This document shows, piece by piece, positions 1 to 64,000 of a stretch of DNA of 64,000 nucleotides. The position numbers were made by a program, and so were the translations under genes. Position 1 is the stretch's first letter; each line of letters starts with the position of its first letter. This DNA is from Rhizobium mesoamericanum STM3625 (GTDB lineage Bacteria; Pseudomonadota; Alphaproteobacteria; Rhizobiales; Rhizobiaceae): positions 217,106-281,105 of the forward strand of contig NZ_HF536772.1 of NCBI RefSeq assembly GCF_000312665.1, in the 5' to 3' direction. The notes beneath the pieces were generated by a model, which made no database searches, had not been told where the DNA came from, and saw nothing but the letters and a program-made list of their open reading frames with translations.

Positions 1-83
1 CCGCACAGCCGGCAAGCATGTGGCCTGATGCGACGCGGGTTCCGTCTCCGCCACCGGCGCGTCTCGCGGGTCTGAACGAAAGG

Positions 84-107
84 GCCGGCGATGTTTCCAT
101 CGCCGGC
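84..107 (-). terminator. Hairpin terminator after the tct operon
   Basis: A perfect 10-bp stem (84-93 pairing with 98-107) closes a 4-nt loop about 30 bases past the tctA stop codon. On the minus strand it is followed by a short T-containing stretch (CCTTTCGTT), so the U-tract is weak. Position and stem strength favour a transcription terminator for tctCBA. Bases 1-83 hold nothing I recognise. Confidence 0.6.
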
Positions 108-138
108 TGCAATTGAGGGGTTCGGGCAGCCTTTTCTT

Positions 139-1656
139 TTAATCCTCGCTTGCCGCAAGCTGCGACAGAACCTCGCCGCGTCCGCGCAGGCGCAGGATCA
201 GCGGGATGATGAAGGCGGCGGCAGCAACGATCAGCAGGCCGGCTGCGATCGGCGACATCACCAGCGTCGTCACATCGCCCTGGCTGATCGCAAGGGCGCG
301 GCGCAGCTGTTGCTCGGCGAGCGGACCAAGGATGAGGCCGACGACCGCGGGCGCGATCGGATAGCCGAACAGCCGCATGATGTAGCCGAGGACACCGAAG
401 GCAAGCAGCATGCCGAGTTCGAACACCGAGGGATTGGCGCCGATCGTGCCCAGCGTAGCGAACAGTAGGATTCCGGCATAGAGCCATGGCTTCGGGATCG
501 TCAGCAGACGCACCCAGAGACCGATCAGCGGCAGGTTGAGCACCAAGAGCATTGCATTGGCGATCAACAGGCTGGCAATCAGGCCCCAGACGATCTGCGG
601 GTTGTTTGCAAACAACAGCGGACCGGGCTGCAGGCCGTATTGCTGGAAGCCGGCGAGCATGATCGCCGCTGTTGCCGACGTCGGCAAGCCGAGCGTCAGG
701 AGCGGAACGAGCGTACCGGCAGCCGATGCATTGTTCGCGGCCTCTGGACCGGCCACGCCCTCAATCGCGCCATGGCCGAATTCCTCGGGATTCTTGCTTA
801 GCCGTTTCTCAGTGGCATAGGAGAGGAACGTTCCGATCTCTGCGCCGCCGGCCGGCATTGCACCGATCGGAAAGCCGATAAGGGTGCCGCGCAGCCACGC
901 TTTCCAGGAACGTGCCCAGTCTTGCGCCGTCATCCACAACGAACCCTTGACCGCCTCGACGGTCTCCTCGCCCCGATTGCCCTGAGCGGCAATATAGAGC
1001 GTCTCGCCGATCGCAAACATCGCAACCGCCAGCGTCGTGACCTCGACACCGTCGAGCAGATCCGGAACGCCGAAGGAAAGACGCGCCTGGCCGGTCTGCA
1101 GGTCGATACCGATCATTGCAAGCGCAAAGCCGATGAAGAGCGACGTGAGCCCCCGTAGCGCCGAGTCCCCGAAAGCAGAGGAAACCGTGACGAAGGCAAG
1201 GATCATCAGCGCAAAATACTCGCGGGGGCCAAAGACGAGGGCGAGTTTGACGATATAAGGGGCGATGAAGGCCAGGCCGAGCGTGGCGATGAGACCCGCC
1301 ACGAACGACCCGATCGCCGCTGTCGCGAGCGCGGGGCCGCCCCTGCCCGCCCGGGCCATCTTGTTGCCCTCCAATGCGGTAACGATCGAGGAGCTTTCGC
1401 CCGGCGTGTTGAGAAGGATCGAGGTTGTCGAACCACCATACATCCCGCCATAATAGATGCCGGCGAACATGATGAGCGATCCGACCGGATCGAGCTTGTA
1501 GGTGACCGGAAGTAGGAGTGCGACCGTCAGCGCCGGACCGATGCCCGGCAAAACGCCGACGGCCGTTCCAAGCGTTACGCCGATCAATGCGTAAAGCAGG
1601 TTCATCGGCTGCATGGCGACGAGGACGCCCTGAAGGAGGAGTTCGAAAGTGTTCAT
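139..1656 (-). CDS. tctA: Tripartite tricarboxylate transporter, large permease TctA
   Basis: This is the large membrane subunit of a TctABC secondary transporter, which imports citrate-like or other carboxylates using a periplasmic binding protein. The 505-residue product is hydrophobic throughout, as expected for about 10-12 transmembrane helices. It carries the family's glycine-rich signature near the N-terminus ([15 protein letters not shown]) and a second one in the middle ([20 protein letters not shown]). I chose the ATG at 1656 ([10 protein letters not shown]) because AGGAA lies about 9 bases upstream; an ATG two codons earlier (1662) is possible but too close to that site. It is the last gene of tctC-tctB-tctA, with tctB ending 12 bases upstream. 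The substrate cannot be read from the permease. Confidence 0.95.
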
Positions 1657-1668
1657 GGGCATTCGTTC

Positions 1669-2160
1669 CTAGAAGAAGAGCCTCTCCAGCGGACCGGCGG
1701 GCAACAAGAGCTGCAAAAGCTGCGAGAAGATGATCCAGACGACGAAGCTGAGGGCGATACCGGCCGGCAGCGATAACCAAAGCTTGCGCAGTCCGAAGCC
1801 ACGCGCCGTGAGTGCGAAGAGAACACCGGTGGCGATCGAAAAGCCGGCCGTCTTCAAGAGTAGCATTTGGCCTGCAAGGCCGGCGACGATCCATATGACC
1901 GGTGCGATTTCCTGATGCTCACGCTCGGGAAAATCGCCATGCCAGGCTTCGAACGCGGTCCAGATCCCAAGTGCGATCAGGCCGAGCGCAACCGCTGTCG
2001 GAACGGTGGCGGGACCAATGCGCGCGTATTGCGCGACCGCCTTCATGTGAGAAACGTCCCAGAGCATGACCGCGGCCACGGCGAAAAGACAGAGGGCAAT
2101 GACCAGCGCCGCCCAGTCGGGGCGGCGCTTCATTGCCAGGGGTTCGTTACCCTCGCTCAT
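1669..2160 (-). CDS. tctB: Tripartite tricarboxylate transporter, small permease TctB
   Basis: This is the small membrane subunit of the Tct system, 163 residues with about four hydrophobic segments, matching the usual 140-170 residue TctB size. Sequence conservation in this subunit is low, so the call leans on size, topology and its place between tctC and tctA. Its ATG overlaps the tctC stop in an ATGA arrangement, indicating translational coupling. A second possible start nine codons in (MKRRPDWAAL) would give a more typical short cytoplasmic N-terminus; the sequence does not decide between the two. Confidence 0.88.
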   Translation of the reverse strand: MSEGNEPLAMKRRPDWAALVIALCLFAVAAVMLWDVSHMKAVAQYARIGPATVPTAVALGLIALGIWTAFEAWHGDFPEREHQEIAPVIWIVAGLAGQMLLLKTAGFSIATGVLFALTARGFGLRKLWLSLPAGIALSFVVWIIFSQLLQLLLPAGPLERLFF

Positions 2161-3101
2161 TTAACAAGTCCGATCTCTTTGAGGATGCCTTCCGTCGCAG
2201 CAACGTCCTTTTCGAGCTGCGCCTTGAAGGCGTCGCCGGCGAGGTAGGTATCGGCCCAACCTTTGGTCTTCAGGATTTCCTGCCAGCTGGCGGATTTCGA
2301 GACCCTGTCGAAATCAGCGGTGATCGCTGCGGTCTGTTCGGCCGAAAGCCCTGGAGCGGCAGCTATCATGCGCCAGTTCTGCACGGCGACGTCAAGACCG
2401 GATTCCTTCAGCGTCGGCGCATCGACGCCCTCGATGCGGCGGTCGCCGGATACGGCAAGCAGGCGCAGTTGGCCGGCTTTGACTTGCGATTCGAACTCGC
2501 CGTAACCGGAAATACCCGCCGTCACCTGTCCGCCGAGAATGGCGGCCAGTGCTTCGCCGCCGCCGGAGAAGGCGACATAGTTGATCTTCGTCGGATCGAC
2601 GCCAGCTGCCTTGGCGATCAGGCCGACTGCGATATGGTCGGTACCGCCGGCCGAACCGCCGCCCCAGGAAACGGCACCCGGATCCTGCTTCAGCTTCGCG
2701 ACGAGATCGGCCATGGTCTTGATGTCGGATGAGGCCGGGACGACGATCGCCTCGTATTCTCCCGTGAGCCGGGCGATCGGTGTGACGTCCTTGAGGGTAA
2801 CTGGCGACTGGTTCGTCAGGATGGCGCCGACCATGACGTAGCCGCCGACGATCAGTGCGTTCGGATTGCCGCTGTTTTGGCCGGCAAACTGGGCGAGACC
2901 GATGGTGCCGCCGGCACCCGGAACGTTCTGAACCTGAACATTGCCGGAAATACCTTCCTTCTGCATGACGGTCTGCAGCGAACGGGCCGTCTGGTCCCAT
3001 CCCCCGCCGGGAGCCGCCGGCGCCATGATCGTGTAGTCGGCGGCGTAAACCGGCAATCCGATCGCGGCCGCGAAAATCGTTGCAAGAAGAGTATGCTTCA
3101 A
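2157..3101 (-). CDS. tctC: Tripartite tricarboxylate transporter, periplasmic binding protein TctC
   Basis: This is a Bug/TctC-family periplasmic solute-binding protein that delivers a carboxylate to TctAB. I place the start at a TTG (3101) because a GGAGG lies 8 bases upstream and the product then opens with a clean signal peptide (LKHTLLATIFAAAIGLPVYA). An in-frame ATG at 3203 would add 34 residues that bury this signal. The mature protein begins with the family motif near APGGGWDQTARSLQ, and the 314-residue length fits the family (about 320). First gene of tctCBA. The TctD-TctE pair is encoded about 1.7 kb away and is the obvious regulator. Confidence 0.92.
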   Translation of the reverse strand: MKHTLLATIFAAAIGLPVYAADYTIMAPAAPGGGWDQTARSLQTVMQKEGISGNVQVQNVPGAGGTIGLAQFAGQNSGNPNALIVGGYVMVGAILTNQSPVTLKDVTPIARLTGEYEAIVVPASSDIKTMADLVAKLKQDPGAVSWGGGSAGGTDHIAVGLIAKAAGVDPTKINYVAFSGGGEALAAILGGQVTAGISGYGEFESQVKAGQLRLLAVSGDRRIEGVDAPTLKESGLDVAVQNWRMIAAAPGLSAEQTAAITADFDRVSKSASWQEILKTKGWADTYLAGDAFKAQLEKDVAATEGILKEIGLVK

Positions 3102-3271
3102 GAGTGTGTCCTCCGTGGGTGCGGCTAAAAAACCGCACATTGTTCTCGATGGAATCGGGAAGGACGCCCGCAGACCGACTTCAAGGTCCAATATGGCTGG
3201 CAAGCTCCTCCCGAAACTTCATTTCTCCGCCTCCACGGAGCTGAAGTTCCGCAAAGCGGACCACAATAAGC

Positions 3272-3287
3272 TGTCATTTAGCTGACA
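3272..3287. promoter_or_regulatory. Inverted repeat upstream of tctC
   Basis: TGTCA-N6-TGACA, also readable as the near direct repeat AGCTGTCA/AGCTGACA, lies about 170 bases upstream of the tctC start. It is a candidate operator, perhaps for the response regulator TctD; this is inference from position only. Confidence 0.3.
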
Positions 3288-3319
3288 CGGGCACAGCATC
3301 CACCCCCGCCGACACTTTT

Positions 3320-3354
3320 TTGCCGCAATTGTCGATAGCGAAAAACTGCGGCAA
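3320..3354. promoter_or_regulatory. Long inverted repeat in the tctC/small-ORF intergenic region
   Basis: Eight-base arms TTGCCGCA (3320-3327) and TGCGGCAA (3347-3354) surround a 19-nt spacer. It sits in the 308-base stretch between the divergent tctC and the small ORF at 3410, which otherwise shows nothing beyond the inverted repeat at 3272 and an AGGAGG Shine-Dalgarno sequence near 3395. It could be an operator or an RNA stem in the leader of the small ORF. Confidence 0.3.
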
Positions 3355-3409
3355 CCACGGGAACTTGTCTGCAATCTCGGCGTTTAGAGGCTATGAGGAG
3401 GATTGCCCC

Positions 3410-3598
3410 ATGAGTTCTCACATCGATAGCAAGAAAATCGAAAATGAGGGCTTGCGACAGGTGTGGAGTGTGCGCGAATTTGCACACCGTCACCGGTTGG
3501 ATAAGGAAGAGGAGAAACGTCTCCTCGCGCTCTTTGGATCATTCGCGACCAAGCAGGAGTTGCTGGCCAACGCCAAGCGGCCCTGCGTATTCCGGTAG
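3410..3598 (+). CDS. Small conserved-type hypothetical protein (62 aa)
   Basis: A 62-residue charged, soluble protein with no signal peptide. Translation from this ATG is supported by AGGAGG about 8 bases upstream; in-frame upstream ATGs lack such a site. The middle (RQVWSVREFAHRHRLDKEEE) reads like a helical segment, and the spacing resembles small rhizobial proteins of unknown function. It converges on the binding-protein gene that ends 14 bases downstream. No function can be assigned. Confidence 0.65.
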   Translation: MSSHIDSKKIENEGLRQVWSVREFAHRHRLDKEEEKRLLALFGSFATKQELLANAKRPCVFR

Positions 3599-3612
3599 CT
3601 CAATCCCCATCC

Positions 3613-4677
3613 CTATTGTGTACGCAGCACTTCGTTCCAGTGCGCGATGAGCCTCGCACGCTTGACTTGATCCAAGTAGACCATCAGCCCAGGGCTGACG
3701 GGTACAGGCCGAAGTTGCGCACCGAGAAGCTCCTGCATGGTATTGGCCGTATTTTCGCCCGCAACCTCTGGACTGACGGCCGGAATCTGCAGTTTGCGCG
3801 CCATGATTGTCTGGCCCTCCTTCGACATGAAGAAGGAAAGGTAGCGTCGGCCAAGCGCGGGCTCACCAGCCGCCTGCGGAACAAGACCGATACGCGACAT
3901 CACGACGGTATAGTCCTTTGGCAGAACGATCCCGACATCAGGATGGCGCTTAGCCCAGTCGGCTGCATAAGAACCGAGGATGTTGTAACCGAGGACAAAG
4001 CGGCCGTCCGACACGCGCTCCAAAATGGCCGAGCTGGTCGAATAGAGCTTGACTCCGGCTGCGCCCATAGCGCCGATGACGGACCAGATATCCCCGAACT
4101 GCTCCTGGTCGCGCGCCATAAATAGGAAGCCGACACCGGAACGCTCGATGTCATAAGTGCCGATCCGGCCATGGACCGCATCGCCCTTGCGCTTGAGGTA
4201 ATCGACGAGTTCGGCGCGCGAACTCGGCGGCGGCTCCTTCACGAAGCTCGGCTTGTGATAGACGAAGACCGCCGGCTCGAAGGTCAGCGCATAGGCGGTG
4301 TTGCGCCAATTGGCCCATTTCGGCCAGCGAGCACTCATCGGTAGGTTGCTCACCTGCGCGTAACCGTCGTTGGAGAGCTTCACCTGGAGATCCATGGCCG
4401 AGGAGAAGGCGAAATCGGCGGTGCGCCTACCAGCGTCGGTCTCGCGCACGATGCGATCATAGATCTCCCCGGTCAGCATATCCTCGTACTTGACCGCCAC
4501 ATCGGGGTTGGCGTCCTGAAATCCGCGTATCATTGGCTCGGCCAGCGGCGCGTCGAGCGATGAATAGACAACAAGCGTCGGAGCTTCCGCATCGCCGGAA
4601 CGCGCGGGATAGGACACCTCGTCCGCCATCGCCACACCGGGACAGAGACACAGCAACAGGAAAAGAACACCCCTCAT
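3613..4677 (-). CDS. Orphan ABC-type periplasmic binding protein (COG1840/PgtC-like) next to tctDE
   Basis: This is an extracellular solute-binding protein of the Fe3+/phosphoglycerate (AfuA/PgtC) type. From the ATG at 4677 the product has 354 residues and starts with a clear signal peptide (MRGVLFLLLCLCPGVAMA). The mature chain starts near TLVVYSSLDAPLAEPMIRGF, the family's usual first strand and helix. Longer in-frame starts up to 5052 run antisense through tctD and lack a secretion signal. No ABC permease or ATPase gene is nearby; instead the gene is divergent from tctD-tctE. By analogy with PgtC, which takes part in signalling through PgtAB, it may present a ligand to the TctE sensor domain rather than feed a transporter. 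That role is inference. Confidence 0.85.
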   Translation of the reverse strand: MRGVLFLLLCLCPGVAMADEVSYPARSGDAEAPTLVVYSSLDAPLAEPMIRGFQDANPDVAVKYEDMLTGEIYDRIVRETDAGRRTADFAFSSAMDLQVKLSNDGYAQVSNLPMSARWPKWANWRNTAYALTFEPAVFVYHKPSFVKEPPPSSRAELVDYLKRKGDAVHGRIGTYDIERSGVGFLFMARDQEQFGDIWSVIGAMGAAGVKLYSTSSAILERVSDGRFVLGYNILGSYAADWAKRHPDVGIVLPKDYTVVMSRIGLVPQAAGEPALGRRYLSFFMSKEGQTIMARKLQIPAVSPEVAGENTANTMQELLGAQLRPVPVSPGLMVYLDQVKRARLIAHWNEVLRTQ

Positions 4678-4822
4678 TGCTCGACAATGCATCAGCAGCA
4701 GCGATCCAGCAAGCGATCGCGCCAGCACTTTCCTGCCGAGGCCACTGGCGCCGGCGCAATCGAAAAACGCTATGACATCTTCACGACCACCTGTATCCTC
4801 TTCAAAAACCAAGGGAACATCC

Positions 4823-5500
4823 GTGCGCATTCTACTGGTGGAGGACAACATCGCGCTGGCCGACGGGCTTTCGGCCATCCTGCGCGGCACCGGCCATGCC
4901 GTCGACGTCGTGCATGACGGCGCCTCTGCCAATGCCGTGACGGCAGCCGAGAACTTTGATCTTGTCGTGCTCGACCTGAACCTGCCCGAGATGGATGGCC
5001 TCGAGGTGCTGCGCGCCATGCGCGCCCGGCAAAACCGGTCGGCCGTTCTCATCCTGACAGCACGCGGCGCACCGGAAGAGCGGGTCAGGGGCCTTGATCT
5101 CGGCGCCGACGATTACCTCATCAAGCCCTTCGATATCTCGGAATTCGAGGCTCGCGTTCGCGTTCTGCTGCGCCGGCAGGCCGGTCTGCATTCGGCGGCT
5201 GTAAGCTTCGGCGGCATCTCGCTCGATCTCAACTCGCGTGCCTTTTTTGCCGGCTCGACGCCCCTCGATATCCCCGCCCGCGAACTTGGCCTGCTGGAAA
5301 TCCTCTTCATGCGCGCCGGCAAGGTGGTCGCCAAGGAAGCGATTATCCAGTCGCTGACGGCATTCGACGACGACATTTCGGCCAATGCCATCGAGCAGTA
5401 TGTCAGCCGCCTCAGGAAGCGCCTCTCACCTTACGGCCTCACGGTGAAGACCGCCCGCGGCATCGGCTACTATCTCGACAAGCTGCCCGAGCCCTCATGA
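4823..5500 (+). CDS. tctD: Response regulator TctD (OmpR/PhoB type)
   Basis: A DNA-binding response regulator that probably controls tctCBA. I use the GTG at 4823 (VRILLVEDNIALADG), preceded by AAGGGA, which gives 225 residues, the normal size. An ATG at 4772 would add 17 residues without family support. The receiver domain (1-115) shows the acidic pair ED at 7-8, the phospho-acceptor Asp51 in VVLDLNLPEMDG and the conserved Lys in DYLIKPFD. The C-terminal winged-helix domain (about 125-220) ends with RLRKRLSPYGLTVKTARGIGYYL. It overlaps tctE by an ATGA junction, so the pair is translationally coupled. Confidence 0.93.
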   Translation: MRILLVEDNIALADGLSAILRGTGHAVDVVHDGASANAVTAAENFDLVVLDLNLPEMDGLEVLRAMRARQNRSAVLILTARGAPEERVRGLDLGADDYLIKPFDISEFEARVRVLLRRQAGLHSAAVSFGGISLDLNSRAFFAGSTPLDIPARELGLLEILFMRAGKVVAKEAIIQSLTAFDDDISANAIEQYVSRLRKRLSPYGLTVKTARGIGYYLDKLPEPS

Positions 5501-6879
5501 CGACAGCCTATTCGCTCAGACGAAGGCTCCTATTCTGGCTGCTGATCTCGACCGCAATCATCGGCACGGTCGCGCTCGTCGACACCTACCGCGAGGCCGT
5601 GCAGACCTCGAACATTGTATCGGACCGTGTGCTGGCCGGGTCTGCGCTCGCCATCGCTGAACGCGTCGTCGTTGCGGAAGACGGCACACTCGAGGTCGAC
5701 ATCCCCTACGTAGCGCTGGAGATGCTGACCTCCGCCGCGCAGGACCGCGTTTTCTATCGCGTCGATGGGCCGCCGGGGAAATTCATCACCGGCTACCAGG
5801 CGCTGCCCGTGCTTGCCGAAACGGTCGGCGATACTGCAGCATTTGCCGACGATACTTTTCGCGGTGAGCCGATCCGGGTGGCGACGCTCAAACGGTCTGC
5901 CTCGACGGGCATCCGCTCCGTACCCTTTGCCGTGACCGTCGCGGAAACCACGATTGCCCGCCGCCACTTGGCTCGCGCCATCCTATTTCGCTCGGCACTC
6001 CGCCTTTCCTTCATGATTGCGGGCGCTGCCATTATCGTCTGGATTTCGGTCACCGTCGCGCTGCGCCCGCTCTACAAACTTCGCGACGCGATCGGCGAGC
6101 GCAGTCCCGACGACCTCCATCCGATCGAACAGTCGGTGCCGAGCGAGGTCCAGCCGCTGGTCGACACGGTCAACGGCTTCATGGTGCGTCTGCAATCGGC
6201 TCTCGACGCGCTTCGTAACTTCACCGGCAACGCCAGCCACCAACTGCGCACACCGCTTGCCATCATCCGCACGCAGCTTGCCCTCTCGGGCCGCGCCAAA
6301 ACGCTCGCTGAAGCACAGGGTTCTGCCCTGAAGGGCGACCAGGCCGTTGCACACGCCGAGCGAATTCTCGCGCAATTGCTGCTGATGGCGAAAATCGATG
6401 CGGCAACGGCGAAGGAGGCAATGACCGCCTCTTTGATCGACCTGACGGCCATCGCCCAGGAAATTACCGGGGAGCTCATCCCGGCCGCCGCCGAGGCGGG
6501 CATTGATCTCGGCTTCGAAGGCCACCGCCCCGCCATTGTACGCGCCGAGCCGCTGCTGATCGGCGAGCTGTTGCGCAACCTCGCGGGAAACGCCATCGCC
6601 TACGCTGGCAACGGAGCGGAGGTGACCGTGCGGATAGCCGAAGCGGATGAGACCGTCTGCCTCGAAGTTGAGGACAATGGTCCGGGAATTCCGGCGGAGA
6701 AGCTGGCAGCCGTGCGGCAGCGCTTCGCGCGCGGCAGTGATTCGGGCGCTCAAGGGGCGGGGCTCGGCCTGCCGATCGTTGAAGAGATCGCTTCCCTCTT
6801 TAATGCGGCGCTCGCGCTAGAGCCCGGCATGGACGGAAGAGGCCTCAAAGCCTCGGTGACCTTTGCAAAGGCTTCCTAG
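5497..6879 (+). CDS. tctE: Sensor histidine kinase TctE
   Basis: A membrane-bound sensor kinase of 460 residues that pairs with TctD. Two transmembrane helices (about 10-30 and 167-190) flank a periplasmic sensor domain of the TctE (2CSK_N) type. Then come a HAMP-like linker, the H-box with His248 in [12 protein letters not shown], an N-box ([13 protein letters not shown]), and G-boxes ([11 protein letters not shown] and [12 protein letters not shown]), so the catalytic ATPase is complete. It starts within the tctD stop. The input is likely a carboxylate, directly or through the adjacent binding protein; the latter is inference. Confidence 0.93.
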
Positions 6880-6988
6880 AGGCTTAGCCGGCTTGGCCTT
6901 ACCGCCTTGCATTCTTTCGCTGCATTGCACACACTGCCGCCCGGGAACAGCAATGCCGTCAACGATACGGCAGCGGACAAGGCCATAC

Positions 6989-9900
6989 ATGTCGATCAAA
7001 GCCAGCATCCATCATCTGACGCACTATAAATACGACAAGCCGGTCCGCCTCGGACCGCAGATCATCCGTCTCAAGCCTGCGTCGCACTCGAAGACGCGGG
7101 TGATCAGTCATTCCTTGAAGGTCACCCCGTCCAACCACTTCGTGAACCTGCAGCAGGACCCCTACGGCAACTATCTGGCACGCTACGTCTTCCCGGACCC
7201 GGTCACGGAGTTCAAGATCGAGGTCGATCTCGTTGCCGACATGACGGTCTACAATCCCTTCGATTTCTTCGTCGAGGAGGAAGCGATCAAATGGCCGTTC
7301 GACTATCCCGAGACGCTTCGCGAAGACCTGTCGATCTACATGACGCCAGAGACGCCCGGCCCTCGCCTCAAAGCCTTTCTCGAAACGCTCGACCACTCGC
7401 CGGGCCAGCCAACCGTGGATATGGTGGTCAACCTTAACACGCGCCTGCAGCACCAGATCGGCTACGTCATCCGCATGGAGGCTGGCGTCCAGTCGCCGGA
7501 AGAAACGCTGGAAAACGCCAAGGGCTCCTGCCGTGACACGAGCTGGCTCTTGGTGCAGATCCTTCGGCATCTCGGCCTCGCCGCCCGCTTCGTCTCCGGT
7601 TACCTGATCCAGCTGACACCCGACCTCAAGGCACTCGAAGGCCCCTCGGGAACCGAGGTCGACTTCACCGACCTGCACGCCTGGGCCGAAGTCTATCTGC
7701 CAGGTGCCGGCTGGGTAGGCCTTGATCCTACCTCCGGCCTTCTGACCGGCGAAAGCCATATTCCACTGGCCGCAACGCCGCACTTCAGCAATGCCGCACC
7801 GATCTCCGGTGGTTACTTTGGCGAGGCGAATACCGATTTCGCCTTCGACATGACGGTCACTCGCGTCGCCGAACATCCGCGCATCACCAAGCCCTTCTCC
7901 GATGAGAGCTGGGACGAGTTGAACGCGCTCGGCGAAAAGGTTGATCGCATCCTCGAGGCCGAGGACGTGCGCCTGACCATGGGTGGCGAGCCGACCTTCG
8001 TCTCCATTGACGATTTCCAGTCCGACGAATGGAACACCGCAGCCGTCGGCCCGACGAAACGCGAAAGGGCCGATACGCTGATCCGTCGTCTGCGGGAACG
8101 CTTCGCGCCCAACGGCTTCCTGCATTACGGTCAGGGAAAATGGTATCCCGGCGAAAGCCTGCCACGCTGGACCTTCTCGCTCTACTGGCGCAAGGACGGC
8201 CGGCCGATCTGGTCGAACGACGGCCTCGTGGCAACCGAGGGCCGCGACTATCAGGTGACCGATGAGGAAGCAGGACGCCTGCTGACAGCGATTGCCGGCG
8301 AGCTCGAGATCCCGCCTGACTACGTCGCCCCGGCCTACGAAGATCCTGCCGAGTGGCTGGTGAAGGAAGCAAACCTGCCCGAGAACGTGGACCCCTCCAA
8401 TTCCAAGCTGAAGGATCCGGAGGAGCGGATGCGCATGGCCCGCGTCTTCGAACGCGGCCTAAACAGGCCGACTGGCTATGTCCTTCCGGTGCAGGCGTGG
8501 AATTCCCGCGCCAACGGCCGCCGCTGGACGAGCGAGAAGTGGTCGACGCGACGCGGCCGCATCTTCCTCGTGCCCGGCGACAGCCCGGTTGGCTACCGCC
8601 TGCCCCTCAATTCGTTAACCTGGATCTCGCCCGCGCAATATCCCTACATCAACCCGATGGATCCGACGGTTCCGCGCAGTGAGCTTCCAGATTACCGGCA
8701 GGACAAGGGGCGGCCGCAGCAGGCCGCCCATTTCCAGCCCTATAGCGGCCAACAGCCGACCGTACCGCAATCGGCGGGGGAGATCGATGGCCATATCAGG
8801 ACGGCGCTCTCGGTTGAGGCCCGCGAGGGTCGTCTCTGCGTCTTCATGCCTCCTACTGTCAGCATCGAGGATTATCTCGACCTGATTGCCTCGACGGAAC
8901 GCGCCGCCGCGGCCCTCAACCTTGCGGTCCATATCGAAGGTTACGCGCCGCCGCAGGACGAGCGCGTCAACGTCATCCGCGTCGCGCCCGATCCCGGCGT
9001 CATCGAGGTCAACATCCATCCGGCATCGAACTGGAAGGACTGCGTCGACATCACCACGGCGATCTACGAGGAAGCCCGCCAGAGCCGGCTCGGCACCGAC
9101 AAGTTCATGATCGACGGTCGTCACACCGGCACGGGCGGCGGCAACCACGTTGTCGTCGGCGGCAGCAATCCGATCAACAGCCCGTTTCTGCGCCGGCCCG
9201 ATCTGCTGAAGAGTCTGGTGCTGCATTGGCAGCGTCATCCCTCGCTCTCCTATCTATTTTCCGGTCTGTTCATCGGTCCAACCAGCCAGGCGCCGCGCAT
9301 CGACGAAGCCCGCCACGACAGCCTTTATGAACTGGAAATCGCGCTGGCCCAGATCCCGGCGCCCGGCCGTGGCGTCGCACCACTGCCGTGGCTTACCGAT
9401 CGTCTGTTCCGCAACCTGCTGATCGACGTCACCGGCAATACCCACCGCGCCGAAATCTGCATCGACAAGCTGTTCTCACCCGACGGCCCGACTGGCCGGC
9501 TCGGGCTCGTCGAATTCCGCGGTTTCGAAATGCCGCCGAATGCGCGCATGTCGCTCGCCCAACAATTGATGGTCCGCGCATTGATCGCCCGTTTCTGGCA
9601 GAACCCCGCCGACGGCAAGTTCGTGCGCTGGGGCACCTCGCTGCACGACCGCTTCATGCTGCCCCATTTTGTCTGGGCCGATTTCCTCGATGTGCTCGGG
9701 GACCTCAAGCGGAACGGCTTCGACATAAGCCCCGACTGGTTCAAGGCACAGCTTGAATTCCGCTTCCCCTTCTGCGGCGAGGTCGAATACGAAGGATCGA
9801 AGCTGGAGCTGCGACAGGCGCTGGAACCATGGCACGTCATGGGCGAAGAAGGAGCGATCGGTGGCACCGTGCGCTATGTCGACAGCTCCGTCGAGCGCTT

Positions 9901-10312
9901 GCAGGTGCGGCTGGAGACCAGCAATGCCTCCCGATACACTGTCACCTGCAACGGCCGCACTATGCCGTTGACTCCGACCGGCACCGCAGGCGTCTCGGTT
10001 GCCGGCGTGCGCTTCAAGGCCTGGCAGCCCGCGTCGGGTTTGCACCCGGTTTTGCCGGTCAACACGCCGCTGACCTTCGACATATATGATACATGGTCAA
10101 AGCGTTCGATCGGCGGCTGCATCTATCATGTTGCCCATCCGGGCGGGCGCAACTATGACACCTTCCCGGTCAATGGTAACGAAGCGGAAGCAAGGCGCCT
10201 GGCGCGATTCGAGCCGTGGGGGCACACGGCAGGTGCATTCATTCCGCGTGCGGAGACGGCTTCATCGGAATTCCCGCTGACCCTGGATCTTCGGCGACCG
10301 GTGGGAATTTAG
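6989..10312 (+). CDS. Transglutaminase-like / DUF2126 putative amidoligase fusion (1107 aa)
   Basis: A large two-part enzyme. Residues 1-300 form a bacterial transglutaminase-like peptidase module with an N-terminal beta region and a complete triad: Cys181 (GSCRDTSW), His230 ([10 protein letters not shown]) and Asp246 (GLDPTSG). From about residue 320 the DUF2126 region, described in Pfam as a putative amidoligase, begins near [14 protein letters not shown] and continues to the C-terminus. The ATG at 6989 ([16 protein letters not shown]) is the standard family start; the upstream in-frame ATG at 6863 would overlap tctE and adds no recognisable sequence. It is followed after 13 bases by the ATP-grasp gene and then a second transglutaminase gene. 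Families of this kind were predicted by comparative genomics to make or cleave amide (peptide-like) bonds; the substrate is unknown. Probably cytoplasmic, as no signal peptide is seen. Confidence 0.9.
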
Positions 10313-10325
10313 ACGTTAGGGCGAA

Positions 10326-12743
10326 ATGGGCAAAAAACCGACGGCAGGAGTGAGGGAAGAGCCACGTATCCTCACCGGAAACGAGGCAGTGCTCGACTAT
10401 GCTCCGCTGCCTGGAGTCGCCGACGAAATGGTCGACACCAATGGTGCTATCCGTCCGGTCTGGCAGCGTTTCTTCGCACATCTGAGCGGCATGCCCGAGA
10501 AGGATCTGACCGAGCGCTTCGCTCGAGCCGATCGCTATCTCCGCGATGCCGGCGTGTTTTACCGGGCCTATGGCAGCACCGGCAGCGCCGAGCGCTCCTG
10601 GCCGCTCTCGCATGTGCCCGTCCTGATCGATGCGCGAGAATGGGAGACGCTGTCGGCCGGCCTCGAGCAGCGCGCCGACCTGCTGGAGGCGATCGTTGCC
10701 GACATCTACGGCGAAAACCGACTGGTCGAGGACGGCGTCCTGCCACCGGCGCTGATCGCGGCCAATCCCGAGTACCAGCGTCCGCTCGTTGGCGTCACTC
10801 CCGCGGGCGGGCACTACCTGCATTTCTGCGCCTTCGAGATCGGCCGCGGCCCCGATGGCAACTGGTGGGTGCTTGCCGACCGCACCCAGGCTCCGTCAGG
10901 AGCTGGCTTTGCGCTTGAAAACCGCGTCGCGACGACCCGCGCCTTCTCCGACATTTATGCAGAGACGCCGGTTCATCGCCTCGCGTCCTTCTTCGGAGCG
11001 TTTCGCGATGCGCTGCAGGGCATGAAGCACAGCGGCGATGACCGCATCGCCGTCCTGACGCCTGGCCCCGCCAACGAGACCTATTACGAGCACGCCTATA
11101 TCGCCCGCTATCTCGGCTTCATGCTGCTTGAAGGCGAAGATTTGACCGTCGTCAACGGCAAGGTCATGGTCCGCACCGTTTCCGGCCTGAAGCCGATCAC
11201 CGTGCTATGGCGCCGTCTCGATTCCGCCTATGCGGACCCGCTGGAGCTGAACCAGAATTCGCATATCGGCACGCCCGGCCTCGTCGAGGCGTTGCGCGCG
11301 GAAAGCGTGACGATCGTCAACGCCCTCGGTAGCGGCATTATCGAAACACGCGCGCTGCTGGCCTTCATGCCGACCATCTGTCGTCGCCTGTTCGGCGTAG
11401 AACTGAAACTCCCCTCGATTGCGACCTGGTGGTGCGGCCAGAAGGGCGAGCGCGAGCATGTGGCGGAGAACATCGAGAAGATGGTCATCGGCCCGGCCTA
11501 TTCGCGCGCCCCCTTCTTCGACGACAGCGGCGAGTCCGTGCTCGGCTCGAGCCTGCGCGCCACCGCCAAGGATTCGATTGGCGGCTGGTTGAACTCCGAC
11601 GGCGCAAAGCTCGTCGGACAGGAGGTCGTGACGCTTTCGACGACCCCGGCCTGGATCGACGGCAAACTCACGCCTCGCCCGATGTCGCTGCGGGTCTTCG
11701 CCGCCCGCACAGCTAACGGCTGGCAGATCATGCCGGGCGGCTTCGCCCGCATCGGCGGCAGTGATGACGTTTCCGCCATCGCCATGCAATCGGGCGGTTC
11801 CGCCGCCGACGTCTGGATCGTCAGCGACAAGCCGGTGGAACGCCACACGCTGCTGCCGGCCGAAGGCAGTTTCACCCGCAACATGCCGGGCAGCCTGCCG
11901 AGCCGGGCTGCCGACAACCTCTTTTGGCTTGGCCGCTACATCGAACGCGCCGAGGGGGCCCTGCGCATCCTGCGTGCCTGGCACGCCCGCTTTGCCGAGG
12001 CGGCCGATCCGAACCAGCCGCTGCTGGCTGACGTGACGGCCTATCTGGCGGCCGTCGACATCGACACCGGGGACGCGGTGCCGGACACGCTGCTGCGCAA
12101 CATCGACAGCGCCGTCTATTCCGCAAGCAACATCCGTGACCGCTTTTCACCCGACGGCTGGCTGGCTCTTACCGATCTCGCCAAGACTGCACGGCGTTTC
12201 CGCACGACGGTCTCACCGGGCGACGATGCAAGCCATGCGATGACGATCCTGCTGCGCAAGCTCGCGGGCTTTGCAGGTCTCGTGCACGAAAACATGTATC
12301 GCTTCATGGGCTGGCGGTTCCTGTCGCTTGGTCGCCATATCGAACGTGGCCTGCACATGACGCGGCTGCTCGGCCACATGTCGGGACCGGACGCGCCCGA
12401 CGGCGCGCTCGACATGCTGCTCGAGATCGGCGACAGCGTCATGACCCATCGCCGTCGCTATAACGTCAACACTGCCCGCCTGACGGTCACCGATCTTCTG
12501 GCGCTCGACCCGCTCAATCCGCGCTCGATCCTCTTCCAGATGAACGAAATCCATCGCGAGGTGGAGCAGCTGCCGAACGCGCTCGTCAACGGCCAGATGT
12601 CACCTTTCTACCGCGAAGCAATGAGACTCCACGCAGGCCTTGCGGTGATGACGCCGGAGACGATGAGCGTCGACGTCTATCGCCGTCTCGAACGTGAGTT
12701 GGAACAGCTGTCCGACCTTCTTGCCCAAACATATCTCGGATGA
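10326..12743 (+). CDS. Circularly permuted ATP-grasp + alpha-E domain protein (805 aa)
   Basis: The product fuses a circularly permuted ATP-grasp ligase (former DUF404/DUF407, roughly residues 60-500) to the helical alpha-E domain (former DUF403, roughly 515-800, beginning at SRAADNLFWLGRYIERAE). ATP-grasp enzymes couple ATP hydrolysis to carboxylate-amine ligation through an acyl phosphate. The two halves are often separate genes in other bacteria; here they are one polypeptide. The motif LNQNSHIGTPGLVEALRAES in the ATP-grasp half is typical of the permuted family. The stop overlaps the start of the next gene (ATGA), so this is the central gene of a coupled three-gene operon. Confidence 0.9.
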   Translation: MGKKPTAGVREEPRILTGNEAVLDYAPLPGVADEMVDTNGAIRPVWQRFFAHLSGMPEKDLTERFARADRYLRDAGVFYRAYGSTGSAERSWPLSHVPVLIDAREWETLSAGLEQRADLLEAIVADIYGENRLVEDGVLPPALIAANPEYQRPLVGVTPAGGHYLHFCAFEIGRGPDGNWWVLADRTQAPSGAGFALENRVATTRAFSDIYAETPVHRLASFFGAFRDALQGMKHSGDDRIAVLTPGPANETYYEHAYIARYLGFMLLEGEDLTVVNGKVMVRTVSGLKPITVLWRRLDSAYADPLELNQNSHIGTPGLVEALRAESVTIVNALGSGIIETRALLAFMPTICRRLFGVELKLPSIATWWCGQKGEREHVAENIEKMVIGPAYSRAPFFDDSGESVLGSSLRATAKDSIGGWLNSDGAKLVGQEVVTLSTTPAWIDGKLTPRPMSLRVFAARTANGWQIMPGGFARIGGSDDVSAIAMQSGGSAADVWIVSDKPVERHTLLPAEGSFTRNMPGSLPSRAADNLFWLGRYIERAEGALRILRAWHARFAEAADPNQPLLADVTAYLAAVDIDTGDAVPDTLLRNIDSAVYSASNIRDRFSPDGWLALTDLAKTARRFRTTVSPGDDASHAMTILLRKLAGFAGLVHENMYRFMGWRFLSLGRHIERGLHMTRLLGHMSGPDAPDGALDMLLEIGDSVMTHRRRYNVNTARLTVTDLLALDPLNPRSILFQMNEIHREVEQLPNALVNGQMSPFYREAMRLHAGLAVMTPETMSVDVYRRLERELEQLSDLLAQTYLG

Positions 12744-13627
12744 CTCAGGTGCTCTACGATCTCACCCTGCACATGGGGTACATTTACGATACGCCGGCTT
12801 CAGGCGCCCGCCACATTATGCGGCTGATGCCATTGTCGCTACCAGATCGCCAGCGGCTGATCGCCGGCTCCATCAAGGTTTTGCCAACGCCGGACGAACA
12901 GGCGCATTTCGTCGATTTCTTCGAGCACCCTGCGACCTCTTTCATGCTGCGCGCGCCGCACGAAAAGCTTGATATCCTTATGCAGGCCCGCGTACAGGTG
13001 GAGAGCCATTCGATCGCGGCGGATTTTTCGCCAGTGCTCGCGAAGCTGCCGGATGAGGTCGCTGGTGTCTGGTCGCTGAAGCCCGATGCCCCGCATCACT
13101 TCCTCGGCAACAGTCCCCGCCTGCTGGAAACGCGAGCCGTTTCAGACTATGCGAAGGTCTGCGCCGAACCGTCATCAACCGTCCTGCAGATTGCCACTGC
13201 GCTTTGCGAGAAAATCCATCGGGATTTCACGTACGATGCCGAAGCGACGACCGTCGACACAACGCCGCTTGAGGCCTTGCAGCTGAAGAGCGGCGTGTGC
13301 CAGGACTTCGCCCATGTCATGATCCTGGCGCTGCGCAGCCTCGGGATTCCGGCAGGCTATGTCTCCGGCTTCCTGCGCACCATCCCGCCACCCGGTAAGG
13401 AACGGCTGGAGGGCGCCGACGCCATGCACGCCTGGGTCAGGGTCTGGTGCGGCGAAACGATCGGTTGGGTCGAACTCGACCCGACGAACAACATCCCGGC
13501 CGGCACCGACCACATCGTCGTCGCCTATGGCCGCGACTACGCCGACGTCGCACCCGTGATCGGCGTACTAAAGAGTTACGGCGGCCAACGCGCCGTCCAG
13601 GCGGTGGACGTCATCCCCCTGGGATGA
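12740..13627 (+). CDS. Second transglutaminase-like protein of the amidoligase operon
   Basis: A 295-residue transglutaminase-like cysteine peptidase fold protein, with an N-terminal beta domain (about 1-150) and a catalytic core carrying Cys187 (SGVCQDFAHVM), His230 (AMHAWVRVW) and Asp247 (ELDPTNNI). It lacks a signal peptide. It overlaps the ATP-grasp gene by 4 bases. Together with the module in the first gene, the operon encodes two different transglutaminase-type active sites beside two candidate ligases, which suggests a bond-making and bond-breaking cycle on the same amide-linked product. That reading is inference. Confidence 0.9.
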   Translation: MTQVLYDLTLHMGYIYDTPASGARHIMRLMPLSLPDRQRLIAGSIKVLPTPDEQAHFVDFFEHPATSFMLRAPHEKLDILMQARVQVESHSIAADFSPVLAKLPDEVAGVWSLKPDAPHHFLGNSPRLLETRAVSDYAKVCAEPSSTVLQIATALCEKIHRDFTYDAEATTVDTTPLEALQLKSGVCQDFAHVMILALRSLGIPAGYVSGFLRTIPPPGKERLEGADAMHAWVRVWCGETIGWVELDPTNNIPAGTDHIVVAYGRDYADVAPVIGVLKSYGGQRAVQAVDVIPLG

Positions 13628-13642
13628 ACATCCTGTAGATGC

Positions 13643-13660
13643 AGGAGTCAAAAAACTCCT
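13643..13660. terminator. Small hairpin after the amidoligase operon
   Basis: A 6-bp stem AGGAGT/ACTCCT with a CAAAAA loop lies 16 bases past the operon stop. It is followed on the plus strand by A-rich rather than T-rich sequence, with TTTTT only at about 13673, so termination is plausible but weak. Confidence 0.3.
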
Positions 13661-13797
13661 CAAAAAAGAGAATTTTTCATCGAGGCTGCGCGCAAAAGCG
13701 ACATTCCGCTAGAATCTTAACAATCCGATAAAGCTGAGCTCAACTTTTGCCGGGCATGAAATAGGCATTATTGGGGCAATTTATTCAGGTGAACATG

Positions 13798-14985
13798 ATG
13801 AGCACCTTTCAAGCGCTGAAGTCGAGCCTGTCTCGGCTGCAGAAGGATCGGCATGGCAATTTCGGGATCATGAGCGCGATCCTTGTTCCGGTCCTCATCG
13901 GCACGGCCGGCGTCGCGATCGACTTTTCCAACATGGTACTCCAACAGCGACAGCTTCAGGAGGCGTCCGATGCCGCGGCTCTCGCGGCGGCCGCTGCGCT
14001 AGTAAAAGGAACGGTCACCGACGGTACGGCAGCAGAAGCGCTGGCGAAGGATTTCGTCGTTGGCCAGATGGTCAACTATCTGAGCAGTACCGATGCAACC
14101 TCGCTGAGGAACTCAACAACGGCCTCCGTCACCACAACGACTACGGCCACAAGCAAGAGCTATAAGGTCAAAGTCAATGCTGCCTACGCGATGAGTTTGA
14201 CTCCGTTGATGAACGTGTTTGGTAAGAAAACTGTGAACATAGCTAGTTCCAGTTCAACAAGTAGCGGCACGAGCGAGGTCAAGAGTGCTCTCTCTATGAC
14301 ACTCGCCCTTGACGAATCGGGTTCAATGTTGGCGGACACTACGACCAAGCTGAACGACAACAAATGCGAGCACTTCAACACGAGCGGCAGATCTCTCGGC
14401 ACCTATAAACCGTGCTATGTCAAGAAGATCGACGCGCTAAAGACAGCCGCCAACTTGCTACTCGACCAGCTCGACAAAGCCGATCCGACCTCAAAGTATT
14501 CGCGCACGAACGCAATCGGCTGGAGTAGCAAGATCCAAGTCTCGAGCACCTTTGCCTGGGGCACTCTGCGAACTCGCAGCGACGTGATTAACGTCTTGGC
14601 TGCAGGTGGCGGCACTGAATCTGGCGCTCCAATGAAGTCAGCGTACGAAGGCCTGACGACAACAGACTCCAAATCGGAAACGCAGGTTCATCTGAGTGTA
14701 GGAAACACGAACTTGACCAAGTACATCGTTCTGATGACCGATGGTGAAAACAACGCCTCCTCATCGGATGCCACCACCTTGACTTATTGCACGAAGGCGA
14801 AGGACAAGGGCATCAAGATCTACTCGGTCGCCTTCATGGCCCCGACCGCCGGCAAGAACCTTCTTCTCAGCTGCGCGAGCGGTGCCGGCTATTATTTCCA
14901 GGCGGAAAGCATGAGCGACCTGCTGAAAGCGTTCACGGCGATCGGCTCGGAAGCTTCGTCGGAAAAGGTACTGGTCACTCAATAA
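13798..14985 (+). CDS. TadG-like pilus-assembly/von Willebrand factor A protein
   Basis: A 395-residue protein with an N-terminal TadE/G-type anchor: a charged start, DRHGNFGIMSAILVPVLIG and a helix that continues into a Ser/Thr/Ala-rich extracellular segment. A VWA domain follows, with the metal-site motif DESGSML near residue 180 and later TDGEN. I chose the ATG at 13798 because AGGTGA sits 5-6 bases upstream; a TTG at 13771 and an ATG at 13795 are alternatives. TadG proteins are usually encoded with tad/flp pilus genes, but none are here; the gene stands alone with its own terminator. Role in surface attachment is inference. Confidence 0.85.
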   Translation: MSTFQALKSSLSRLQKDRHGNFGIMSAILVPVLIGTAGVAIDFSNMVLQQRQLQEASDAAALAAAAALVKGTVTDGTAAEALAKDFVVGQMVNYLSSTDATSLRNSTTASVTTTTTATSKSYKVKVNAAYAMSLTPLMNVFGKKTVNIASSSSTSSGTSEVKSALSMTLALDESGSMLADTTTKLNDNKCEHFNTSGRSLGTYKPCYVKKIDALKTAANLLLDQLDKADPTSKYSRTNAIGWSSKIQVSSTFAWGTLRTRSDVINVLAAGGGTESGAPMKSAYEGLTTTDSKSETQVHLSVGNTNLTKYIVLMTDGENNASSSDATTLTYCTKAKDKGIKIYSVAFMAPTAGKNLLLSCASGAGYYFQAESMSDLLKAFTAIGSEASSEKVLVTQ

Positions 14986-15015
14986 GACGCCAAAGCCCAT
15001 CGAGGAAATCGAACA

Positions 15016-15048
15016 AGCCGCACCGGAACAACCCGGCGCGGCTTTTTC
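15016..15048 (+). terminator. Rho-independent terminator of the TadG-like gene
   Basis: A stem of AGCCGC-A-CCGG against CCGG-C-GCGGCT (one mismatch) with a short loop is followed directly by TTTTT. It is 30 bases past the stop codon. The remaining sequence up to glgP (15049-15264) is AT-richer and probably holds the glg promoter. Confidence 0.85.
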
Positions 15049-15264
15049 GTTTGCATGCAAAAACGCGCGTATCAAAGTCGGAAAACCGATTGAAATCAAG
15101 CTCTTTCCGCAGCGCGATGGCCTGCTTCGTCAATTTTTTCGTTTGGGTAATTCCCTTGTTGCAACAGCGTTGCAACGATGCATAAACTGCGTCTTTAGTG
15201 CGCGTAAACCGATTGAAATTGACATAACGCACTGAAACCGAAACGAAATTGGCGAGGACTGACG

Positions 15265-17727
15265 ATGAACACCGTTTCGAAGCCGACCATCCCTTCCCCC
15301 GCCCCGCGCAGTTCCAAGCCGGAAATTCTCGCCGAAGAAATCATCGAACGCCTGACCTATCGCATCGGCAAGGATGCGAAGGTTGCCAAGCCGCACGACT
15401 GGTTGACGGCCACGATCCTTGTCATTCGCGACCGCATCATCGACAAGTGGATGGAGTCGACCCGCAAGGTCTATGCGACGGGCGACAAGCGCGTTTACTA
15501 CTTGTCGCTCGAATTCCTCATCGGCCGTCTGATGCGCGACGCCGTCTCGAATCTTGGCCTGATGGAACAGGTCCGCGATGCGCTCGCCTCGCTCGGCGTC
15601 GATGTTTCGGTCATTGCCGGCCTTGAGCCCGATGCCGCCCTCGGCAACGGCGGCCTTGGCCGGCTCGCCGCCTGTTTCATGGAAAGCATGGCGACCGTCG
15701 ACGTTCCTGCCTATGGCTACGGCATCCGTTACGTACACGGCCTCTTCCGCCAGCAGCTCGCCGATGGCTGGCAGGTGGAACTGCCGGAAAGCTGGCTGGC
15801 GCATGGCAATCCCTGGGAGTTCGAGCGTCGCGAAAGCGCTTATGAAATCGGCTTCGGCGGCACAGTGGATGTCGTCAACAACCCTGAGGGCGAGCCCCGT
15901 TACGTCTGGAAACCGGCCGAGCGGGTGATTGCCGCCGCGTTCGATACGCCAGTGGTCGGTTGGCGCGGCAGGCGTGTCAACACGCTGCGTCTCTGGTCGG
16001 CGCAGCCGATCGATCCGATCCTGCTCGATGCCTTCAACGCCGGCGACCATATCGGCGCGCTGCGCGAAAGCAACAAAGCGGAGAGCCTGACGCGCGTTCT
16101 CTATCCGGCCGATGCAACGCCGGCCGGTCAGGAGTTGCGCCTGCGCCAGGAGTTCTTCTTCTCCTCTGCGTCGCTGCAAGACATCCTGCGCCGTCACCTG
16201 CAGCAGTATGACGATTTCACCTCGCTGCCGGACAAGGTGGCGATCCAGCTGAACGATACGCATCCGGCCGTCTCAATCGCCGAACTCATGCGCCTGCTGT
16301 GCGATGTTCACGGCCTCGACTTCGACCAGGCGTGGGATATCACTCGCGGCACGATCGGATACACCAACCACACGCTTCTTCCCGAAGCGCTGGAAAGCTG
16401 GCCGATCCCGCTTTTCGAGCGCCTGCTGCCGCGCCACATGCAGATCATCTACGCGATCAACGCGAAGGTGCTGCTCGAGGCGCGCAAGACCAAGACCTTC
16501 TCCGAGACGGAAATCCGCTCGATTTCGCTGATCGAGGAAAGCGGCGAGCGGCGCGTGCGCATGGGAAATCTCGCCTTCGTCGGCGCCCATTCGATCAATG
16601 GTGTTTCGGCGCTCCACACAGACCTGATGAAAGTCACGGTCTTTGCCGACCTGCACAAGCTCTATCCCGACCGCATCAACAACAAGACGAACGGGATCAC
16701 GCCGCGCCGCTGGCTACAGCAGTGCAATCCCGGCCTGACCTCGCTGATCCGCGAAACGATCGGCGACGATTTCCTCGATGACGCCGAAAAGCTGAAGCCG
16801 CTCGACAAGTTCGCCAACGATGCAGGCTTCCAGGAGAAGTTTGCGGCGGTGAAGCGCGCCAACAAGGTGGCGCTGTCCAATCTCGTCGCCAGCCGCATGG
16901 GCATCAAGCTCGATCCGTCGGCAATGTTCGATATCCAGATCAAGCGTATCCATGAATACAAGCGCCAGCTGCTCAATGTCATCGAGGCGGTCGCCCTCTA
17001 TGACCAGATCCGCTCGCATCCGGAGTTGGACTGGGTGCCGCGGGTGAAGCTGTTCGCTGGTAAGGCTGCGCCGAGTTATCACAATGCCAAGCTGATCATC
17101 AAACTGATCAACGACGTCGCCCGCACGATCAACAACGACCCCGCTGTCCGCGGTCTGCTGAAAGTCGTCTTCGTGCCGAACTACAACGTCTCGCTGGCCG
17201 AGGTGATGGTGCCTGCCGCCGACCTGTCCGAGCAGATCTCGACGGCCGGCATGGAGGCATCCGGCACCGGCAACATGAAGTTTGCGCTTAACGGCGCCCT
17301 GACGATCGGAACGCTCGACGGCGCCAATGTTGAAATGCGCGATCATGTCGGCGAGGACAACATCATCATTTTTGGCCTGCGCGCCGATGAAGTCGCCGCG
17401 GCGCGTGGCGACGGACACAATCCCCGCGCCATCATCGAGGCATCGCGTGAACTGTCTCAGGCGTTGTCGGCGATCAGTTCCGGCGTCTTCTCGCACGACG
17501 ACCGAAACCGGTACGCAGCGCTGATTGAAGGCATTTATGCGCATGACTGGTTCATGGTCGCGGCCGATTTCGATGCCTATGCCCAGGCCCAGCGCGATGT
17601 CGACCAGCTCTGGACCGATCCATCCGCATGGAATGCGAAGGCGGTCTGCAATACAGCGCGGATGGGCTGGTTCTCGTCCGACCGCACGATCCGCCAATAC
17701 GCCAAGGAAATCTGGAGAGCTGGATGA
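15265..17727 (+). CDS. glgP: Glycogen phosphorylase
   Basis: Releases glucose-1-phosphate from the non-reducing ends of glycogen using phosphate and pyridoxal phosphate. The 820-residue length fits bacterial GlgP. Visible signatures are the glycine-rich phosphate region (DAALGNGGLGRLAACFMES) and the PLP site EASGTGNMKFALNG, where Lys672 should carry the cofactor. The ATG follows GAGGA by 8 bases. It is the first gene of glgP-glgB-glgC-glgA-pgm-glgX and overlaps glgB by an ATGA junction, so breakdown and synthesis enzymes are made from one transcript. Confidence 0.97.
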   Translation: MNTVSKPTIPSPAPRSSKPEILAEEIIERLTYRIGKDAKVAKPHDWLTATILVIRDRIIDKWMESTRKVYATGDKRVYYLSLEFLIGRLMRDAVSNLGLMEQVRDALASLGVDVSVIAGLEPDAALGNGGLGRLAACFMESMATVDVPAYGYGIRYVHGLFRQQLADGWQVELPESWLAHGNPWEFERRESAYEIGFGGTVDVVNNPEGEPRYVWKPAERVIAAAFDTPVVGWRGRRVNTLRLWSAQPIDPILLDAFNAGDHIGALRESNKAESLTRVLYPADATPAGQELRLRQEFFFSSASLQDILRRHLQQYDDFTSLPDKVAIQLNDTHPAVSIAELMRLLCDVHGLDFDQAWDITRGTIGYTNHTLLPEALESWPIPLFERLLPRHMQIIYAINAKVLLEARKTKTFSETEIRSISLIEESGERRVRMGNLAFVGAHSINGVSALHTDLMKVTVFADLHKLYPDRINNKTNGITPRRWLQQCNPGLTSLIRETIGDDFLDDAEKLKPLDKFANDAGFQEKFAAVKRANKVALSNLVASRMGIKLDPSAMFDIQIKRIHEYKRQLLNVIEAVALYDQIRSHPELDWVPRVKLFAGKAAPSYHNAKLIIKLINDVARTINNDPAVRGLLKVVFVPNYNVSLAEVMVPAADLSEQISTAGMEASGTGNMKFALNGALTIGTLDGANVEMRDHVGEDNIIIFGLRADEVAAARGDGHNPRAIIEASRELSQALSAISSGVFSHDDRNRYAALIEGIYAHDWFMVAADFDAYAQAQRDVDQLWTDPSAWNAKAVCNTARMGWFSSDRTIRQYAKEIWRAG

Positions 17728-19931
17728 AAGCGCCGAAAGCCACCCCTGAAGTCAGACTTCCCTGGGAGATTTCGGCAGATGAGATAGCGGCAATCCTCGC
17801 AGGCTCGCATTCTAACCCCTTCGCCATCCTCGGCGTTCACAAATCGGGCAGCGCCTATGTTGCCCGGTGCTTCATTCCGGGCGCAGAAGAGGTGACCGCA
17901 ATGGCGCTCGACGGCAGCGTCATCGGCGAATTAAAGCAGCAGCATCCGGAGGGCTTTTTTGCCGGTCAGGTCTCGCTCACCAAGCAGCAGCCGGTGCGCT
18001 ACCGCGCGCGGCGCGGCGACGCGGAATGGGCGGTGACGGACCCATACAGCTTCGGGCCGGTCCTCGGACCGATGGATGACTATTACGTGCGGGAGGGCTC
18101 CCACCTACGCCTCTTCGACAAGATGGGCGCGCATTGGATCAAGCACGAGGGCGCGCAAGGCATCCATTTTGCCGTCTGGGCGCCGAATGCCCAGCGTGTC
18201 TCCGTCGTCGGCGATTTCAATGGCTGGGATGGTCGTCGCCATGTGATGCGCTTCCGCTCCAGCGCTGGCATCTGGGAGATCTTCGCCCCCGACGTTCCGA
18301 CGGGTGTCGGCTACAAGTTCGAAATCCGCGGTCACGACGGCGTTCTGCTACCGCTGAAGGCCGACCCATTCGCCCGCCGAAGCGAACTGCGCCCGAAGAC
18401 CGCCTCGGTCGTGGCTCCTGAATTGCTGCAGGAGTGGGAAGATGAAGCGCATTTAAAGCATTGGAGCGAAACCGATAAGCGCCGCCAGCCGATATCGATC
18501 TACGAGGTTCATGCCGGCTCCTGGCAGCGGCGTGACGATGGTACGTTTCTTTCCTGGGACGAACTGGCCGCTCGGCTGATTCCCTATTGCGTGGACATGG
18601 GCTTCACCCATATCGAATTCCTTCCGATTACCGAGCACCCCTACGATCCGTCCTGGGGGTACCAGACGACCGGGCTCTATGCCCCGACCGCACGCTTCGG
18701 CGAGCCGGAGGGTTTCGCCCGTTTCGTCAATGGCTGCCACAAGGTCGGCATCGGCGTCATCCTCGACTGGGTGCCGGCCCATTTCCCGACCGACGAACAC
18801 GGTCTCGGCTGGTTCGACGGCACAGCGCTCTACGAGCATGCCGATCCACGCCAGGGCTTCCACCCCGACTGGAATACGGCGATCTATAATTTCGGGCGCA
18901 CGGAAGTCGTCTCCTATCTTATCAACAATGCGCTCTACTGGGCCGAGAAGTTCCATCTCGATGGCCTGCGCGTCGATGCAGTCGCCTCGATGCTCTACCT
19001 CGATTATTCCCGCAAGCATGGCGAATGGATCCCGAACGAGTACGGCGGCAACGAGAACCTGGAAGCGGTCCGCTTCCTGCAGAACATGAATACCCGCATC
19101 TACGCAGAGCATCCCGGCGTCATGACCATCGCCGAGGAATCGACTTCATGGCCGAAGGTGTCGCAGCCGGTGCACGAAGGCGGTCTCGGCTTCGGCTTCA
19201 AGTGGAACATGGGCTTCATGCACGACACGTTAAGCTACATGCGCCGCGAGCCGATCCATAGGAAACATCATCACAATGAGCTGACCTTCGGTCTGCTCTA
19301 CGCCTATTCGGAAAACTTCGTGCTGCCGCTCTCCCATGACGAGGTGGTGCATGGAAAGGGCTCGCTGATCGCCAAGATGCCGGGCGACGACTGGCAGAAA
19401 TTCGCCAACCTGCGCGCCTACTACGCTTTCATGTGGGGCTATCCAGGCAAGAAGCTGCTCTTCATGGGCCAGGAATTCGCCCAATGGGCCGAGTGGAGCG
19501 AGGCGAAGGGGCTCGACTGGAACCTGCTGCAGTATCGTATGCACGAGGGAATGCGCCGGCTAGTGCGCGACCTCAACTTCACTTATCGCAGCAAGCCAGC
19601 CCTGCACGCTCGCGACTGTGAGGGTGATGGCTTCGAGTGGCTGATCGCCGACGACAACGAAAATTCGGTCTTCGCCTGGATCCGCAAGGCGCCTGGTGAG
19701 AAACCGGTCGCCGTCATCTGCAATCTTACGCCGGTCTACCGTGAGAACTACACGGTGCGCCTGCCGATCGAGGGGCGGTGGCGCGAGATATTGAATACCG
19801 ATGCCGACATCTATGGTGGAAGTGGCAAGGGCAATGGCGGCCGCGTTCAGGCCGTCAACGCCGGCGGCAGCATCGCCGCATCGATCACCTTGCCGCCGCT
19901 GGCGACGATTATGCTTGAACCTGAGATCTGA
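17724..19931 (+). CDS. glgB: 1,4-alpha-glucan branching enzyme
   Basis: Transfers alpha-1,4 chains to alpha-1,6 positions to branch glycogen. From the ATG at 17724 the protein has 735 residues. Two N-terminal CBM48-type beta domains (about 25-115 and 135-235) precede the GH13 barrel. The nucleophile is Asp418 ([10 protein letters not shown]) and the acid/base Glu471 (IAEESTSWP); [12 protein letters not shown] supplies the third carboxylate region. A longer start at 17628 lies inside glgP and is not supported. Translationally coupled to glgP. Confidence 0.97.
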
Positions 19932-19951
19932 AGACTGGTGGGAGGATAAAA

Positions 19952-21214
19952 ATGGTAGAAAAACGTGTTCAGCCACTTGCCCGCGACGCAATGGCCTATG
20001 TTCTCGCCGGCGGTCGGGGAAGCCGCCTAAAAGAGCTCACCGATCGCCGCGCCAAGCCGGCGGTCTACTTCGGCGGTAAGACCCGCATCATCGACTTCGC
20101 CTTGTCGAACGCGTTGAACTCGGGCATTCGCCGCATTGGCGTTGCCACCCAGTATAAGGCACACTCGCTGATCCGCCACATGCAGCGTGGCTGGAACTTC
20201 TTCCGTCCGGAGCGAAACGAAAGCTTCGACATTCTGCCGGCTTCCCAGCGTGTCTCGGAGACGCAATGGTACGAAGGCACCGCCGACGCGGTCTACCAGA
20301 ACATCGACATCATCGAGCCCTACGGCCCGGAATATATGGTCATCCTCGCGGGTGACCACGTCTACAAGATGGACTATGAATGGATGCTGCAGCAGCACGT
20401 CGATTCCGGCGCCGACGTGACGATCGGCTGCCTGGAAGTGCCGCGCATGGAGGCCGTGGGCTTCGGCGTCATGCATGTCGACAATACCGACCGGATCATC
20501 GACTTCGTCGAAAAGCCCGCCGATCCGCCGGGCATCCCGGACAAGCCCGATTTTGCCCTGGCCTCGATGGGCATTTATGTGTTCCACACGAAGTTTCTGA
20601 TCGATGCGCTGCGCCGCGATGCGGCTGACCCGAACTCCAGCAAGGATTTCGGCAAGGACATCATCCCTCACATCGTGAAGAATGGTAAGGCCGTTGCTCA
20701 TCGCTTCGCGCAATCCTGCGTCCGCTCCGATTTCGAACACGAGCCCTACTGGCGCGACGTCGGAACGATCGATGCTTATTGGCAAGCCAACATCGACCTG
20801 ACCGCGGTCGTTCCGGAATTGGATATCTATGACAAGTCCTGGCCTATCTGGACCTATGCCGAAATTTCGCCGCCGGCAAAGTTTGTCCATGACGACGAAA
20901 ACCGCCGTGGCTCCGCCACGTCCTCCGTCGTGGCGGGCGACTGCATCATCTCGGGCGCGACCCTCAACAAGAGCCTCCTGTTTACCGGCGTGCGCGCCAA
21001 CTCCTATTCCAAGCTGGAGGGAGCGGTCGTCCTGCCAAGCGTAAAGATCGGCCGGCATGCGCAGCTCAAGAATGTGGTGATCGACCATGGCGTGGTTATT
21101 CCCGAGGGCCTTATCGTCGGCGAGGACCCAGTTCTTGATGCCAAGCGCTTCCGGCGCACCGAAAGCGGAATTTGCCTCATCACCCAACCAATGATTGACA
21201 AGCTGGGTCAGTGA
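19952..21214 (+). CDS. glgC: Glucose-1-phosphate adenylyltransferase (ADP-glucose pyrophosphorylase)
   Basis: Makes ADP-glucose from ATP and glucose-1-phosphate, the committed step of bacterial glycogen synthesis. The 420-residue product shows the nucleotide-binding motif [20 protein letters not shown] near residue 15, the catalytic-region sequence [12 protein letters not shown] and a C-terminal left-handed beta-helix. GGGAGG lies upstream of the ATG. In this clade the enzyme is typically activated by fructose-6-phosphate and pyruvate; that is family knowledge and not visible here. Confidence 0.97.
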
Positions 21215-21217
21215 TCA

Positions 21218-22660
21218 ATGAAAGTTCTTTCGGTTTCGTCCGAAGTCTTCCCGCTTATTAAGACAGGGGGCCTCGCCGATGTTGCGGGCGCCCTGCCGAT
21301 CGCGCTCGAACGTTTCGGCGTAGAAACCAAGACACTCATGCCCGGTTATCCTGCCGTCATGAAAGCGATCCGCAATCCCGTCGTCAGACTTCAATTCGAC
21401 GATCTGCTTGGCGAGCCGGCCACGATCCTGGAGGTGGAACATGCCGGCATAAGCATGCTCGTGCTCGACGCCCCGGCCTATTACGACCGGTCAGGCGGGC
21501 CTTACCTCGACGCGACGGGAAGAGACTATCCCGACAATTGGCGCCGTTTCGCAGCGTTGTCTTTGGCCGGCGCCGAGATTGCCGCGGGCTTGATGCCGGG
21601 CTGGCGACCCGACATCGTGCATACACATGATTGGCAATCGGCGATGACCTCGGTCTATATGCGCTATAATCCAACGCCGGAACTGCCGAGCGTGCTGACG
21701 ATCCATAACATCGCGTTCCAGGGGCAGTTTGGCGCTGATATCTTCCCCGGCCTTCGTCTGCCCCCGCATGCCTTCGCAACGGAAAGCATCGAATATTACG
21801 GCAATATCGGCTTCCTCAAGGGAGGCCTGCAGAGCGCCCATGCCATCACCACCGTCAGCCCTTCCTATGCCGGCGAGATACTGACTCCCGAGTTCGGCAT
21901 GGGACTTCAGGGCGTCATCGCAAGCCGGATTGATTCGCTGCACGGCATTGTCAACGGCATCGATGTTGACGTTTGGAACCCATCGACTGATCCCGTGGTT
22001 CACACCCACTACAACGGCACCACGCTGAAAAACCGCGTCGAAAACCGCACCTCGGTCGCGGAGTTCTTCGGACTGCACAACGACAATGCGCCGATCTTCT
22101 GCATCATCAGCCGGCTCACCTGGCAGAAGGGGATGGACGTCATCGCCGCCACGGCTGATCAGATCGTCGACATGGGCGGCAAGCTTGCCATCCTGGGTTC
22201 TGGAGATGCAGCGCTCGAAGGTTCGTTGCTTGCCGCCGCCGCCCGTCACCCTGGGCGGATCGGCGTTTCCATCGGCTACAACGAGCCGATGTCGCATCTC
22301 ATGCAAGCGGGCTGCGACGCCATCATCATCCCGTCCAGATTCGAACCCTGCGGCCTGACCCAGCTATACGGATTACGCTATGGATGCGTGCCCATCGTTG
22401 CCCGCACCGGCGGGTTGAACGACACCGTTATCGACGCCAACCATGCCGCGCTTGCGGCGAAAGTGGCAACCGGGATACAATTCTCGCCTGTAACCCCATC
22501 CGGTCTGTTGCAGGCGGTGCGCCGCGCGCTACATCTCTATGCCGATCAAAAAGTCTGGACCCAATTGCAAAAGCAGGGCATGAAATCGGATGTTTCGTGG
22601 GAGAAGAGCGCCGAGCGCTATGCCGCCCTCTATTCAAGCCTCGCCCCTAAAGGCAAGTGA
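21218..22660 (+). CDS. glgA: Glycogen synthase (GT5)
   Basis: Extends alpha-1,4-glucan using ADP-glucose. The 480-residue GT-B enzyme starts 3 bases after the glgC stop. It carries the N-terminal sugar-nucleotide motif [13 protein letters not shown] (about residues 15-27) and the C-terminal retaining-GT motif around [17 protein letters not shown], containing the conserved Glu. Length and motifs are normal for GlgA. Confidence 0.97.
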
Positions 22661-24298
<1,638 letters not shown>

Positions 24299-24308
24299 CC
24301 GGAGCAGC

Positions 24309-26276
24309 ATGGCGGCGAACAAACCTCGGCAGGGCGGAGCAATCATCGTCGAGACGGGCGTTGATTTCGCCGTCTGGTCGCACAATTCAGGACAGATCGA
24401 GTTGTGTCTGTTCGGCGACGACGACAAGGAAATAGCCCGCTTGCCGATGGAGCGAGGCGATGACCATGTGCATCGCCTCGTCGTCGACGGACTGAAGGAA
24501 GGCGCACGCTATGGCTATCGCGCCCACGGCGTCTATGCACCCGATAGCGGCCTGTGGTTCGATCCATCAAAGCTGCTGATTGATCCCTACGCGAAGGAAC
24601 TCGATCGTCCGTTCCGCTACGATCCGTTGCTCGGCACTTTCGGCGCTGAGACGCAGCATCTCGTGCCGAGAGCGATCGTCACGCGCGACATCCACGTGGC
24701 GCCGGATAAGCCGCTCTTCAAACCCGGCGGCTTCATCTACGAGGTTGCTGTTCGGTCTTTCACCATGCTGCATCCGGATATTCCCGCAGCCCAACGTGGC
24801 ACGGTCAAGGCTCTGGCGCATCCCTCGGTGATTGCCCATCTTAAGCGCATTGGCGTCGATGCGGTCGAACTCATGCCGATTACGGCGTGGATCGACGAGC
24901 GCCACTTGCCACCTCTCGGGCTGAGAAACAGCTGGGGCTACAATCCGATCGCCTTCATGGCGCTCGATCCGCGGCTAGTGCCCGGCGGTATGGCGGAGCT
25001 GCGCGACACTGTGGCGAAGCTTCATGCCGAGGGCATTGCCCTCATTCTCGACCTCGTCTTCAATCACACGGGCGAGAGCGACCGCTTCGGCACGACGCTG
25101 TCACTGCGCGGCCTCGACAACCTCTCCCTCTATCGCCATCTCCCCGGCCGGCCTGGCGAACTGGTCAATGATACCGGAACGGGCAACACCGTCGCCTGCG
25201 ATCACCCCTATGTCAGGCAGCTGATCATCGACAGCCTGCGCCATTTCGTGCTCGGCGCCGCGATCGACGGCTTCCGCTTCGACCTCGCCCCGGTCCTTGG
25301 CCGCACCGCAACCGGCTTCGAAACACACGCGGAAACGCTTAAGGCAATGCTCACCGACGAAGTACTCAAGGACCGCGTTATGATCGCCGAACCTTGGGAC
25401 ATCGGCCCTGGCGGCTATCAACTCGGCAATTTCCCGGCACCCTTCCTCGAATGGAACGACCGAGTCCGTGACGACGTCAGGTGTTACTGGCGCGGCGACG
25501 ATCACAAGACTGGCACGCTGGCGACAGCTCTCGCAGGTTCCTCCGACATCTTCTCGCGCAACAACGGCACGGGAACGCGCAGCGTCAACTTCCTCGCCGC
25601 CCATGACGGCTTCACGCTTAGGGATGTCGTATCCTACAGCGGCAAGCACAACGAAGCGAACGGCGAACAGAACCGCGACGGCCACAACGAGAACCACTCG
25701 TGGAATAACGGCGCCGAAGGCGAAACCCGCTTTCCGGGCATCATTCGCAAGCGCCGCGACGATCTGAAGGCACTGCTTTCCACGCTCTTTGCCAGCCGCG
25801 GCAGCATCATGCTGACGGCCGGCGACGAGGGCGGCCGCACTCAGCACGGCAACAACAACGCCTATTGTCAGGACAATGAGATCACCTGGGTCGACTGGGC
25901 GGCGCTCGACGATGAACTCATCGCCCACACCGCCTTCTGCTCCGGCCTGCGCAAGCGCTTCTCCGTTTTTACTGAAATGGGCTTCTTCGGTGGCGATGGC
26001 GATATCCAATGGATATCGCCATCCGGCGAGCCGATGAGTACGCAGGAATGGGAGACGCCAAAATTCTCCACACTTGGAATGGTGCTTTCGACGCGCGATG
26101 GCCAAAGCGGCGAGATGACACGGCTAGCTGTGCTGTTCAATCGCTCGGGCGGCGAGGAGATCTTTGCATTGCCCGGCTCGGCTACATGGCAGCTCCTTGC
26201 CGGCGATGCGCCGGGAAAATCGGCAATTTCCGCAATCGTGCCGCGCCGTTCGGTCGCTTTCTATCTCGAAGGTTGA
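24309..26276 (+). CDS. glgX: Glycogen debranching enzyme
   Basis: A GH13 isoamylase-type enzyme that cleaves alpha-1,6 links in phosphorylase limit dextrins. The 655-residue product has an N-terminal CBM48 domain, nucleophile Asp325 in DGFRFDLAPVLGR, acid/base Glu361 in IAEPWDIG and the third site in FLAAHDGFTLRD. It closes the glycogen operon, starting 10 bases after pgm. I see no strong terminator after it. Confidence 0.96.
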   Translation: MAANKPRQGGAIIVETGVDFAVWSHNSGQIELCLFGDDDKEIARLPMERGDDHVHRLVVDGLKEGARYGYRAHGVYAPDSGLWFDPSKLLIDPYAKELDRPFRYDPLLGTFGAETQHLVPRAIVTRDIHVAPDKPLFKPGGFIYEVAVRSFTMLHPDIPAAQRGTVKALAHPSVIAHLKRIGVDAVELMPITAWIDERHLPPLGLRNSWGYNPIAFMALDPRLVPGGMAELRDTVAKLHAEGIALILDLVFNHTGESDRFGTTLSLRGLDNLSLYRHLPGRPGELVNDTGTGNTVACDHPYVRQLIIDSLRHFVLGAAIDGFRFDLAPVLGRTATGFETHAETLKAMLTDEVLKDRVMIAEPWDIGPGGYQLGNFPAPFLEWNDRVRDDVRCYWRGDDHKTGTLATALAGSSDIFSRNNGTGTRSVNFLAAHDGFTLRDVVSYSGKHNEANGEQNRDGHNENHSWNNGAEGETRFPGIIRKRRDDLKALLSTLFASRGSIMLTAGDEGGRTQHGNNNAYCQDNEITWVDWAALDDELIAHTAFCSGLRKRFSVFTEMGFFGGDGDIQWISPSGEPMSTQEWETPKFSTLGMVLSTRDGQSGEMTRLAVLFNRSGGEEIFALPGSATWQLLAGDAPGKSAISAIVPRRSVAFYLEG

Positions 26277-26363
26277 TCTGGCGGCTTCCCGCCTGCAATT
26301 CCTTGTCGCAATCGTCACAATCCCATTGTAAGGCTTGCGCAGCCGCTTTCTCACGAGGAATCA

Positions 26364-26849
26364 ATGGTCAAGGAAATTTCGCTCGCGGATGTGCGTGGGC
26401 TTGTAGGCACCGAAACCGGCCTCTCGGACTGGATTCTCGTTGATCAGGCAATGATCGATGCCTTTGCGCATGCAACCAACGATCATCAGTTCATCCACGT
26501 CGACCCGGAGCGCGCCGCCGCGAGCCCGTTCGGCGGCACCATCGCCCACGGCTTTCTTACCCTCTCGCTGCTCTCGGCGATGAACTACAACAGCCTGCCC
26601 AAGGTTCGCGAGCAGACGATGGGCATCAACTACGGCTTTGAGAACGTCCGCTTCCTGTCGCCCGTCAAATCAGGCGCACGCATCCGTGGCCACTTCGTGC
26701 TTTCCGAAGCCCGCTTCCGTGGCGCCGGCATGTTGATGACTACCTATGAGGTCTCGATCGAGATCGAGAACGAGAAAAAGCCGGCATTGACCGCACGCTG
26801 GACCACCATCATCCAGTTTGACCCGAAGGATCGACCGGACGACGTCTAG
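26364..26849 (+). CDS. MaoC-like dehydratase
   Basis: A 161-residue single hot-dog domain protein of the MaoC/(R)-hydratase family. The hydratase motif is visible as DQAMIDAFAHATNDHQFIHVDPERA followed by GGTIAHGFLTLSL; the Asp and His of this segment form the usual catalytic pair. The likely reaction is hydration of an enoyl-CoA to (R)-3-hydroxyacyl-CoA, useful for polyhydroxyalkanoate or fatty-acid metabolism. It lies 87 bases after glgX with an ACGAGGAATCA leader, so it may be a separate unit. Specific substrate unknown. Confidence 0.87.
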   Translation: MVKEISLADVRGLVGTETGLSDWILVDQAMIDAFAHATNDHQFIHVDPERAAASPFGGTIAHGFLTLSLLSAMNYNSLPKVREQTMGINYGFENVRFLSPVKSGARIRGHFVLSEARFRGAGMLMTTYEVSIEIENEKKPALTARWTTIIQFDPKDRPDDV

Positions 26850-26891
26850 CGCATACGCATCGACTTTTAGAAGCGGCCATCCGCAGCGCCG

Positions 26892-27287
26892 CTAGTGCGC
26901 ACCGTTGATCTCGACAATGTTGCGATCAGGATCGAGCAGGTAGGCTTGCGGAAAACCCGCCGGCCCGTCGCGCCTCAGACGCAACCGCCAGGGATCGCCC
27001 TCTGGCGCGTCCTCGCGAAAACCCTTCGCGATCAGCCCTCGGATGCATCCTTCAAAGTCATCGGTGCGAAAGGCGAAATGACCGTCCGCTGTGTCTATTG
27101 TGGCTGCGCGCCGGAAGGTCCCGGTCGGATTGACGATGAGGTGGACCTGCAGCGCCCCGCAGGCGAACCACGCTCCAATAGTGCTGAACGGCGGCCTCTC
27201 GATTTGTTCGAGATCGAAGACATTGCGATAGAACGCGACCGAACGGTCGATATCCGTGACGACAATGGAAACGTGATGCAACATCAT
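26892..27287 (-). CDS. VOC/glyoxalase-family protein
   Basis: A 131-residue vicinal-oxygen-chelate fold protein with two beta-alpha-beta-beta-beta modules: an N-terminal HHVSIVVTDIDRSVAFYRNV and a C-terminal module ending in YLLDPDRNIVEI. I use the ATG at 27287, eight bases after GAGG; a GTG at 27296 overlaps that site. Its His/Glu metal ligands suggest a metal-dependent lyase or dioxygenase, but the family is broad. It converges on the MaoC gene and is downstream of soxG on the same strand. Confidence 0.82.
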   Translation of the reverse strand: MMLHHVSIVVTDIDRSVAFYRNVFDLEQIERPPFSTIGAWFACGALQVHLIVNPTGTFRRAATIDTADGHFAFRTDDFEGCIRGLIAKGFREDAPEGDPWRLRLRRDGPAGFPQAYLLDPDRNIVEINGAH

Positions 27288-27439
27288 CGATGCCACCTCA
27301 TTCGTTGCGACTAGGCTCGGCTACGGACCGCCCGCCCCCGCCGGATGATGGCACGAATGACAATGGTCCTGCAACTTGCACCCGCCCGAGGACGGCGCAA
27401 TAGCACCATCCCCGATCGACAATCGCAGGCTAACGGCGC

Positions 27440-27988
27440 TTACTGCGCCGCGTCTTCCGCGCCCTCGGCCAGGAGGCCGAAAACGAAATCGGCAAACGAA
27501 CGCCAGCACTCGACGCGAAACGTATCGTCCTCGGTGCGGAAGAGCACGATCTCGGCCTTTCCGAAAATCGAGCGCGAGCAGGCGCCGACAGGGAAGACCT
27601 CAAGCGACAGATCCTGCGGGCAACCCGCGGAAATTGTCGCCTCGGCCCCGGGGCCGGAGACGATGACGGCGACATTGCGATGCGAGACGTCGGTTGCCGA
27701 ATGCAGCACGCCTGATTTCGCGAGCGCACCCATTAAGTCTGCGCCGGACTCGTCTATGACGAGCCATTCATCCGGGCCGAGCCAGAGGGCGGCACGGCCA
27801 CCCTTACGGCCTGACGTCTTCGGGGAAGCCGGGACCGTTAGACCAAGCGCGGAGGAAAGAGCCTTGAGCGACTCCCGTGGTGCGCGAAGCGCCACGCGGG
27901 TCGCCGCTGGTGCCGGCGTCAGCCGCACCGTGGCCGAGCCGCCGTGACGACCGGAAAGCACCGACTTGCGAACTGCCGTATCAGCCAT
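27440..27988 (-). CDS. soxG: Sarcosine oxidase gamma subunit
   Basis: A small subunit of heterotetrameric sarcosine oxidase, 182 residues, with a folate-binding GcvT-like fold in trimmed form. The start at 27988 has GGAGG upstream and overlaps the soxA stop by 8 bases. The C-terminal part (AEIVLFRTEDDTFRVECWRS) matches the family. It is the last gene of soxBDAG. Confidence 0.9.
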   Translation of the reverse strand: MADTAVRKSVLSGRHGGSATVRLTPAPAATRVALRAPRESLKALSSALGLTVPASPKTSGRKGGRAALWLGPDEWLVIDESGADLMGALAKSGVLHSATDVSHRNVAVIVSGPGAEATISAGCPQDLSLEVFPVGACSRSIFGKAEIVLFRTEDDTFRVECWRSFADFVFGLLAEGAEDAAQ

Positions 27989-30974
27989 TGATGCGGCCTC
28001 CTTCCTTGTCAAAGAACACCATGTCAGTCACCTCGACGGCGATCGTCTTGTCCGGCATTGGCACGTAGAGTGTCTCGCCCATTCGCTTTCGACCGTCAGC
28101 AACCAACGCGAAGGCGATCGATCGCCCGAGATTTTCTGACCAATAGGAGGAGGTCACGTGGCCAAGCATCGTCATCGGCTTAGGCTCATTTGGGTCGGCA
28201 ACGATCTGCGCACCCTCCTCGAGTACGAGGTTCGGATCCTTGGTGACGAGGCCGACAAGCTGTTTGCGGCCTTCCTTCACCAGATCCGGGCGCTTCAGCC
28301 CGCGAATACCGACGAAATCCGTCTTCTTCTTGGAGACCGCCCAGGAAAGACCGGCGTCGGCAGGTGTGACGGTACCGTCCGTATCCTGGCCGACTATGAT
28401 ATAGCCTTTCTCGGCGCGAAGGACGTGCATCGTCTCGGTGCCGTAGACACAGGCGCCGAGCGGCGCTGCATTGGCCCAGACCGCCTCAAGAACCGACTGG
28501 CCGTAATCGGCCGGCACGTTGATTTCGAAGCCGACTTCACCGGTGAACGACACGCGGAACAGCCGCGCCGGCACCCCCATCACCGTGCACTCGGCAACGC
28601 TCATGTGCGGGAAGGCTCCGTTGGAAATATCGACGCCTTCAACCAGCGGCGCGATGATCTCGCGCGCCTTCGGACCCTGTACCGCGATGACAGCCCATTG
28701 CTCCGTCACCGAAGTCAGCCACACTTTCAGATGCGGGAATTCTGTCTGCAGATAGTCTTCCATGTGGTGGAGAACGCGCGGCGCCCCGCCCGTCGTCGTC
28801 GTCACGTGGAAGCGATCATCGGCCAGACGCCCGACCACGCCGTCGTCGTAGACGAAGCCGTCCTCGCGCGTCATGATGCCATAGCGACACTTTCCTGGCT
28901 TCAGTGTGTCCCATGCGTTGGTGTACATCAGGTTCATGAACTCGGCGGCATCGGGACCGACGACCTCGATCTTTCCGAGCGTCGAGGCGTCGAACACGCC
29001 GGCGACTTCGCGCGCCGTCTTGCATTCGCGGGCGACCGCCTGATGCATCGTCTCGCCGGCACGCGGATAGAACCAGGCACGCTTCCAATTGCCGACGTCC
29101 TCAAACACCGCGCCATGGGCTTCTTCCCACTGGTGCAACGGCGTCTTGCGCGTCGGGTCGAACAACTCGCCGCGCGAGTGGCTGATCAGCGTGCCGTAGG
29201 TGACGGGCGTATAGGGCGCGCGGAAGGTGGTGAGACCGACCTGCGGGATCTCCTTGCCGAGCATTTCGGCCGCGATTGCCAGGCCATGCATATTCGAGAG
29301 CTTGCCTTGGTCGGACGCCATGCCGTTTGTAGTGAAGCGCTTGATGTGCTCGATCGAATGCATGCCTTCGCGCACGGCAAGGCGGATATCCTTGGCGCAG
29401 ACGTCATGCTGGAAATCGATGAACGCCTTGGCACTGGTCTCCGGACCCGCCCCTTCGGCAGCACCGATCATGCCCCCGGTCCACTGATACGCCTGCTCAG
29501 CTGAGATGCTGATCTTTCCGCCGGATGGTTTGCCTGCTGCCTGCGCCATCAACTCGCCTGCCGCCAGCGATTCCTCGATCGTCTGTTGCAGGTCATCCGT
29601 TCCGTTGCAGGCGCCGACCGAGAGGCAATCCTGCGCGTAGGTCCCGGGCAGGAAGCGCCGCGTTTCCGGCTCGAAGGCCACTTTCCCGCGTGACTGCGAG
29701 AACAAGTGCACCGACGGGGTCCAGCCGGCCGAGACCAGCAGCGCGTCGACCGTAATCTTGCGCGGCGAGCCGCCGCCGTTGCGGGCAACTGTCATCGACG
29801 AGATGCGCAGCTTGCCAGTAGTGTTGACGACGGACTGACCGGCGAGAACGTCGATGCCGAGCGAACGGGCTTCCGCCAGAACGGCAGCGCCCGGCGTCTG
29901 TCGGCAATCGATGATGGCCGCGATCTCGACACCGGCACGCTTCAGCTCGAAAGCGGCCTCATAGGCCGAGTCATGCGCTGTGTAGACGCCGACCTTCTGG
30001 CCGACGGCAACGCCGTACTGGTTGAGATACATGCGCGCGGCCGATGCCAGCATGATGCCCGGACGGTCGTTGTTCGGGAACACCATATGACGTTCGATAG
30101 CACCATTGGCGAGGATGACGCGCTTTGCACGCAGCTGCCAGAGCCGCTCGCGCGGCAGATGGCGGCTCGGGTTCGCGACATGATCAGTGACGCGCTCGGC
30201 GAGACCGACGAAGTTGTGATTGTAATAGCCGAAAGCAGTGGTTCGGGTGAGAACCTGCACGTTCTTCATCGCCTTCAGGCGAGCAACCGTCTTTTGTGCC
30301 CACTCGTAACCGTCGAGACCGTCGATCTTGACGCCGCTGTCGAAGCGGAGCGCGCCGCCGGCTTCCGCCTGTTCGTCGCAGAGGATCACCTTGGCGCCGG
30401 CCTGAGCCGCGGCAAGCGCTGCCGACAGACCGGCAACGCCGGCACCGACGACCAGCACGTCGCAATGCGCAAAGCGGCTGGCATAGTGATCCGGATCGGC
30501 TTCCTTCGGCGCAACGCCGAGGCCGGCGGCACGACGGATCATCGGCTCGTAAACATGCTTCCAGGCCGCCTTCGGCCACATGAAAGTCTTGTAGTAAAAG
30601 CCTGCGGCAAAAAAGGGCGACATCAGGTTGTTGATGGCGCCGATATCGAACGAGAGCGACGGGAAACGGTTCTGCGACTGCACGATCATGCCGTCGAAGA
30701 CTTCCTGCACCGTGGCACGCACGTTCGGCTGCTTGCGGGCGCTGTCACGTGCAACGTCGATCAGCGCATTCGGCTCTTCTGCGCCAGCCGATAGGATGCC
30801 GCGCGGGCGGTGATACTTGAACGAGCGGCCGACGAGATGGATGTTGTTGGCGATCAGCGCCGAGGCGACGGTATCCCCTTCCAGCGCCGTGTAACTCTTG
30901 CCATCGAAGGTGAAGCGCGCGGTTTTGGCCGGCGTCAGGCGACCCTTGCCTGCAATACGGTTGGTGCCGCTCAT
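27981..30974 (-). CDS. soxA: Sarcosine oxidase alpha subunit
   Basis: The 997-residue alpha subunit of heterotetrameric sarcosine oxidase, which oxidises sarcosine to glycine, passing the one-carbon unit to tetrahydrofolate. Visible parts are an N-terminal 2Fe-2S-fold-like domain (about 15-100), an NAD-binding Rossmann domain (VLVVGAGVAGLSAALAAAQAG near 175), a connecting region, and a C-terminal aminomethyltransferase (GcvT) domain from about residue 610 (TLGKIEVVGPDAAEFMN; CRYGIMTREDG). It overlaps soxD by 4 bases. Cytoplasmic enzyme. The long plus-strand ORFs opposite it are shadows. Confidence 0.95.
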   Translation of the reverse strand: MSGTNRIAGKGRLTPAKTARFTFDGKSYTALEGDTVASALIANNIHLVGRSFKYHRPRGILSAGAEEPNALIDVARDSARKQPNVRATVQEVFDGMIVQSQNRFPSLSFDIGAINNLMSPFFAAGFYYKTFMWPKAAWKHVYEPMIRRAAGLGVAPKEADPDHYASRFAHCDVLVVGAGVAGLSAALAAAQAGAKVILCDEQAEAGGALRFDSGVKIDGLDGYEWAQKTVARLKAMKNVQVLTRTTAFGYYNHNFVGLAERVTDHVANPSRHLPRERLWQLRAKRVILANGAIERHMVFPNNDRPGIMLASAARMYLNQYGVAVGQKVGVYTAHDSAYEAAFELKRAGVEIAAIIDCRQTPGAAVLAEARSLGIDVLAGQSVVNTTGKLRISSMTVARNGGGSPRKITVDALLVSAGWTPSVHLFSQSRGKVAFEPETRRFLPGTYAQDCLSVGACNGTDDLQQTIEESLAAGELMAQAAGKPSGGKISISAEQAYQWTGGMIGAAEGAGPETSAKAFIDFQHDVCAKDIRLAVREGMHSIEHIKRFTTNGMASDQGKLSNMHGLAIAAEMLGKEIPQVGLTTFRAPYTPVTYGTLISHSRGELFDPTRKTPLHQWEEAHGAVFEDVGNWKRAWFYPRAGETMHQAVARECKTAREVAGVFDASTLGKIEVVGPDAAEFMNLMYTNAWDTLKPGKCRYGIMTREDGFVYDDGVVGRLADDRFHVTTTTGGAPRVLHHMEDYLQTEFPHLKVWLTSVTEQWAVIAVQGPKAREIIAPLVEGVDISNGAFPHMSVAECTVMGVPARLFRVSFTGEVGFEINVPADYGQSVLEAVWANAAPLGACVYGTETMHVLRAEKGYIIVGQDTDGTVTPADAGLSWAVSKKKTDFVGIRGLKRPDLVKEGRKQLVGLVTKDPNLVLEEGAQIVADPNEPKPMTMLGHVTSSYWSENLGRSIAFALVADGRKRMGETLYVPMPDKTIAVEVTDMVFFDKEGGRING

Positions 30975-31312
30975 TGTGCCTCTCCTTCGAGCTGTTCGTA
31001 GGTCTCGACGGGAGCGTGCGGAACGGCGGCCTCGCCGATCGTGGGCTTCGGCTCGCCTGCCTTGTATGTCTTGATAAACTTGTCGCTGATCGTGTCACGC
31101 GCCGCATTGAAGAAACGGCCGCATCCATACTGGTGGCGCCAGCGTTCGAAGATCAGCCCCTTCGGGTTGTCGCGAAGGAAGAAATATTCCTCGAACTCCT
31201 CGTCGGAGATTTCCGCGATATTGGTCGGGCGGGCGATATGGGCATCGCCGGCGCCTCGGAATTCGAGCTCGGAGCGCTCTTCCTGACAGTATGGGCAATA
31301 GATAAGAAGCAT
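30971..31312 (-). CDS. soxD: Sarcosine oxidase delta subunit
   Basis: A 113-residue zinc-binding subunit. The zinc site is readable as CPYC near the start (residues 6-9), a His in the next 20 residues and a Cys in YGCGRFFNAARD. It lies 12 bases after soxB and overlaps soxA (ATGA). No catalytic role; in the known structure it binds zinc at the edge of the complex. Confidence 0.93.
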   Translation of the reverse strand: MLLIYCPYCQEERSELEFRGAGDAHIARPTNIAEISDEEFEEYFFLRDNPKGLIFERWRHQYGCGRFFNAARDTISDKFIKTYKAGEPKPTIGEAAVPHAPVETYEQLEGEAQ

Positions 31313-31324
31313 GGTGTCCTCGTG

Positions 31325-32578
31325 TCAGTGCGCGACGGCGGCAGCAGCGGCTTCGTCGATCAGACGGCCGGTGCGGAAGCGGTCCAGCGTCAGGCCGGCA
31401 TTGAACTTGTGCGCCTCGTCGCGGGCGATGAGGTGCGCGAAGAGATTGGCCGAGCCCGGCGTCGCCTTGAAGCCACCCGTACCCCAGCCACAGTTGACGT
31501 AGAGCCCTGGAACAGGCGTCTTCGACTGGATCGCCGAACGATCCGGCGTGTTGTCGACGATACCACCCCACTGGCGCATCATCTTGACGCGGCGGAACAT
31601 CGGGAACAGCTCGCAGATTGCGTCCAGCGTATGCGTGATGATCTGCAGGCCGCCGGTCTGGCTGTAGGAATTGTACTGGTCTGTGCCCGCGCCGATGACG
31701 AGCTCGCCCTTGTCGGACTGTGAGATGTAGGCATGCACCGTGTTCGACATGACGACGCAGGGGAAGATCGGCTTCAACGGTTCCGAAACCAGTGCCTGCA
31801 GCGGGCTCGATTGCAGCGGTACACGCACGTCAGCCATCTTCATGATCGTCGTCGTATGGCCGGCTGCCGAAACACCGATCTTCTTCGCGCCGATAAAGCC
31901 GCGATTGGTCTCGACACCGGTGACGCGCCCGTCCGGCGCGCGGCGGATGCCAGTCACTTCGCAGTTCTGGATGATGTGGATACCGCGGTCGGACGCTGCA
32001 CGGGCATAGCCCCAAGCGACCGCGTCGTGGCGCGCCGTGCCGCCGCGACGCTGCAGCGCCGCCCCGTTGATCGGGTAGCGGGCGCTCGCGGAGATATCGA
32101 GCGGCGGACAATAAGCCTTGGCCTGCTCCGGCGTAAGCCATTCGTTGTCGATGCCGTAGAGGCGGTTGGCATGGATGTGTCGCTTGAAGGATTGCTGGTC
32201 GTGCACATTATGCGACAGCATCATTACGCCGCGCGGCGAATACATCACATTGTAGTTGAGATCCTGCGAGAGGTTCTCCCAGAGCTTCATCGAATGCTCG
32301 TAGATGTGCATGCTCTCTTCGTAGAGATAGTTCGAGCGGATGATGGTCGTGTTGCGACCCGTGTTGCCGCCTCCGAGCCAGCCTTTTTCCAGCACCGCAA
32401 CATTGGTGATGCCATGCTCCTTGGCGAGGTAATAGGCCGCACCCAGACCATGTCCGCCGCCACCAATGATGATGACGTCGTATTCAGCGCGCGGTTCCGG
32501 CGACGTCCATTGCTTCTCCCAGCCCTTGTGACCCCTCAGGGCCTCCCTTGCCACGGCAAAAACCGAGTATCTGCGCAT
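31325..32578 (-). CDS. soxB: Sarcosine oxidase beta subunit
   Basis: The flavin subunit, 417 residues, with an N-terminal FAD-binding motif (DVIIIGGGGHGLGAAYYLA, about 33-52). The segment TARHDAVAWGYARAA holds a His at the position where the covalent FMN is attached in characterised enzymes. It is the first gene of soxBDAG. The 244 bases upstream (32579-32822) must hold the promoter; I find no clear operator there. The operon here lacks the glyA and purU neighbours seen in some bacteria. Confidence 0.94.
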   Translation of the reverse strand: MRRYSVFAVAREALRGHKGWEKQWTSPEPRAEYDVIIIGGGGHGLGAAYYLAKEHGITNVAVLEKGWLGGGNTGRNTTIIRSNYLYEESMHIYEHSMKLWENLSQDLNYNVMYSPRGVMMLSHNVHDQQSFKRHIHANRLYGIDNEWLTPEQAKAYCPPLDISASARYPINGAALQRRGGTARHDAVAWGYARAASDRGIHIIQNCEVTGIRRAPDGRVTGVETNRGFIGAKKIGVSAAGHTTTIMKMADVRVPLQSSPLQALVSEPLKPIFPCVVMSNTVHAYISQSDKGELVIGAGTDQYNSYSQTGGLQIITHTLDAICELFPMFRRVKMMRQWGGIVDNTPDRSAIQSKTPVPGLYVNCGWGTGGFKATPGSANLFAHLIARDEAHKFNAGLTLDRFRTGRLIDEAAAAAVAH

Positions 32579-32822
32579 CCGCCTTCATCTCCTTCGGGGA
32601 AAGGTCCCTTCTCGTCGGCCATACAAATCGCAAATCCAAAAGCGGCACAACGTTTCTTTTGCGACGCGAAGCGGCTTTTGTTTTGACACGGCGGAAGAAT
32701 GCGGACGATGGGCTAAGCAAGCCGAGAATGGAAATGGCTCGACACCGATCGATGTCGGCCTTCTGCATTGCTTGAGGAGGGAGAAGCAAGATTGGCGTGA
32801 ACCGCGCCGGACGCTTCCGTTT

Positions 32823-33047
32823 TTAAGTAGAGGATCTGGACTTGGACGCCGTCCGCTTCTTGGGGGGGGCGGCGACCGGTAGTGTTTCGGCTTCCTGCTG
32901 CAAGCGCAGCGCCCTCAGTTTCTCCGTTTTCTTTTCGCGAGCTGCGGCCTCTGCATCCACGATGGCTCTCGCTGTCGCGTCGGTGGCAGCAGCCTTATCC
33001 CGCGACGAGAGTTTGGCCGGATTGAAGAATTCGCTCTTTGAAGTCAT
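32823..33047 (-). CDS. Small charged alpha-helical protein downstream of rpsU
   Basis: A 74-residue Ala/Lys/Glu-rich protein, MTSKSEFFNPAKLSSRDKAA at the start, a long predicted amphipathic helix (about 20-55) and a basic tail. I start at the ATG at 33047 preceded by a purine-rich GAGAGAG; an earlier ATG at 33068 overlaps the region after rpsU. It follows rpsU by about 40 bases on the same strand, so co-transcription is likely. The basic helix suggests nucleic-acid or ribosome contact, but no family function is known to me. Confidence 0.6.
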   Translation of the reverse strand: MTSKSEFFNPAKLSSRDKAAATDATARAIVDAEAAAREKKTEKLRALRLQQEAETLPVAAPPKKRTASKSRSST

Positions 33048-33089
33048 CTGCACTCTCTCTATCTGCACGGGAGCCTGCCAGATGGCAGT

Positions 33090-33335
33090 TCAGCGGGCCG
33101 GACGGACTGCCTTCTTCGGAGCCGGGAGGAGACCTTCACGCTGAAGCTTCTTGCGCGCCAGCTTGCGCTGGCGGCGAACGGCTTCGGCCTTCTCGCGGAC
33201 GCGTTTCTCGGACGGTTTTTCGTAAGCGCTGCGCGCCTTGAACTCGCGGAACAGACCTTCCCGCTGCATTTTCTTTTTCAGGACGCGGAGTGCCTGATCG
33301 ACATTGTTGTCTCGAACGAGAACCTGCAAATTCAT
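33090..33335 (-). CDS. rpsU: 30S ribosomal protein S21, long paralogue
   Basis: An 81-residue S21 with the signature [20 protein letters not shown] at the N-terminus and the basic helix [20 protein letters not shown]. The C-terminus is extended by about 12 residues ([13 protein letters not shown]) compared with the paralogue at 34354. AAAGGA lies 3-4 bases before the ATG at 33335; an ATG at 33350 is less likely. S21 helps form the anti-Shine-Dalgarno duplex during initiation. It sits downstream of a cold-shock gene, which hints at condition-specific expression. Confidence 0.92.
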
Positions 33336-33677
33336 TCCTTTCATGGGCAAACTCGTTTGCCGGGTTGGTCAGCGTGGGGATTTCCGCACCCTGAAGCTTG
33401 GCGTTTTCAACCAGGACCCCGCCCAGGATATCCGCAACGGCGTCAACTCTCGGCAAAGGGGCTGCCGACTGGCTCATGTCGATATCGCTCTCAAGAATCC
33501 GCCGATCGAAGTTTTCGCCTTCAAAGCGAACACGATACTGAGCGTGACTGCCGTCAGACGGAAGGACCGCCGCGATCCCGCAGGTCCTGCTTGCCTGTTC
33601 GCTACGGCCAATACCGGCCTTCAGAACGATGTTGTCGCCCGACTGCGCATTTCGGCATGCGGGCCATTGGTTCTCAC
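33336..33677 (-). pseudogene. Frameshifted small gene between csp and rpsU
   Basis: On the minus strand one frame stays open from about 33683 down into rpsU and reads like protein (ACRNAQSGDNIVLKAG, then YRVRFEGENFDRRI), but it has no start codon at its front. The nearest candidate, GTG at 33677, is one base out of frame: adding one A in GTGAGAACC would give V-R-N-Q-W in frame with the rest. It lies 22 bases after the csp stop. I read it as a small gene broken by a one-base deletion just after its start, or a sequencing error. An internal ATG at 33477 could still make a short product. Function unknown. Confidence 0.4.
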
Positions 33678-33699
33678 CTCAGCTAGGCCCGAATGAGAA

Positions 33700-33909
33700 C
33701 TACGCTGCGCGAAGGTTGTCGGCAGAGTTCTTTCCGGATTTCGCGTCGCGAACGAGATCATAGGTGATCTTCTGACCGTCGGACAGGTTGCCGAGACCAG
33801 CGCGTTCAACCGCGGAAATATGAACGAAAACGTCTGTGCTCCCGTCGTCTGGCTGAATGAAGCCGAAGCCCTTGGTGCTGTTGAACCACTTAACGGTACC
33901 TGAACTCAT
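33700..33909 (-). CDS. Cold-shock domain protein (CspA family)
   Basis: A 69-residue single cold-shock domain. Both RNA-binding motifs are intact: KGFGFIQPDD (RNP1) and VFVHISAVE (RNP2). GAAAGGAG lies 7 bases before the ATG. It binds single-stranded RNA/DNA and melts secondary structure. Located upstream of the broken small gene, rpsU and the small basic protein, all on one strand, it may lead a cold-response transcript. Confidence 0.94.
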   Translation of the reverse strand: MSSGTVKWFNSTKGFGFIQPDDGSTDVFVHISAVERAGLGNLSDGQKITYDLVRDAKSGKNSADNLRAA

Positions 33910-34353
33910 AACGATCTCCTTTCAATGGTCGTTACTGCCATGCGTCTATTCACAAGGCCAAAATCGATTTTTGAGAGGAAATCTGACAGAGCTTCACGCC
34001 CTTTGACAAAGGTCACAACCAACAGTCGATGAGCTATATTTAGTGCAAACTGTGGATTAAGCAAGGCAAGGGGCCGGGATATTTGCGTTCTGGGGGGCTG
34101 CAACGCCGCTCAGCAGCCCTCTACTGAGACCCAGCTATGCTGGGGGGCCGCCTTGTGCGTGTTTAAAAATGTGGCTTCATATCGCAGCATACCGTTTTTT
34201 GAGGCAAGAATCGCGAGGGTATATGGACTTCGACCCATCATTCTGCTATCCGCATCCTCAATCGCAACGCTACGGCCGCGCGAACCGTATATTTTTTTGC
34301 CTCTGGCGCCGTGCCGACGCCGGCATCAACCAAACCAAAGGAACGTGATTCTC
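33910..34353. other. Intergenic region between divergent csp and second rpsU, with two hairpins
   Basis: This 444-base stretch carries two neighbouring stem-loops: GGGCTGC/GCAGCCC (34095-34101 with 34113-34119) and CCCAGC/GCTGGG with a TAT loop (34130-34144). An AT-rich tract around 34020-34060 may hold the csp promoter. The hairpins could belong to the leader of the plus-strand rpsU or be a separate structured RNA. No convincing ORF is present. Confidence 0.35.
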
Positions 34354-34566
34354 GTGCAGGTACTTGTCCGCGATAACAATGTCGATCAGGCTCTCCGTGC
34401 TCTCAAGAAGAAGATGCAGCGCGAAGGTATTTTCCGCGAAATGAAGATGCGCGACTACTACGAAAAGCCGTCGCAGAAGCGCGCTCGCGAAAAGGCCGAA
34501 GCCGTTCGTCGTGTTCGCAAGCTGGCTCGCAAGCGGGCACAGCGCGAAGGTCTTGTCGCACGCTAA
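34354..34566 (+). CDS. rpsU: 30S ribosomal protein S21, short paralogue
   Basis: A 70-residue S21 starting at GTG 34354 ([20 protein letters not shown]) with AAAGGA upstream; a GTG three codons earlier sits too near that site and an ATG at 34153 adds non-homologous sequence. The protein ends REGLVAR without the extension of its paralogue. This form matches the usual alphaproteobacterial S21 and is probably the housekeeping copy. It is transcribed divergently from the csp-rpsU cluster. Confidence 0.9.
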
Positions 34567-34701
34567 GCGTAGCTGTCGTTATTTCGACGTTTTCAGATGC
34601 ATGTTGGCGGGGGCGATCTATTCGCCACCGCCTTTTTAATTTGTTGCTGAAGCCTGCTCGTCCTTGAACGGAGCGGCTGCACTGGGGGAAAACGAGCCCG
34701 C

Positions 34702-35565
34702 ATGGCTGACATCACCAAGACCCGCTCTCTGCGTTCGCCGAAAATCGCTATTCTGCCGGTTTTCGCTATCGTCACCGCGCTAGGCCTTGCTGGCTGCACG
34801 ACAAGCAACACGACCGATGCCGTGATTCGCATCGACAAGGCGCAGGGTTCGCAGGAAAACATTGCCTCGCTGACCTCTGTGATCAATGCCAATCCGAAGG
34901 ATCCGGAAGGCTACAACGTTCGCGGCTCCGCCTATGGCCGCGGCGGCAATTTCCGGCAGGCGCTGAATGACTTCAATACGGCGCTGCAGATCAACCCGCG
35001 CTTCTACCAGGCGTACGCCAACCGCGCACTGGTTTACCGCAACATGGGCCAGCAGCAGCAGGCAATTCAGGACTACAGCACCGCGTTGCAGATCAACCCG
35101 AACTACGATGTGGCGCTGATCGGCCGCGGCAACGTCTACCGCGCCGCCGGCCAGGATGATGCTGCCTTTAACGATTTCAACAAGGCGATCCAGAACGGCA
35201 CGACCGATGGCCGCGCCTATCACAATCGCGGCCTGCTTTATCAGAAGCGTAATCAGCAGGATAAGGCGATCGACGACTTTTCGAAGGCAATCTCGCTCTC
35301 GCCGAACGCGCCGGAACCCTATAACGGTCGCGGCATCTCCTACATCGCGCTGAACGATGACGACAACGCGTTTGCCGACTTCAATCACGCGATCGAACTC
35401 AACGGCAGTGTCGCCGAATCCTGGGCCAACCAGGCTCTGGTGTATGAGCGCCGCGGCGAAAAGGACAAGGCAGCCCGCTCCTACCGTCACGCGATCGGTC
35501 TCGATCCGAAGTACCAGCCGGCGAAGGATGGCCTCGCCCGCGTGGGCGCATCGACCACCGGCTAA
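34702..35565 (+). CDS. TPR-repeat lipoprotein (NlpI-like)
   Basis: A 287-residue exported lipoprotein. The signal peptide ends in the lipobox LAGC with Cys32, so the mature protein should be anchored to a membrane. Five to six tandem tetratricopeptide units follow, with recurring phrases such as ALNDFNTALQINPRFYQAYA, AIQDYSTALQINPNYDVALI and AIDDFSKAISLSPNAPEPYN. TPR arrays bind partner proteins; NlpI-type proteins serve envelope assembly and peptidoglycan hydrolase control. It precedes an FAD oxidoreductase gene by 24 bases, likely only incidentally. Confidence 0.9.
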   Translation: MADITKTRSLRSPKIAILPVFAIVTALGLAGCTTSNTTDAVIRIDKAQGSQENIASLTSVINANPKDPEGYNVRGSAYGRGGNFRQALNDFNTALQINPRFYQAYANRALVYRNMGQQQQAIQDYSTALQINPNYDVALIGRGNVYRAAGQDDAAFNDFNKAIQNGTTDGRAYHNRGLLYQKRNQQDKAIDDFSKAISLSPNAPEPYNGRGISYIALNDDDNAFADFNHAIELNGSVAESWANQALVYERRGEKDKAARSYRHAIGLDPKYQPAKDGLARVGASTTG

Positions 35566-35589
35566 GGCTTTACAGGCAGGAGACCGACG

Positions 35590-36654
35590 ATGGCAGCCAA
35601 ACAGCATGTGGTCGTCGTCGGTTCCGGCATTGTCGGTGCCTCGATCGCCTGGCACCTGGCGCGTGACGGTGCCGCCGTCACCGTGATCGCCGAGGATGTC
35701 GGCGGTGTGGCCACACGCCATTCCTTCGCCTGGATCAATGCGAGTTGGGGCAACCCGCAATTCTATTTTCACTTTCGCCGCCGCTCTATGGCCGAATGGA
35801 AGCGCTTGGCCCACGAGATCCCAGGCTTGCCGCTCTCCTGGTGCGGCGGCATCTGCTGGGATCTGCCGCCCGATCGGCTCGAGGCGTTTGCCGTCGAGCA
35901 TGCGTCGTGGGGCTATGGTGTCGAATGGCTGGATCGCGCCGCAATTACTGCGCGCGAGCCTTACCTGAGACAGCTGCCCGATTCTGCGCTCCTAGTTGCG
36001 GAAGAAGGTGCGGTCGAGCCTGTGGCGGCGGCGCGGCTGCTGCTTGCTGACGCCGAGGCCAGAGGAGCGAAGTTCGTCAACGCAGCCGTCGATGGATTTA
36101 TTCGTAGCGGCGAGCGAATTTCCGGGGTGGTGTCATCGGCCGGCATTGTCGAGGCCGATCATGTTGTCCTGGCGACTGGCGCCGGCAGTGTTCCCCTCGC
36201 CGCGTCCGTCGGCGTCACACTTCCGCTGGAAGCACCGCCCGGGCTGATCGTCCATTCCCGTCCCTTCGAGAAGCGGCTGAACGGCCTCGTGATGGCAACC
36301 AGCCTCCATATGCGCCAGACGACCGACAGCCGCATCATCGCCGGCTCCGATTTCGGCGGCCCCGAAGCCGGCACCGATCAGTACGCGACCGCCGTGGCAC
36401 TCTTTGCGAAGGTCAAGGAGAGCCTGACGGAGAGCGGCCAGCTGAGCATGGAGTTTTTCACGGTCGGCTACCGTCCGACACCCAAGGACGGCTTGCCGAT
36501 CATCGGCAATTGTGGGCAGAACGGCCTCTATATTGCCGTGATGCATTCCGGGGTGACGCTGGCGCCGCTCGTCGGTCTACTCGCGTCTAAGGAGATTCTT
36601 TCAGGCGATGCGGATCCATCTCTCGCGTCCTTCCGCCTTGGAAGATTCCGCTGA
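35590..36654 (+). CDS. FAD-dependent amino-acid oxidase-type oxidoreductase
   Basis: A 354-residue DAO-superfamily flavoprotein. The N-terminal Rossmann motif (VVVVGSGIVGASIAWHLARD) and the C-terminal FAD segment (YRPTPKDGLPIIGNCGQNGLYIAVMHSG) are complete. The family oxidises D-amino acids, sarcosine, glycine or related amines. A GGAG-type site lies before the ATG. The substrate cannot be read; it is separate from soxBDAG 3 kb away. Confidence 0.85.
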   Translation: MAAKQHVVVVGSGIVGASIAWHLARDGAAVTVIAEDVGGVATRHSFAWINASWGNPQFYFHFRRRSMAEWKRLAHEIPGLPLSWCGGICWDLPPDRLEAFAVEHASWGYGVEWLDRAAITAREPYLRQLPDSALLVAEEGAVEPVAAARLLLADAEARGAKFVNAAVDGFIRSGERISGVVSSAGIVEADHVVLATGAGSVPLAASVGVTLPLEAPPGLIVHSRPFEKRLNGLVMATSLHMRQTTDSRIIAGSDFGGPEAGTDQYATAVALFAKVKESLTESGQLSMEFFTVGYRPTPKDGLPIIGNCGQNGLYIAVMHSGVTLAPLVGLLASKEILSGDADPSLASFRLGRFR

Positions 36655-36876
36655 CCCGACGGTTGAACAAACATTTGCGAATTGCCGGGCGGCATGTTTT
36701 AGTGTGTTGCGAGCAGCAACACCAGTCCCTAACATGCAGCCGTTTCGATAGCAGGCTATCAGGACAGCCGGGGGTGCGTTGAAGGCAATTGCGGTGATCC
36801 AGTTTCTTGCTTTCATGCCTGTAAGCGGCGCGCGCACCGGCGGTTTCGGCCGCGCAACTGAGCGAAGTGCAGGCTC

Positions 36877-38535
36877 ATGAAAGGCCGCTTCCGCTTCTTT
36901 CCGAAGGCATCGATCGGGACTTACCTGATCGCGATGGCAGTGGCGACCGCCTTGCCGATTTTCGCCCTCGTGGCACTTCTGCTGGCACAGCTGGAAGACA
37001 ACCAGCGCTCGATTCTAAAGCGTGAGACGGCCCAGGATGCCACCGCTCTCGCCCGGTCCATCGATCGCCAACTTCAGGATATGGCTACAACTTTAAGGTT
37101 GCTTTCGAACTCGCCAGAATTGGAAAGCAATGACTTCGCGTCTTTTCACGCCCGCACTGAAACAGCTCTGAGGGCAGACACTCTATATGTCATTGCGGTC
37201 GACGAGAATGGGCAGCAACTCCTGAACACTCGCCGGAACTACGGCGAACCCCTCGGAAAGGTTGGCAATCTGCCATCTGTCGAGGCGGCTATCAAATCGG
37301 GCCGCATCGAAGCCTCGGATGTGTTCATGGGGCGAACGAGCGGTCAATTCGTCTACAACGTCACGATGCCGCTGCAGGTTGGTGCTGTCAGGGCATTGAT
37401 TATCACGCAGAATGCCAGTGATCTTGCAAAGCTGGTCACGACAGAAGGATTACCAACCGATTGGTCCGCGGCTGTCATTGATCAAAGTGGTCATGTGGTC
37501 GCCTCCGCCGGCGCCACGAACATCGGCTTCGGCCAACCTTTCAATCCGCAGATTCTGCCTTTTCTGGTCAATTCGAGCGGGGTTTATGAAGACAAGCAGG
37601 TGCTGCCGAAGGCGATGCTGGGCTATGCGCAGATTCCTGGTTGGTCGTGGAAAGCCGTGGTATGGGGACCGGTGGCTACAGCGCAGGCTTCCATCCTGAC
37701 GACATGGCGTTTTCTGATCATCGGTGGCCTCGCGCTGATGCTTCTCGCAATTCTGGCGGCCTATGTCGTGGCGCGCCAGGTCCGCACGACAATCCGCTCG
37801 ATCGCCGATATGGCCATTCGCATGGGCGAAGGCCACATCGTGGCGCCGATCGAGACCAGCGTCATCGAAGCAAACCAGGTTGCAGTCGCACTTTCCAATG
37901 CCTCTTTTGACCGAAGCCAGACCGAAGACCGCCTGCACTTCGTGATGAATGAACTCGTCCACCGCACCAAGAATTTGCTGACCCTGGTGCAGGCGATGAT
38001 GCGCCAGGTTGCCAAGAGTGCTGACAGCGTTGAGGCGTACCAGGCAGCAGTTGCCGACCGCCTTGAGGGCCTCTCCCGCTCGATCGATCTGCTCACCAGC
38101 GAGCAATGGGCGGGCGCATCGCTGCGCCGGGTGATCGACATCCACTTCAAGAGCTTTCCGCAGGCTGCCGAGCAAACCGAGATCTTGGGCAGGGATTTCA
38201 TCTTGAAGCCTGACGTCGTGCAGAATCTCGGCCTCGTGTTGCATGAGCTGGCGACCAATTCGGTAAAGTACGGGGCTCTTTCCGTGCCCCATGGCCGCGT
38301 TCGGCTGAGTTGGAGGGACGCTCAGGATGACGCGCGCAAGGAGCCGCTCGTTCTCTTTACATGGGAAGAACGTGACGGCCCACCCGCCCGTCCCCCCCAG
38401 GGCCCGGGCTTCGGCACGACGATCATCAAGAATCATGCTGCGGCAGCCTTTGGTGGCACTGTCGAAATCGACTTCCGGCCGGAGGGCTTTTACTGGGCGT
38501 TGACGGCCCCTCGCCGCTCCTTGGAGCGTGCATAG
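36877..38535 (+). CDS. HWE-family sensor histidine kinase
   Basis: A 552-residue membrane kinase. An N-terminal helix (about 15-38), a long periplasmic cache-type sensor domain (about 40-275), a second helix (about 285-305) and a HAMP-like linker lead to an HWE-type kinase core. The phospho-acceptor is His362 in ELVHRTKNLLTLVQ. The ATPase shows LVLHELATNSVKYGAL and the C-terminal FGTTIIKNHAAAAFGG; the W-x-E signature is seen in FTWEERDGP. HWE kinases are typical of Rhizobiales. No response regulator is adjacent, so it is an orphan. Confidence 0.9.
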   Translation: MKGRFRFFPKASIGTYLIAMAVATALPIFALVALLLAQLEDNQRSILKRETAQDATALARSIDRQLQDMATTLRLLSNSPELESNDFASFHARTETALRADTLYVIAVDENGQQLLNTRRNYGEPLGKVGNLPSVEAAIKSGRIEASDVFMGRTSGQFVYNVTMPLQVGAVRALIITQNASDLAKLVTTEGLPTDWSAAVIDQSGHVVASAGATNIGFGQPFNPQILPFLVNSSGVYEDKQVLPKAMLGYAQIPGWSWKAVVWGPVATAQASILTTWRFLIIGGLALMLLAILAAYVVARQVRTTIRSIADMAIRMGEGHIVAPIETSVIEANQVAVALSNASFDRSQTEDRLHFVMNELVHRTKNLLTLVQAMMRQVAKSADSVEAYQAAVADRLEGLSRSIDLLTSEQWAGASLRRVIDIHFKSFPQAAEQTEILGRDFILKPDVVQNLGLVLHELATNSVKYGALSVPHGRVRLSWRDAQDDARKEPLVLFTWEERDGPPARPPQGPGFGTTIIKNHAAAAFGGTVEIDFRPEGFYWALTAPRRSLERA

Positions 38536-38593
38536 TCACGGAACAATCCCGCTGAACATTCGTTTCCGACAGGCTACCCGAAAGGAGAAGACC

Positions 38594-39076
38594 ATGTTCA
38601 GGGAAACGATGATTGCCGCGGCGGCAGCCGCAGTCGCCGCCATCGCAAACCCGGCAGCTGCCGCAAATTATATCACGCTCGGTCAGCTGGTCTGTGGATC
38701 GCAGGGGGGGCCGGGACTAATCGTCACTTCGCAGAAAAACCTGCTTTGTACCTTTACGCCGGCGGAAGGTGGCCCGAGGGTTGTCTATGCCGGAACGATC
38801 CAGAAGTTCGGATTGGATGTCGGCCAGACCGGCAAAACGGTGATGATCTGGCAGGTCCTGGCAAAGACCGGAACCAGTCTTGCGGAATACGCGCTGGCTG
38901 GTGAGTATTACGGCGTGGGCGCCGATGCGAGCTTCGGCGCGGGTGCTGGTGCCAAGGTTATTGCCGGTGGCACAAACCAATCCTTCATGCTCCAGCCACT
39001 GAATGTGCAGGCTCAGGAAGGCCTGAACCTCGCGGTCGGCGTGGAAAAACTAACGCTGGCGCCGGCAGCCACCTGA
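38594..39076 (+). CDS. DUF992 secreted protein
   Basis: A 160-residue exported protein of the DUF992 family. The start at 38594 has AAAGGAG upstream and gives an Ala-rich signal peptide (MFRETMIAAAAAAVAAIANP, cleaved near AAA-NYI). The mature part begins LGQLVCGSQGG and contains two Cys that may pair, plus glycine-rich repeats toward the end (GVGADASFGAGAGAKVIAGG). Function unknown; presumably periplasmic. Confidence 0.85.
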   Translation: MFRETMIAAAAAAVAAIANPAAAANYITLGQLVCGSQGGPGLIVTSQKNLLCTFTPAEGGPRVVYAGTIQKFGLDVGQTGKTVMIWQVLAKTGTSLAEYALAGEYYGVGADASFGAGAGAKVIAGGTNQSFMLQPLNVQAQEGLNLAVGVEKLTLAPAAT

Positions 39077-39093
39077 TTTCAGGTCGCCGCCGA

Positions 39094-39122
39094 GAGGAGA
39101 GAGGCGAGCGGCCTCTCTCCTC
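39094..39122. terminator. Perfect 12-bp stem between convergent genes
   Basis: GAGGAGAGAGGC and its exact complement flank a GAGCG loop between the convergent DUF992 and pntB genes. No T-tract follows on either strand, so if it terminates transcription it does so without a classic U-run; it may instead protect 3' ends. Confidence 0.5.
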
Positions 39123-39187
39123 ATCAGGCGAAGCGAGCCGTCAGGGAGAAAGGGCAAGAGCCCGATAAGATCAATCAACCTGACGCC

Positions 39188-40582
39188 TCAGTGGTTGATT
39201 GCCTTGTTGATCTCCTCCGTGACCTTCTTGGCGTCGCCGAGTAACATCATCGTGCCATCCTTATAGAACAACGTATTGTCGATCCCTGCATAACCGGATC
39301 CGAGTGAGCGCTTGACGAAGAGGCAGGTCTTCGCCTTGTCGACATCAAGGATTGGCATGCCGTAGATCGGCGAGGTCTTGTCGTCGCGCGCCGCCGGGTT
39401 GGTGACATCGTTGGCACCGATGACATAGGCAACATCAGCCTGGGCAAACTCCGAATTAATGTCCTCGAGCTCAAAAACCTCGTCATAGGGCACGTTCGCC
39501 TCGGCAAGGAGCACGTTCATGTGGCCTGGCATGCGGCCCGCGACCGGATGGATCGCGTATTTTACCTCGACGCCGCTCTTCTTGAGATTGTCGGCCATTT
39601 CGCGCAGCGCATGTTGCGCCTGTGCAACCGCCATGCCGTAGCCGGGCACGATGATAACCTTCGAGGCGTTTGCCATGAGGTAAGCGGCATCATCCGCCGA
39701 GCCGAGCTTGACTGTCTTATCGGAATTGTCCGGACCGCCAGAGACGGTCTCGCCGCCGAAGCCGCCGAGAATGACGGATATGAAGGAGCGGTTCATGCCC
39801 TTGCACATGATGTAAGACAGGATCGCACCGGACGAGCCGACTAGCGCGCCGGTGATGATCAGCGCCAGGTTGCCGAGTGTGAAGCCGATACCGGCGGCCG
39901 CCCAGCCGGAATAGGAGTTCAGCATCGAGACGACGACGGGCATGTCCGCGCCGCCAATCGGCACGATCAGGAGCACGCCGAGCGCCAGCGACAGGGCGAC
40001 GACCGCCCAGAAATCGAAATGGCTTTCAGTTGCAGCCAGGCCGATGATGAAGAGCACGATCAGCGCCAGGAGGGCGATATTGATCAGGTGCCGGAACGGC
40101 AACATGATCGGCTTGCCGGACATGCGTCCGTCGAGCTTCAGGAAGGCGATGATCGAGCCGGTGAAGGTCAGCGCGCCGATGGCAACGCCGAGCGCCATTT
40201 CGATACGCGCCTCGGTGTGGATTTCACCGATATTGCCGATGCCGAAAGAAGACGGGGTGTAGAGCGCCGAGGCCGCGACCAGAACGGCCGCAAGACCGAC
40301 CAGCGAATGGAAGCCGGCAACCAGCTGCGGCATCGAAGTCATCGGAATCACGCGTGCGATATAGGTGCCCGCGCCGCCACCGATGGCAAGGCCGATGATG
40401 ATCAACACCAAGCCGCCGAACGAGGGTGTGGCCAGCGTCAGCGTAGTGGCGATGGCGATCCCCATGCCGATCATGCCGTAGAGATTGCCTTTGCGGCTGG
40501 TAGCCGGATGGGAAAGTCCACGCAGTGCCAGAATGAAGAGGACGCCGGAAACAAGATAAAGGAAAGCTGCGATACTGGTCAT
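39188..40582 (-). CDS. pntB: NAD(P) transhydrogenase subunit beta
   Basis: The membrane plus NADP(H)-binding subunit of proton-translocating transhydrogenase, which uses the proton gradient to reduce NADP+ with NADH. The 464-residue product has eight or nine transmembrane helices (1-260) and a C-terminal NADP-binding domain starting near KVIIVPGYGMAVAQAQHALREM, with VIGANDVTNPAARDD. Last gene of pntAA-pntAB-pntB. Confidence 0.96.
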   Translation of the reverse strand: MTSIAAFLYLVSGVLFILALRGLSHPATSRKGNLYGMIGMGIAIATTLTLATPSFGGLVLIIIGLAIGGGAGTYIARVIPMTSMPQLVAGFHSLVGLAAVLVAASALYTPSSFGIGNIGEIHTEARIEMALGVAIGALTFTGSIIAFLKLDGRMSGKPIMLPFRHLINIALLALIVLFIIGLAATESHFDFWAVVALSLALGVLLIVPIGGADMPVVVSMLNSYSGWAAAGIGFTLGNLALIITGALVGSSGAILSYIMCKGMNRSFISVILGGFGGETVSGGPDNSDKTVKLGSADDAAYLMANASKVIIVPGYGMAVAQAQHALREMADNLKKSGVEVKYAIHPVAGRMPGHMNVLLAEANVPYDEVFELEDINSEFAQADVAYVIGANDVTNPAARDDKTSPIYGMPILDVDKAKTCLFVKRSLGSGYAGIDNTLFYKDGTMMLLGDAKKVTEEINKAINH

Positions 40583-40589
40583 GCGTTCC

Positions 40590-40988
40590 TCACTTGTCCT
40601 TCTTCTTGTACATCGCCAGCATGCGCTGGGTCACAAGAAAGCCGCCAAAGATGTTCACGGAGACGAGGACCAAGGCGATGAAGCCGAAGCCGGTTGCAAG
40701 CCCACTGGTCGAAATGCCGACCGCCAGAAGCGCGCCGACGACGATGACTGAAGAGATCGCGTTCGTAACCGCCATCAGCGGGGTGTGCAAGGCTGGCGTC
40801 ACCGACCAGACAACGTAGTATCCGACGAAGATCGCCAGCACGAAGATCGCGAACTGGAACACGAAGGGATCGATCGCGCCGCCGGTTGCGGCACTGGCCG
40901 CCTCGGGTGCATGGGCGGCAGCGGCCGCCACGGCATTCATGGCCTGGTTCAGCTGATCCAGCGCCTTGTCCATTGCTTCACTGGCCAT
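40590..40988 (-). CDS. pntAB: NAD(P) transhydrogenase subunit alpha-2 (membrane part)
   Basis: A 132-residue protein with an Ala-rich N-terminal tail and three to four transmembrane helices (from about residue 45). It corresponds to the membrane segment at the C-terminus of the single-chain PntA of E. coli. The split alpha subunit is usual in alphaproteobacteria. It overlaps pntAA by 11 bases and lies 7 bases before pntB. Confidence 0.94.
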
Positions 40989-42135
40989 CAGTTTTCCCCT
41001 TCTTCACGCCGCCGAATGCCGGGTGCACCACATTGCCCGCATGCGTCAGCATCGTCGCCTTGATCAGTTCATCCTCGAGATTGAAGGCGAGCGTCTTCGT
41101 TTCCCTGTTGACCATGGTCTCAAGGAAGGTGACGAGGTTCTTGGCATAGAGCTGCGAGGCACTGGCTGCGATCCTGCCGGCCATGTTTGCAAAGCCGATG
41201 ACGCGCACGCCATCGACGTCGGCGACCTTGCCCGGCTTGACGCCTTCGATGTTGCCGCCCCGCTCGACTGCGAGGTCAACTGCAACCGCACCCGGCTTCA
41301 TCGACTTCAACATCTCGCGCGAAACGAGCTTCGGCGCCGGGCGCCCCGGGATCAGGGCAGTGGTGATGACGATGTCCTGCTTGGCGATGTGATCAGCCAC
41401 AAGGGCCGCCTGCTTCGCTTGATATTCCTTCGACATTTCCTTGGCGTAGCCGCCGGCCGTCTCGGCCGCCTTGAACTCTTCGTCCTCAACGGCGATGAAC
41501 TTCGCGCCGAGGGAGGCAACCTGCTCCTTGGCCGCAGGCCGAACGTCGGTCGCCGACACAGCGGCGCCGAGACGACGGGCCGTAGCGATCGCCTGCAGCC
41601 CGGCAACGCCGGCACCCATGACAAAGACCTTGGCAGCCGGAACGGTGCCAGCCGCCGTCATCATCATCGGCATCGCACGGTCATAGACCGCCGCCGCCTC
41701 GATGACGGCCTGGTAGCCTGCTAGATTTGCCTGCGAAGAAAGAACATCCATCGACTGCGCGCGGGTGATGCGCGGCATCAGTTCCATGGCGAAGCTGGAA
41801 AGCCCGGCCCTGGCCATGGCGGCGATCGCTTCGTCATTGCCGTAAGGATCCATGACCGCGATGACGATTGCGCCGCTCTTGTAGCCGCCGATTTCTTCGT
41901 CCGTGGGACGGCGCACCTTCAGGACAACGTCGGCGGTCCCGGCAGCACCAATCAGGCCGATCCGTGCACCAACAGCCTCGAATTCCGCATCAGGAATTTT
42001 CGACTTGGTCCCCGCACCGGCCTCGATGACGACCTCGAGGCCTAGGCCGATCATTTTCTTTACGGATTCGACGGACGCCGCGACGCGCGTCTCATCCCCC
42101 GTGCTTTCTTTCGCGACAAAAACAACGTTGCCCAA
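40978..42135 (-). CDS. pntAA: NAD(P) transhydrogenase subunit alpha-1 (NAD-binding part)
   Basis: The soluble NAD(H)-binding subunit, 385 residues, related to alanine dehydrogenase. Start is a TTG (42135) with GGAGG 9 bases upstream. Signatures are the [16 protein letters not shown] start, the Rossmann motif [22 protein letters not shown] near 170 and the mobile loop region around [20 protein letters not shown]. Confidence 0.95.
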
Positions 42136-42198
42136 CCGCCCCCTCCTCCGGGTCAGCCAGCCTGGTGCAGGTCCCCCTGCTCAGCCCGTAAATTTAGT

Positions 42199-42215
42199 CA
42201 AAGCTTTGGAAAAGC
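42199..42215 (-). promoter_or_regulatory. 17-base motif upstream of pntAA (copy 1)
   Basis: CAAAGCTTTGGAAAAGC on the plus strand, 64 bases before the pntAA start. It contains the perfect 10-bp palindrome CAAAGCTTTG. A 15/17 identical copy lies upstream of the neighbouring oxidase gene at 42557. Probably a shared regulator site or promoter element. Confidence 0.4.
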
Positions 42216-42227
42216 CCTTAGGCTGCG

Positions 42228-42452
42228 TTAGCGCAGCAGGACGAGACCCGCGATAAAGACGATCAGCATGACGACGAGGCCGCCGAGGAAGCCAGCGCCG
42301 GCGAAGAAGCCAGCGGTCATGCCGAGCAGGAGAGCGACAAGAAACAGCGTACCGTACTTTGCCGCAGCAAGGAACATGATGTAGGTCTGCTCGTGTTCCT
42401 TATAGTCCATCGGCGCGCCAACCTCTGCAGGTCCGGTGTGATGCTCAGCCAT
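42228..42452 (-). CDS. aa3-type cytochrome c oxidase subunit IV
   Basis: A 74-residue membrane protein with a soluble N-terminus (MAEHHTGPAEVGAPMDYKEHEQTY) shortened here for description as the MAEHH start, then two hydrophobic segments (about 28-45 and 50-73). The pattern HEQTYIMFLAAAKYGTL is typical of the bacterial aa3 oxidase subunit IV family (COX4_pro_2). The small subunit binds the core oxidase; it is not essential for catalysis. It is commonly found beside pnt genes in rhizobia. The ATG at 42452 follows a GGGAGA sequence. Confidence 0.85.
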   Translation of the reverse strand: MAEHHTGPAEVGAPMDYKEHEQTYIMFLAAAKYGTLFLVALLLGMTAGFFAGAGFLGGLVVMLIVFIAGLVLLR

Positions 42453-42556
42453 GAATATCGTCTCCCTCAAACTTCCCGACCGATAAAGCAATACGGCCGG
42501 CCGACTGCCGTGATTCTCTCGCTCCCGCGAGGAAATTTCCCTGCAGAGGGATTACA

Positions 42557-42573
42557 CAAAGCTTTGATAAAGC
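42557..42573 (-). promoter_or_regulatory. 17-base motif upstream of oxidase subunit IV (copy 2)
   Basis: CAAAGCTTTGATAAAGC, 105 bases before the subunit IV start, sharing the palindrome CAAAGCTTTG and the trailing AAAGC with the copy before pntAA. Same orientation as copy 1 relative to its gene. Confidence 0.4.
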
Positions 42574-42632
42574 GCAATGCATGAGAATGCCGCAGGCGAG
42601 CCGCATTCTCAGCCAAATTCAAGCGGATGGGC

Positions 42633-43385
42633 CTATAGCGGAAGGTCAGTTCCGAGATCGCCTTCAGCCATGAAACGTGCAGTCGGCACGATGGTGAGCG
42701 GCGGCAGCGTGTCATTGGGAATACGCGAAAACATCATGCGCTGTTCGCTGGCGCTGGAGATGAAGAAGGGATAGCGCGTCAGGAGCTTTCGCCCCACATC
42801 GATGACATTGGTGGCCATTAGTGTCAGATCGAAGCCGTAAGTCTCGGTCATGCGGCTCGCGACGACGGTATCGGCATAGAAGACGCGCTTGTAGAAGGCT
42901 GCATGCGCCGGGCGCACATGCTGCATCACACGGTCGGCCCGAAAATGCGCCGCGGCGACGATGTTCGGACGCAGCGTCAGATAAGGGATCCACGGCATTT
43001 CCGTGCTGAGTTCCGGGTCTGCGGCAAAACGCGCCGGGTCGATCAGGCTGAGTCCGGCGTCCAGAAAGGCGTCCATTTCGGCCGGAAAAATACCGCCCGA
43101 TTGTGAGACACGATGGTTGGGCGTGACGTGATGGATACGGATCGTGCTGACGAGCTGTTCATAATAGTACAGTCCGAAAACGTAGGCCTGACTGTCGAAA
43201 TCGGCATCGTCGATCATGCTTTTGGCGGCGACCGGAAGCACCTCACGGGCCTTGTAGGCCTTGTAGCGCAGGCGCTCCACCTCTTCCATATCTTCGCCGC
43301 TTTCGACGCGGCGGTATTCGACGTGGTTCATTATTTCGAGAAGTTTGCTGCTAAAATCACTCGTCTTTAAAAGGTTGTCTGCCAT
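42633..43385 (-). CDS. LuxI/FeeM-like N-acyltransferase
   Basis: A 250-residue protein of the acyl-homoserine-lactone synthase / N-acyl amino acid synthase fold. The N-terminal third keeps the family pattern: RLRYKAYKAR (Arg and aromatic positions), then DDADFDSQAYVFGLYY, where the two Asp match the LuxI substrate-site acids, and STIRIHHV, matching the conserved Arg. The second half (STEMPWIPYLTLRPNIVAAA) fits the FeeM group better than classical LuxI. It should condense an acyl chain from acyl-ACP with an amino acid or related amine; product unknown. No luxR gene is adjacent. A GGDEF-EAL gene lies upstream on the same strand and a CtrA-type site precedes the start. Confidence 0.75.
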   Translation of the reverse strand: MADNLLKTSDFSSKLLEIMNHVEYRRVESGEDMEEVERLRYKAYKAREVLPVAAKSMIDDADFDSQAYVFGLYYYEQLVSTIRIHHVTPNHRVSQSGGIFPAEMDAFLDAGLSLIDPARFAADPELSTEMPWIPYLTLRPNIVAAAHFRADRVMQHVRPAHAAFYKRVFYADTVVASRMTETYGFDLTLMATNVIDVGRKLLTRYPFFISSASEQRMMFSRIPNDTLPPLTIVPTARFMAEGDLGTDLPL

Positions 43386-43403
43386 AGTTACTCGGTCCGT
43401 CTG

Positions 43404-43418
43404 TTAACGAAGCATTAA
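43404..43418. promoter_or_regulatory. Perfect CtrA-type box TTAA-N7-TTAA
   Basis: TTAA (43404-43407), seven bases, TTAA (43415-43418) exactly matches the alphaproteobacterial CtrA consensus spacing. It lies 19-33 bases upstream of the LuxI/FeeM-like start, where a bound protein would block or activate transcription depending on the start site. Chance occurrence is less likely in a GC-rich genome, but this intergenic patch is AT-rich. Confidence 0.5.
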
Positions 43419-43535
43419 TCATATGGAACAGACGGAAGGGCAAGAACGGTAGGAGAATTTGCATTATATTTGAATTATTAAGGTTAACGGCGTGCCGTTG
43501 CGCGAAGCGTTCTTCCCCTGCAAAAGCAGGCGAGC

Positions 43536-45839
43536 TCAGGCAACTTTCGGGCGACGACGTGGTGCCACGCGGCGGCTGAGGCTTTGCGAGAGCATGGCGA
43601 TGTTCTGCGCCGGAACTGCCGGTGAGAAGACATAGCCCTGGACCAGATCGGTGGCGCGATACTTGTTGAGTAGGGCCAGTTGCTCGGTTGTCTCGACACC
43701 CTCAGTAACGATCTTGAGCCCGAGTTCGCGCGCCAGGTTGACTGTGCCGCGCAGCAGCTTGAGCCGGCGCCCATCCTCGACGATATTGCGTAGGAAGGAG
43801 CGGTCAATCTTGACGATATCCAGCGGCAATGTGTCGAGATAGCTGAGGCTGGAGAAGCCGGTGCCGAAGTCGTCGATCGCAATCGTGATTCCGCGCGCTC
43901 TGAGTTCGGCGAGAATCGCGCGCACTGCGGCCGGCTCGTCGATCAGGCAGCTTTCCGTGATTTCCAGATGCAGTCGGGCTGGTTCTAGTCTCGATGCCTC
44001 GAGCGCTTCGGAAACGACCGCGAGAATATCCGCGTCACGCAGATCGCGTGCCGACAGGTTGACCGAAACGGCGATGTGATCCGGCCAGTTCATGCAGTCC
44101 TGGCATGCCTTCATGAGAATGAAGCGCGTGATTTCGGAGATAGTGCCCATCTCTTCGGCAAGGCGAATGAAGACATCGGGCGGGATTGCGCCCTTCTCGG
44201 GATGAACCCAGCGCGCCAGCGCCTCGGCGCATTCGATGCGCGTTCCATCGGCCTTGAACATCGGTTGGTAGGCGATACTGAGGCCCTGGTTGCCGATCGC
44301 TTCGCGCAGATCCGCCTTGAGCTTCTGCTGTTCTATATAGCGACCGTCCATCTCGCGTTCGAAGCCGGCAATGCCGCCGCGCTGTTTCGACTTGCTCTCG
44401 AACAGCGCGAGATCAGCCTTGATGCTCCATTCCTCCATCGCGAAGGCATCGCTTTCAAGGATCGCAAAGCCAGCACTCAGCGAAATCAGGAAGGTAACCT
44501 CATCGGCCTCGTAATTGCCCTGAATGCTCTCGTGGAAGCGGCGAATCTCCGCATCAAGCGCGGCCGTGTCCTTCGCATGCGGGAAGAAGAGGATGAACTG
44601 GTCGCCCATCAGACGACCGACAATGGCCTTGCCCGCCTGCTTGGAGATGCGACTTGCGATGGCACACAGCAACCGGTCGCCGGTGATGTGGCCACGCATG
44701 TCGTTGACGTGCTTGAACTCGTCGATATCGAGAACCATGAAAGCGACGGGACCACGCTTCTTCGGATGCTTGGCCAGATAGTCCTGCACGAGATGGCTGA
44801 AGTATTCGCGGTTTGGCAGACCGGTCAGCGCATCGAAGCGAACCATGTGGAGGATCTTTTGCTCGGCCTTTACGCGGCTCGACACATCTTCGAAAATTAG
44901 GACGGCGCCCCCATCGGCGCGGCGGCTTGCCGAAAACTCCAGTGAGAGATCCTCTGGAAAATGGATCAGCATGCGCGAAAGCATGCCCTCGGCGACATGC
45001 GTCATTTGCCGCAAGATCAGCTCCGGCTGCGTCGAATCCATAAAACTGTAGCGCGCGCCGTAGCGCAGCACCGCGCCAAGATCGCGTTCCTTCAGCCGCT
45101 CCGGATCGCCAATTTTCAGAAGATCGCACGCCTTGCGGTTGATGACCTGGATGCGGTTGTCCGGATCGACCATGACTAGGCCGTGTGGCATGTTGTTGAG
45201 CGCGGTATCGAAACGGTCGGCGATTATCGAGATCTGGCGATGCGCAATGACGTTCTCGTACAGGAACTCGCGCACGCCATTGGCCATGGCTCGTGTCGTC
45301 AGGCCGAACGGAATGAGGAAAGCGGACAGGATGGCGCGATAGAAATCGAGCGCCATCAGGCTGCAGATGATCATCGGCAGACAGCAGGCCAGCGTCTGCA
45401 GGTCAATTGCCTTCTGCGAGCCGTAGTTTCGGCCGACAACGGAGACCATCGACGCCATGGTGACCGCGATGCAGGCAAGTTCGGCAAAGGGGTCCTGCAG
45501 GATGAAGATGGCGTAGCCGCTGCCAATGCCGAGGATCGCCGCCGTCGAAGCGGCGCCGATAACGTAGATGGTTTCCCAGTGTTCGATCTGCGCGCGCGAA
45601 AGCGTTTGCTTATCAACCTTGTCGAACATGCGGAAGGTGACCATCCGGCCGGCAAAAACGGTGAGGAAACCAACCGACAGGACGACGTAGAACGGAGAAC
45701 TGGTTTTCAGGGCAACTGCGAGGAATGCAACCACATGCACGACGACACCCGCAACGAGTGTCATTCGATTCCCGAAGAGGGAACTGACAAACGACAGATA
45801 GACGTCGGTAGGGACCCTGTTCGGGTTATGTGGCTTCAT
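43536..45839 (-). CDS. Membrane GGDEF-EAL cyclic-di-GMP protein
   Basis: A 767-residue protein with five to six N-terminal transmembrane helices (about 20-185), a PAS-like domain (about 220-330), then GGDEF and EAL domains. The GGDEF active loop is degenerate (RLMGDQFILFF), so diguanylate cyclase activity is doubtful. The EAL domain looks intact: AEALARWVHPEKG, VSVNLSARDL, LEITESCL, IDDFGTGFSSL, VKIDRSF and TEGVET. It probably hydrolyses c-di-GMP. The start at 45839 (MKPHNPNRV) has AGGGAAAG upstream. The 329 bases beyond it (45840-46168) separate it from divergent dctQ. Confidence 0.92.
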   Translation of the reverse strand: MKPHNPNRVPTDVYLSFVSSLFGNRMTLVAGVVVHVVAFLAVALKTSSPFYVVLSVGFLTVFAGRMVTFRMFDKVDKQTLSRAQIEHWETIYVIGAASTAAILGIGSGYAIFILQDPFAELACIAVTMASMVSVVGRNYGSQKAIDLQTLACCLPMIICSLMALDFYRAILSAFLIPFGLTTRAMANGVREFLYENVIAHRQISIIADRFDTALNNMPHGLVMVDPDNRIQVINRKACDLLKIGDPERLKERDLGAVLRYGARYSFMDSTQPELILRQMTHVAEGMLSRMLIHFPEDLSLEFSASRRADGGAVLIFEDVSSRVKAEQKILHMVRFDALTGLPNREYFSHLVQDYLAKHPKKRGPVAFMVLDIDEFKHVNDMRGHITGDRLLCAIASRISKQAGKAIVGRLMGDQFILFFPHAKDTAALDAEIRRFHESIQGNYEADEVTFLISLSAGFAILESDAFAMEEWSIKADLALFESKSKQRGGIAGFEREMDGRYIEQQKLKADLREAIGNQGLSIAYQPMFKADGTRIECAEALARWVHPEKGAIPPDVFIRLAEEMGTISEITRFILMKACQDCMNWPDHIAVSVNLSARDLRDADILAVVSEALEASRLEPARLHLEITESCLIDEPAAVRAILAELRARGITIAIDDFGTGFSSLSYLDTLPLDIVKIDRSFLRNIVEDGRRLKLLRGTVNLARELGLKIVTEGVETTEQLALLNKYRATDLVQGYVFSPAVPAQNIAMLSQSLSRRVAPRRRPKVA

Positions 45840-46054
45840 CCATACTTTCCCTGTGCGGCGAAACCTTAACCGCAACCCTTTAAAAATTGATTTCGGGTAA
45901 TCGATACATTTTGTCGAATTTTTCGAAACCCTGGGGTGAATTTTAATATTTGCAATGACTTATGCAGCCATCCGGTGAAGATTCCGCAGAAACGAGCCTA
46001 TCCTGAGGTTGTCTGACAACGCTGATATTGACGCCCAGCGTGTCTGATGCGGGG

Positions 46055-46064
46055 GTCATACGAC
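46055..46064. promoter_or_regulatory. GntR-type near-palindrome upstream of dctQ
   Basis: GTCATACGAC is an 8/10 palindrome about 105 bases before dctQ and resembles FCD-class GntR operators. No GntR gene is in the window. This lies in the 329-base region 45840-46168, which otherwise shows only AT-rich promoter-like sequence. Confidence 0.3.
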
Positions 46065-46168
46065 TATATTCCAACACGCCCCGTTTCATCTTTCAATTTT
46101 AAAAACGGTGGTCTAAACCGGTGGAAAGATAAAGCGAGCCACAAAGGCGCAATAATAGGGGGAACGGC

Positions 46169-46708
46169 ATGCCGGCTTTGCTGACCGTCAGCCGGCTGAT
46201 CGATGCGGTCAGCCAATTCATGGGAAAATTGTCCGAATATATGGTGCTGTTCTGCTGCCTGATCAGCGCCGCCAATGCTCTAATCCGCTACTCATTCAAC
46301 TATAGCTCCAACGGATGGCTCGAGATCCAATGGTATCTCTTCGCCTTCATCGTTGTGCTGGGCGCGGCTCACACTCTGCGCATGAACGAGCATGTACGCG
46401 TGGACCTGATTTATGGCGCGGTCTCCGAAAAGGTAAAGATCTGGATCGACGTCATCGGGCTTATCGTTTTCCTGATCCCGGCCTGCATTTTCCTAACCTG
46501 GCTCTGCTGGCCGTTCTTCCTATCCTCCTACCTGCAGCATGAAGTCTCGGCCAATGCCGGCGGTCTGATTCGCTGGCCTGTCAAGCTCGTTCTGTTCCTC
46601 GGCTTCGGGCTGCTGACCCTTCAGGGCGTCTCGGAGTTGATCAAGCGGATCGCGGCCCTCACCGGCTACATCCAGATCGACACGACGTACGAAAAGCCGC
46701 TGCAGTAA
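46169..46708 (+). CDS. dctQ: TRAP transporter small permease DctQ
   Basis: The 179-residue small membrane subunit of a TRAP secondary transporter, with four hydrophobic helices and the DctQ pattern (GWLEIQWYLFAFIVVLGAAH; NEHVRVDLIYG). A GGGGGAA sequence precedes the ATG. It is followed by dctM, and the matching binding protein is encoded convergently just beyond. Confidence 0.93.
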   Translation: MPALLTVSRLIDAVSQFMGKLSEYMVLFCCLISAANALIRYSFNYSSNGWLEIQWYLFAFIVVLGAAHTLRMNEHVRVDLIYGAVSEKVKIWIDVIGLIVFLIPACIFLTWLCWPFFLSSYLQHEVSANAGGLIRWPVKLVLFLGFGLLTLQGVSELIKRIAALTGYIQIDTTYEKPLQ

Positions 46709-46730
46709 GCCGGACCAGGGAGGAACACCA

Positions 46731-48278
46731 TTGTTTGATTTCGGCATTATTCCGCCGGCCATGTTCGTGGGCATGGTTCTCTTCATGCTCTACGGCTTTC
46801 CGGTCGCCTTTTCGCTGGCTGCAGTCGGCCTGTTCTTCGGCGTTATCGGCATCGCGACAGGGCATTTCAGCGAAGCCTTCCTGCAGGCGCTGCCGCTGCG
46901 CTTCTTCGGGATCGTTTCCAACGACCTGCTGCTCGCCATTCCCTTCTTCACCTTCATGGGCGCCATCCTGGAACGCTGCGGCCTGGCCGAGGATCTGCTG
47001 GAGGGTACCGGCAAGCTGTTTGGCCGCGTTCCGGGCGGCCTCGCCTATGCGGTGATCCTGGTCGGCGCCGTGCTTGGCGCAATCACCGGAACGGTGGCTG
47101 CCTCCGTCATCACCATGGGCGTTATCTCTCTGCCAATCATGCTGCGCTATGGTTACAGCCCGCGGCTCGCCACCGGTGTCATCGCCGCCTCCGGCACCAT
47201 CACCCAGGTCATTCCGCCCTCACTCGTGCTGGTCGTGCTTGCCGACCAGCTCGGCAAATCGGTCGGCGACATGTATCTCGGCGCCATCGGCCCGTCGATC
47301 CTGCAAGTTGCGATCTTCATGGCCTATATCCTGGTCCTGTCGATCGTGAATCCGGCCACCGTGCCGCCGCTGCCGAAGGAAGTGCGTGGTGACTTCACCT
47401 GGGGGCTGCTCCTGAAGGTGCTCTCGGGCATGGTGCCGTCGATTGTGCTGATTTTCCTCGTCCTCGGGACGATCTTCATGGGACTGGCGACCCCGACGGA
47501 AGCCGGCGCGCTTGGTGTCGTCGGCGCCATGGTGCTTGCAGCCTTGCATCGCCGCCTCACCTGGCCCCTGATGCAGGAAGCCATGCGCTCGACCATGCAT
47601 ATCACCTCGATGGTGGTGATGATCCTGATCGGATCGACCTGCTTCAGCCTGGTGTTCCAGGGCATGGATGGTTCGCGCTGGATCGAGCACATGCTGTCCG
47701 GCATCCCCGGCGGCCCGGTCGGCTTCCTGATCTTCGTCAACATCTTCATTTTCGTGCTGGCCTTCTTCCTCGATTTCTTCGAGATCGCCTTCATCGTAAT
47801 CCCGATGCTGGCGCCGGTCGCTTCCGCGCTCGGTATCGATCTGATCTGGTTCGGGGTCCTGATCTGCGTCAACATGCAGACAAGCTTCATGCACCCGCCT
47901 TTCGGCTTCGCGCTCTTCTACCTGCGCTCCATTGCCGATCGCAGCGTCAAAACATCCGATATCTACATGGGCGCCCTGCCCTGGGTCGGCATGCAGCTGA
48001 TCCTCGTTGCGATCGTGATCTTCTGGCCGCAATCGGTGACCTATTGGCTGGAGAAGGGACCGAAGATCGATCCGAACTCGATCAAGATCGAGGTGCCTGG
48101 TTTTGGCGGTAATGGCCTGTCGCTGCCGCCGCTGGGAGCACCGGGTGGTTCACCGCAAATGCCCGGACTGACCCTACCGCCCCTGAACGGCCTGCCAGGT
48201 CAACCGGCAGCACCCGCGCCGACAAAACCCACCGCCCCACCGGCAACGGATCTCAGCCAACCTCCGAAGATCAACTGA
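46731..48278 (+). CDS. dctM: TRAP transporter large permease DctM
   Basis: The 515-residue large permease with about 12 helices. The start is TTG (46731) with GGGAGG 8 bases upstream. Family phrases include GLAEDLLEGTGKLFGRVPGGLAYAV (described here by its LFGRVPGG core), SGTITQVIPPS and PTEAGALGV. After the last helix there is an unusual tail of about 75 residues rich in Pro and Gly (GLSLPPLGAPGG, PAAPAPTKPTAPP), which DctM proteins normally lack. Confidence 0.93.
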   Translation: MFDFGIIPPAMFVGMVLFMLYGFPVAFSLAAVGLFFGVIGIATGHFSEAFLQALPLRFFGIVSNDLLLAIPFFTFMGAILERCGLAEDLLEGTGKLFGRVPGGLAYAVILVGAVLGAITGTVAASVITMGVISLPIMLRYGYSPRLATGVIAASGTITQVIPPSLVLVVLADQLGKSVGDMYLGAIGPSILQVAIFMAYILVLSIVNPATVPPLPKEVRGDFTWGLLLKVLSGMVPSIVLIFLVLGTIFMGLATPTEAGALGVVGAMVLAALHRRLTWPLMQEAMRSTMHITSMVVMILIGSTCFSLVFQGMDGSRWIEHMLSGIPGGPVGFLIFVNIFIFVLAFFLDFFEIAFIVIPMLAPVASALGIDLIWFGVLICVNMQTSFMHPPFGFALFYLRSIADRSVKTSDIYMGALPWVGMQLILVAIVIFWPQSVTYWLEKGPKIDPNSIKIEVPGFGGNGLSLPPLGAPGGSPQMPGLTLPPLNGLPGQPAAPAPTKPTAPPATDLSQPPKIN

Positions 48279-48280
48279 CG

Positions 48281-48308
48281 AAAAAGCCCCGGACCGAAAT
48301 CCGGGGCT
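48281..48308 (-). terminator. Bidirectional-type terminator between dctM and dctP
   Basis: AGCCCCGGA (48285-48293) pairs perfectly with TCCGGGGCT (48300-48308). On the minus strand the stem is followed by TTTTT, a classic terminator for dctP. The stem should also slow plus-strand transcription from dctM. Confidence 0.88.
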
Positions 48309-48336
48309 CTCTTGATCTCACGAATCTGGGCAGGAA

Positions 48337-49485
<1,149 letters not shown>

Positions 49486-49742
49486 TCAGCTCTGCCCGCA
49501 GCAATAGCGGGAAACTAAGCACGGTGGCGACCGTGTTTCAAGCACTGTCCCATTAGTCTTTGGCATCACGACGGCAATATTGCAGCCAGGCGCATTTGCA
49601 TCAAAATCAGCAAGTTAGCAAAAGCACGCCAGAACCGGCGGACGAGAGTGCCGCAATTCCGCCCCCGATTACATCGAGGCGTTGACTTCCAAGCCGTTCT
49701 CAGCTCTCACATAGCGAGCAGCATCTTCCGACCGGGGTTAAA

Positions 49743-50522
49743 ATGACGAAGCCGATCGTCGCCGTTCCTGCCGATATCCGTAGCTTCGACGGTGCCACAT
49801 GGCACGCGGTCCAGCATCAATATGTCCGTGCCGCCCTGAACGCCGCCGGCGTCATGGCCTTCATCATTCCGGCCTTCGAGGAGGGGTATGGAACGGACGC
49901 TATCCTCGACCGCGTCGACGGGGTTCTCGTCTCCGGTTCGGCCAGCAACGTCCATCCCTCTTATTATGGCGCAACGGCAACCGATGCCGACGGCCCCTTC
50001 GACATCGCGCGTGATGCCACCACCCTGCCGCTGATCCGCCGCGCCATTGACCGCGCCATTCCGCTGCTCGCAATCTGCCGCGGCATTCAGGAACTCAACG
50101 TCGCACTAGGCGGCACGCTCGCGAGCGAGATCCAGAACCAGCCTGGAGTATGGGATCACCGCACGCCGGCCGAGGTCGACCGCGACGGTAAGTACGCGAT
50201 CCGCCAGAGCGTCTTCGTCAAGGAAGGCTCCTGCATCGCAGGCATCGTCGGCCCCGGCGAAATCAGGGTGAACTCACTGCACCGTCAGGCCATCGCAAAC
50301 ACGGCGCCGCGCCTGCAGGTGGAGGCGGTCGCAGAGGATGGCACCATAGAGGCCGTGTCCGTGATCGATGCTCCGGCCTTTGCGGTTGGGGTGCAATGGC
50401 ATCCGGAATACTGGGCCGAGACCGACAAGCCATCGAACCAGATCTTCACGGCCTTCGGCGATGCGGTCAGGGGCTACGCGGCGGCCAAGCTCTCCAAGGC
50501 GGGAGAGAAGGCTCCTGCCTGA
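49743..50522 (+). CDS. Class I glutamine amidotransferase-like hydrolase (peptidase C26, PuuD type)
   Basis: A 259-residue C26 peptidase related to gamma-glutamyl-GABA hydrolase. The nucleophile Cys is in LLAICRGIQELNVALGG, and the His-x-Glu pair is in GVQWHPEYWAE. In the puu pathway it frees GABA during putrescine breakdown, but the other puu genes are absent here, so the substrate is open. The 296 bases upstream (49447-49742) are shared with divergent dctP and show nothing specific. Confidence 0.88.
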   Translation: MTKPIVAVPADIRSFDGATWHAVQHQYVRAALNAAGVMAFIIPAFEEGYGTDAILDRVDGVLVSGSASNVHPSYYGATATDADGPFDIARDATTLPLIRRAIDRAIPLLAICRGIQELNVALGGTLASEIQNQPGVWDHRTPAEVDRDGKYAIRQSVFVKEGSCIAGIVGPGEIRVNSLHRQAIANTAPRLQVEAVAEDGTIEAVSVIDAPAFAVGVQWHPEYWAETDKPSNQIFTAFGDAVRGYAAAKLSKAGEKAPA

Positions 50523-50544
50523 TCGGCCAGCAGGTTGACCTTTT

Positions 50545-51136
50545 GTCGACTTACGACGGCACCTGCCTCCCGCCTGCTCGCTGACCATGTACTCCGCATA
50601 CCAGGTGGGCCAGTCATCATCGTGCTTGCCGATGCGCTTCTCATGCTCTCCATGGCAGCCGCCGCCCGGCGCAAAGTGGCTTCAAGATCCGTCGATGACA
50701 CGAACATCGTTTCGTCGGCGTCTATGCGCCCAGGTAGTCGCGCCGTAACCTCCTGGAACAGCCAGCCATTGCCATCAGGATCGCTGAATGAAGCAAACGA
50801 ACCGTAGCTTCAATCGGCCACTTTCGCCGGCATGATGGAAGACGCCGCCAGCATCATGGAACACCTCACTTACGTCTACCCCGCGCTCCACAAGCTCGGC
50901 GCGAGCCACCTCCACGTCGGCGACGATAAGATGGAGACCTTGCGCGGTGCCGGGTACAGCGGCTGTCACGTTCTTGCCGAAGATGACAGAACACGGCGAC
51001 CCCGGAGGGGTGAATTGAATGACTCGGAAATCGTCACCCGTGATGACGTCGGCATCGAGCCGCCAGCCGAGATTGGCGTAAAATTGCTTGGCACGGTCAA
51101 CTCCGAGACCGGGACGACGATGACTTCGAGCTTCAT
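50545..51136 (-). pseudogene. Decayed VOC/glyoxalase gene with several frameshifts
   Basis: On the minus strand, an open start (MKLEVIVVPVSE at 51136) continues in other frames as DRAKQFYANLGWRLD (shift near 51100), a VOC core through VTAAVPGTAQGLHLIVADVE to FHHAGESGR, then YGSFASFSDPDGNGWLFQEV (shift and probable small deletion near 50805), and HGEHEKRIGKHDDDWPTWYA (shift near 50655). Joined, these make one recognisable VOC-family protein of about 190 residues. At least three frame changes rule out one sequencing error, so it is a pseudogene. The 3' end is approximate. Confidence 0.8.
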
Positions 51137-51365
51137 TCGGCGGTCCGCATTGCCGGTGTCCTGGCAGTAGCCTCGCTCTGCACGGAAGAATTGCCCGTGT
51201 TCAGCTCCCTGTTTTGGATACTTGGCAATAAGACCTGGCGAGTGGACCACAGTGGTTGCAGGCAGTCGAATCAATTCGTCCATCGGTTCGGCACGGCGAT
51301 AGAGAAGTCGCGGAGCTGAGGAGACCATCCGAAGAGCTTAGAAGCGAGAGCAGGAGTCTCGGCAT

Positions 51366-52304
51366 TTACCGTCGCATCGCCCATCGCAGGCCGACGGCAA
51401 CCGCCAAGCCTAGGAGCGGCCATATCGCCCAAAATACCCCGTGCCATGTCAGCAGATTGACGATCACGATGCCGATGCCGATGAAGACCAATCCGGCAAT
51501 ACGTTGATCAAAACGGCTCTGCCTGCGGATCCAGGCCATCGCCAAGACGAAGGCAAAGCCGAGGAGCGGCCAGACCGCCCAGAAGACACCTTGCCACGAT
51601 AGGAGATTGATCGCGATCAAAGTGATGGCGACAACCGCGAACACGCCGCGCACCCTCGGACCGAAGGACTGGCTCGGTTCGGGCGCGCCAGCCGCAGGCG
51701 GACGAGCCGGTGGGGCGGGCGTTGCTGACACGTCGTCTCCAATCCGCACAACATAGCTTAGCACCGCCTCGCTGACGTTTTTCACCATTAGTGGCCCAAG
51801 AAAATCGAAGCCGACTGCAACCTTGTTGCGGACCTGGTCATAGACTGTATTAGAAATCACGATTCCACCGGCCGGTGCCGAAGCCTGAAGTCGGGCGGCA
51901 ATGTTGACGCCATCCCCGTAAATATCGTCGCCCTCGGCGATAACATCGCCGAGATTGATGCCGATCCGATAGAGCATTCGCCCCTCAGCCGGCCGGCCGG
52001 AGTTCATACCGACGAGCTCGTTCTGGACGTCGATTGCGGCACGCACCGCTTCGACGACGCTCGGAAACTCGGCAATCAGGCCGTCGCCCCAGGTATTGAT
52101 TACCCGGCCGCCATGCGCGCCGATCAGGCGCGACATCGCATCGCGCGACCATTTCAGCATGGTGAGGGTCCCCTCCTCGTCGGCCCCCATCAGTCGGGTA
52201 TAGTCCTGAACATCGGCGGAAAAGATGGTCGTAAGCTTGCGTCGCATTTCGTTCATCGTGTCGCAATCCAGCGCAGGTTTGGTAAGAAGGTCCGCCCGCA
52301 GCAT
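51366..52304 (-). CDS. Class III adenylate/guanylate cyclase with duplicated 2TM module
   Basis: A cyclase with its catalytic domain at the N-terminus (about 20-190) and membrane segments at the C-terminus. Metal-binding Asp residues sit in FSADVQDYTRLMG and NTWGDGLIAEF. The last 90 residues hold four helices arranged as two copies of one unit: NLLSWQGVFWAVWPLLG and NLLTWHGVFWAIWPLLG. Start is uncertain: ATG 52304 gives 312 residues, ATG 52256 (MNEMRRKLT) gives 296; neither has a strong ribosome site. Predicted to make cAMP or cGMP at the membrane. Confidence 0.88.
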   Translation of the reverse strand: MLRADLLTKPALDCDTMNEMRRKLTTIFSADVQDYTRLMGADEEGTLTMLKWSRDAMSRLIGAHGGRVINTWGDGLIAEFPSVVEAVRAAIDVQNELVGMNSGRPAEGRMLYRIGINLGDVIAEGDDIYGDGVNIAARLQASAPAGGIVISNTVYDQVRNKVAVGFDFLGPLMVKNVSEAVLSYVVRIGDDVSATPAPPARPPAAGAPEPSQSFGPRVRGVFAVVAITLIAINLLSWQGVFWAVWPLLGFAFVLAMAWIRRQSRFDQRIAGLVFIGIGIVIVNLLTWHGVFWAIWPLLGLAVAVGLRWAMRR

Positions 52305-52540
52305 CTGACGGAGAGATTCCTCATTCGAAAGTTCTGCAATAGCAGATCATATATTTCAACGGGGACGCGAACTCGCATGCTTCGACAAGGCGATGCGCGG
52401 GCCTACCGATCTGGACAAGAAAAATCCGAATACCTCGTCTCTCTGTAAGTCAGATCATGGAACCGCAACCTTGCAGGAACGTTCTTGCTCACATCGGGCG
52501 CTACCAGCATCCCGCTGGCACTCCTGAGCTGGAGGTAATC

Positions 52541-52912
52541 ATGAAAACGCTGATCGTCTCCGTGGGCCTGTTGGCTGCCACCGCTTTTTCGGCCTTTGCA
52601 GCGGAACCGGCCAAAATGGTCGATACGAAAATGGGTAAGGTCCTGGCGGACGCCAAAGGCATGACGCTCTATACGTTCGACAAGGACACTATGGGCAAAT
52701 CAAACTGCGACGCGGCCTGTCTGAAGAAATGGCCGGCCTTCCACGCTGCCGCAAAGGCCAAGGCCGAAGGCGAATGGTCACTCGTCAAGGCGGCCGACGG
52801 CAAGGAGATGTGGGCTTACGAAGGCAAGCCGCTCTATACCTTCACTGGCGACAAGAAGCCTGGCGATATGACCGGCGACGGCGTCGGCGGCGTCTGGCAT
52901 GTCGCCAAGTAG
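52541..52912 (+). CDS. Secreted repeat protein with Yx(FWY)xxD motifs (COG4315)
   Basis: A 123-residue exported protein. GGAGG precedes the ATG at 52541, and the signal peptide (MKTLIVSVGLLAATAFSAFA) is clear. Two copies of the family motif are visible: LYTFDKD and LYTFTGD, with two Cys in CDAACLKKWPAF. The function of the family is unknown. Confidence 0.88.
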   Translation: MKTLIVSVGLLAATAFSAFAAEPAKMVDTKMGKVLADAKGMTLYTFDKDTMGKSNCDAACLKKWPAFHAAAKAKAEGEWSLVKAADGKEMWAYEGKPLYTFTGDKKPGDMTGDGVGGVWHVAK

Positions 52913-53110
52913 CCAAGCGCATTAGAGCCTTTCAGGTTGAATTGAGGCGTTCTGCCGGAGTAGGCGGCCCTTCGGAGAGGTGCCGGTTGATCAACCGTCT
53001 CGCGCCGATTAAGCCAACGAAACTCAATTCAGCCTTGAAGGACTCATAACTGGAGTGAGGGCGGGTCCGTTTTCCCATGCGCGCCTCATGCCAGTCCAAC
53101 ATCGAGATTA

Positions 53111-54058
53111 TCAGCCCTTCGCTGGCGTTTCCGGGACAGGCGTCAGCGCCCTTCCCTTTCCGAACCAGTCAACGAGATTGTCGACGACCAGATCCGCCAT
53201 TGCGTTGCGCGTCGGCACCGAGCCCGATGCAAGGTGTGGTAGAAGCACAGCGTTTGGCAAATCAAGCAGTGAAGCCGGTACATCAGGCTCGTCGTAATAT
53301 ACGTCGAGGCCGGCAGCACTGATCGTTCCGGACCTCAGGGCCTGAGCAAGTGCGTCCTCGTCGACCGTCCAACCGCGCCCGACATTGATGAAGACGCCGT
53401 CAGGGCCAAGTGCGGAGAGGATTTCCGCATTGATGGTCTTATGGGTCTGCGGGGTTTTGGGGACGATGGAAATCAAGGTATCGACAGCCCCGGCGAGATC
53501 CTTCAGGGACGGATAATAACCGTACGGGGAATCCGGGTGGCGCGTGCGCGTGTGATAACTGATCCTGACCTTGAACGGTTCCAGGCGCTTGGCGATCTCC
53601 TGGCCGATGCGGCCAAGACCATAGATTCCGACATGCCTCCCCTTCAGGGAGAAGCGCGACAACGGATAGTTCTGCCCACGCTTCCAGTTGCCGGCACGAA
53701 GCCAGTTTTCAGCGCGCGGGAGTTCGCGGATCGTGTTGAGCAACAATCCGATCGTGGTATCGGCAACCTCGTCGTTCAATACGTCAGGCGTGTTGGTAAC
53801 AATTACGCCCTTGGCGGCCGCGTGCTTGGCGTCGATGCCGTCATAGCCGACGCCGAAGCTGGAGATCAGCTCGACGTTCGGAAGTTTGTCGATGGCACCC
53901 GCGTTGAACGTTCCAGAGACGGCGACGCCGCGAATCTTCCCCGCGGTCTCCGCGTCAAGCGTCGAGGGATCGGCCTCGATGACGTCGAAGCTCTCCTTCA
54001 GGCGCGTCAGGACACGCTCGTGTATCTTCCCGGGAACGAGAATGACGATGCGGGGCAT
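53111..54058 (-). CDS. D-2-hydroxyacid dehydrogenase
   Basis: A 315-residue NAD(P)H-dependent dehydrogenase of the D-isomer-specific family. The start at 54058 (MPRIVILVPG) has GAGGAAG upstream; longer versions enter the regulator gene's end. The nucleotide site is GIYGLGRIGQEIAKRL, and the catalytic Arg, Glu and His are in NVGRGWTVDE, the following helix and LLPHLAS. Hydroxypyruvate or glyoxylate reduction is the likely activity. It lies 19 bases after the LacI-type regulator gene and is probably co-transcribed with it. Confidence 0.88.
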   Translation of the reverse strand: MPRIVILVPGKIHERVLTRLKESFDVIEADPSTLDAETAGKIRGVAVSGTFNAGAIDKLPNVELISSFGVGYDGIDAKHAAAKGVIVTNTPDVLNDEVADTTIGLLLNTIRELPRAENWLRAGNWKRGQNYPLSRFSLKGRHVGIYGLGRIGQEIAKRLEPFKVRISYHTRTRHPDSPYGYYPSLKDLAGAVDTLISIVPKTPQTHKTINAEILSALGPDGVFINVGRGWTVDEDALAQALRSGTISAAGLDVYYDEPDVPASLLDLPNAVLLPHLASGSVPTRNAMADLVVDNLVDWFGKGRALTPVPETPAKG

Positions 54059-54077
54059 GGCACTTCCTCTTGGCTCT

Positions 54078-55100
54078 TTACAGGCGCGGTCGGTGGGGGC
54101 TGGTCGACTGGCGGATACGCATCTCGGGCTTGATGAGATGCAGCCCGTCCGGCTCGTGGCTGCCGGCCAGGCGATCGAGAAGCGCGCGGGCAGCAAGGCG
54201 TCCGACTTCTGCCTGGCCATTCCAGACGGTTGTCAACGCCGGCATAGAGATCGAGGCTTCCTCGAGATCGTCATAGCCTGTGACGGAGATATCCTTTCCA
54301 GGAACGAGACCGGCGCGGGCAATGCCATTCATCAGGCCGATCGCAACGAGGTCGTTCCAGCAGACGGCTGCCGTCGGCCTTTGCGGCAGCGACAGGAAGT
54401 GTACCGCCGCTTCGAAACCGCCCTGCATCGAGCGCGGACCAGGAATACGCAAGCCGGAGTCAACATCGATTCCGGCCTTGCGTAGCGCATTGACGTAGCC
54501 CTGGTAGCGATCACGGCCCGTCGATGTCTGGTCCGTACCGCCGATCATGGCGATCGAGCGATGGCCGAGGCCGATCAGGTGATTGGTGGCAAGCGAAATG
54601 CCGTAGCTGTCATCACCGCGATAGGTGGGGAGGTCCAATCCATCTAACGAACGCGCAACCAGAATGGCCGGCATGCCATTGTCTTCCGCGAGTTGCATGT
54701 CCTCCGGCGGCGTGCCGATCGCTGGCGACATGATGACCCCGTCGCCACCAAGCTGCAGCAGCGTTTCGATGAAGGTGCGCTGCTTTTCGACCGAGTCGTA
54801 ATGGTTCGACAGTATGAAGGTATGCCGGCTGCGATCGAGCTCGCTTTCGATCGCCTTGAGGATTTCGCCGTAGAACGGGTTCATGATGTCGTGGACAACG
54901 ACACCGATGATGCCGGAGCGGGACGTGCGCAGGCTGGCAGCGCGGCGATTGTAGATATAGCCGAGCGCCCGCGCCTGCTCCTTGATTTTGTCTCGGGTGG
55001 AGCCGGCCACGAGCGGGCTGTCACGTAAGGCGAGAGATACGGTTGCTGTGGAAATGCCGAGCGTTTCGGCGATCGTCGAAAGCTTTATCTTCTGAGCCAC
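54078..55100 (-). CDS. LacI-family transcriptional regulator
   Basis: A 340-residue regulator. The helix-turn-helix is at the N-terminus (LSTIAETLGISTATVSLALR) with the hinge near YIYNRRAASLRTSRSG, then a periplasmic-binding-protein-like effector domain. It presumably senses a sugar or sugar acid and controls the dehydrogenase operon. The AT-rich region upstream (55150-55200) has TTTAATTAAAAGATTAAA, which may include the promoter. Confidence 0.92.
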   Translation of the reverse strand: MAQKIKLSTIAETLGISTATVSLALRDSPLVAGSTRDKIKEQARALGYIYNRRAASLRTSRSGIIGVVVHDIMNPFYGEILKAIESELDRSRHTFILSNHYDSVEKQRTFIETLLQLGGDGVIMSPAIGTPPEDMQLAEDNGMPAILVARSLDGLDLPTYRGDDSYGISLATNHLIGLGHRSIAMIGGTDQTSTGRDRYQGYVNALRKAGIDVDSGLRIPGPRSMQGGFEAAVHFLSLPQRPTAAVCWNDLVAIGLMNGIARAGLVPGKDISVTGYDDLEEASISMPALTTVWNGQAEVGRLAARALLDRLAGSHEPDGLHLIKPEMRIRQSTSPHRPRL

Positions 55101-55220
55101 GTGTCCTCCCCAGGCAACGCGCGGTTTCCCTGCGCCCGGCCACTAGAAGAATCGAGCGCTATTAAAATGTTTAATTAAAAGATTAAACACAGCGAGGCAA
55201 TTCGTATTTTCACAAATCTG

Positions 55221-55733
55221 TCAGTTTTCCTCAGGCTCATCGAGGGGAATGGCGGCGGACTGCAAGTTGCCGTCAATTGCCTTCAATAGACGGACAAGAT
55301 TACGGATTTCCTTCTCGGAGAACTCCTGGGTAGCCATGCTGTCGCACGCCGACGACGCCATTTCGATTGCCTTGACGCTGCCGCGGCCGAGTTCGGTCAG
55401 ATAGACTTTCGTAAGCCGGGCATCATCGGCGTCCGGCTTGCGCTCGAGAAAACCTTGCGCCTCCATGCGCCCGATTGTCCGCGTCATGGTCGGCGCCTTG
55501 ACGCCGAGCTTCTGCGCCAGCCCGCCGGCCGTCATCCCATCCGTTTCCGCAAGCAGCAGTATTACGCCGTCCTGGCCGGCATAGAGGCCGCTTTCGAGCA
55601 GATTGCGAGACAAAACAGTACGCATCGAGCGGGCCGCCTGCGTCAAAGCCGGCGAAAGATCGGCGACTGTGTATTCGGTCTGATCCTTTTTCTTGGACTT
55701 CTGCTTCTTTCCGTCCTTGTGCTTCTTCCCCAT
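55221..55733 (-). CDS. MarR-family transcriptional regulator
   Basis: A 170-residue MarR protein with an unusual Lys-rich N-terminus (GKKHKDGKKQKSKKKDQTEY) ahead of the winged helix. The core shows GQDGVILLLAETDGMTAGGL, PTMTRTIGRMEAQGFLER and the wing DARLTKVYLTELG. I start at 55733 with AAAGGA 6 bases upstream. The basic tail may increase DNA affinity. It is divergent from the creatininase gene at 55908, a natural target. Confidence 0.9.
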   Translation of the reverse strand: MGKKHKDGKKQKSKKKDQTEYTVADLSPALTQAARSMRTVLSRNLLESGLYAGQDGVILLLAETDGMTAGGLAQKLGVKAPTMTRTIGRMEAQGFLERKPDADDARLTKVYLTELGRGSVKAIEMASSACDSMATQEFSEKEIRNLVRLLKAIDGNLQSAAIPLDEPEEN

Positions 55734-55907
55734 CGCCATTCCTTTGCCATTTGATGCGTTGCGCATCCCTCACCCTGCAAGGGAGCCGGAACATTCATGA
55801 TCACCCCCCTGAATCGATTTCGGTTTAAGGGCTTATGCGATAAGCATTGAGAACGCTGCGTTATGACATTGCGCATCATCTCGTCATAAACAAGAGGTCT
55901 TAGCCGG

Positions 55908-56699
55908 ATGAACGCGCCTTCTCGCGACTTCGAACACAACGATCCGAATCTCTCCTCGTCGGACCGCAGCCGGTGGATCGCCGTACTGCCGCTCGGTGCC
56001 CACGAGCAGCATGGACCTCACCTGCCCTTCGAAACGGATACATTGATTGCAGCCGGCATCGTTGCCCGGCTCAAGGCTGCTCTTCCCAGCACATTGCCGG
56101 TCACGTTTCTGCCGACGGAAACAATCGGTTACTCAGTGGAGCATATGGATGTGAACGGGACACAAACGTTGACATATGGCGAGGCTATCGAAAGATGGCT
56201 CGCCATTGCCGGGAGGCTTTCAGACATCGGCATACGCAAGCTGGTGATGCTGAACGCCCATGGCGGCAACTCGCCGCTGATGACGATCGTCGCGACAGAG
56301 GCCCGCGTCCGGTTCAACATGCTTGCCGTCGCGACCAGCTGGACGCGTTTCGGCGTTCCCGCCAAGGTCATTTCGCCCGAGGCAAAGGCGGTCGACATCC
56401 ATGGCGGCGATATCGAGACGTCCGTGATGCTGGCGCTTCATCCTGATAAGGTCGACATGAGCAAGGCACGCGACTTCCCATCCCGCCAGTCCGATTTTGC
56501 CGCCCGCTTCAAACATCTGCGCGCCTACGGCCCACATGCCTTCGGATGGAAGATGTCGGATCTGAGCACATCTGGTGTCGCAGGTAATGCATCGCTGGCG
56601 ACAGCAGAGAGAGGCGAGGCGCTGATTGCCCATTCCGTAAACGGACTGGTCGAACTGCTGCAGGACGTCGATACATTCGACGCAGCCGAGCTTGATTAA
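55908..56699 (+). CDS. Creatininase-family amidohydrolase
   Basis: A 263-residue metal-dependent amidohydrolase of the creatininase/MftE family. The metal ligands are in LPLGAHEQHGPHLPFETD (Glu, His and Asp), NAHGGN and HGGDIETS. Members hydrolyse cyclic or linear amides; the substrate here is unknown. It is divergent from the MarR gene (175-base gap) and precedes a COG0523 metal GTPase by about 125 bases. Confidence 0.88.
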   Translation: MNAPSRDFEHNDPNLSSSDRSRWIAVLPLGAHEQHGPHLPFETDTLIAAGIVARLKAALPSTLPVTFLPTETIGYSVEHMDVNGTQTLTYGEAIERWLAIAGRLSDIGIRKLVMLNAHGGNSPLMTIVATEARVRFNMLAVATSWTRFGVPAKVISPEAKAVDIHGGDIETSVMLALHPDKVDMSKARDFPSRQSDFAARFKHLRAYGPHAFGWKMSDLSTSGVAGNASLATAERGEALIAHSVNGLVELLQDVDTFDAAELD

Positions 56700-56720
56700 T
56701 ACCATACCCGTCGCGATGTG

Positions 56721-56732
56721 ATCTTATAACAT
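56721..56732. promoter_or_regulatory. Candidate Zur-like operator upstream of the COG0523 gene
   Basis: ATCTTATAACAT is a palindrome around TTATAA with one mismatched pair, about 94 bases upstream of the GTPase start. Rhizobial Zur sites are AT-rich palindromes of similar type, and COG0523 genes are often Zur-controlled. Assignment is inference. Confidence 0.3.
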
Positions 56733-56825
56733 ACAAAACCCTTTGAACTGCCGCTCGCAACTCCTTATATGAGACCGACGAATTTTCAGCCCCCGCCCCC
56801 GGGCGTGCCATCTCTCGAGGTTCTG

Positions 56826-57926
56826 ATGACCGACGCGATTCCCACCCAGCAGAAGCCAATTCCCGTTACAGTTCTCACCGGCTACCTCGGCGCCGGCAAG
56901 ACGACCTTGCTCAATCGCATCCTGTCGGAGAACCACGGCAAGAAATATGCGGTGATCGTTAATGAGTTCGGGGAGATCGGCATCGACAACGATCTCATCG
57001 TCGAATCTGACGAAGAGATCTACGAAATGAACAATGGCTGCGTCTGCTGCACCGTGCGCGGCGACCTGATCCGCGTCGTCGAGGGCCTGATGCGCCGCCC
57101 TGGCCGTTTCGACGGCATCATCGTGGAAACGACGGGTCTTGCCGATCCAGTGCCGGTCGCCCAGACCTTCTTCATGGATGACGATGTTCGCGCCAAAACG
57201 GAACTCGACGCCGTCGTTGCTCTGGTGGACGCCAAGCACCTTCCGCTGCGTCTGAAGGACAGTCGCGAGGCCGAAGACCAGATCGCTTTTGCTGATGTCG
57301 TCCTGATCAACAAGACGGACCTCGTGACGCCCGAAGAGCTGGCGCAAATCGAAGATATCGTCCACGCCATCAACCCCTCGGCCCGAGTCTACAAGACCAG
57401 CCGCTCGGGCGTCGATCTCGCTCGTGTTCTCGATCAGGGCGCCTTCAATCTCGAGCGTGCGCTAGAGAACGATCCGCACTTCCTCGATCATGACCACGAC
57501 GATCACGTCTGCGGCCCGGATTGTGATCACGACCACCACCATCATCACCATGGTCATGATCACGACCACGACCATGACCATGACCATGACCACCATCATC
57601 ATGGAGCAATGTCACCAATCCATGACGTGACGGTGCAGTCGGTCTCACTGCGCGGCGGCGAAATGAACCCGGAACGCTTCTTTCCGTGGATCCAGAAGAT
57701 CACCCAGACGCAGGGCCCGAATATCCTACGCCTCAAGGGCATCATCGCCTTCAAGGACGATCCAGAACGCTACGTCGTCCAAGGCGTCCACATGATCGTC
57801 GAAGGCGATCATCAGCGTCCATGGCGGGAAGGCGAGAAACACGAGACACGCCTCGTCTTCATCGGCCGCGAACTCGACCGCGAAAAGCTCGAAGCCTCCT
57901 TCAGGGCATGCGAGGCGGCAGCCTGA
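56826..57926 (+). CDS. COG0523-family GTPase (zinc metallochaperone type)
   Basis: A 366-residue G3E GTPase of the CobW/ZNG family. It starts at 56826 ([10 protein letters not shown]) with GAGG before it. Walker A is GYLGAGKTT, the metal motif CVCC is at residues 72-75, and the base-specificity motif is NKTDLV. A His/Asp-rich segment (about residues 220-260) with [14 protein letters not shown] should bind zinc or another metal. A CobW C-terminal domain follows. It overlaps the WD40 gene by one base (TGATG). Confidence 0.93.
57564..57593 (+). repeat. Hexanucleotide tandem repeat in the His-rich loop
   Basis: Five consecutive hexamers, GACCAC-GACCAT-GACCAT-GACCAT-GACCAC, encode alternating Asp-His. 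Such a repeat can change copy number by slippage without breaking the frame, altering the length of the metal-binding loop. Confidence 0.75.
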
Positions 57927-58915
57927 TGCCGACAGTTGCCCCGTTTGATCTCGACGGCCATATCCTGGCCGTCGAATTTTTAGGCGACATTCCCTTCTTC
58001 GCCAATGCCGCCGGCACCTTCCACCGCCTCGATGGTAGCGAGAAGGTGACCGAAGCCCATCAGGGCACGCTGACCTGCATCCGCGACCCATATAGTGAGA
58101 GCCTGATTTCCGGTGGTGAGGACGGCAAGGTGCTGCGCATCGCAGCCGACGCCGGAGTGACGAAGCTTGCCGACGCACCGCGCAAATGGATTTCCCAGCT
58201 TGCCGCCGGCCCGCAGGGCGCCGTCGCCTATGCCCACGGCAAGAGCGCCTTCGTTCGCCTCGCCGATGGCATGACCAAGGAATTTACCGAAGAACGCACC
58301 GTCGAAGGTCTCGCCTTCGCGCCCAAGGGAATGCGCATTGCCGCGGCGCGATATAACGGCGTGTCGCTGCATTGGGTCGGAACGGCCGCCAAGCCCGTGG
58401 ATCTCGAATGGAAGGGCGCCCACACCGGTGTGACCTTCTCGCCGGATGGCAACTTCCTCGTGACCACGATGCAGGAGAATGCGCTGCATGGCTGGAAGCT
58501 CGACGGCAAAGCCGGCGCAGAAGCCCGGCATATGCGCATGACTGGCTACCCCGCCAAGGTGAAATCGCTCTCCTGGTCGGCGAAGGGCAAGTGGCTTGCC
58601 TCCTCTGGAGCGCCGGCCGCGATCGTCTGGCCCTTCCAGGGCAGGGACGGCCCGATGGGCAAGGCGCCGCTCGAGCTCGGCACCCGTGCCAACATCATGG
58701 CGACATCGGTGAAGTTCCACCCGGTCGAAGACATCCTGGCGATCGGCTTCATTGACGGCATGATTCTCGCCGTCCGCATTGCCGACAGCAAGGAAGCGCT
58801 GCTGCGCCGCCCCGGCAAGGGCGCGATCACCTCAATGAGCTGGAGCAAGAACGGCAAGCTGCTGGCTTTCGCCTCCGAAGCCGGCGATTGCGGCGTCGTC
58901 GACATCGCAGCCTAG
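57926..58915 (+). CDS. WD40-repeat protein coupled to the COG0523 GTPase
   Basis: A 329-residue cytoplasmic beta-propeller. WD-type blades are seen in phrases such as GTLTCIRDPYSESLISGGED, GVTFSPDGNFLVTTMQENAL, VKSLSWSAKGKWLASSG and ITSMSWSKNGKLLAFASEAG. Its ATG shares a base with the GTPase stop, so the two are translated together. It probably acts as a scaffold or partner for the GTPase. Confidence 0.9.
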   Translation: MPTVAPFDLDGHILAVEFLGDIPFFANAAGTFHRLDGSEKVTEAHQGTLTCIRDPYSESLISGGEDGKVLRIAADAGVTKLADAPRKWISQLAAGPQGAVAYAHGKSAFVRLADGMTKEFTEERTVEGLAFAPKGMRIAAARYNGVSLHWVGTAAKPVDLEWKGAHTGVTFSPDGNFLVTTMQENALHGWKLDGKAGAEARHMRMTGYPAKVKSLSWSAKGKWLASSGAPAAIVWPFQGRDGPMGKAPLELGTRANIMATSVKFHPVEDILAIGFIDGMILAVRIADSKEALLRRPGKGAITSMSWSKNGKLLAFASEAGDCGVVDIAA

Positions 58916-59396
58916 GCGGCATGCACCGCTGGATACAGCAGCCCTGCGGCTTGAGGGCGAGCAGCGCGAAATGCACGCATTTCGCGGGGCGACCCAGCAG
59001 CCGCAGTCGGGACCGGAGAGCCACCACCCGAGCTTCGCTCGCATCGAAAGCAGGTTGCCAATCGTGATCTCGTCGAGGCGCGGGCTGGATTGGCAGGCAT
59101 ATCGGCTTTCAGGATCGGAGCGTGTTCGGGCCCTGCGCGCAATGCCAACGAGGCTTGAGATTATCGATTTGGATGCGGGCTGATGTTGACGGGGTCGGCC
59201 GTTGTAGCCTCGCTCCGCCACCGTCTGTCCGCCTATGGCGACAATCGTGGCTTTCATTGGCTTGAGGATCAGTCCAGCCAGCGTCCGGCCGCTTTCCTGC
59301 CGTGAAAAGCCAGCAAGCGGTGATTGCGGGACGGGACGCAAAATCATCGCCCGCAATGGGCTCAGATGGACGTGAAAGTTTATGATCTGCTGGTGC
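58916..59396. other. Intergenic stretch without recognised gene
   Basis: These 481 bases separate the WD40 gene from a convergent small secreted protein. Possible ORFs on both strands have no ribosome site or family look. I see no repeats or strong terminator here. It may be remnant sequence. Confidence 0.4.
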
Positions 59397-59624
59397 TCAC
59401 CGATGCACGCAGGTGCGATTCATCGCGGAGCGCCTTTGCGCCTTGGTGTACTTGGCAATCATGCCGCTCGGGCACTTCTTGTCGTCGAAAAGCACCGATT
59501 GACCGGGTGCCAGCGATCCCAGCGTAGGCTTCGTTGAGACCGTCTGGATCGCACCTGCCGGCCCAACACCGACAGTGGCAAGGAGCAACGAAGCGGAGAC
59601 CAGTGTTAAAGCCGAACGCGTCAT
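59397..59624 (-). CDS. Small secreted protein (75 aa)
   Basis: A 75-residue protein with a signal peptide (MTRSALTLVSASLLLATVG, cleaved near AGA-IQT). The mature part has LAPGQSVLFDDKKCPSGMI and a second Cys close to the end, suggesting a disulfide. The pattern recalls a small rhizobial secreted family (I think DUF6719, not certain). AAGG lies 8 bases before the ATG at 59624. Confidence 0.7.
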   Translation of the reverse strand: MTRSALTLVSASLLLATVGVGPAGAIQTVSTKPTLGSLAPGQSVLFDDKKCPSGMIAKYTKAQRRSAMNRTCVHR

Positions 59625-60175
59625 GTGCATACCTTTCAATTGTACATTGTTATTTTACTATCTTAAAACACAAGGGCCGGCGCAATGAACCCGAAAGACG
59701 TAAGCCGGCGTTGCCGGACGACCAAGGCGCAGCGATGCGGTTTTGCCGGATCTGAGTCGTCGGGTAGGTGCTTGGGGTGGTAGTGGAATGTTGGGCTGTA
59801 TCGCCCGCCCGATTGTGTCAGGCCATCGGGTCTTGAGATCAGCAGGAGCGTCAGACCCCGCCATTTTACCGTTATCGAGCGCCGAAACATGAACGGGAGG
59901 CGGATCGGTTCATGAACCGCGCTCCCTGCTGACCACAGGCGTAAAAGCCGTCTGCGCGGAAAATTCCTGCTCAAATTTTCATCTATATGATTGAAATAAT
60001 TGCATATTACTGCGAACAAATCGCGAACCTTTATTCTCTCCGTCGCAAAACTCAGGTGTTGCTAAAATATCATTAATTTTTGCTCTCACAGTTTTTTGTT
60101 CATCTGGCGTTCAGAAAACTCTTGGGAAAGCCGGTTTTTGGGACCACATTAAGTTCCTGAGATAGGAGTGCATGA
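59625..60175. other. AT-rich intergenic stretch
   Basis: No supported gene. The sequence becomes AT-rich from about 59980 (TTGAAATAATTGCATATTAC and similar), unlike its GC-rich surroundings. It probably includes promoters for the small secreted gene on one side and the small membrane ORF on the other. Confidence 0.4.
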
Positions 60176-60310
60176 ATGATTCTAAGGGCCACTGCCGCAG
60201 CGACTATATTCGCGGTCTATGCTTTCACGATGTTCTTCATCGCCGCTATACCTGAAAATGTCGTTCAGACTGCCGGAACTCAAATGATCGACACAAGCGT
60301 CGTAAAATGA
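60176..60310 (+). CDS. Small single-helix membrane protein (44 aa)
   Basis: A 44-residue ORF beginning MILRATAAATIFAVYAF and continuing TMFFIAAIPEN, one transmembrane helix (about 5-24) with a short polar tail. AGGAG lies 7 bases before the ATG, the best ribosome site in this region. A 100-codon frame on the opposite strand (60484 to 60182) competes but lacks such a site. No function known. Confidence 0.5.
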   Translation: MILRATAAATIFAVYAFTMFFIAAIPENVVQTAGTQMIDTSVVK

Positions 60311-60727
60311 TTTGAAGCCTGCGGGGCAAGCAGTCGTAAAAAATAAGGTCAAGCGTTCGCCTGGCTCTTCCGGCGTCTCTAAACTCGATTTCCAAAATAC
60401 AGGAAGATATAAGAGATCGGATGATTGGGCCCCGGCGGCGACCTCCCTGCACGCGAGTAGCGGGAAATTCCGATAGGCTTCCATGGTTCAAGCGGTCAGG
60501 AGGTCTGCCATGGAACTGCTCGTCGGTCGTGATGTTTCCGTTTGCACCGCCAGCGTCCGCGCGATGGACCGAGTGGTAAACTGATCCGAGAGCGCACCAA
60601 AAAAAAACCGGTACTCGTCAACCATCAAGACAAATGACAAACGCCACACCTTGCAGGCTCGCAGAGGATGTCCTTTGTTTGACAAACCCCGAAAAGCCCC
60701 TCCGCTTTCGGGGAGAGGCTCTGCCGA
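60311..60727. other. Intergenic stretch with one doubtful antisense frame
   Basis: The minus-strand frame from 60484 (MEAYRNFPLLACREVAAGA) to 60182 reads somewhat like protein but has unusual codon choice and no Shine-Dalgarno sequence. Apart from that and the terminator at 60687, nothing is recognised. Confidence 0.3.
60687..60713 (-). terminator. Terminator of the GNAT gene
   Basis: CCCCGAAA (60687-60694) pairs with TTTCGGGG (60706-60713), 15 bases after the acetyltransferase stop. On the minus strand it runs into TTTG. Confidence 0.65.
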
Positions 60728-61318
60728 TCAAGCCGCCCTGCGGACCGCCGCGCTGGCCAACAGTCGTCCCGACGGGATGATCATGCCGGCCGCGCCCTCA
60801 AGCCAGCCCTCGAACAGTTCCAGCGCCAGAAAGCGCGAGCGTTCGAAAGGACCCGGCATGACGAGATGTTGAGCCTTTTCGGCAAAGAAGCCGAAGCGCT
60901 CATAGTAAGGGGCATCGCCAACGAGCAGGATCGCACCGTGCCCGCGGTTCTTGGCTTCCAGAATGGCGGCGCGCATCAGCGCTGAACCGACGCCCTTGCC
61001 CTCGAAGAGGGAATCGACCGCCAGCGGCCCGAGCAACAACGCGTTAATGGGCGTTGCGTCGGCATTGACGCCTGCCTCGATGTTCCACAGACGCACGGTG
61101 CCGATGACATGATTGTCGCGATCGCGCGCGACAAGCGCGAGCCCTTCAGCGGGCAGACGGCCACGGCGAATCTTCTCCGACGACTTCTTGCGACGGTTCG
61201 GGCCCATGACACGATCAAGCAGGTTTTCGCGAGCCACGACGTCGCCGGGGTTCTCGGTATCGATGGTGAAGACAGAAGGCGCAAAATATGCGCGGACAGA
61301 ATCAAGAACAGCGGCCAT
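60728..61318 (-). CDS. GNAT-family N-acetyltransferase
   Basis: A 196-residue acetyltransferase. The acetyl-CoA site is in LAVDSLFEGKGVGSALMRAA, followed by GDAPYYERFGF and a C-terminal LALELFEGWLEGAAG. This subgroup (COG3153-like) often acetylates small molecules or ribosomal/tRNA-related targets; substrate unknown. It lies 88 bases downstream of ornithine decarboxylase on the same strand and could be co-transcribed. A hairpin at 61377-61400 in between has no T-tract. Confidence 0.88.
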   Translation of the reverse strand: MAAVLDSVRAYFAPSVFTIDTENPGDVVARENLLDRVMGPNRRKKSSEKIRRGRLPAEGLALVARDRDNHVIGTVRLWNIEAGVNADATPINALLLGPLAVDSLFEGKGVGSALMRAAILEAKNRGHGAILLVGDAPYYERFGFFAEKAQHLVMPGPFERSRFLALELFEGWLEGAAGMIIPSGRLLASAAVRRAA

Positions 61319-61406
61319 TTTGGCCTCCCGTACCCAAAACCGTTATAAGCGGCGATTGATATAAATTGTGAAGGCGCTGCCCCGGCTGGCTACGGGGCAG
61401 ACAATC

Positions 61407-62540
61407 TTAGATAACGTAGGCCTTTAGCGGCTCGAAGCCATTGAACGCGACCGCTGAGTAGGTGGTCGTGTAGGCACCGGTGCCTTCGATCAGGATCTCG
61501 TCGCCGATCGAAAGGGTGAGCGGCAGCGGGTAGAGATTCTTTTCGTACAGCACGTCTGCAGAATCGCAGGTCGGGCCGGCAATCACGCAGGGCTCCATTT
61601 CGTCGCCGTCGCGCTCGGTGCGGATCGGATAACGAATGGCTTCATCCATCGTTTCAGCGAGACCGCCGAACTTGCCGATGTCGAGAAACACCCAGCGAGC
61701 ATCGTCATTGTCCGACTTCTTCGAGATCAGCACGACCTCAGTCTTGATGACGCCTGCATTGCCAACCATGCCGCGGCCTGGCTCGATGATCGTCTTCGGC
61801 AGGTTGTTACCGAAGTGGTCACGGAGGCTCTGGTAGATCGCACGGCCATAAGCTTCCGCCGACGGAACGTCGCGAAGGTACTTGGTCGGGAAGCCGCCGC
61901 CCATGTTGACCATCTGCAAGTGGATACCCTGCTTGGCCAACTGAACGAAGACGCGCTTGGCATCGGCGAGAGCCGAATCCCAGGCATCGACCTTGGTCAT
62001 CTGCGAACCGACGTGGAACGACACACCGTACGATTCGAGACCAAGCTGATGGGCATAGACGAGCACGTCGACCGCCATCTGCGGCACACAGCCGAACTTG
62101 CGCGACAGTGGCCATTCGGCGCCTTCGCCATCCGTCAGAACGCGGCAGAACACGCGGGCGCCAGGAGCGGCACGCGAGATCTTCTCGACTTCCTCATGGC
62201 TGTCGACCGCAAAGAGGCTGACGCCGAGCGCATGCGCGCGGGCAACGTCGCGTTCCTTCTTGATCGTGTTGCCGTAGGAGATCCGGGCAGCGGTCGCACC
62301 TGCGTTGAGCGCCATTTCGATTTCAGCGACGGACGCGCAATCGAAGTTGGAGCCCATGTTGGCGAGCAGCTTCAGAACTTCCGGAGCTGGGTTTGCCTTG
62401 ACGGCGTAGTAGATTGCGCTGTCCGGCATCGCGTGACGGAAGGCGTTGAAATTGTCACGGACGACGTCGAGGTCAACCACGAGGCAGGGACCGTCGGGAC
62501 GTCGGGTTGCGAGAAAGTCGCGGATACGCTGAGTGGTCAT
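61407..62540 (-). CDS. odc2: Ornithine/lysine decarboxylase (fold type III)
   Basis: Makes putrescine from ornithine (and likely cadaverine from lysine) with pyridoxal phosphate. It has 377 residues from the ATG at 62540 (MTTQRIRDFL). Lys48 in YYAVKANPAPEVL binds PLP; other sites are SFHVGSQM, EPGRGMVGNAG and GPTCDSADVLYE with the catalytic Cys. An in-frame ATG at 62834 would add 98 residues that match the leader RNA and not the protein family. This is the main polyamine gene of the window. Confidence 0.94.
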   Translation of the reverse strand: MTTQRIRDFLATRRPDGPCLVVDLDVVRDNFNAFRHAMPDSAIYYAVKANPAPEVLKLLANMGSNFDCASVAEIEMALNAGATAARISYGNTIKKERDVARAHALGVSLFAVDSHEEVEKISRAAPGARVFCRVLTDGEGAEWPLSRKFGCVPQMAVDVLVYAHQLGLESYGVSFHVGSQMTKVDAWDSALADAKRVFVQLAKQGIHLQMVNMGGGFPTKYLRDVPSAEAYGRAIYQSLRDHFGNNLPKTIIEPGRGMVGNAGVIKTEVVLISKKSDNDDARWVFLDIGKFGGLAETMDEAIRYPIRTERDGDEMEPCVIAGPTCDSADVLYEKNLYPLPLTLSIGDEILIEGTGAYTTTYSAVAFNGFEPLKAYVI

Positions 62541-62835
62541 ATCAATCCCTCTTCCAATTCCAGAGCTCCGGAAACCCGGAGGACAAAGGGCAAACAACCG
62601 CTCACATAAGGAACCAGCCGGTGGAGACCCCGGAACCTTGCAAGCGCCTGATCGCGCAGATAATGAACCAACGCCGCTGACACGGCATAGTTCGGCTTTG
62701 TCTGCCATGGATTGGAGGGAGATCCCACCGCACTTCCGGCAATGAAGGTGTGCCTCTTCAGTAACCCCGGCTGTTGGAAAGCCGGCAGACACCAGAAAGG
62801 CCCGCACCGTCGTTGCTTCAAGATGTCCTCGCATT
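62541..62835 (-). ncRNA. speF-type structured leader RNA of ornithine decarboxylase
   Basis: The 295 bases before the decarboxylase start form a long leader with strong stems: CCGGCT/AGCCGG around a TTCCAAC loop (near 62764-62785) and CTCCGG/CCGGAG (near 62565-62582). Alphaproteobacterial ornithine decarboxylase genes are known to carry the conserved speF motif in their leaders (Rfam speF family). Position, length and gene match; I could not run a covariance search. The leader also holds an open in-frame reading frame from 62834. Confidence 0.6.
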
Positions 62836-63012
62836 TCCCGGTTGGCCGGAATAGCGACTGGAGCGGTTAGTTCCAGGTACCTTACCGATGATCCTCACCA
62901 AATCGAGGGTCGGCGGACACCCACAGGCACGTGCGACTTTGGGCAAGGCAGGAGATAAGAATATTCGCCGTCATAATCAAGCGGTTTTTTCGCATCCACC
63001 GGCAGAAAATAT

Positions 63013-63039
63013 TTGAACAATACGTCACAATTTGTTCAA
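63013..63039. promoter_or_regulatory. Palindromic operator TTGAACAA-N11-TTGTTCAA
   Basis: Perfect 8-base inverted arms (63013-63020, 63032-63039) with 11 bases between lie 66 bases upstream of the LysR gene, in the region divergent from the decarboxylase. The spacing suits a dimeric regulator, possibly the LysR protein itself. Confidence 0.5.
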
Positions 63040-63104
63040 CGTTGCGAAACGGCCCGCAACTCACTGATTTGAATGGCGGTTCGGCGCATTTTTGGGAGAT
63101 TATC

Positions 63105-63998
63105 ATGGACACGCTCACTCGCATCCGCGCCTTCATCGATGTCGTTGAAGCGGAAGGCTTTTCGGCCGCGGCGCGGCGCACTGGCCGTTCCAAGGCGCTG
63201 CTGTCGAAATATGTCCGCGAACTTGAAGACGAACTCGGCGCCCTGCTGCTCAATCGCACGACCCGTCAGTTCTCCATGACTGAGGCCGGCCACACCTACT
63301 ATCGCACGGCTTCCGACATCCTCAAGGAAATCGACAATCTCGCGGATTTGGTGCGTGAGAATAACGCGCAGCTAAAGGGCCGACTGAAGGTTTCGGTGCC
63401 CAGGACGTTCGTCGACGCCGATGTCGGGCAGTCGCTGATCGACTTTGCCAGGGAAAACCCCGATCTTGCGCTGGAGATTGCTGCCGACGACCGATTCGTC
63501 GATCTCATCGAAGAAGGCTTCGACGTCGCCGTCCGCGTGACCAAGCTCGAGGACTCGGGCATGATCGCCCGCAAGATCTCGGATTTTCGGGTCCATCTTT
63601 GCGCAACGCCCGACTTCGTGGAACGTCATCCCGAGCTCGCCCATCCGTCGGACCTGTCGAACATCCCCTTCATCGTCGACACGAATTCGCGCAGCCAGGG
63701 CAGCATCCGCTTCTACAATCCGGACAACACCTCCTTCGCCGTTCCTGTCAGCGGCCCAATGGAGGTCAACAGTCCGCATGCAACGTTGCGCGCGGCACTT
63801 GCCGGCATAGGCATTGCGCTGATTCCCGACTTCATCGCCCGCAAGCCGATCGAGAATGGAGAGCTGGTGACGCTGTTCAACGATTACATTCCGACCGATC
63901 GTGGCATCTATGCTGTCTATCCGCACCGGCGGTATCTGCCGGCCAAGGTGCGGATCTTCGTCGACTACCTTCACAATTGGTTCAAGAAGCATTCCTGA
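63105..63998 (+). CDS. LysR-family transcriptional regulator
   Basis: A 297-residue regulator, complete in the window. It starts at 63105 (MDTLTRIRAFIDVVE) with GGGAG 8 bases before; upstream in-frame ATG 62931 is unsupported. The winged helix (about 1-60) includes GFSAAARRTGRSKALLSKYV, followed by the LysR substrate-binding domain (about 90-295). It is divergent from ornithine decarboxylase, though their starts are about 560 bases apart because of the leader RNA. Confidence 0.92.
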   Translation: MDTLTRIRAFIDVVEAEGFSAAARRTGRSKALLSKYVRELEDELGALLLNRTTRQFSMTEAGHTYYRTASDILKEIDNLADLVRENNAQLKGRLKVSVPRTFVDADVGQSLIDFARENPDLALEIAADDRFVDLIEEGFDVAVRVTKLEDSGMIARKISDFRVHLCATPDFVERHPELAHPSDLSNIPFIVDTNSRSQGSIRFYNPDNTSFAVPVSGPMEVNSPHATLRAALAGIGIALIPDFIARKPIENGELVTLFNDYIPTDRGIYAVYPHRRYLPAKVRIFVDYLHNWFKKHS

Positions 63999-64000
63999 CC

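Follow-up and report, generated by a model that had tools for sequence, protein, structure and literature searches.

The window analysed in our work, by which we mean the whole stretch of 64,000 nucleotides from Rhizobium mesoamericanum STM3625, carries on its minus strand a gene for a FeeM-like N-acyltransferase preceded by a gene for a membrane-PAS-GGDEF-EAL protein, and the sequence of the enzyme co-varies with that of the hydrophobic N-terminal membrane domain (NTM) of this partner at three evolutionary depths. The functional coupling of the enzyme and its partner is well supported, while the product, the ligand and the effect of the system are what we infer. The FeeM family and its fold are already known; the two genes represent a candidate signal-synthase/receptor pair assembled from parts that we have not seen reported together. 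The features discussed below are located as follows:

42633..43385 (-): FeeM-like N-acyltransferase, 250 aa (ORF; PF21926 FeeM; FeeM fold; residue counts)
43038..43040 (-): codon of Asp116, at the site of FeeM's catalytic Glu (profile alignment; 145 of 149 relatives)
43386..43535 (-): intergenic gap of 150 bases between acyltransferase and partner
43536..45839 (-): partner gene, membrane domain-PAS-GGDEF-EAL (Pfam EAL, GGDEF, PAS_7; same-strand upstream neighbour of the enzyme gene in 147 of the 149 loci examined)
43581..44333 (-): EAL phosphodiesterase domain, active-site residues intact (residue conservation)
44361..44840 (-): GGDEF domain with the degenerate motif MGDQF (Pfam; motif count)
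44841..45209 (-): PAS domain of the partner (PF12860, E 6e-13)
45210..45839 (-): NTM, residues 13-222 (co-varies with the acyltransferase)

The acyltransferase and its partner protein

The reading frame at 42633-43385 is intact, starts with ATG and was upheld with these exact coordinates. Considering that relatives were retrieved from 210 of 297 genomes of the family (E<=0.001) and that dN was well below dS in all nine Rhizobium pairs measured, it constitutes a conserved gene; its best public matches are Rhizobium loci with a protein identity of at most 97%. Promoter and terminator scans gave no matches above chance level. The protein matched PF21926 (FeeM) with 133.5 bits (curated cut-off 27; E 7e-39) and nothing else in Pfam at E<=0.1, and NCBIfam holds no family for it. 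An AlphaFold2 model (pLDDT 75, pTM 0.76; mostly poor past residue 207) retrieved FeeM (2g0b) as the top Foldseek match with an E value of 1.9e-11, followed by the first non-FeeM chain at 1.7e-6. Upon superposition by VIA-align, FeeM reached a Z score of 18.9 (rmsd 2.7 over 183 residues, 18% identity); the next matches were LasI (15.1) and RpaI (15.0), with which ordinary GNATs (<=15.0) tie. A plain GNAT fold, which the preliminary description of this gene had named as the result that would overturn its reading, is thus not what was obtained, since FeeM scores above the ordinary GNATs, although LuxI structures (<=15.1) do not stand out from them. Sequence searches against solved structures returned no match when the protein alone or an alignment of near relatives (A1) was used, and reached FeeM (E 0.001) with a more diverse alignment (A4). 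Within the LuxI/GNAT superfamily the enzyme is thus a member of the FeeM branch and not a LuxI protein, in line with the earlier impression that it was more FeeM-like than LuxI-like, as FeeM is both its sole Pfam match (E<=0.1) and its top fold match.

The Arg/Asp/Arg pattern of the autoinducer-synthase fold that had been noticed in the sequence was retrieved throughout the family, with R40, D59 and R83 present in 149 of 149 relatives and D62 in 148. An alignment of 78 diverse sequences showed R40, R83, D59, R139, H161, Y165, R204 and E214 to be invariant, and the conserved residues further include a D116-P-x-R119 motif, the first position of which is D in 145, N in three and C in one of the 149 relatives. 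In the profile alignment to FeeM (E 0.001) D116 is placed opposite the Glu of 'AEVVQFA'; TofI aligns in the same register, with the Glu of its 'WELSRFA' at this place (E 0.33, by itself not significant). Glu95 of FeeM is described as the proposed active-site residue, and replacement of its counterpart in Nas354 by Ala is described as abolishing the hemolytic and surface-active phenotypes (PMC4897644). Because the change from Glu to Asp is both conserved and conservative, acyltransferase catalysis with Asp116 is likely, as judged from the alignment; owing to the Asp at the place of the catalytic Glu, the protein is not assigned to the type I synthase class. Compared to FeeM (PDB 2G0B), with which it has in common the sequence family, the fold and the likely transfer of an acyl group to an amine, the acyltransferase is 18-20% identical over the fold, possesses approximately 50 additional C-terminal residues, carries Asp for the catalytic Glu in its D-P-x-R motif, and is paired with a c-di-GMP enzyme.

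The reading frame of this partner opens at 45875 (TTG), the ATG at 45839 being the likelier start, and the protein comprises 767-779 aa. A Pfam scan of 74 NTM sequences detected no family in more than two members. The NTM is helical in a predicted model of low overall confidence, and a fold search with a membrane-plus-PAS model (pLDDT 67.8, pTM 0.51) returned mostly PAS-domain chains, for which reason no statement is made on its fold. Of 144 partner sequences, 75 have Q, 61 have E and eight have H as the fourth residue of the GGDEF motif, and the GGDEF domain encoded in the window is, from its motif, probably not an active cyclase. E551, N606, E641, D668, D669, K689, D691, E725 and Q746 of the EAL domain, which we take to be its catalytic residues, are present in all 144 sequences, including that of the window. 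Since the EAL residues are intact whereas the fourth GGDEF position varies, the partner is best read as a phosphodiesterase: by its residues it probably is a c-di-GMP phosphodiesterase, and in some lineages perhaps a bifunctional enzyme.

Conservation of the gene pair

The acyltransferase had been described as lacking a LuxR partner; what that description overlooked is a conserved association with the membrane-PAS-GGDEF-EAL gene upstream on the same strand. This arrangement was seen in all 80 near loci, which are the best 80 of 84 confirmed ones (mostly Rhizobium, with some Rhizobiales, one Agrobacterium and one Rhizobiaceae assembly). It was likewise seen in 39 of the 40 family loci viewed, where the identity of the enzyme goes down to 35%, and, at identities of 27-41%, in 28 of the 29 loci viewed in the other families of the order. 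The loci viewed were picked for identity spread from 210 family matches and from 42 other-family matches, the latter being the 53 order matches minus 11 of the own family. The family exception (L132) is cut by a contig end, its sensor domain being located on another contig of the same genome; the exception in the order (L217) has no sensor nearby, and no NTM match is present in its genome. All 142 measured pairs are encoded on one strand with a median gap of 159 bases, three of them having 1.3-1.9 kb in between. The other neighbours in the window, pntAB and TRAP transporter genes, are absent from many pair loci. The window further holds, near the pnt genes, an HWE-type histidine kinase (36877-38535) with a weak Cache match below the Pfam cut-off, and, at 6863-12743, an amidoligase-like DUF2126 protein with transglutaminase domains adjoining a circularly permuted ATP-grasp/alpha-E protein, the two possibly forming a cluster for peptide ligation.

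Other arrangements were met on plasmids and at greater distances. Eight of the ten plasmid records with a match were viewed (H5 and H10 being left out); the two genes are convergent on plasmids of Rhizobium tumorigenes and R. rhododendri, and have the usual order on a Shinella plasmid (L262). Among nine further class-level PF21926 loci, mostly weak matches, a single one (L187, from another order) has a GGDEF-EAL neighbour: at 6818-10535 a FeeM gene is followed by a methyltransferase-like gene, with weak PEMT/ICMT similarity below Pfam cut-offs, and then by a PAS-GGDEF-EAL gene whose product does not match the NTM profile in its N-terminal part. This gene order suggests that the acyl product may be methylated in some lineages. 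On plasmid pRlX5 of R. leguminosarum TP16, whose record has three match places, a FeeM-like gene (L265, 6022-6747; 52% identical) has no GGDEF-EAL gene within 6 kb. Because GGDEF-EAL is missing from this locus and from eight of the nine class-level loci, the pairing is regarded as characteristic of the present branch within its order and not of FeeM relatives in general. The L265 gene adjoins one for an HSP90-like ATPase-domain protein, near a transposase-like gene.

In roseobacters, FeeM-family genes were observed in other company. All three Sulfitobacter plasmid loci viewed (L263 5485-8278, L266 3194-6250 and L267 3194-6253) have the gene between methyltransferase and sensor histidine kinase genes, and a Loktanella plasmid (L264 2718-6151) encodes a histidine kinase, an ICMT/PEMT-like methyltransferase, FeeM and a methyltransferase. 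These loci are candidates for the synthesis of N-acyl amino acid methyl esters, the synthase of which is said in PMC11580390 to be unknown.

The enzyme and the NTM also occur together on a genome scale. Among the 297 family genomes, 209 carry both, 28 the NTM only, one the enzyme only and 59 neither, the sole enzyme-only genome (G043) being a 76% complete assembly. The NTM match has an E value below 1e-30 in nine of the 28 NTM-only genomes and is weaker in the other 19, where it may represent a paralogue. No FeeM-like ORF was found in 16 NTM-only loci (L224, L225, L247-L260), L255 being unjudgeable as it ends 249 bases past the sensor. At L224 (genus g47) the acyltransferase has been lost cleanly: the small gene and pntA, between which and the sensor it lies in the window, come directly after the sensor. 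The gene is likewise missing from L225, of the same genus, and L118, from a species of that genus, retains it. On the basis of the NTM-only genomes, nine with strong and 19 with weak matches, the sensor can act without the enzyme. Faster NTM evolution in sensor-only genomes was considered as support and set aside: it is seen in some of them (L250, L253, L259, L251), is weak in L224 and L225 and absent or nearly absent in L248 and L249, and PAS and GGDEF often rise along with it.

Co-variation and exchange of enzyme and membrane domain

Co-variation was determined for 79 of the 80 near loci (L092, at a contig end, being left out), for 35 of the 40 family loci (L132 being cut, and the full sensor ORF not being recovered from L127, L128, L137 and L155 though tblastn aligns it) and for 28 of the 29 order loci (L217 having no sensor). 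The raw distances of the enzyme in the near set correlate with those of every domain of the partner (NTM 0.97, EAL 0.93, PAS 0.92, GGDEF 0.91); upon removal of the contribution of three flanking genes the correlation remains at 0.88 for the NTM and falls to 0.57 for PAS, 0.57 for EAL and 0.49 for GGDEF. When the other domains are taken into account together with the flanks, the value for the NTM is 0.82, and those for EAL, GGDEF and PAS range from -0.06 to 0.26 in the 79 loci and from -0.04 to 0.05 in a core of 64 Rhizobium loci from which the more distant near loci were omitted. Given the other domains, the enzyme and NTM correlate at 0.68 in the 35 family loci (other domains -0.10 to 0.22), at 0.67 in the 28 order loci (-0.11 to 0.26) and at 0.56 when family and order are pooled (0.05 to 0.17). 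The enzyme and the NTM thus co-vary at three evolutionary depths. When taxa were bootstrapped in two sets, the NTM was the highest correlate of the enzyme in all 300 replicates of either set. The NTM is encoded approximately 1.8 kb from the enzyme gene and the EAL domain adjacent to it, yet co-variation is greater with the NTM.

Tree comparisons gave the same ranking. When the enzyme alignment was placed on the domain trees, the loss of lnL in the family was 140 for the NTM tree versus 553-595 for those of the other domains, and in the core 231 for the NTM, 937 for EAL, 1165 for PAS, 1438 for GGDEF and 1853-2188 for flanking genes. The SH test keeps the NTM tree in the core, and the AU test rejects all domain trees, though with too few replicates according to the program's own warning. 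Along the sensor, as scanned in windows (L093 omitted because of missing distances), co-variation peaks at residues 38-187, declines through PAS and rises a second time over the final 17 residues, which are encoded next to the enzyme gene. Coarse clustering fails to separate the NTM from EAL, because the adjusted Rand index with the enzyme clusters is 0.893 for both.

Close Rhizobium relatives differ in the type of enzyme and NTM they carry. From approximately 42500 to 46200, the nucleotide identity of L072, L075, L079 and L083 to the window falls to 59-86%, most flanking bins being at 80-94%. The enzymes of L079 and L083 are 84.9 and 88.7% identical to that of L072, and 73.9 and 76.7% identical to those of L037 and L041; their NTMs are likewise L072-like (81.1 and 84.8 versus 73.0 and 72.4), and EAL gives no such likeness (80.8 and 81.6 versus 82.4 and 83.8). 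L043 is nearest to L087 in its flanks (dS 0.22-0.24), but its enzyme and NTM are of the type of L037. In nine pairs chosen by us, dN between types amounts to 0.18-0.20 for the NTM, 0.15-0.19 for the enzyme and 0.02-0.09 for PAS, GGDEF and EAL, and within types to 0.04-0.09 for the NTM and 0.03-0.05 for the enzyme. At the amino acid level, therefore, the change of type in these nine pairs concerns only the enzyme and the NTM, and both together. As most pairs show a raised dS over the entire unit (L087-L037 not clearly so, and L083-L072 only in some parts), the two genes seem to be exchanged as a whole, and the unit appears to have been recombined among close relatives (L072, L075, L079, L083, L043) with edges near its ends; by our estimate the independent switches are few, two to four, and dS within the unit is often near saturation. 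Among flank-close pairs, those of different enzyme type diverge 3.3 times more in the NTM than those of the same type, and 1.9 to 2.4 times more in the other domains; pairs that have one enzyme type in common but distant flanks are nevertheless not alike in the NTM (0.151).

A proposed signal pair and its alternatives

We consider it somewhat probable that an N-acyl signal is produced by the enzyme and sensed by the membrane domain of its neighbour, and that c-di-GMP is set accordingly. The enzyme, as a FeeM-type N-acyltransferase, would take a fatty acyl chain from what we infer to be acyl-ACP or acyl-CoA and join it to an amine, probably an amino acid; the product would be an amphiphilic signal and no homoserine lactone. 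This product, or the enzyme making it, would be sensed by the membrane domain of the partner, and the sensed state would pass via PAS to EAL, which would hydrolyse c-di-GMP and so set attachment, motility or exopolysaccharide; c-di-GMP would fall or rise in response, both the direction and the physiological output being conjectural. With synthase and sensor domain co-adapted, the pair would exist in Rhizobium as several specificity types. As the two genes form a conserved unit, a signal that acts on c-di-GMP is favoured over a lipid enzyme working on its own. More tentatively, the pair may possibly belong to a private-language system of the Hyphomicrobiales, in which an N-acyl signal would be read by the membrane domain of the adjacent phosphodiesterase, matching types of synthase and sensor, or pherotypes, would be swapped between close Rhizobium relatives, sensor-only genomes would be 'listeners', and in roseobacters the same branch of the enzyme, joined by methyltransferases, would speak to histidine kinases.

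That the acyltransferase is instead an unorthodox LuxI-type AHL synthase served by a LuxR protein encoded elsewhere is a very remote prospect, even though it has the superfamily and the R/D/D/R positions in common with LuxI, has LasI and RpaI as its next fold matches (at a Z score that ordinary GNATs equal) and resides in a genome with LuxR-type ligand domains (PF03472) at eight places. This genome (6.46 Mb in seven contigs, the window being on contig C1) encodes one acyltransferase of the FeeM kind, as judged from one PF21926 match over the cut-off and one A4 match, and already has LuxI genes of its own: PF00765 gives three full-length matches and a partial one, all on other contigs and none being the acyltransferase, which itself has no PF00765 match at E<=0.1, and each of the three LuxI genes has a LuxR-type gene within approximately 10 kb. 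None of the eight PF03472 places is inside the window, and the nearest on the same contig is approximately 440 kb away, so that the earlier remark that no luxR gene is in reach holds. In addition, the catalytic Glu is replaced by Asp and followed by Pro. While the superfamily fold and a (here proposed) role as signal synthase are common to both, the acyltransferase thus differs from LuxI AHL synthases in having neither a PF00765 match nor a LuxR neighbour, and its proposed receptor is a membrane c-di-GMP phosphodiesterase. Because the enzyme is FeeM-like rather than LuxI-like by Pfam and fold, an N-acylated product other than an AHL, as the preliminary description had suspected, is the better guess.

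Instead of signalling, the coupling could reflect a direct contact of the two proteins or a common adaptation to the lipids of the membrane, and a physical complex of enzyme and sensor is the main rival to the proposed signal. According to this explanation, which we deem unlikely though worth serious attention, the enzyme is under the control of the membrane PAS-GGDEF-EAL protein, by contact or by local c-di-GMP, and makes no signal but a lipid of the membrane or a surfactant for surface life, and the co-variation marks a binding interface, which it would indeed suit. RpfR is described as binding and inhibiting its synthase RpfF (PMC6361424), and Nas343 and Nas354 as NAS enzymes linked to c-di-GMP through a modelled PilZ-like domain, the Nas354 product being surface-active (PMC4897644). 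Against this, no PilZ domain is matched in the 250-aa protein by Pfam at E<=0.1, the co-varying stretch is a hydrophobic domain, the sensor occurs without the enzyme in up to 28 genomes and the enzyme without the sensor domain in one, and FeeM relatives are also encoded beside a different sensor class, the histidine kinases. We hold it to be improbable that an ordinary GNAT is merely kept beside a GGDEF-EAL gene by inherited order, the co-evolution being only apparent and due to similar rates and to recombination of the whole unit. Adjacent genes can persist together by descent, the unit is exchanged as a block with dS raised relative to the flanks in most pairs, and the cluster agreement is the same for NTM and EAL; however, the flanks turn over while the pair persists, also in convergent and in reversed order, GGDEF diverges nearly as much as the enzyme (mean 0.54 versus 0.56 in the family) yet has a partial correlation of -0.10, and dS in the middle of the unit resembles that at its ends, yet dN there has no type structure.

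Known systems resemble the proposed pair in part. RpfF and RpfR of Burkholderia and Cronobacter, whose genes presumably are immediately adjacent, combine a fatty-acyl signal synthase with a PAS-GGDEF-EAL c-di-GMP protein as a gene pair, as would be the case here if the putative signal role holds. RpfF is a crotonase-type synthase, whereas the enzyme here is of the GNAT/FeeM type and its sensor has a membrane domain in place of the FI domain; the locus thus resembles the RpfF/RpfR type in having a PAS-GGDEF-EAL gene beside a fatty-acyl enzyme gene, and departs from it in that a crotonase synthase and an FI-PAS receptor without a membrane domain are not what is encoded. The receptor is described as reading the fatty-acid signal, also binding the synthase, and affecting c-di-GMP (PMC6361424). 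In ComQXPA of Bacillus a polymorphic signal-making gene has types common within, and not between, communication groups, to which the enzyme and NTM types found here are similar. The membrane half of ComP is the variable part of the ComQXPA sensor. That system employs an isoprenylated peptide and a histidine kinase, in contrast to the N-acyl enzyme and c-di-GMP phosphodiesterase of our pair, and its groups are described as communicating within and not between each other (PMC4408185). The metagenomic Nas343 and Nas354, FeeM-type synthases described as fused to a PilZ-like domain, were the one earlier link found between this enzyme type and c-di-GMP; there a modelled c-di-GMP-binding domain is located on the enzyme, while here c-di-GMP turnover would be performed by a separate protein. 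A search among open-licence papers found none on a pair of a FeeM-type enzyme and a PAS-GGDEF-EAL protein.

In rhizobia and many of their relatives, gene order, co-occurrence and co-variation tie a FeeM-type relative to a protein that probably is a c-di-GMP phosphodiesterase, by which the question of its role becomes testable. If the proposed signal pair is true, it would represent a signal class that bypasses LuxR and feeds a second messenger for attachment and biofilm, and there would be communication groups inside Rhizobium.
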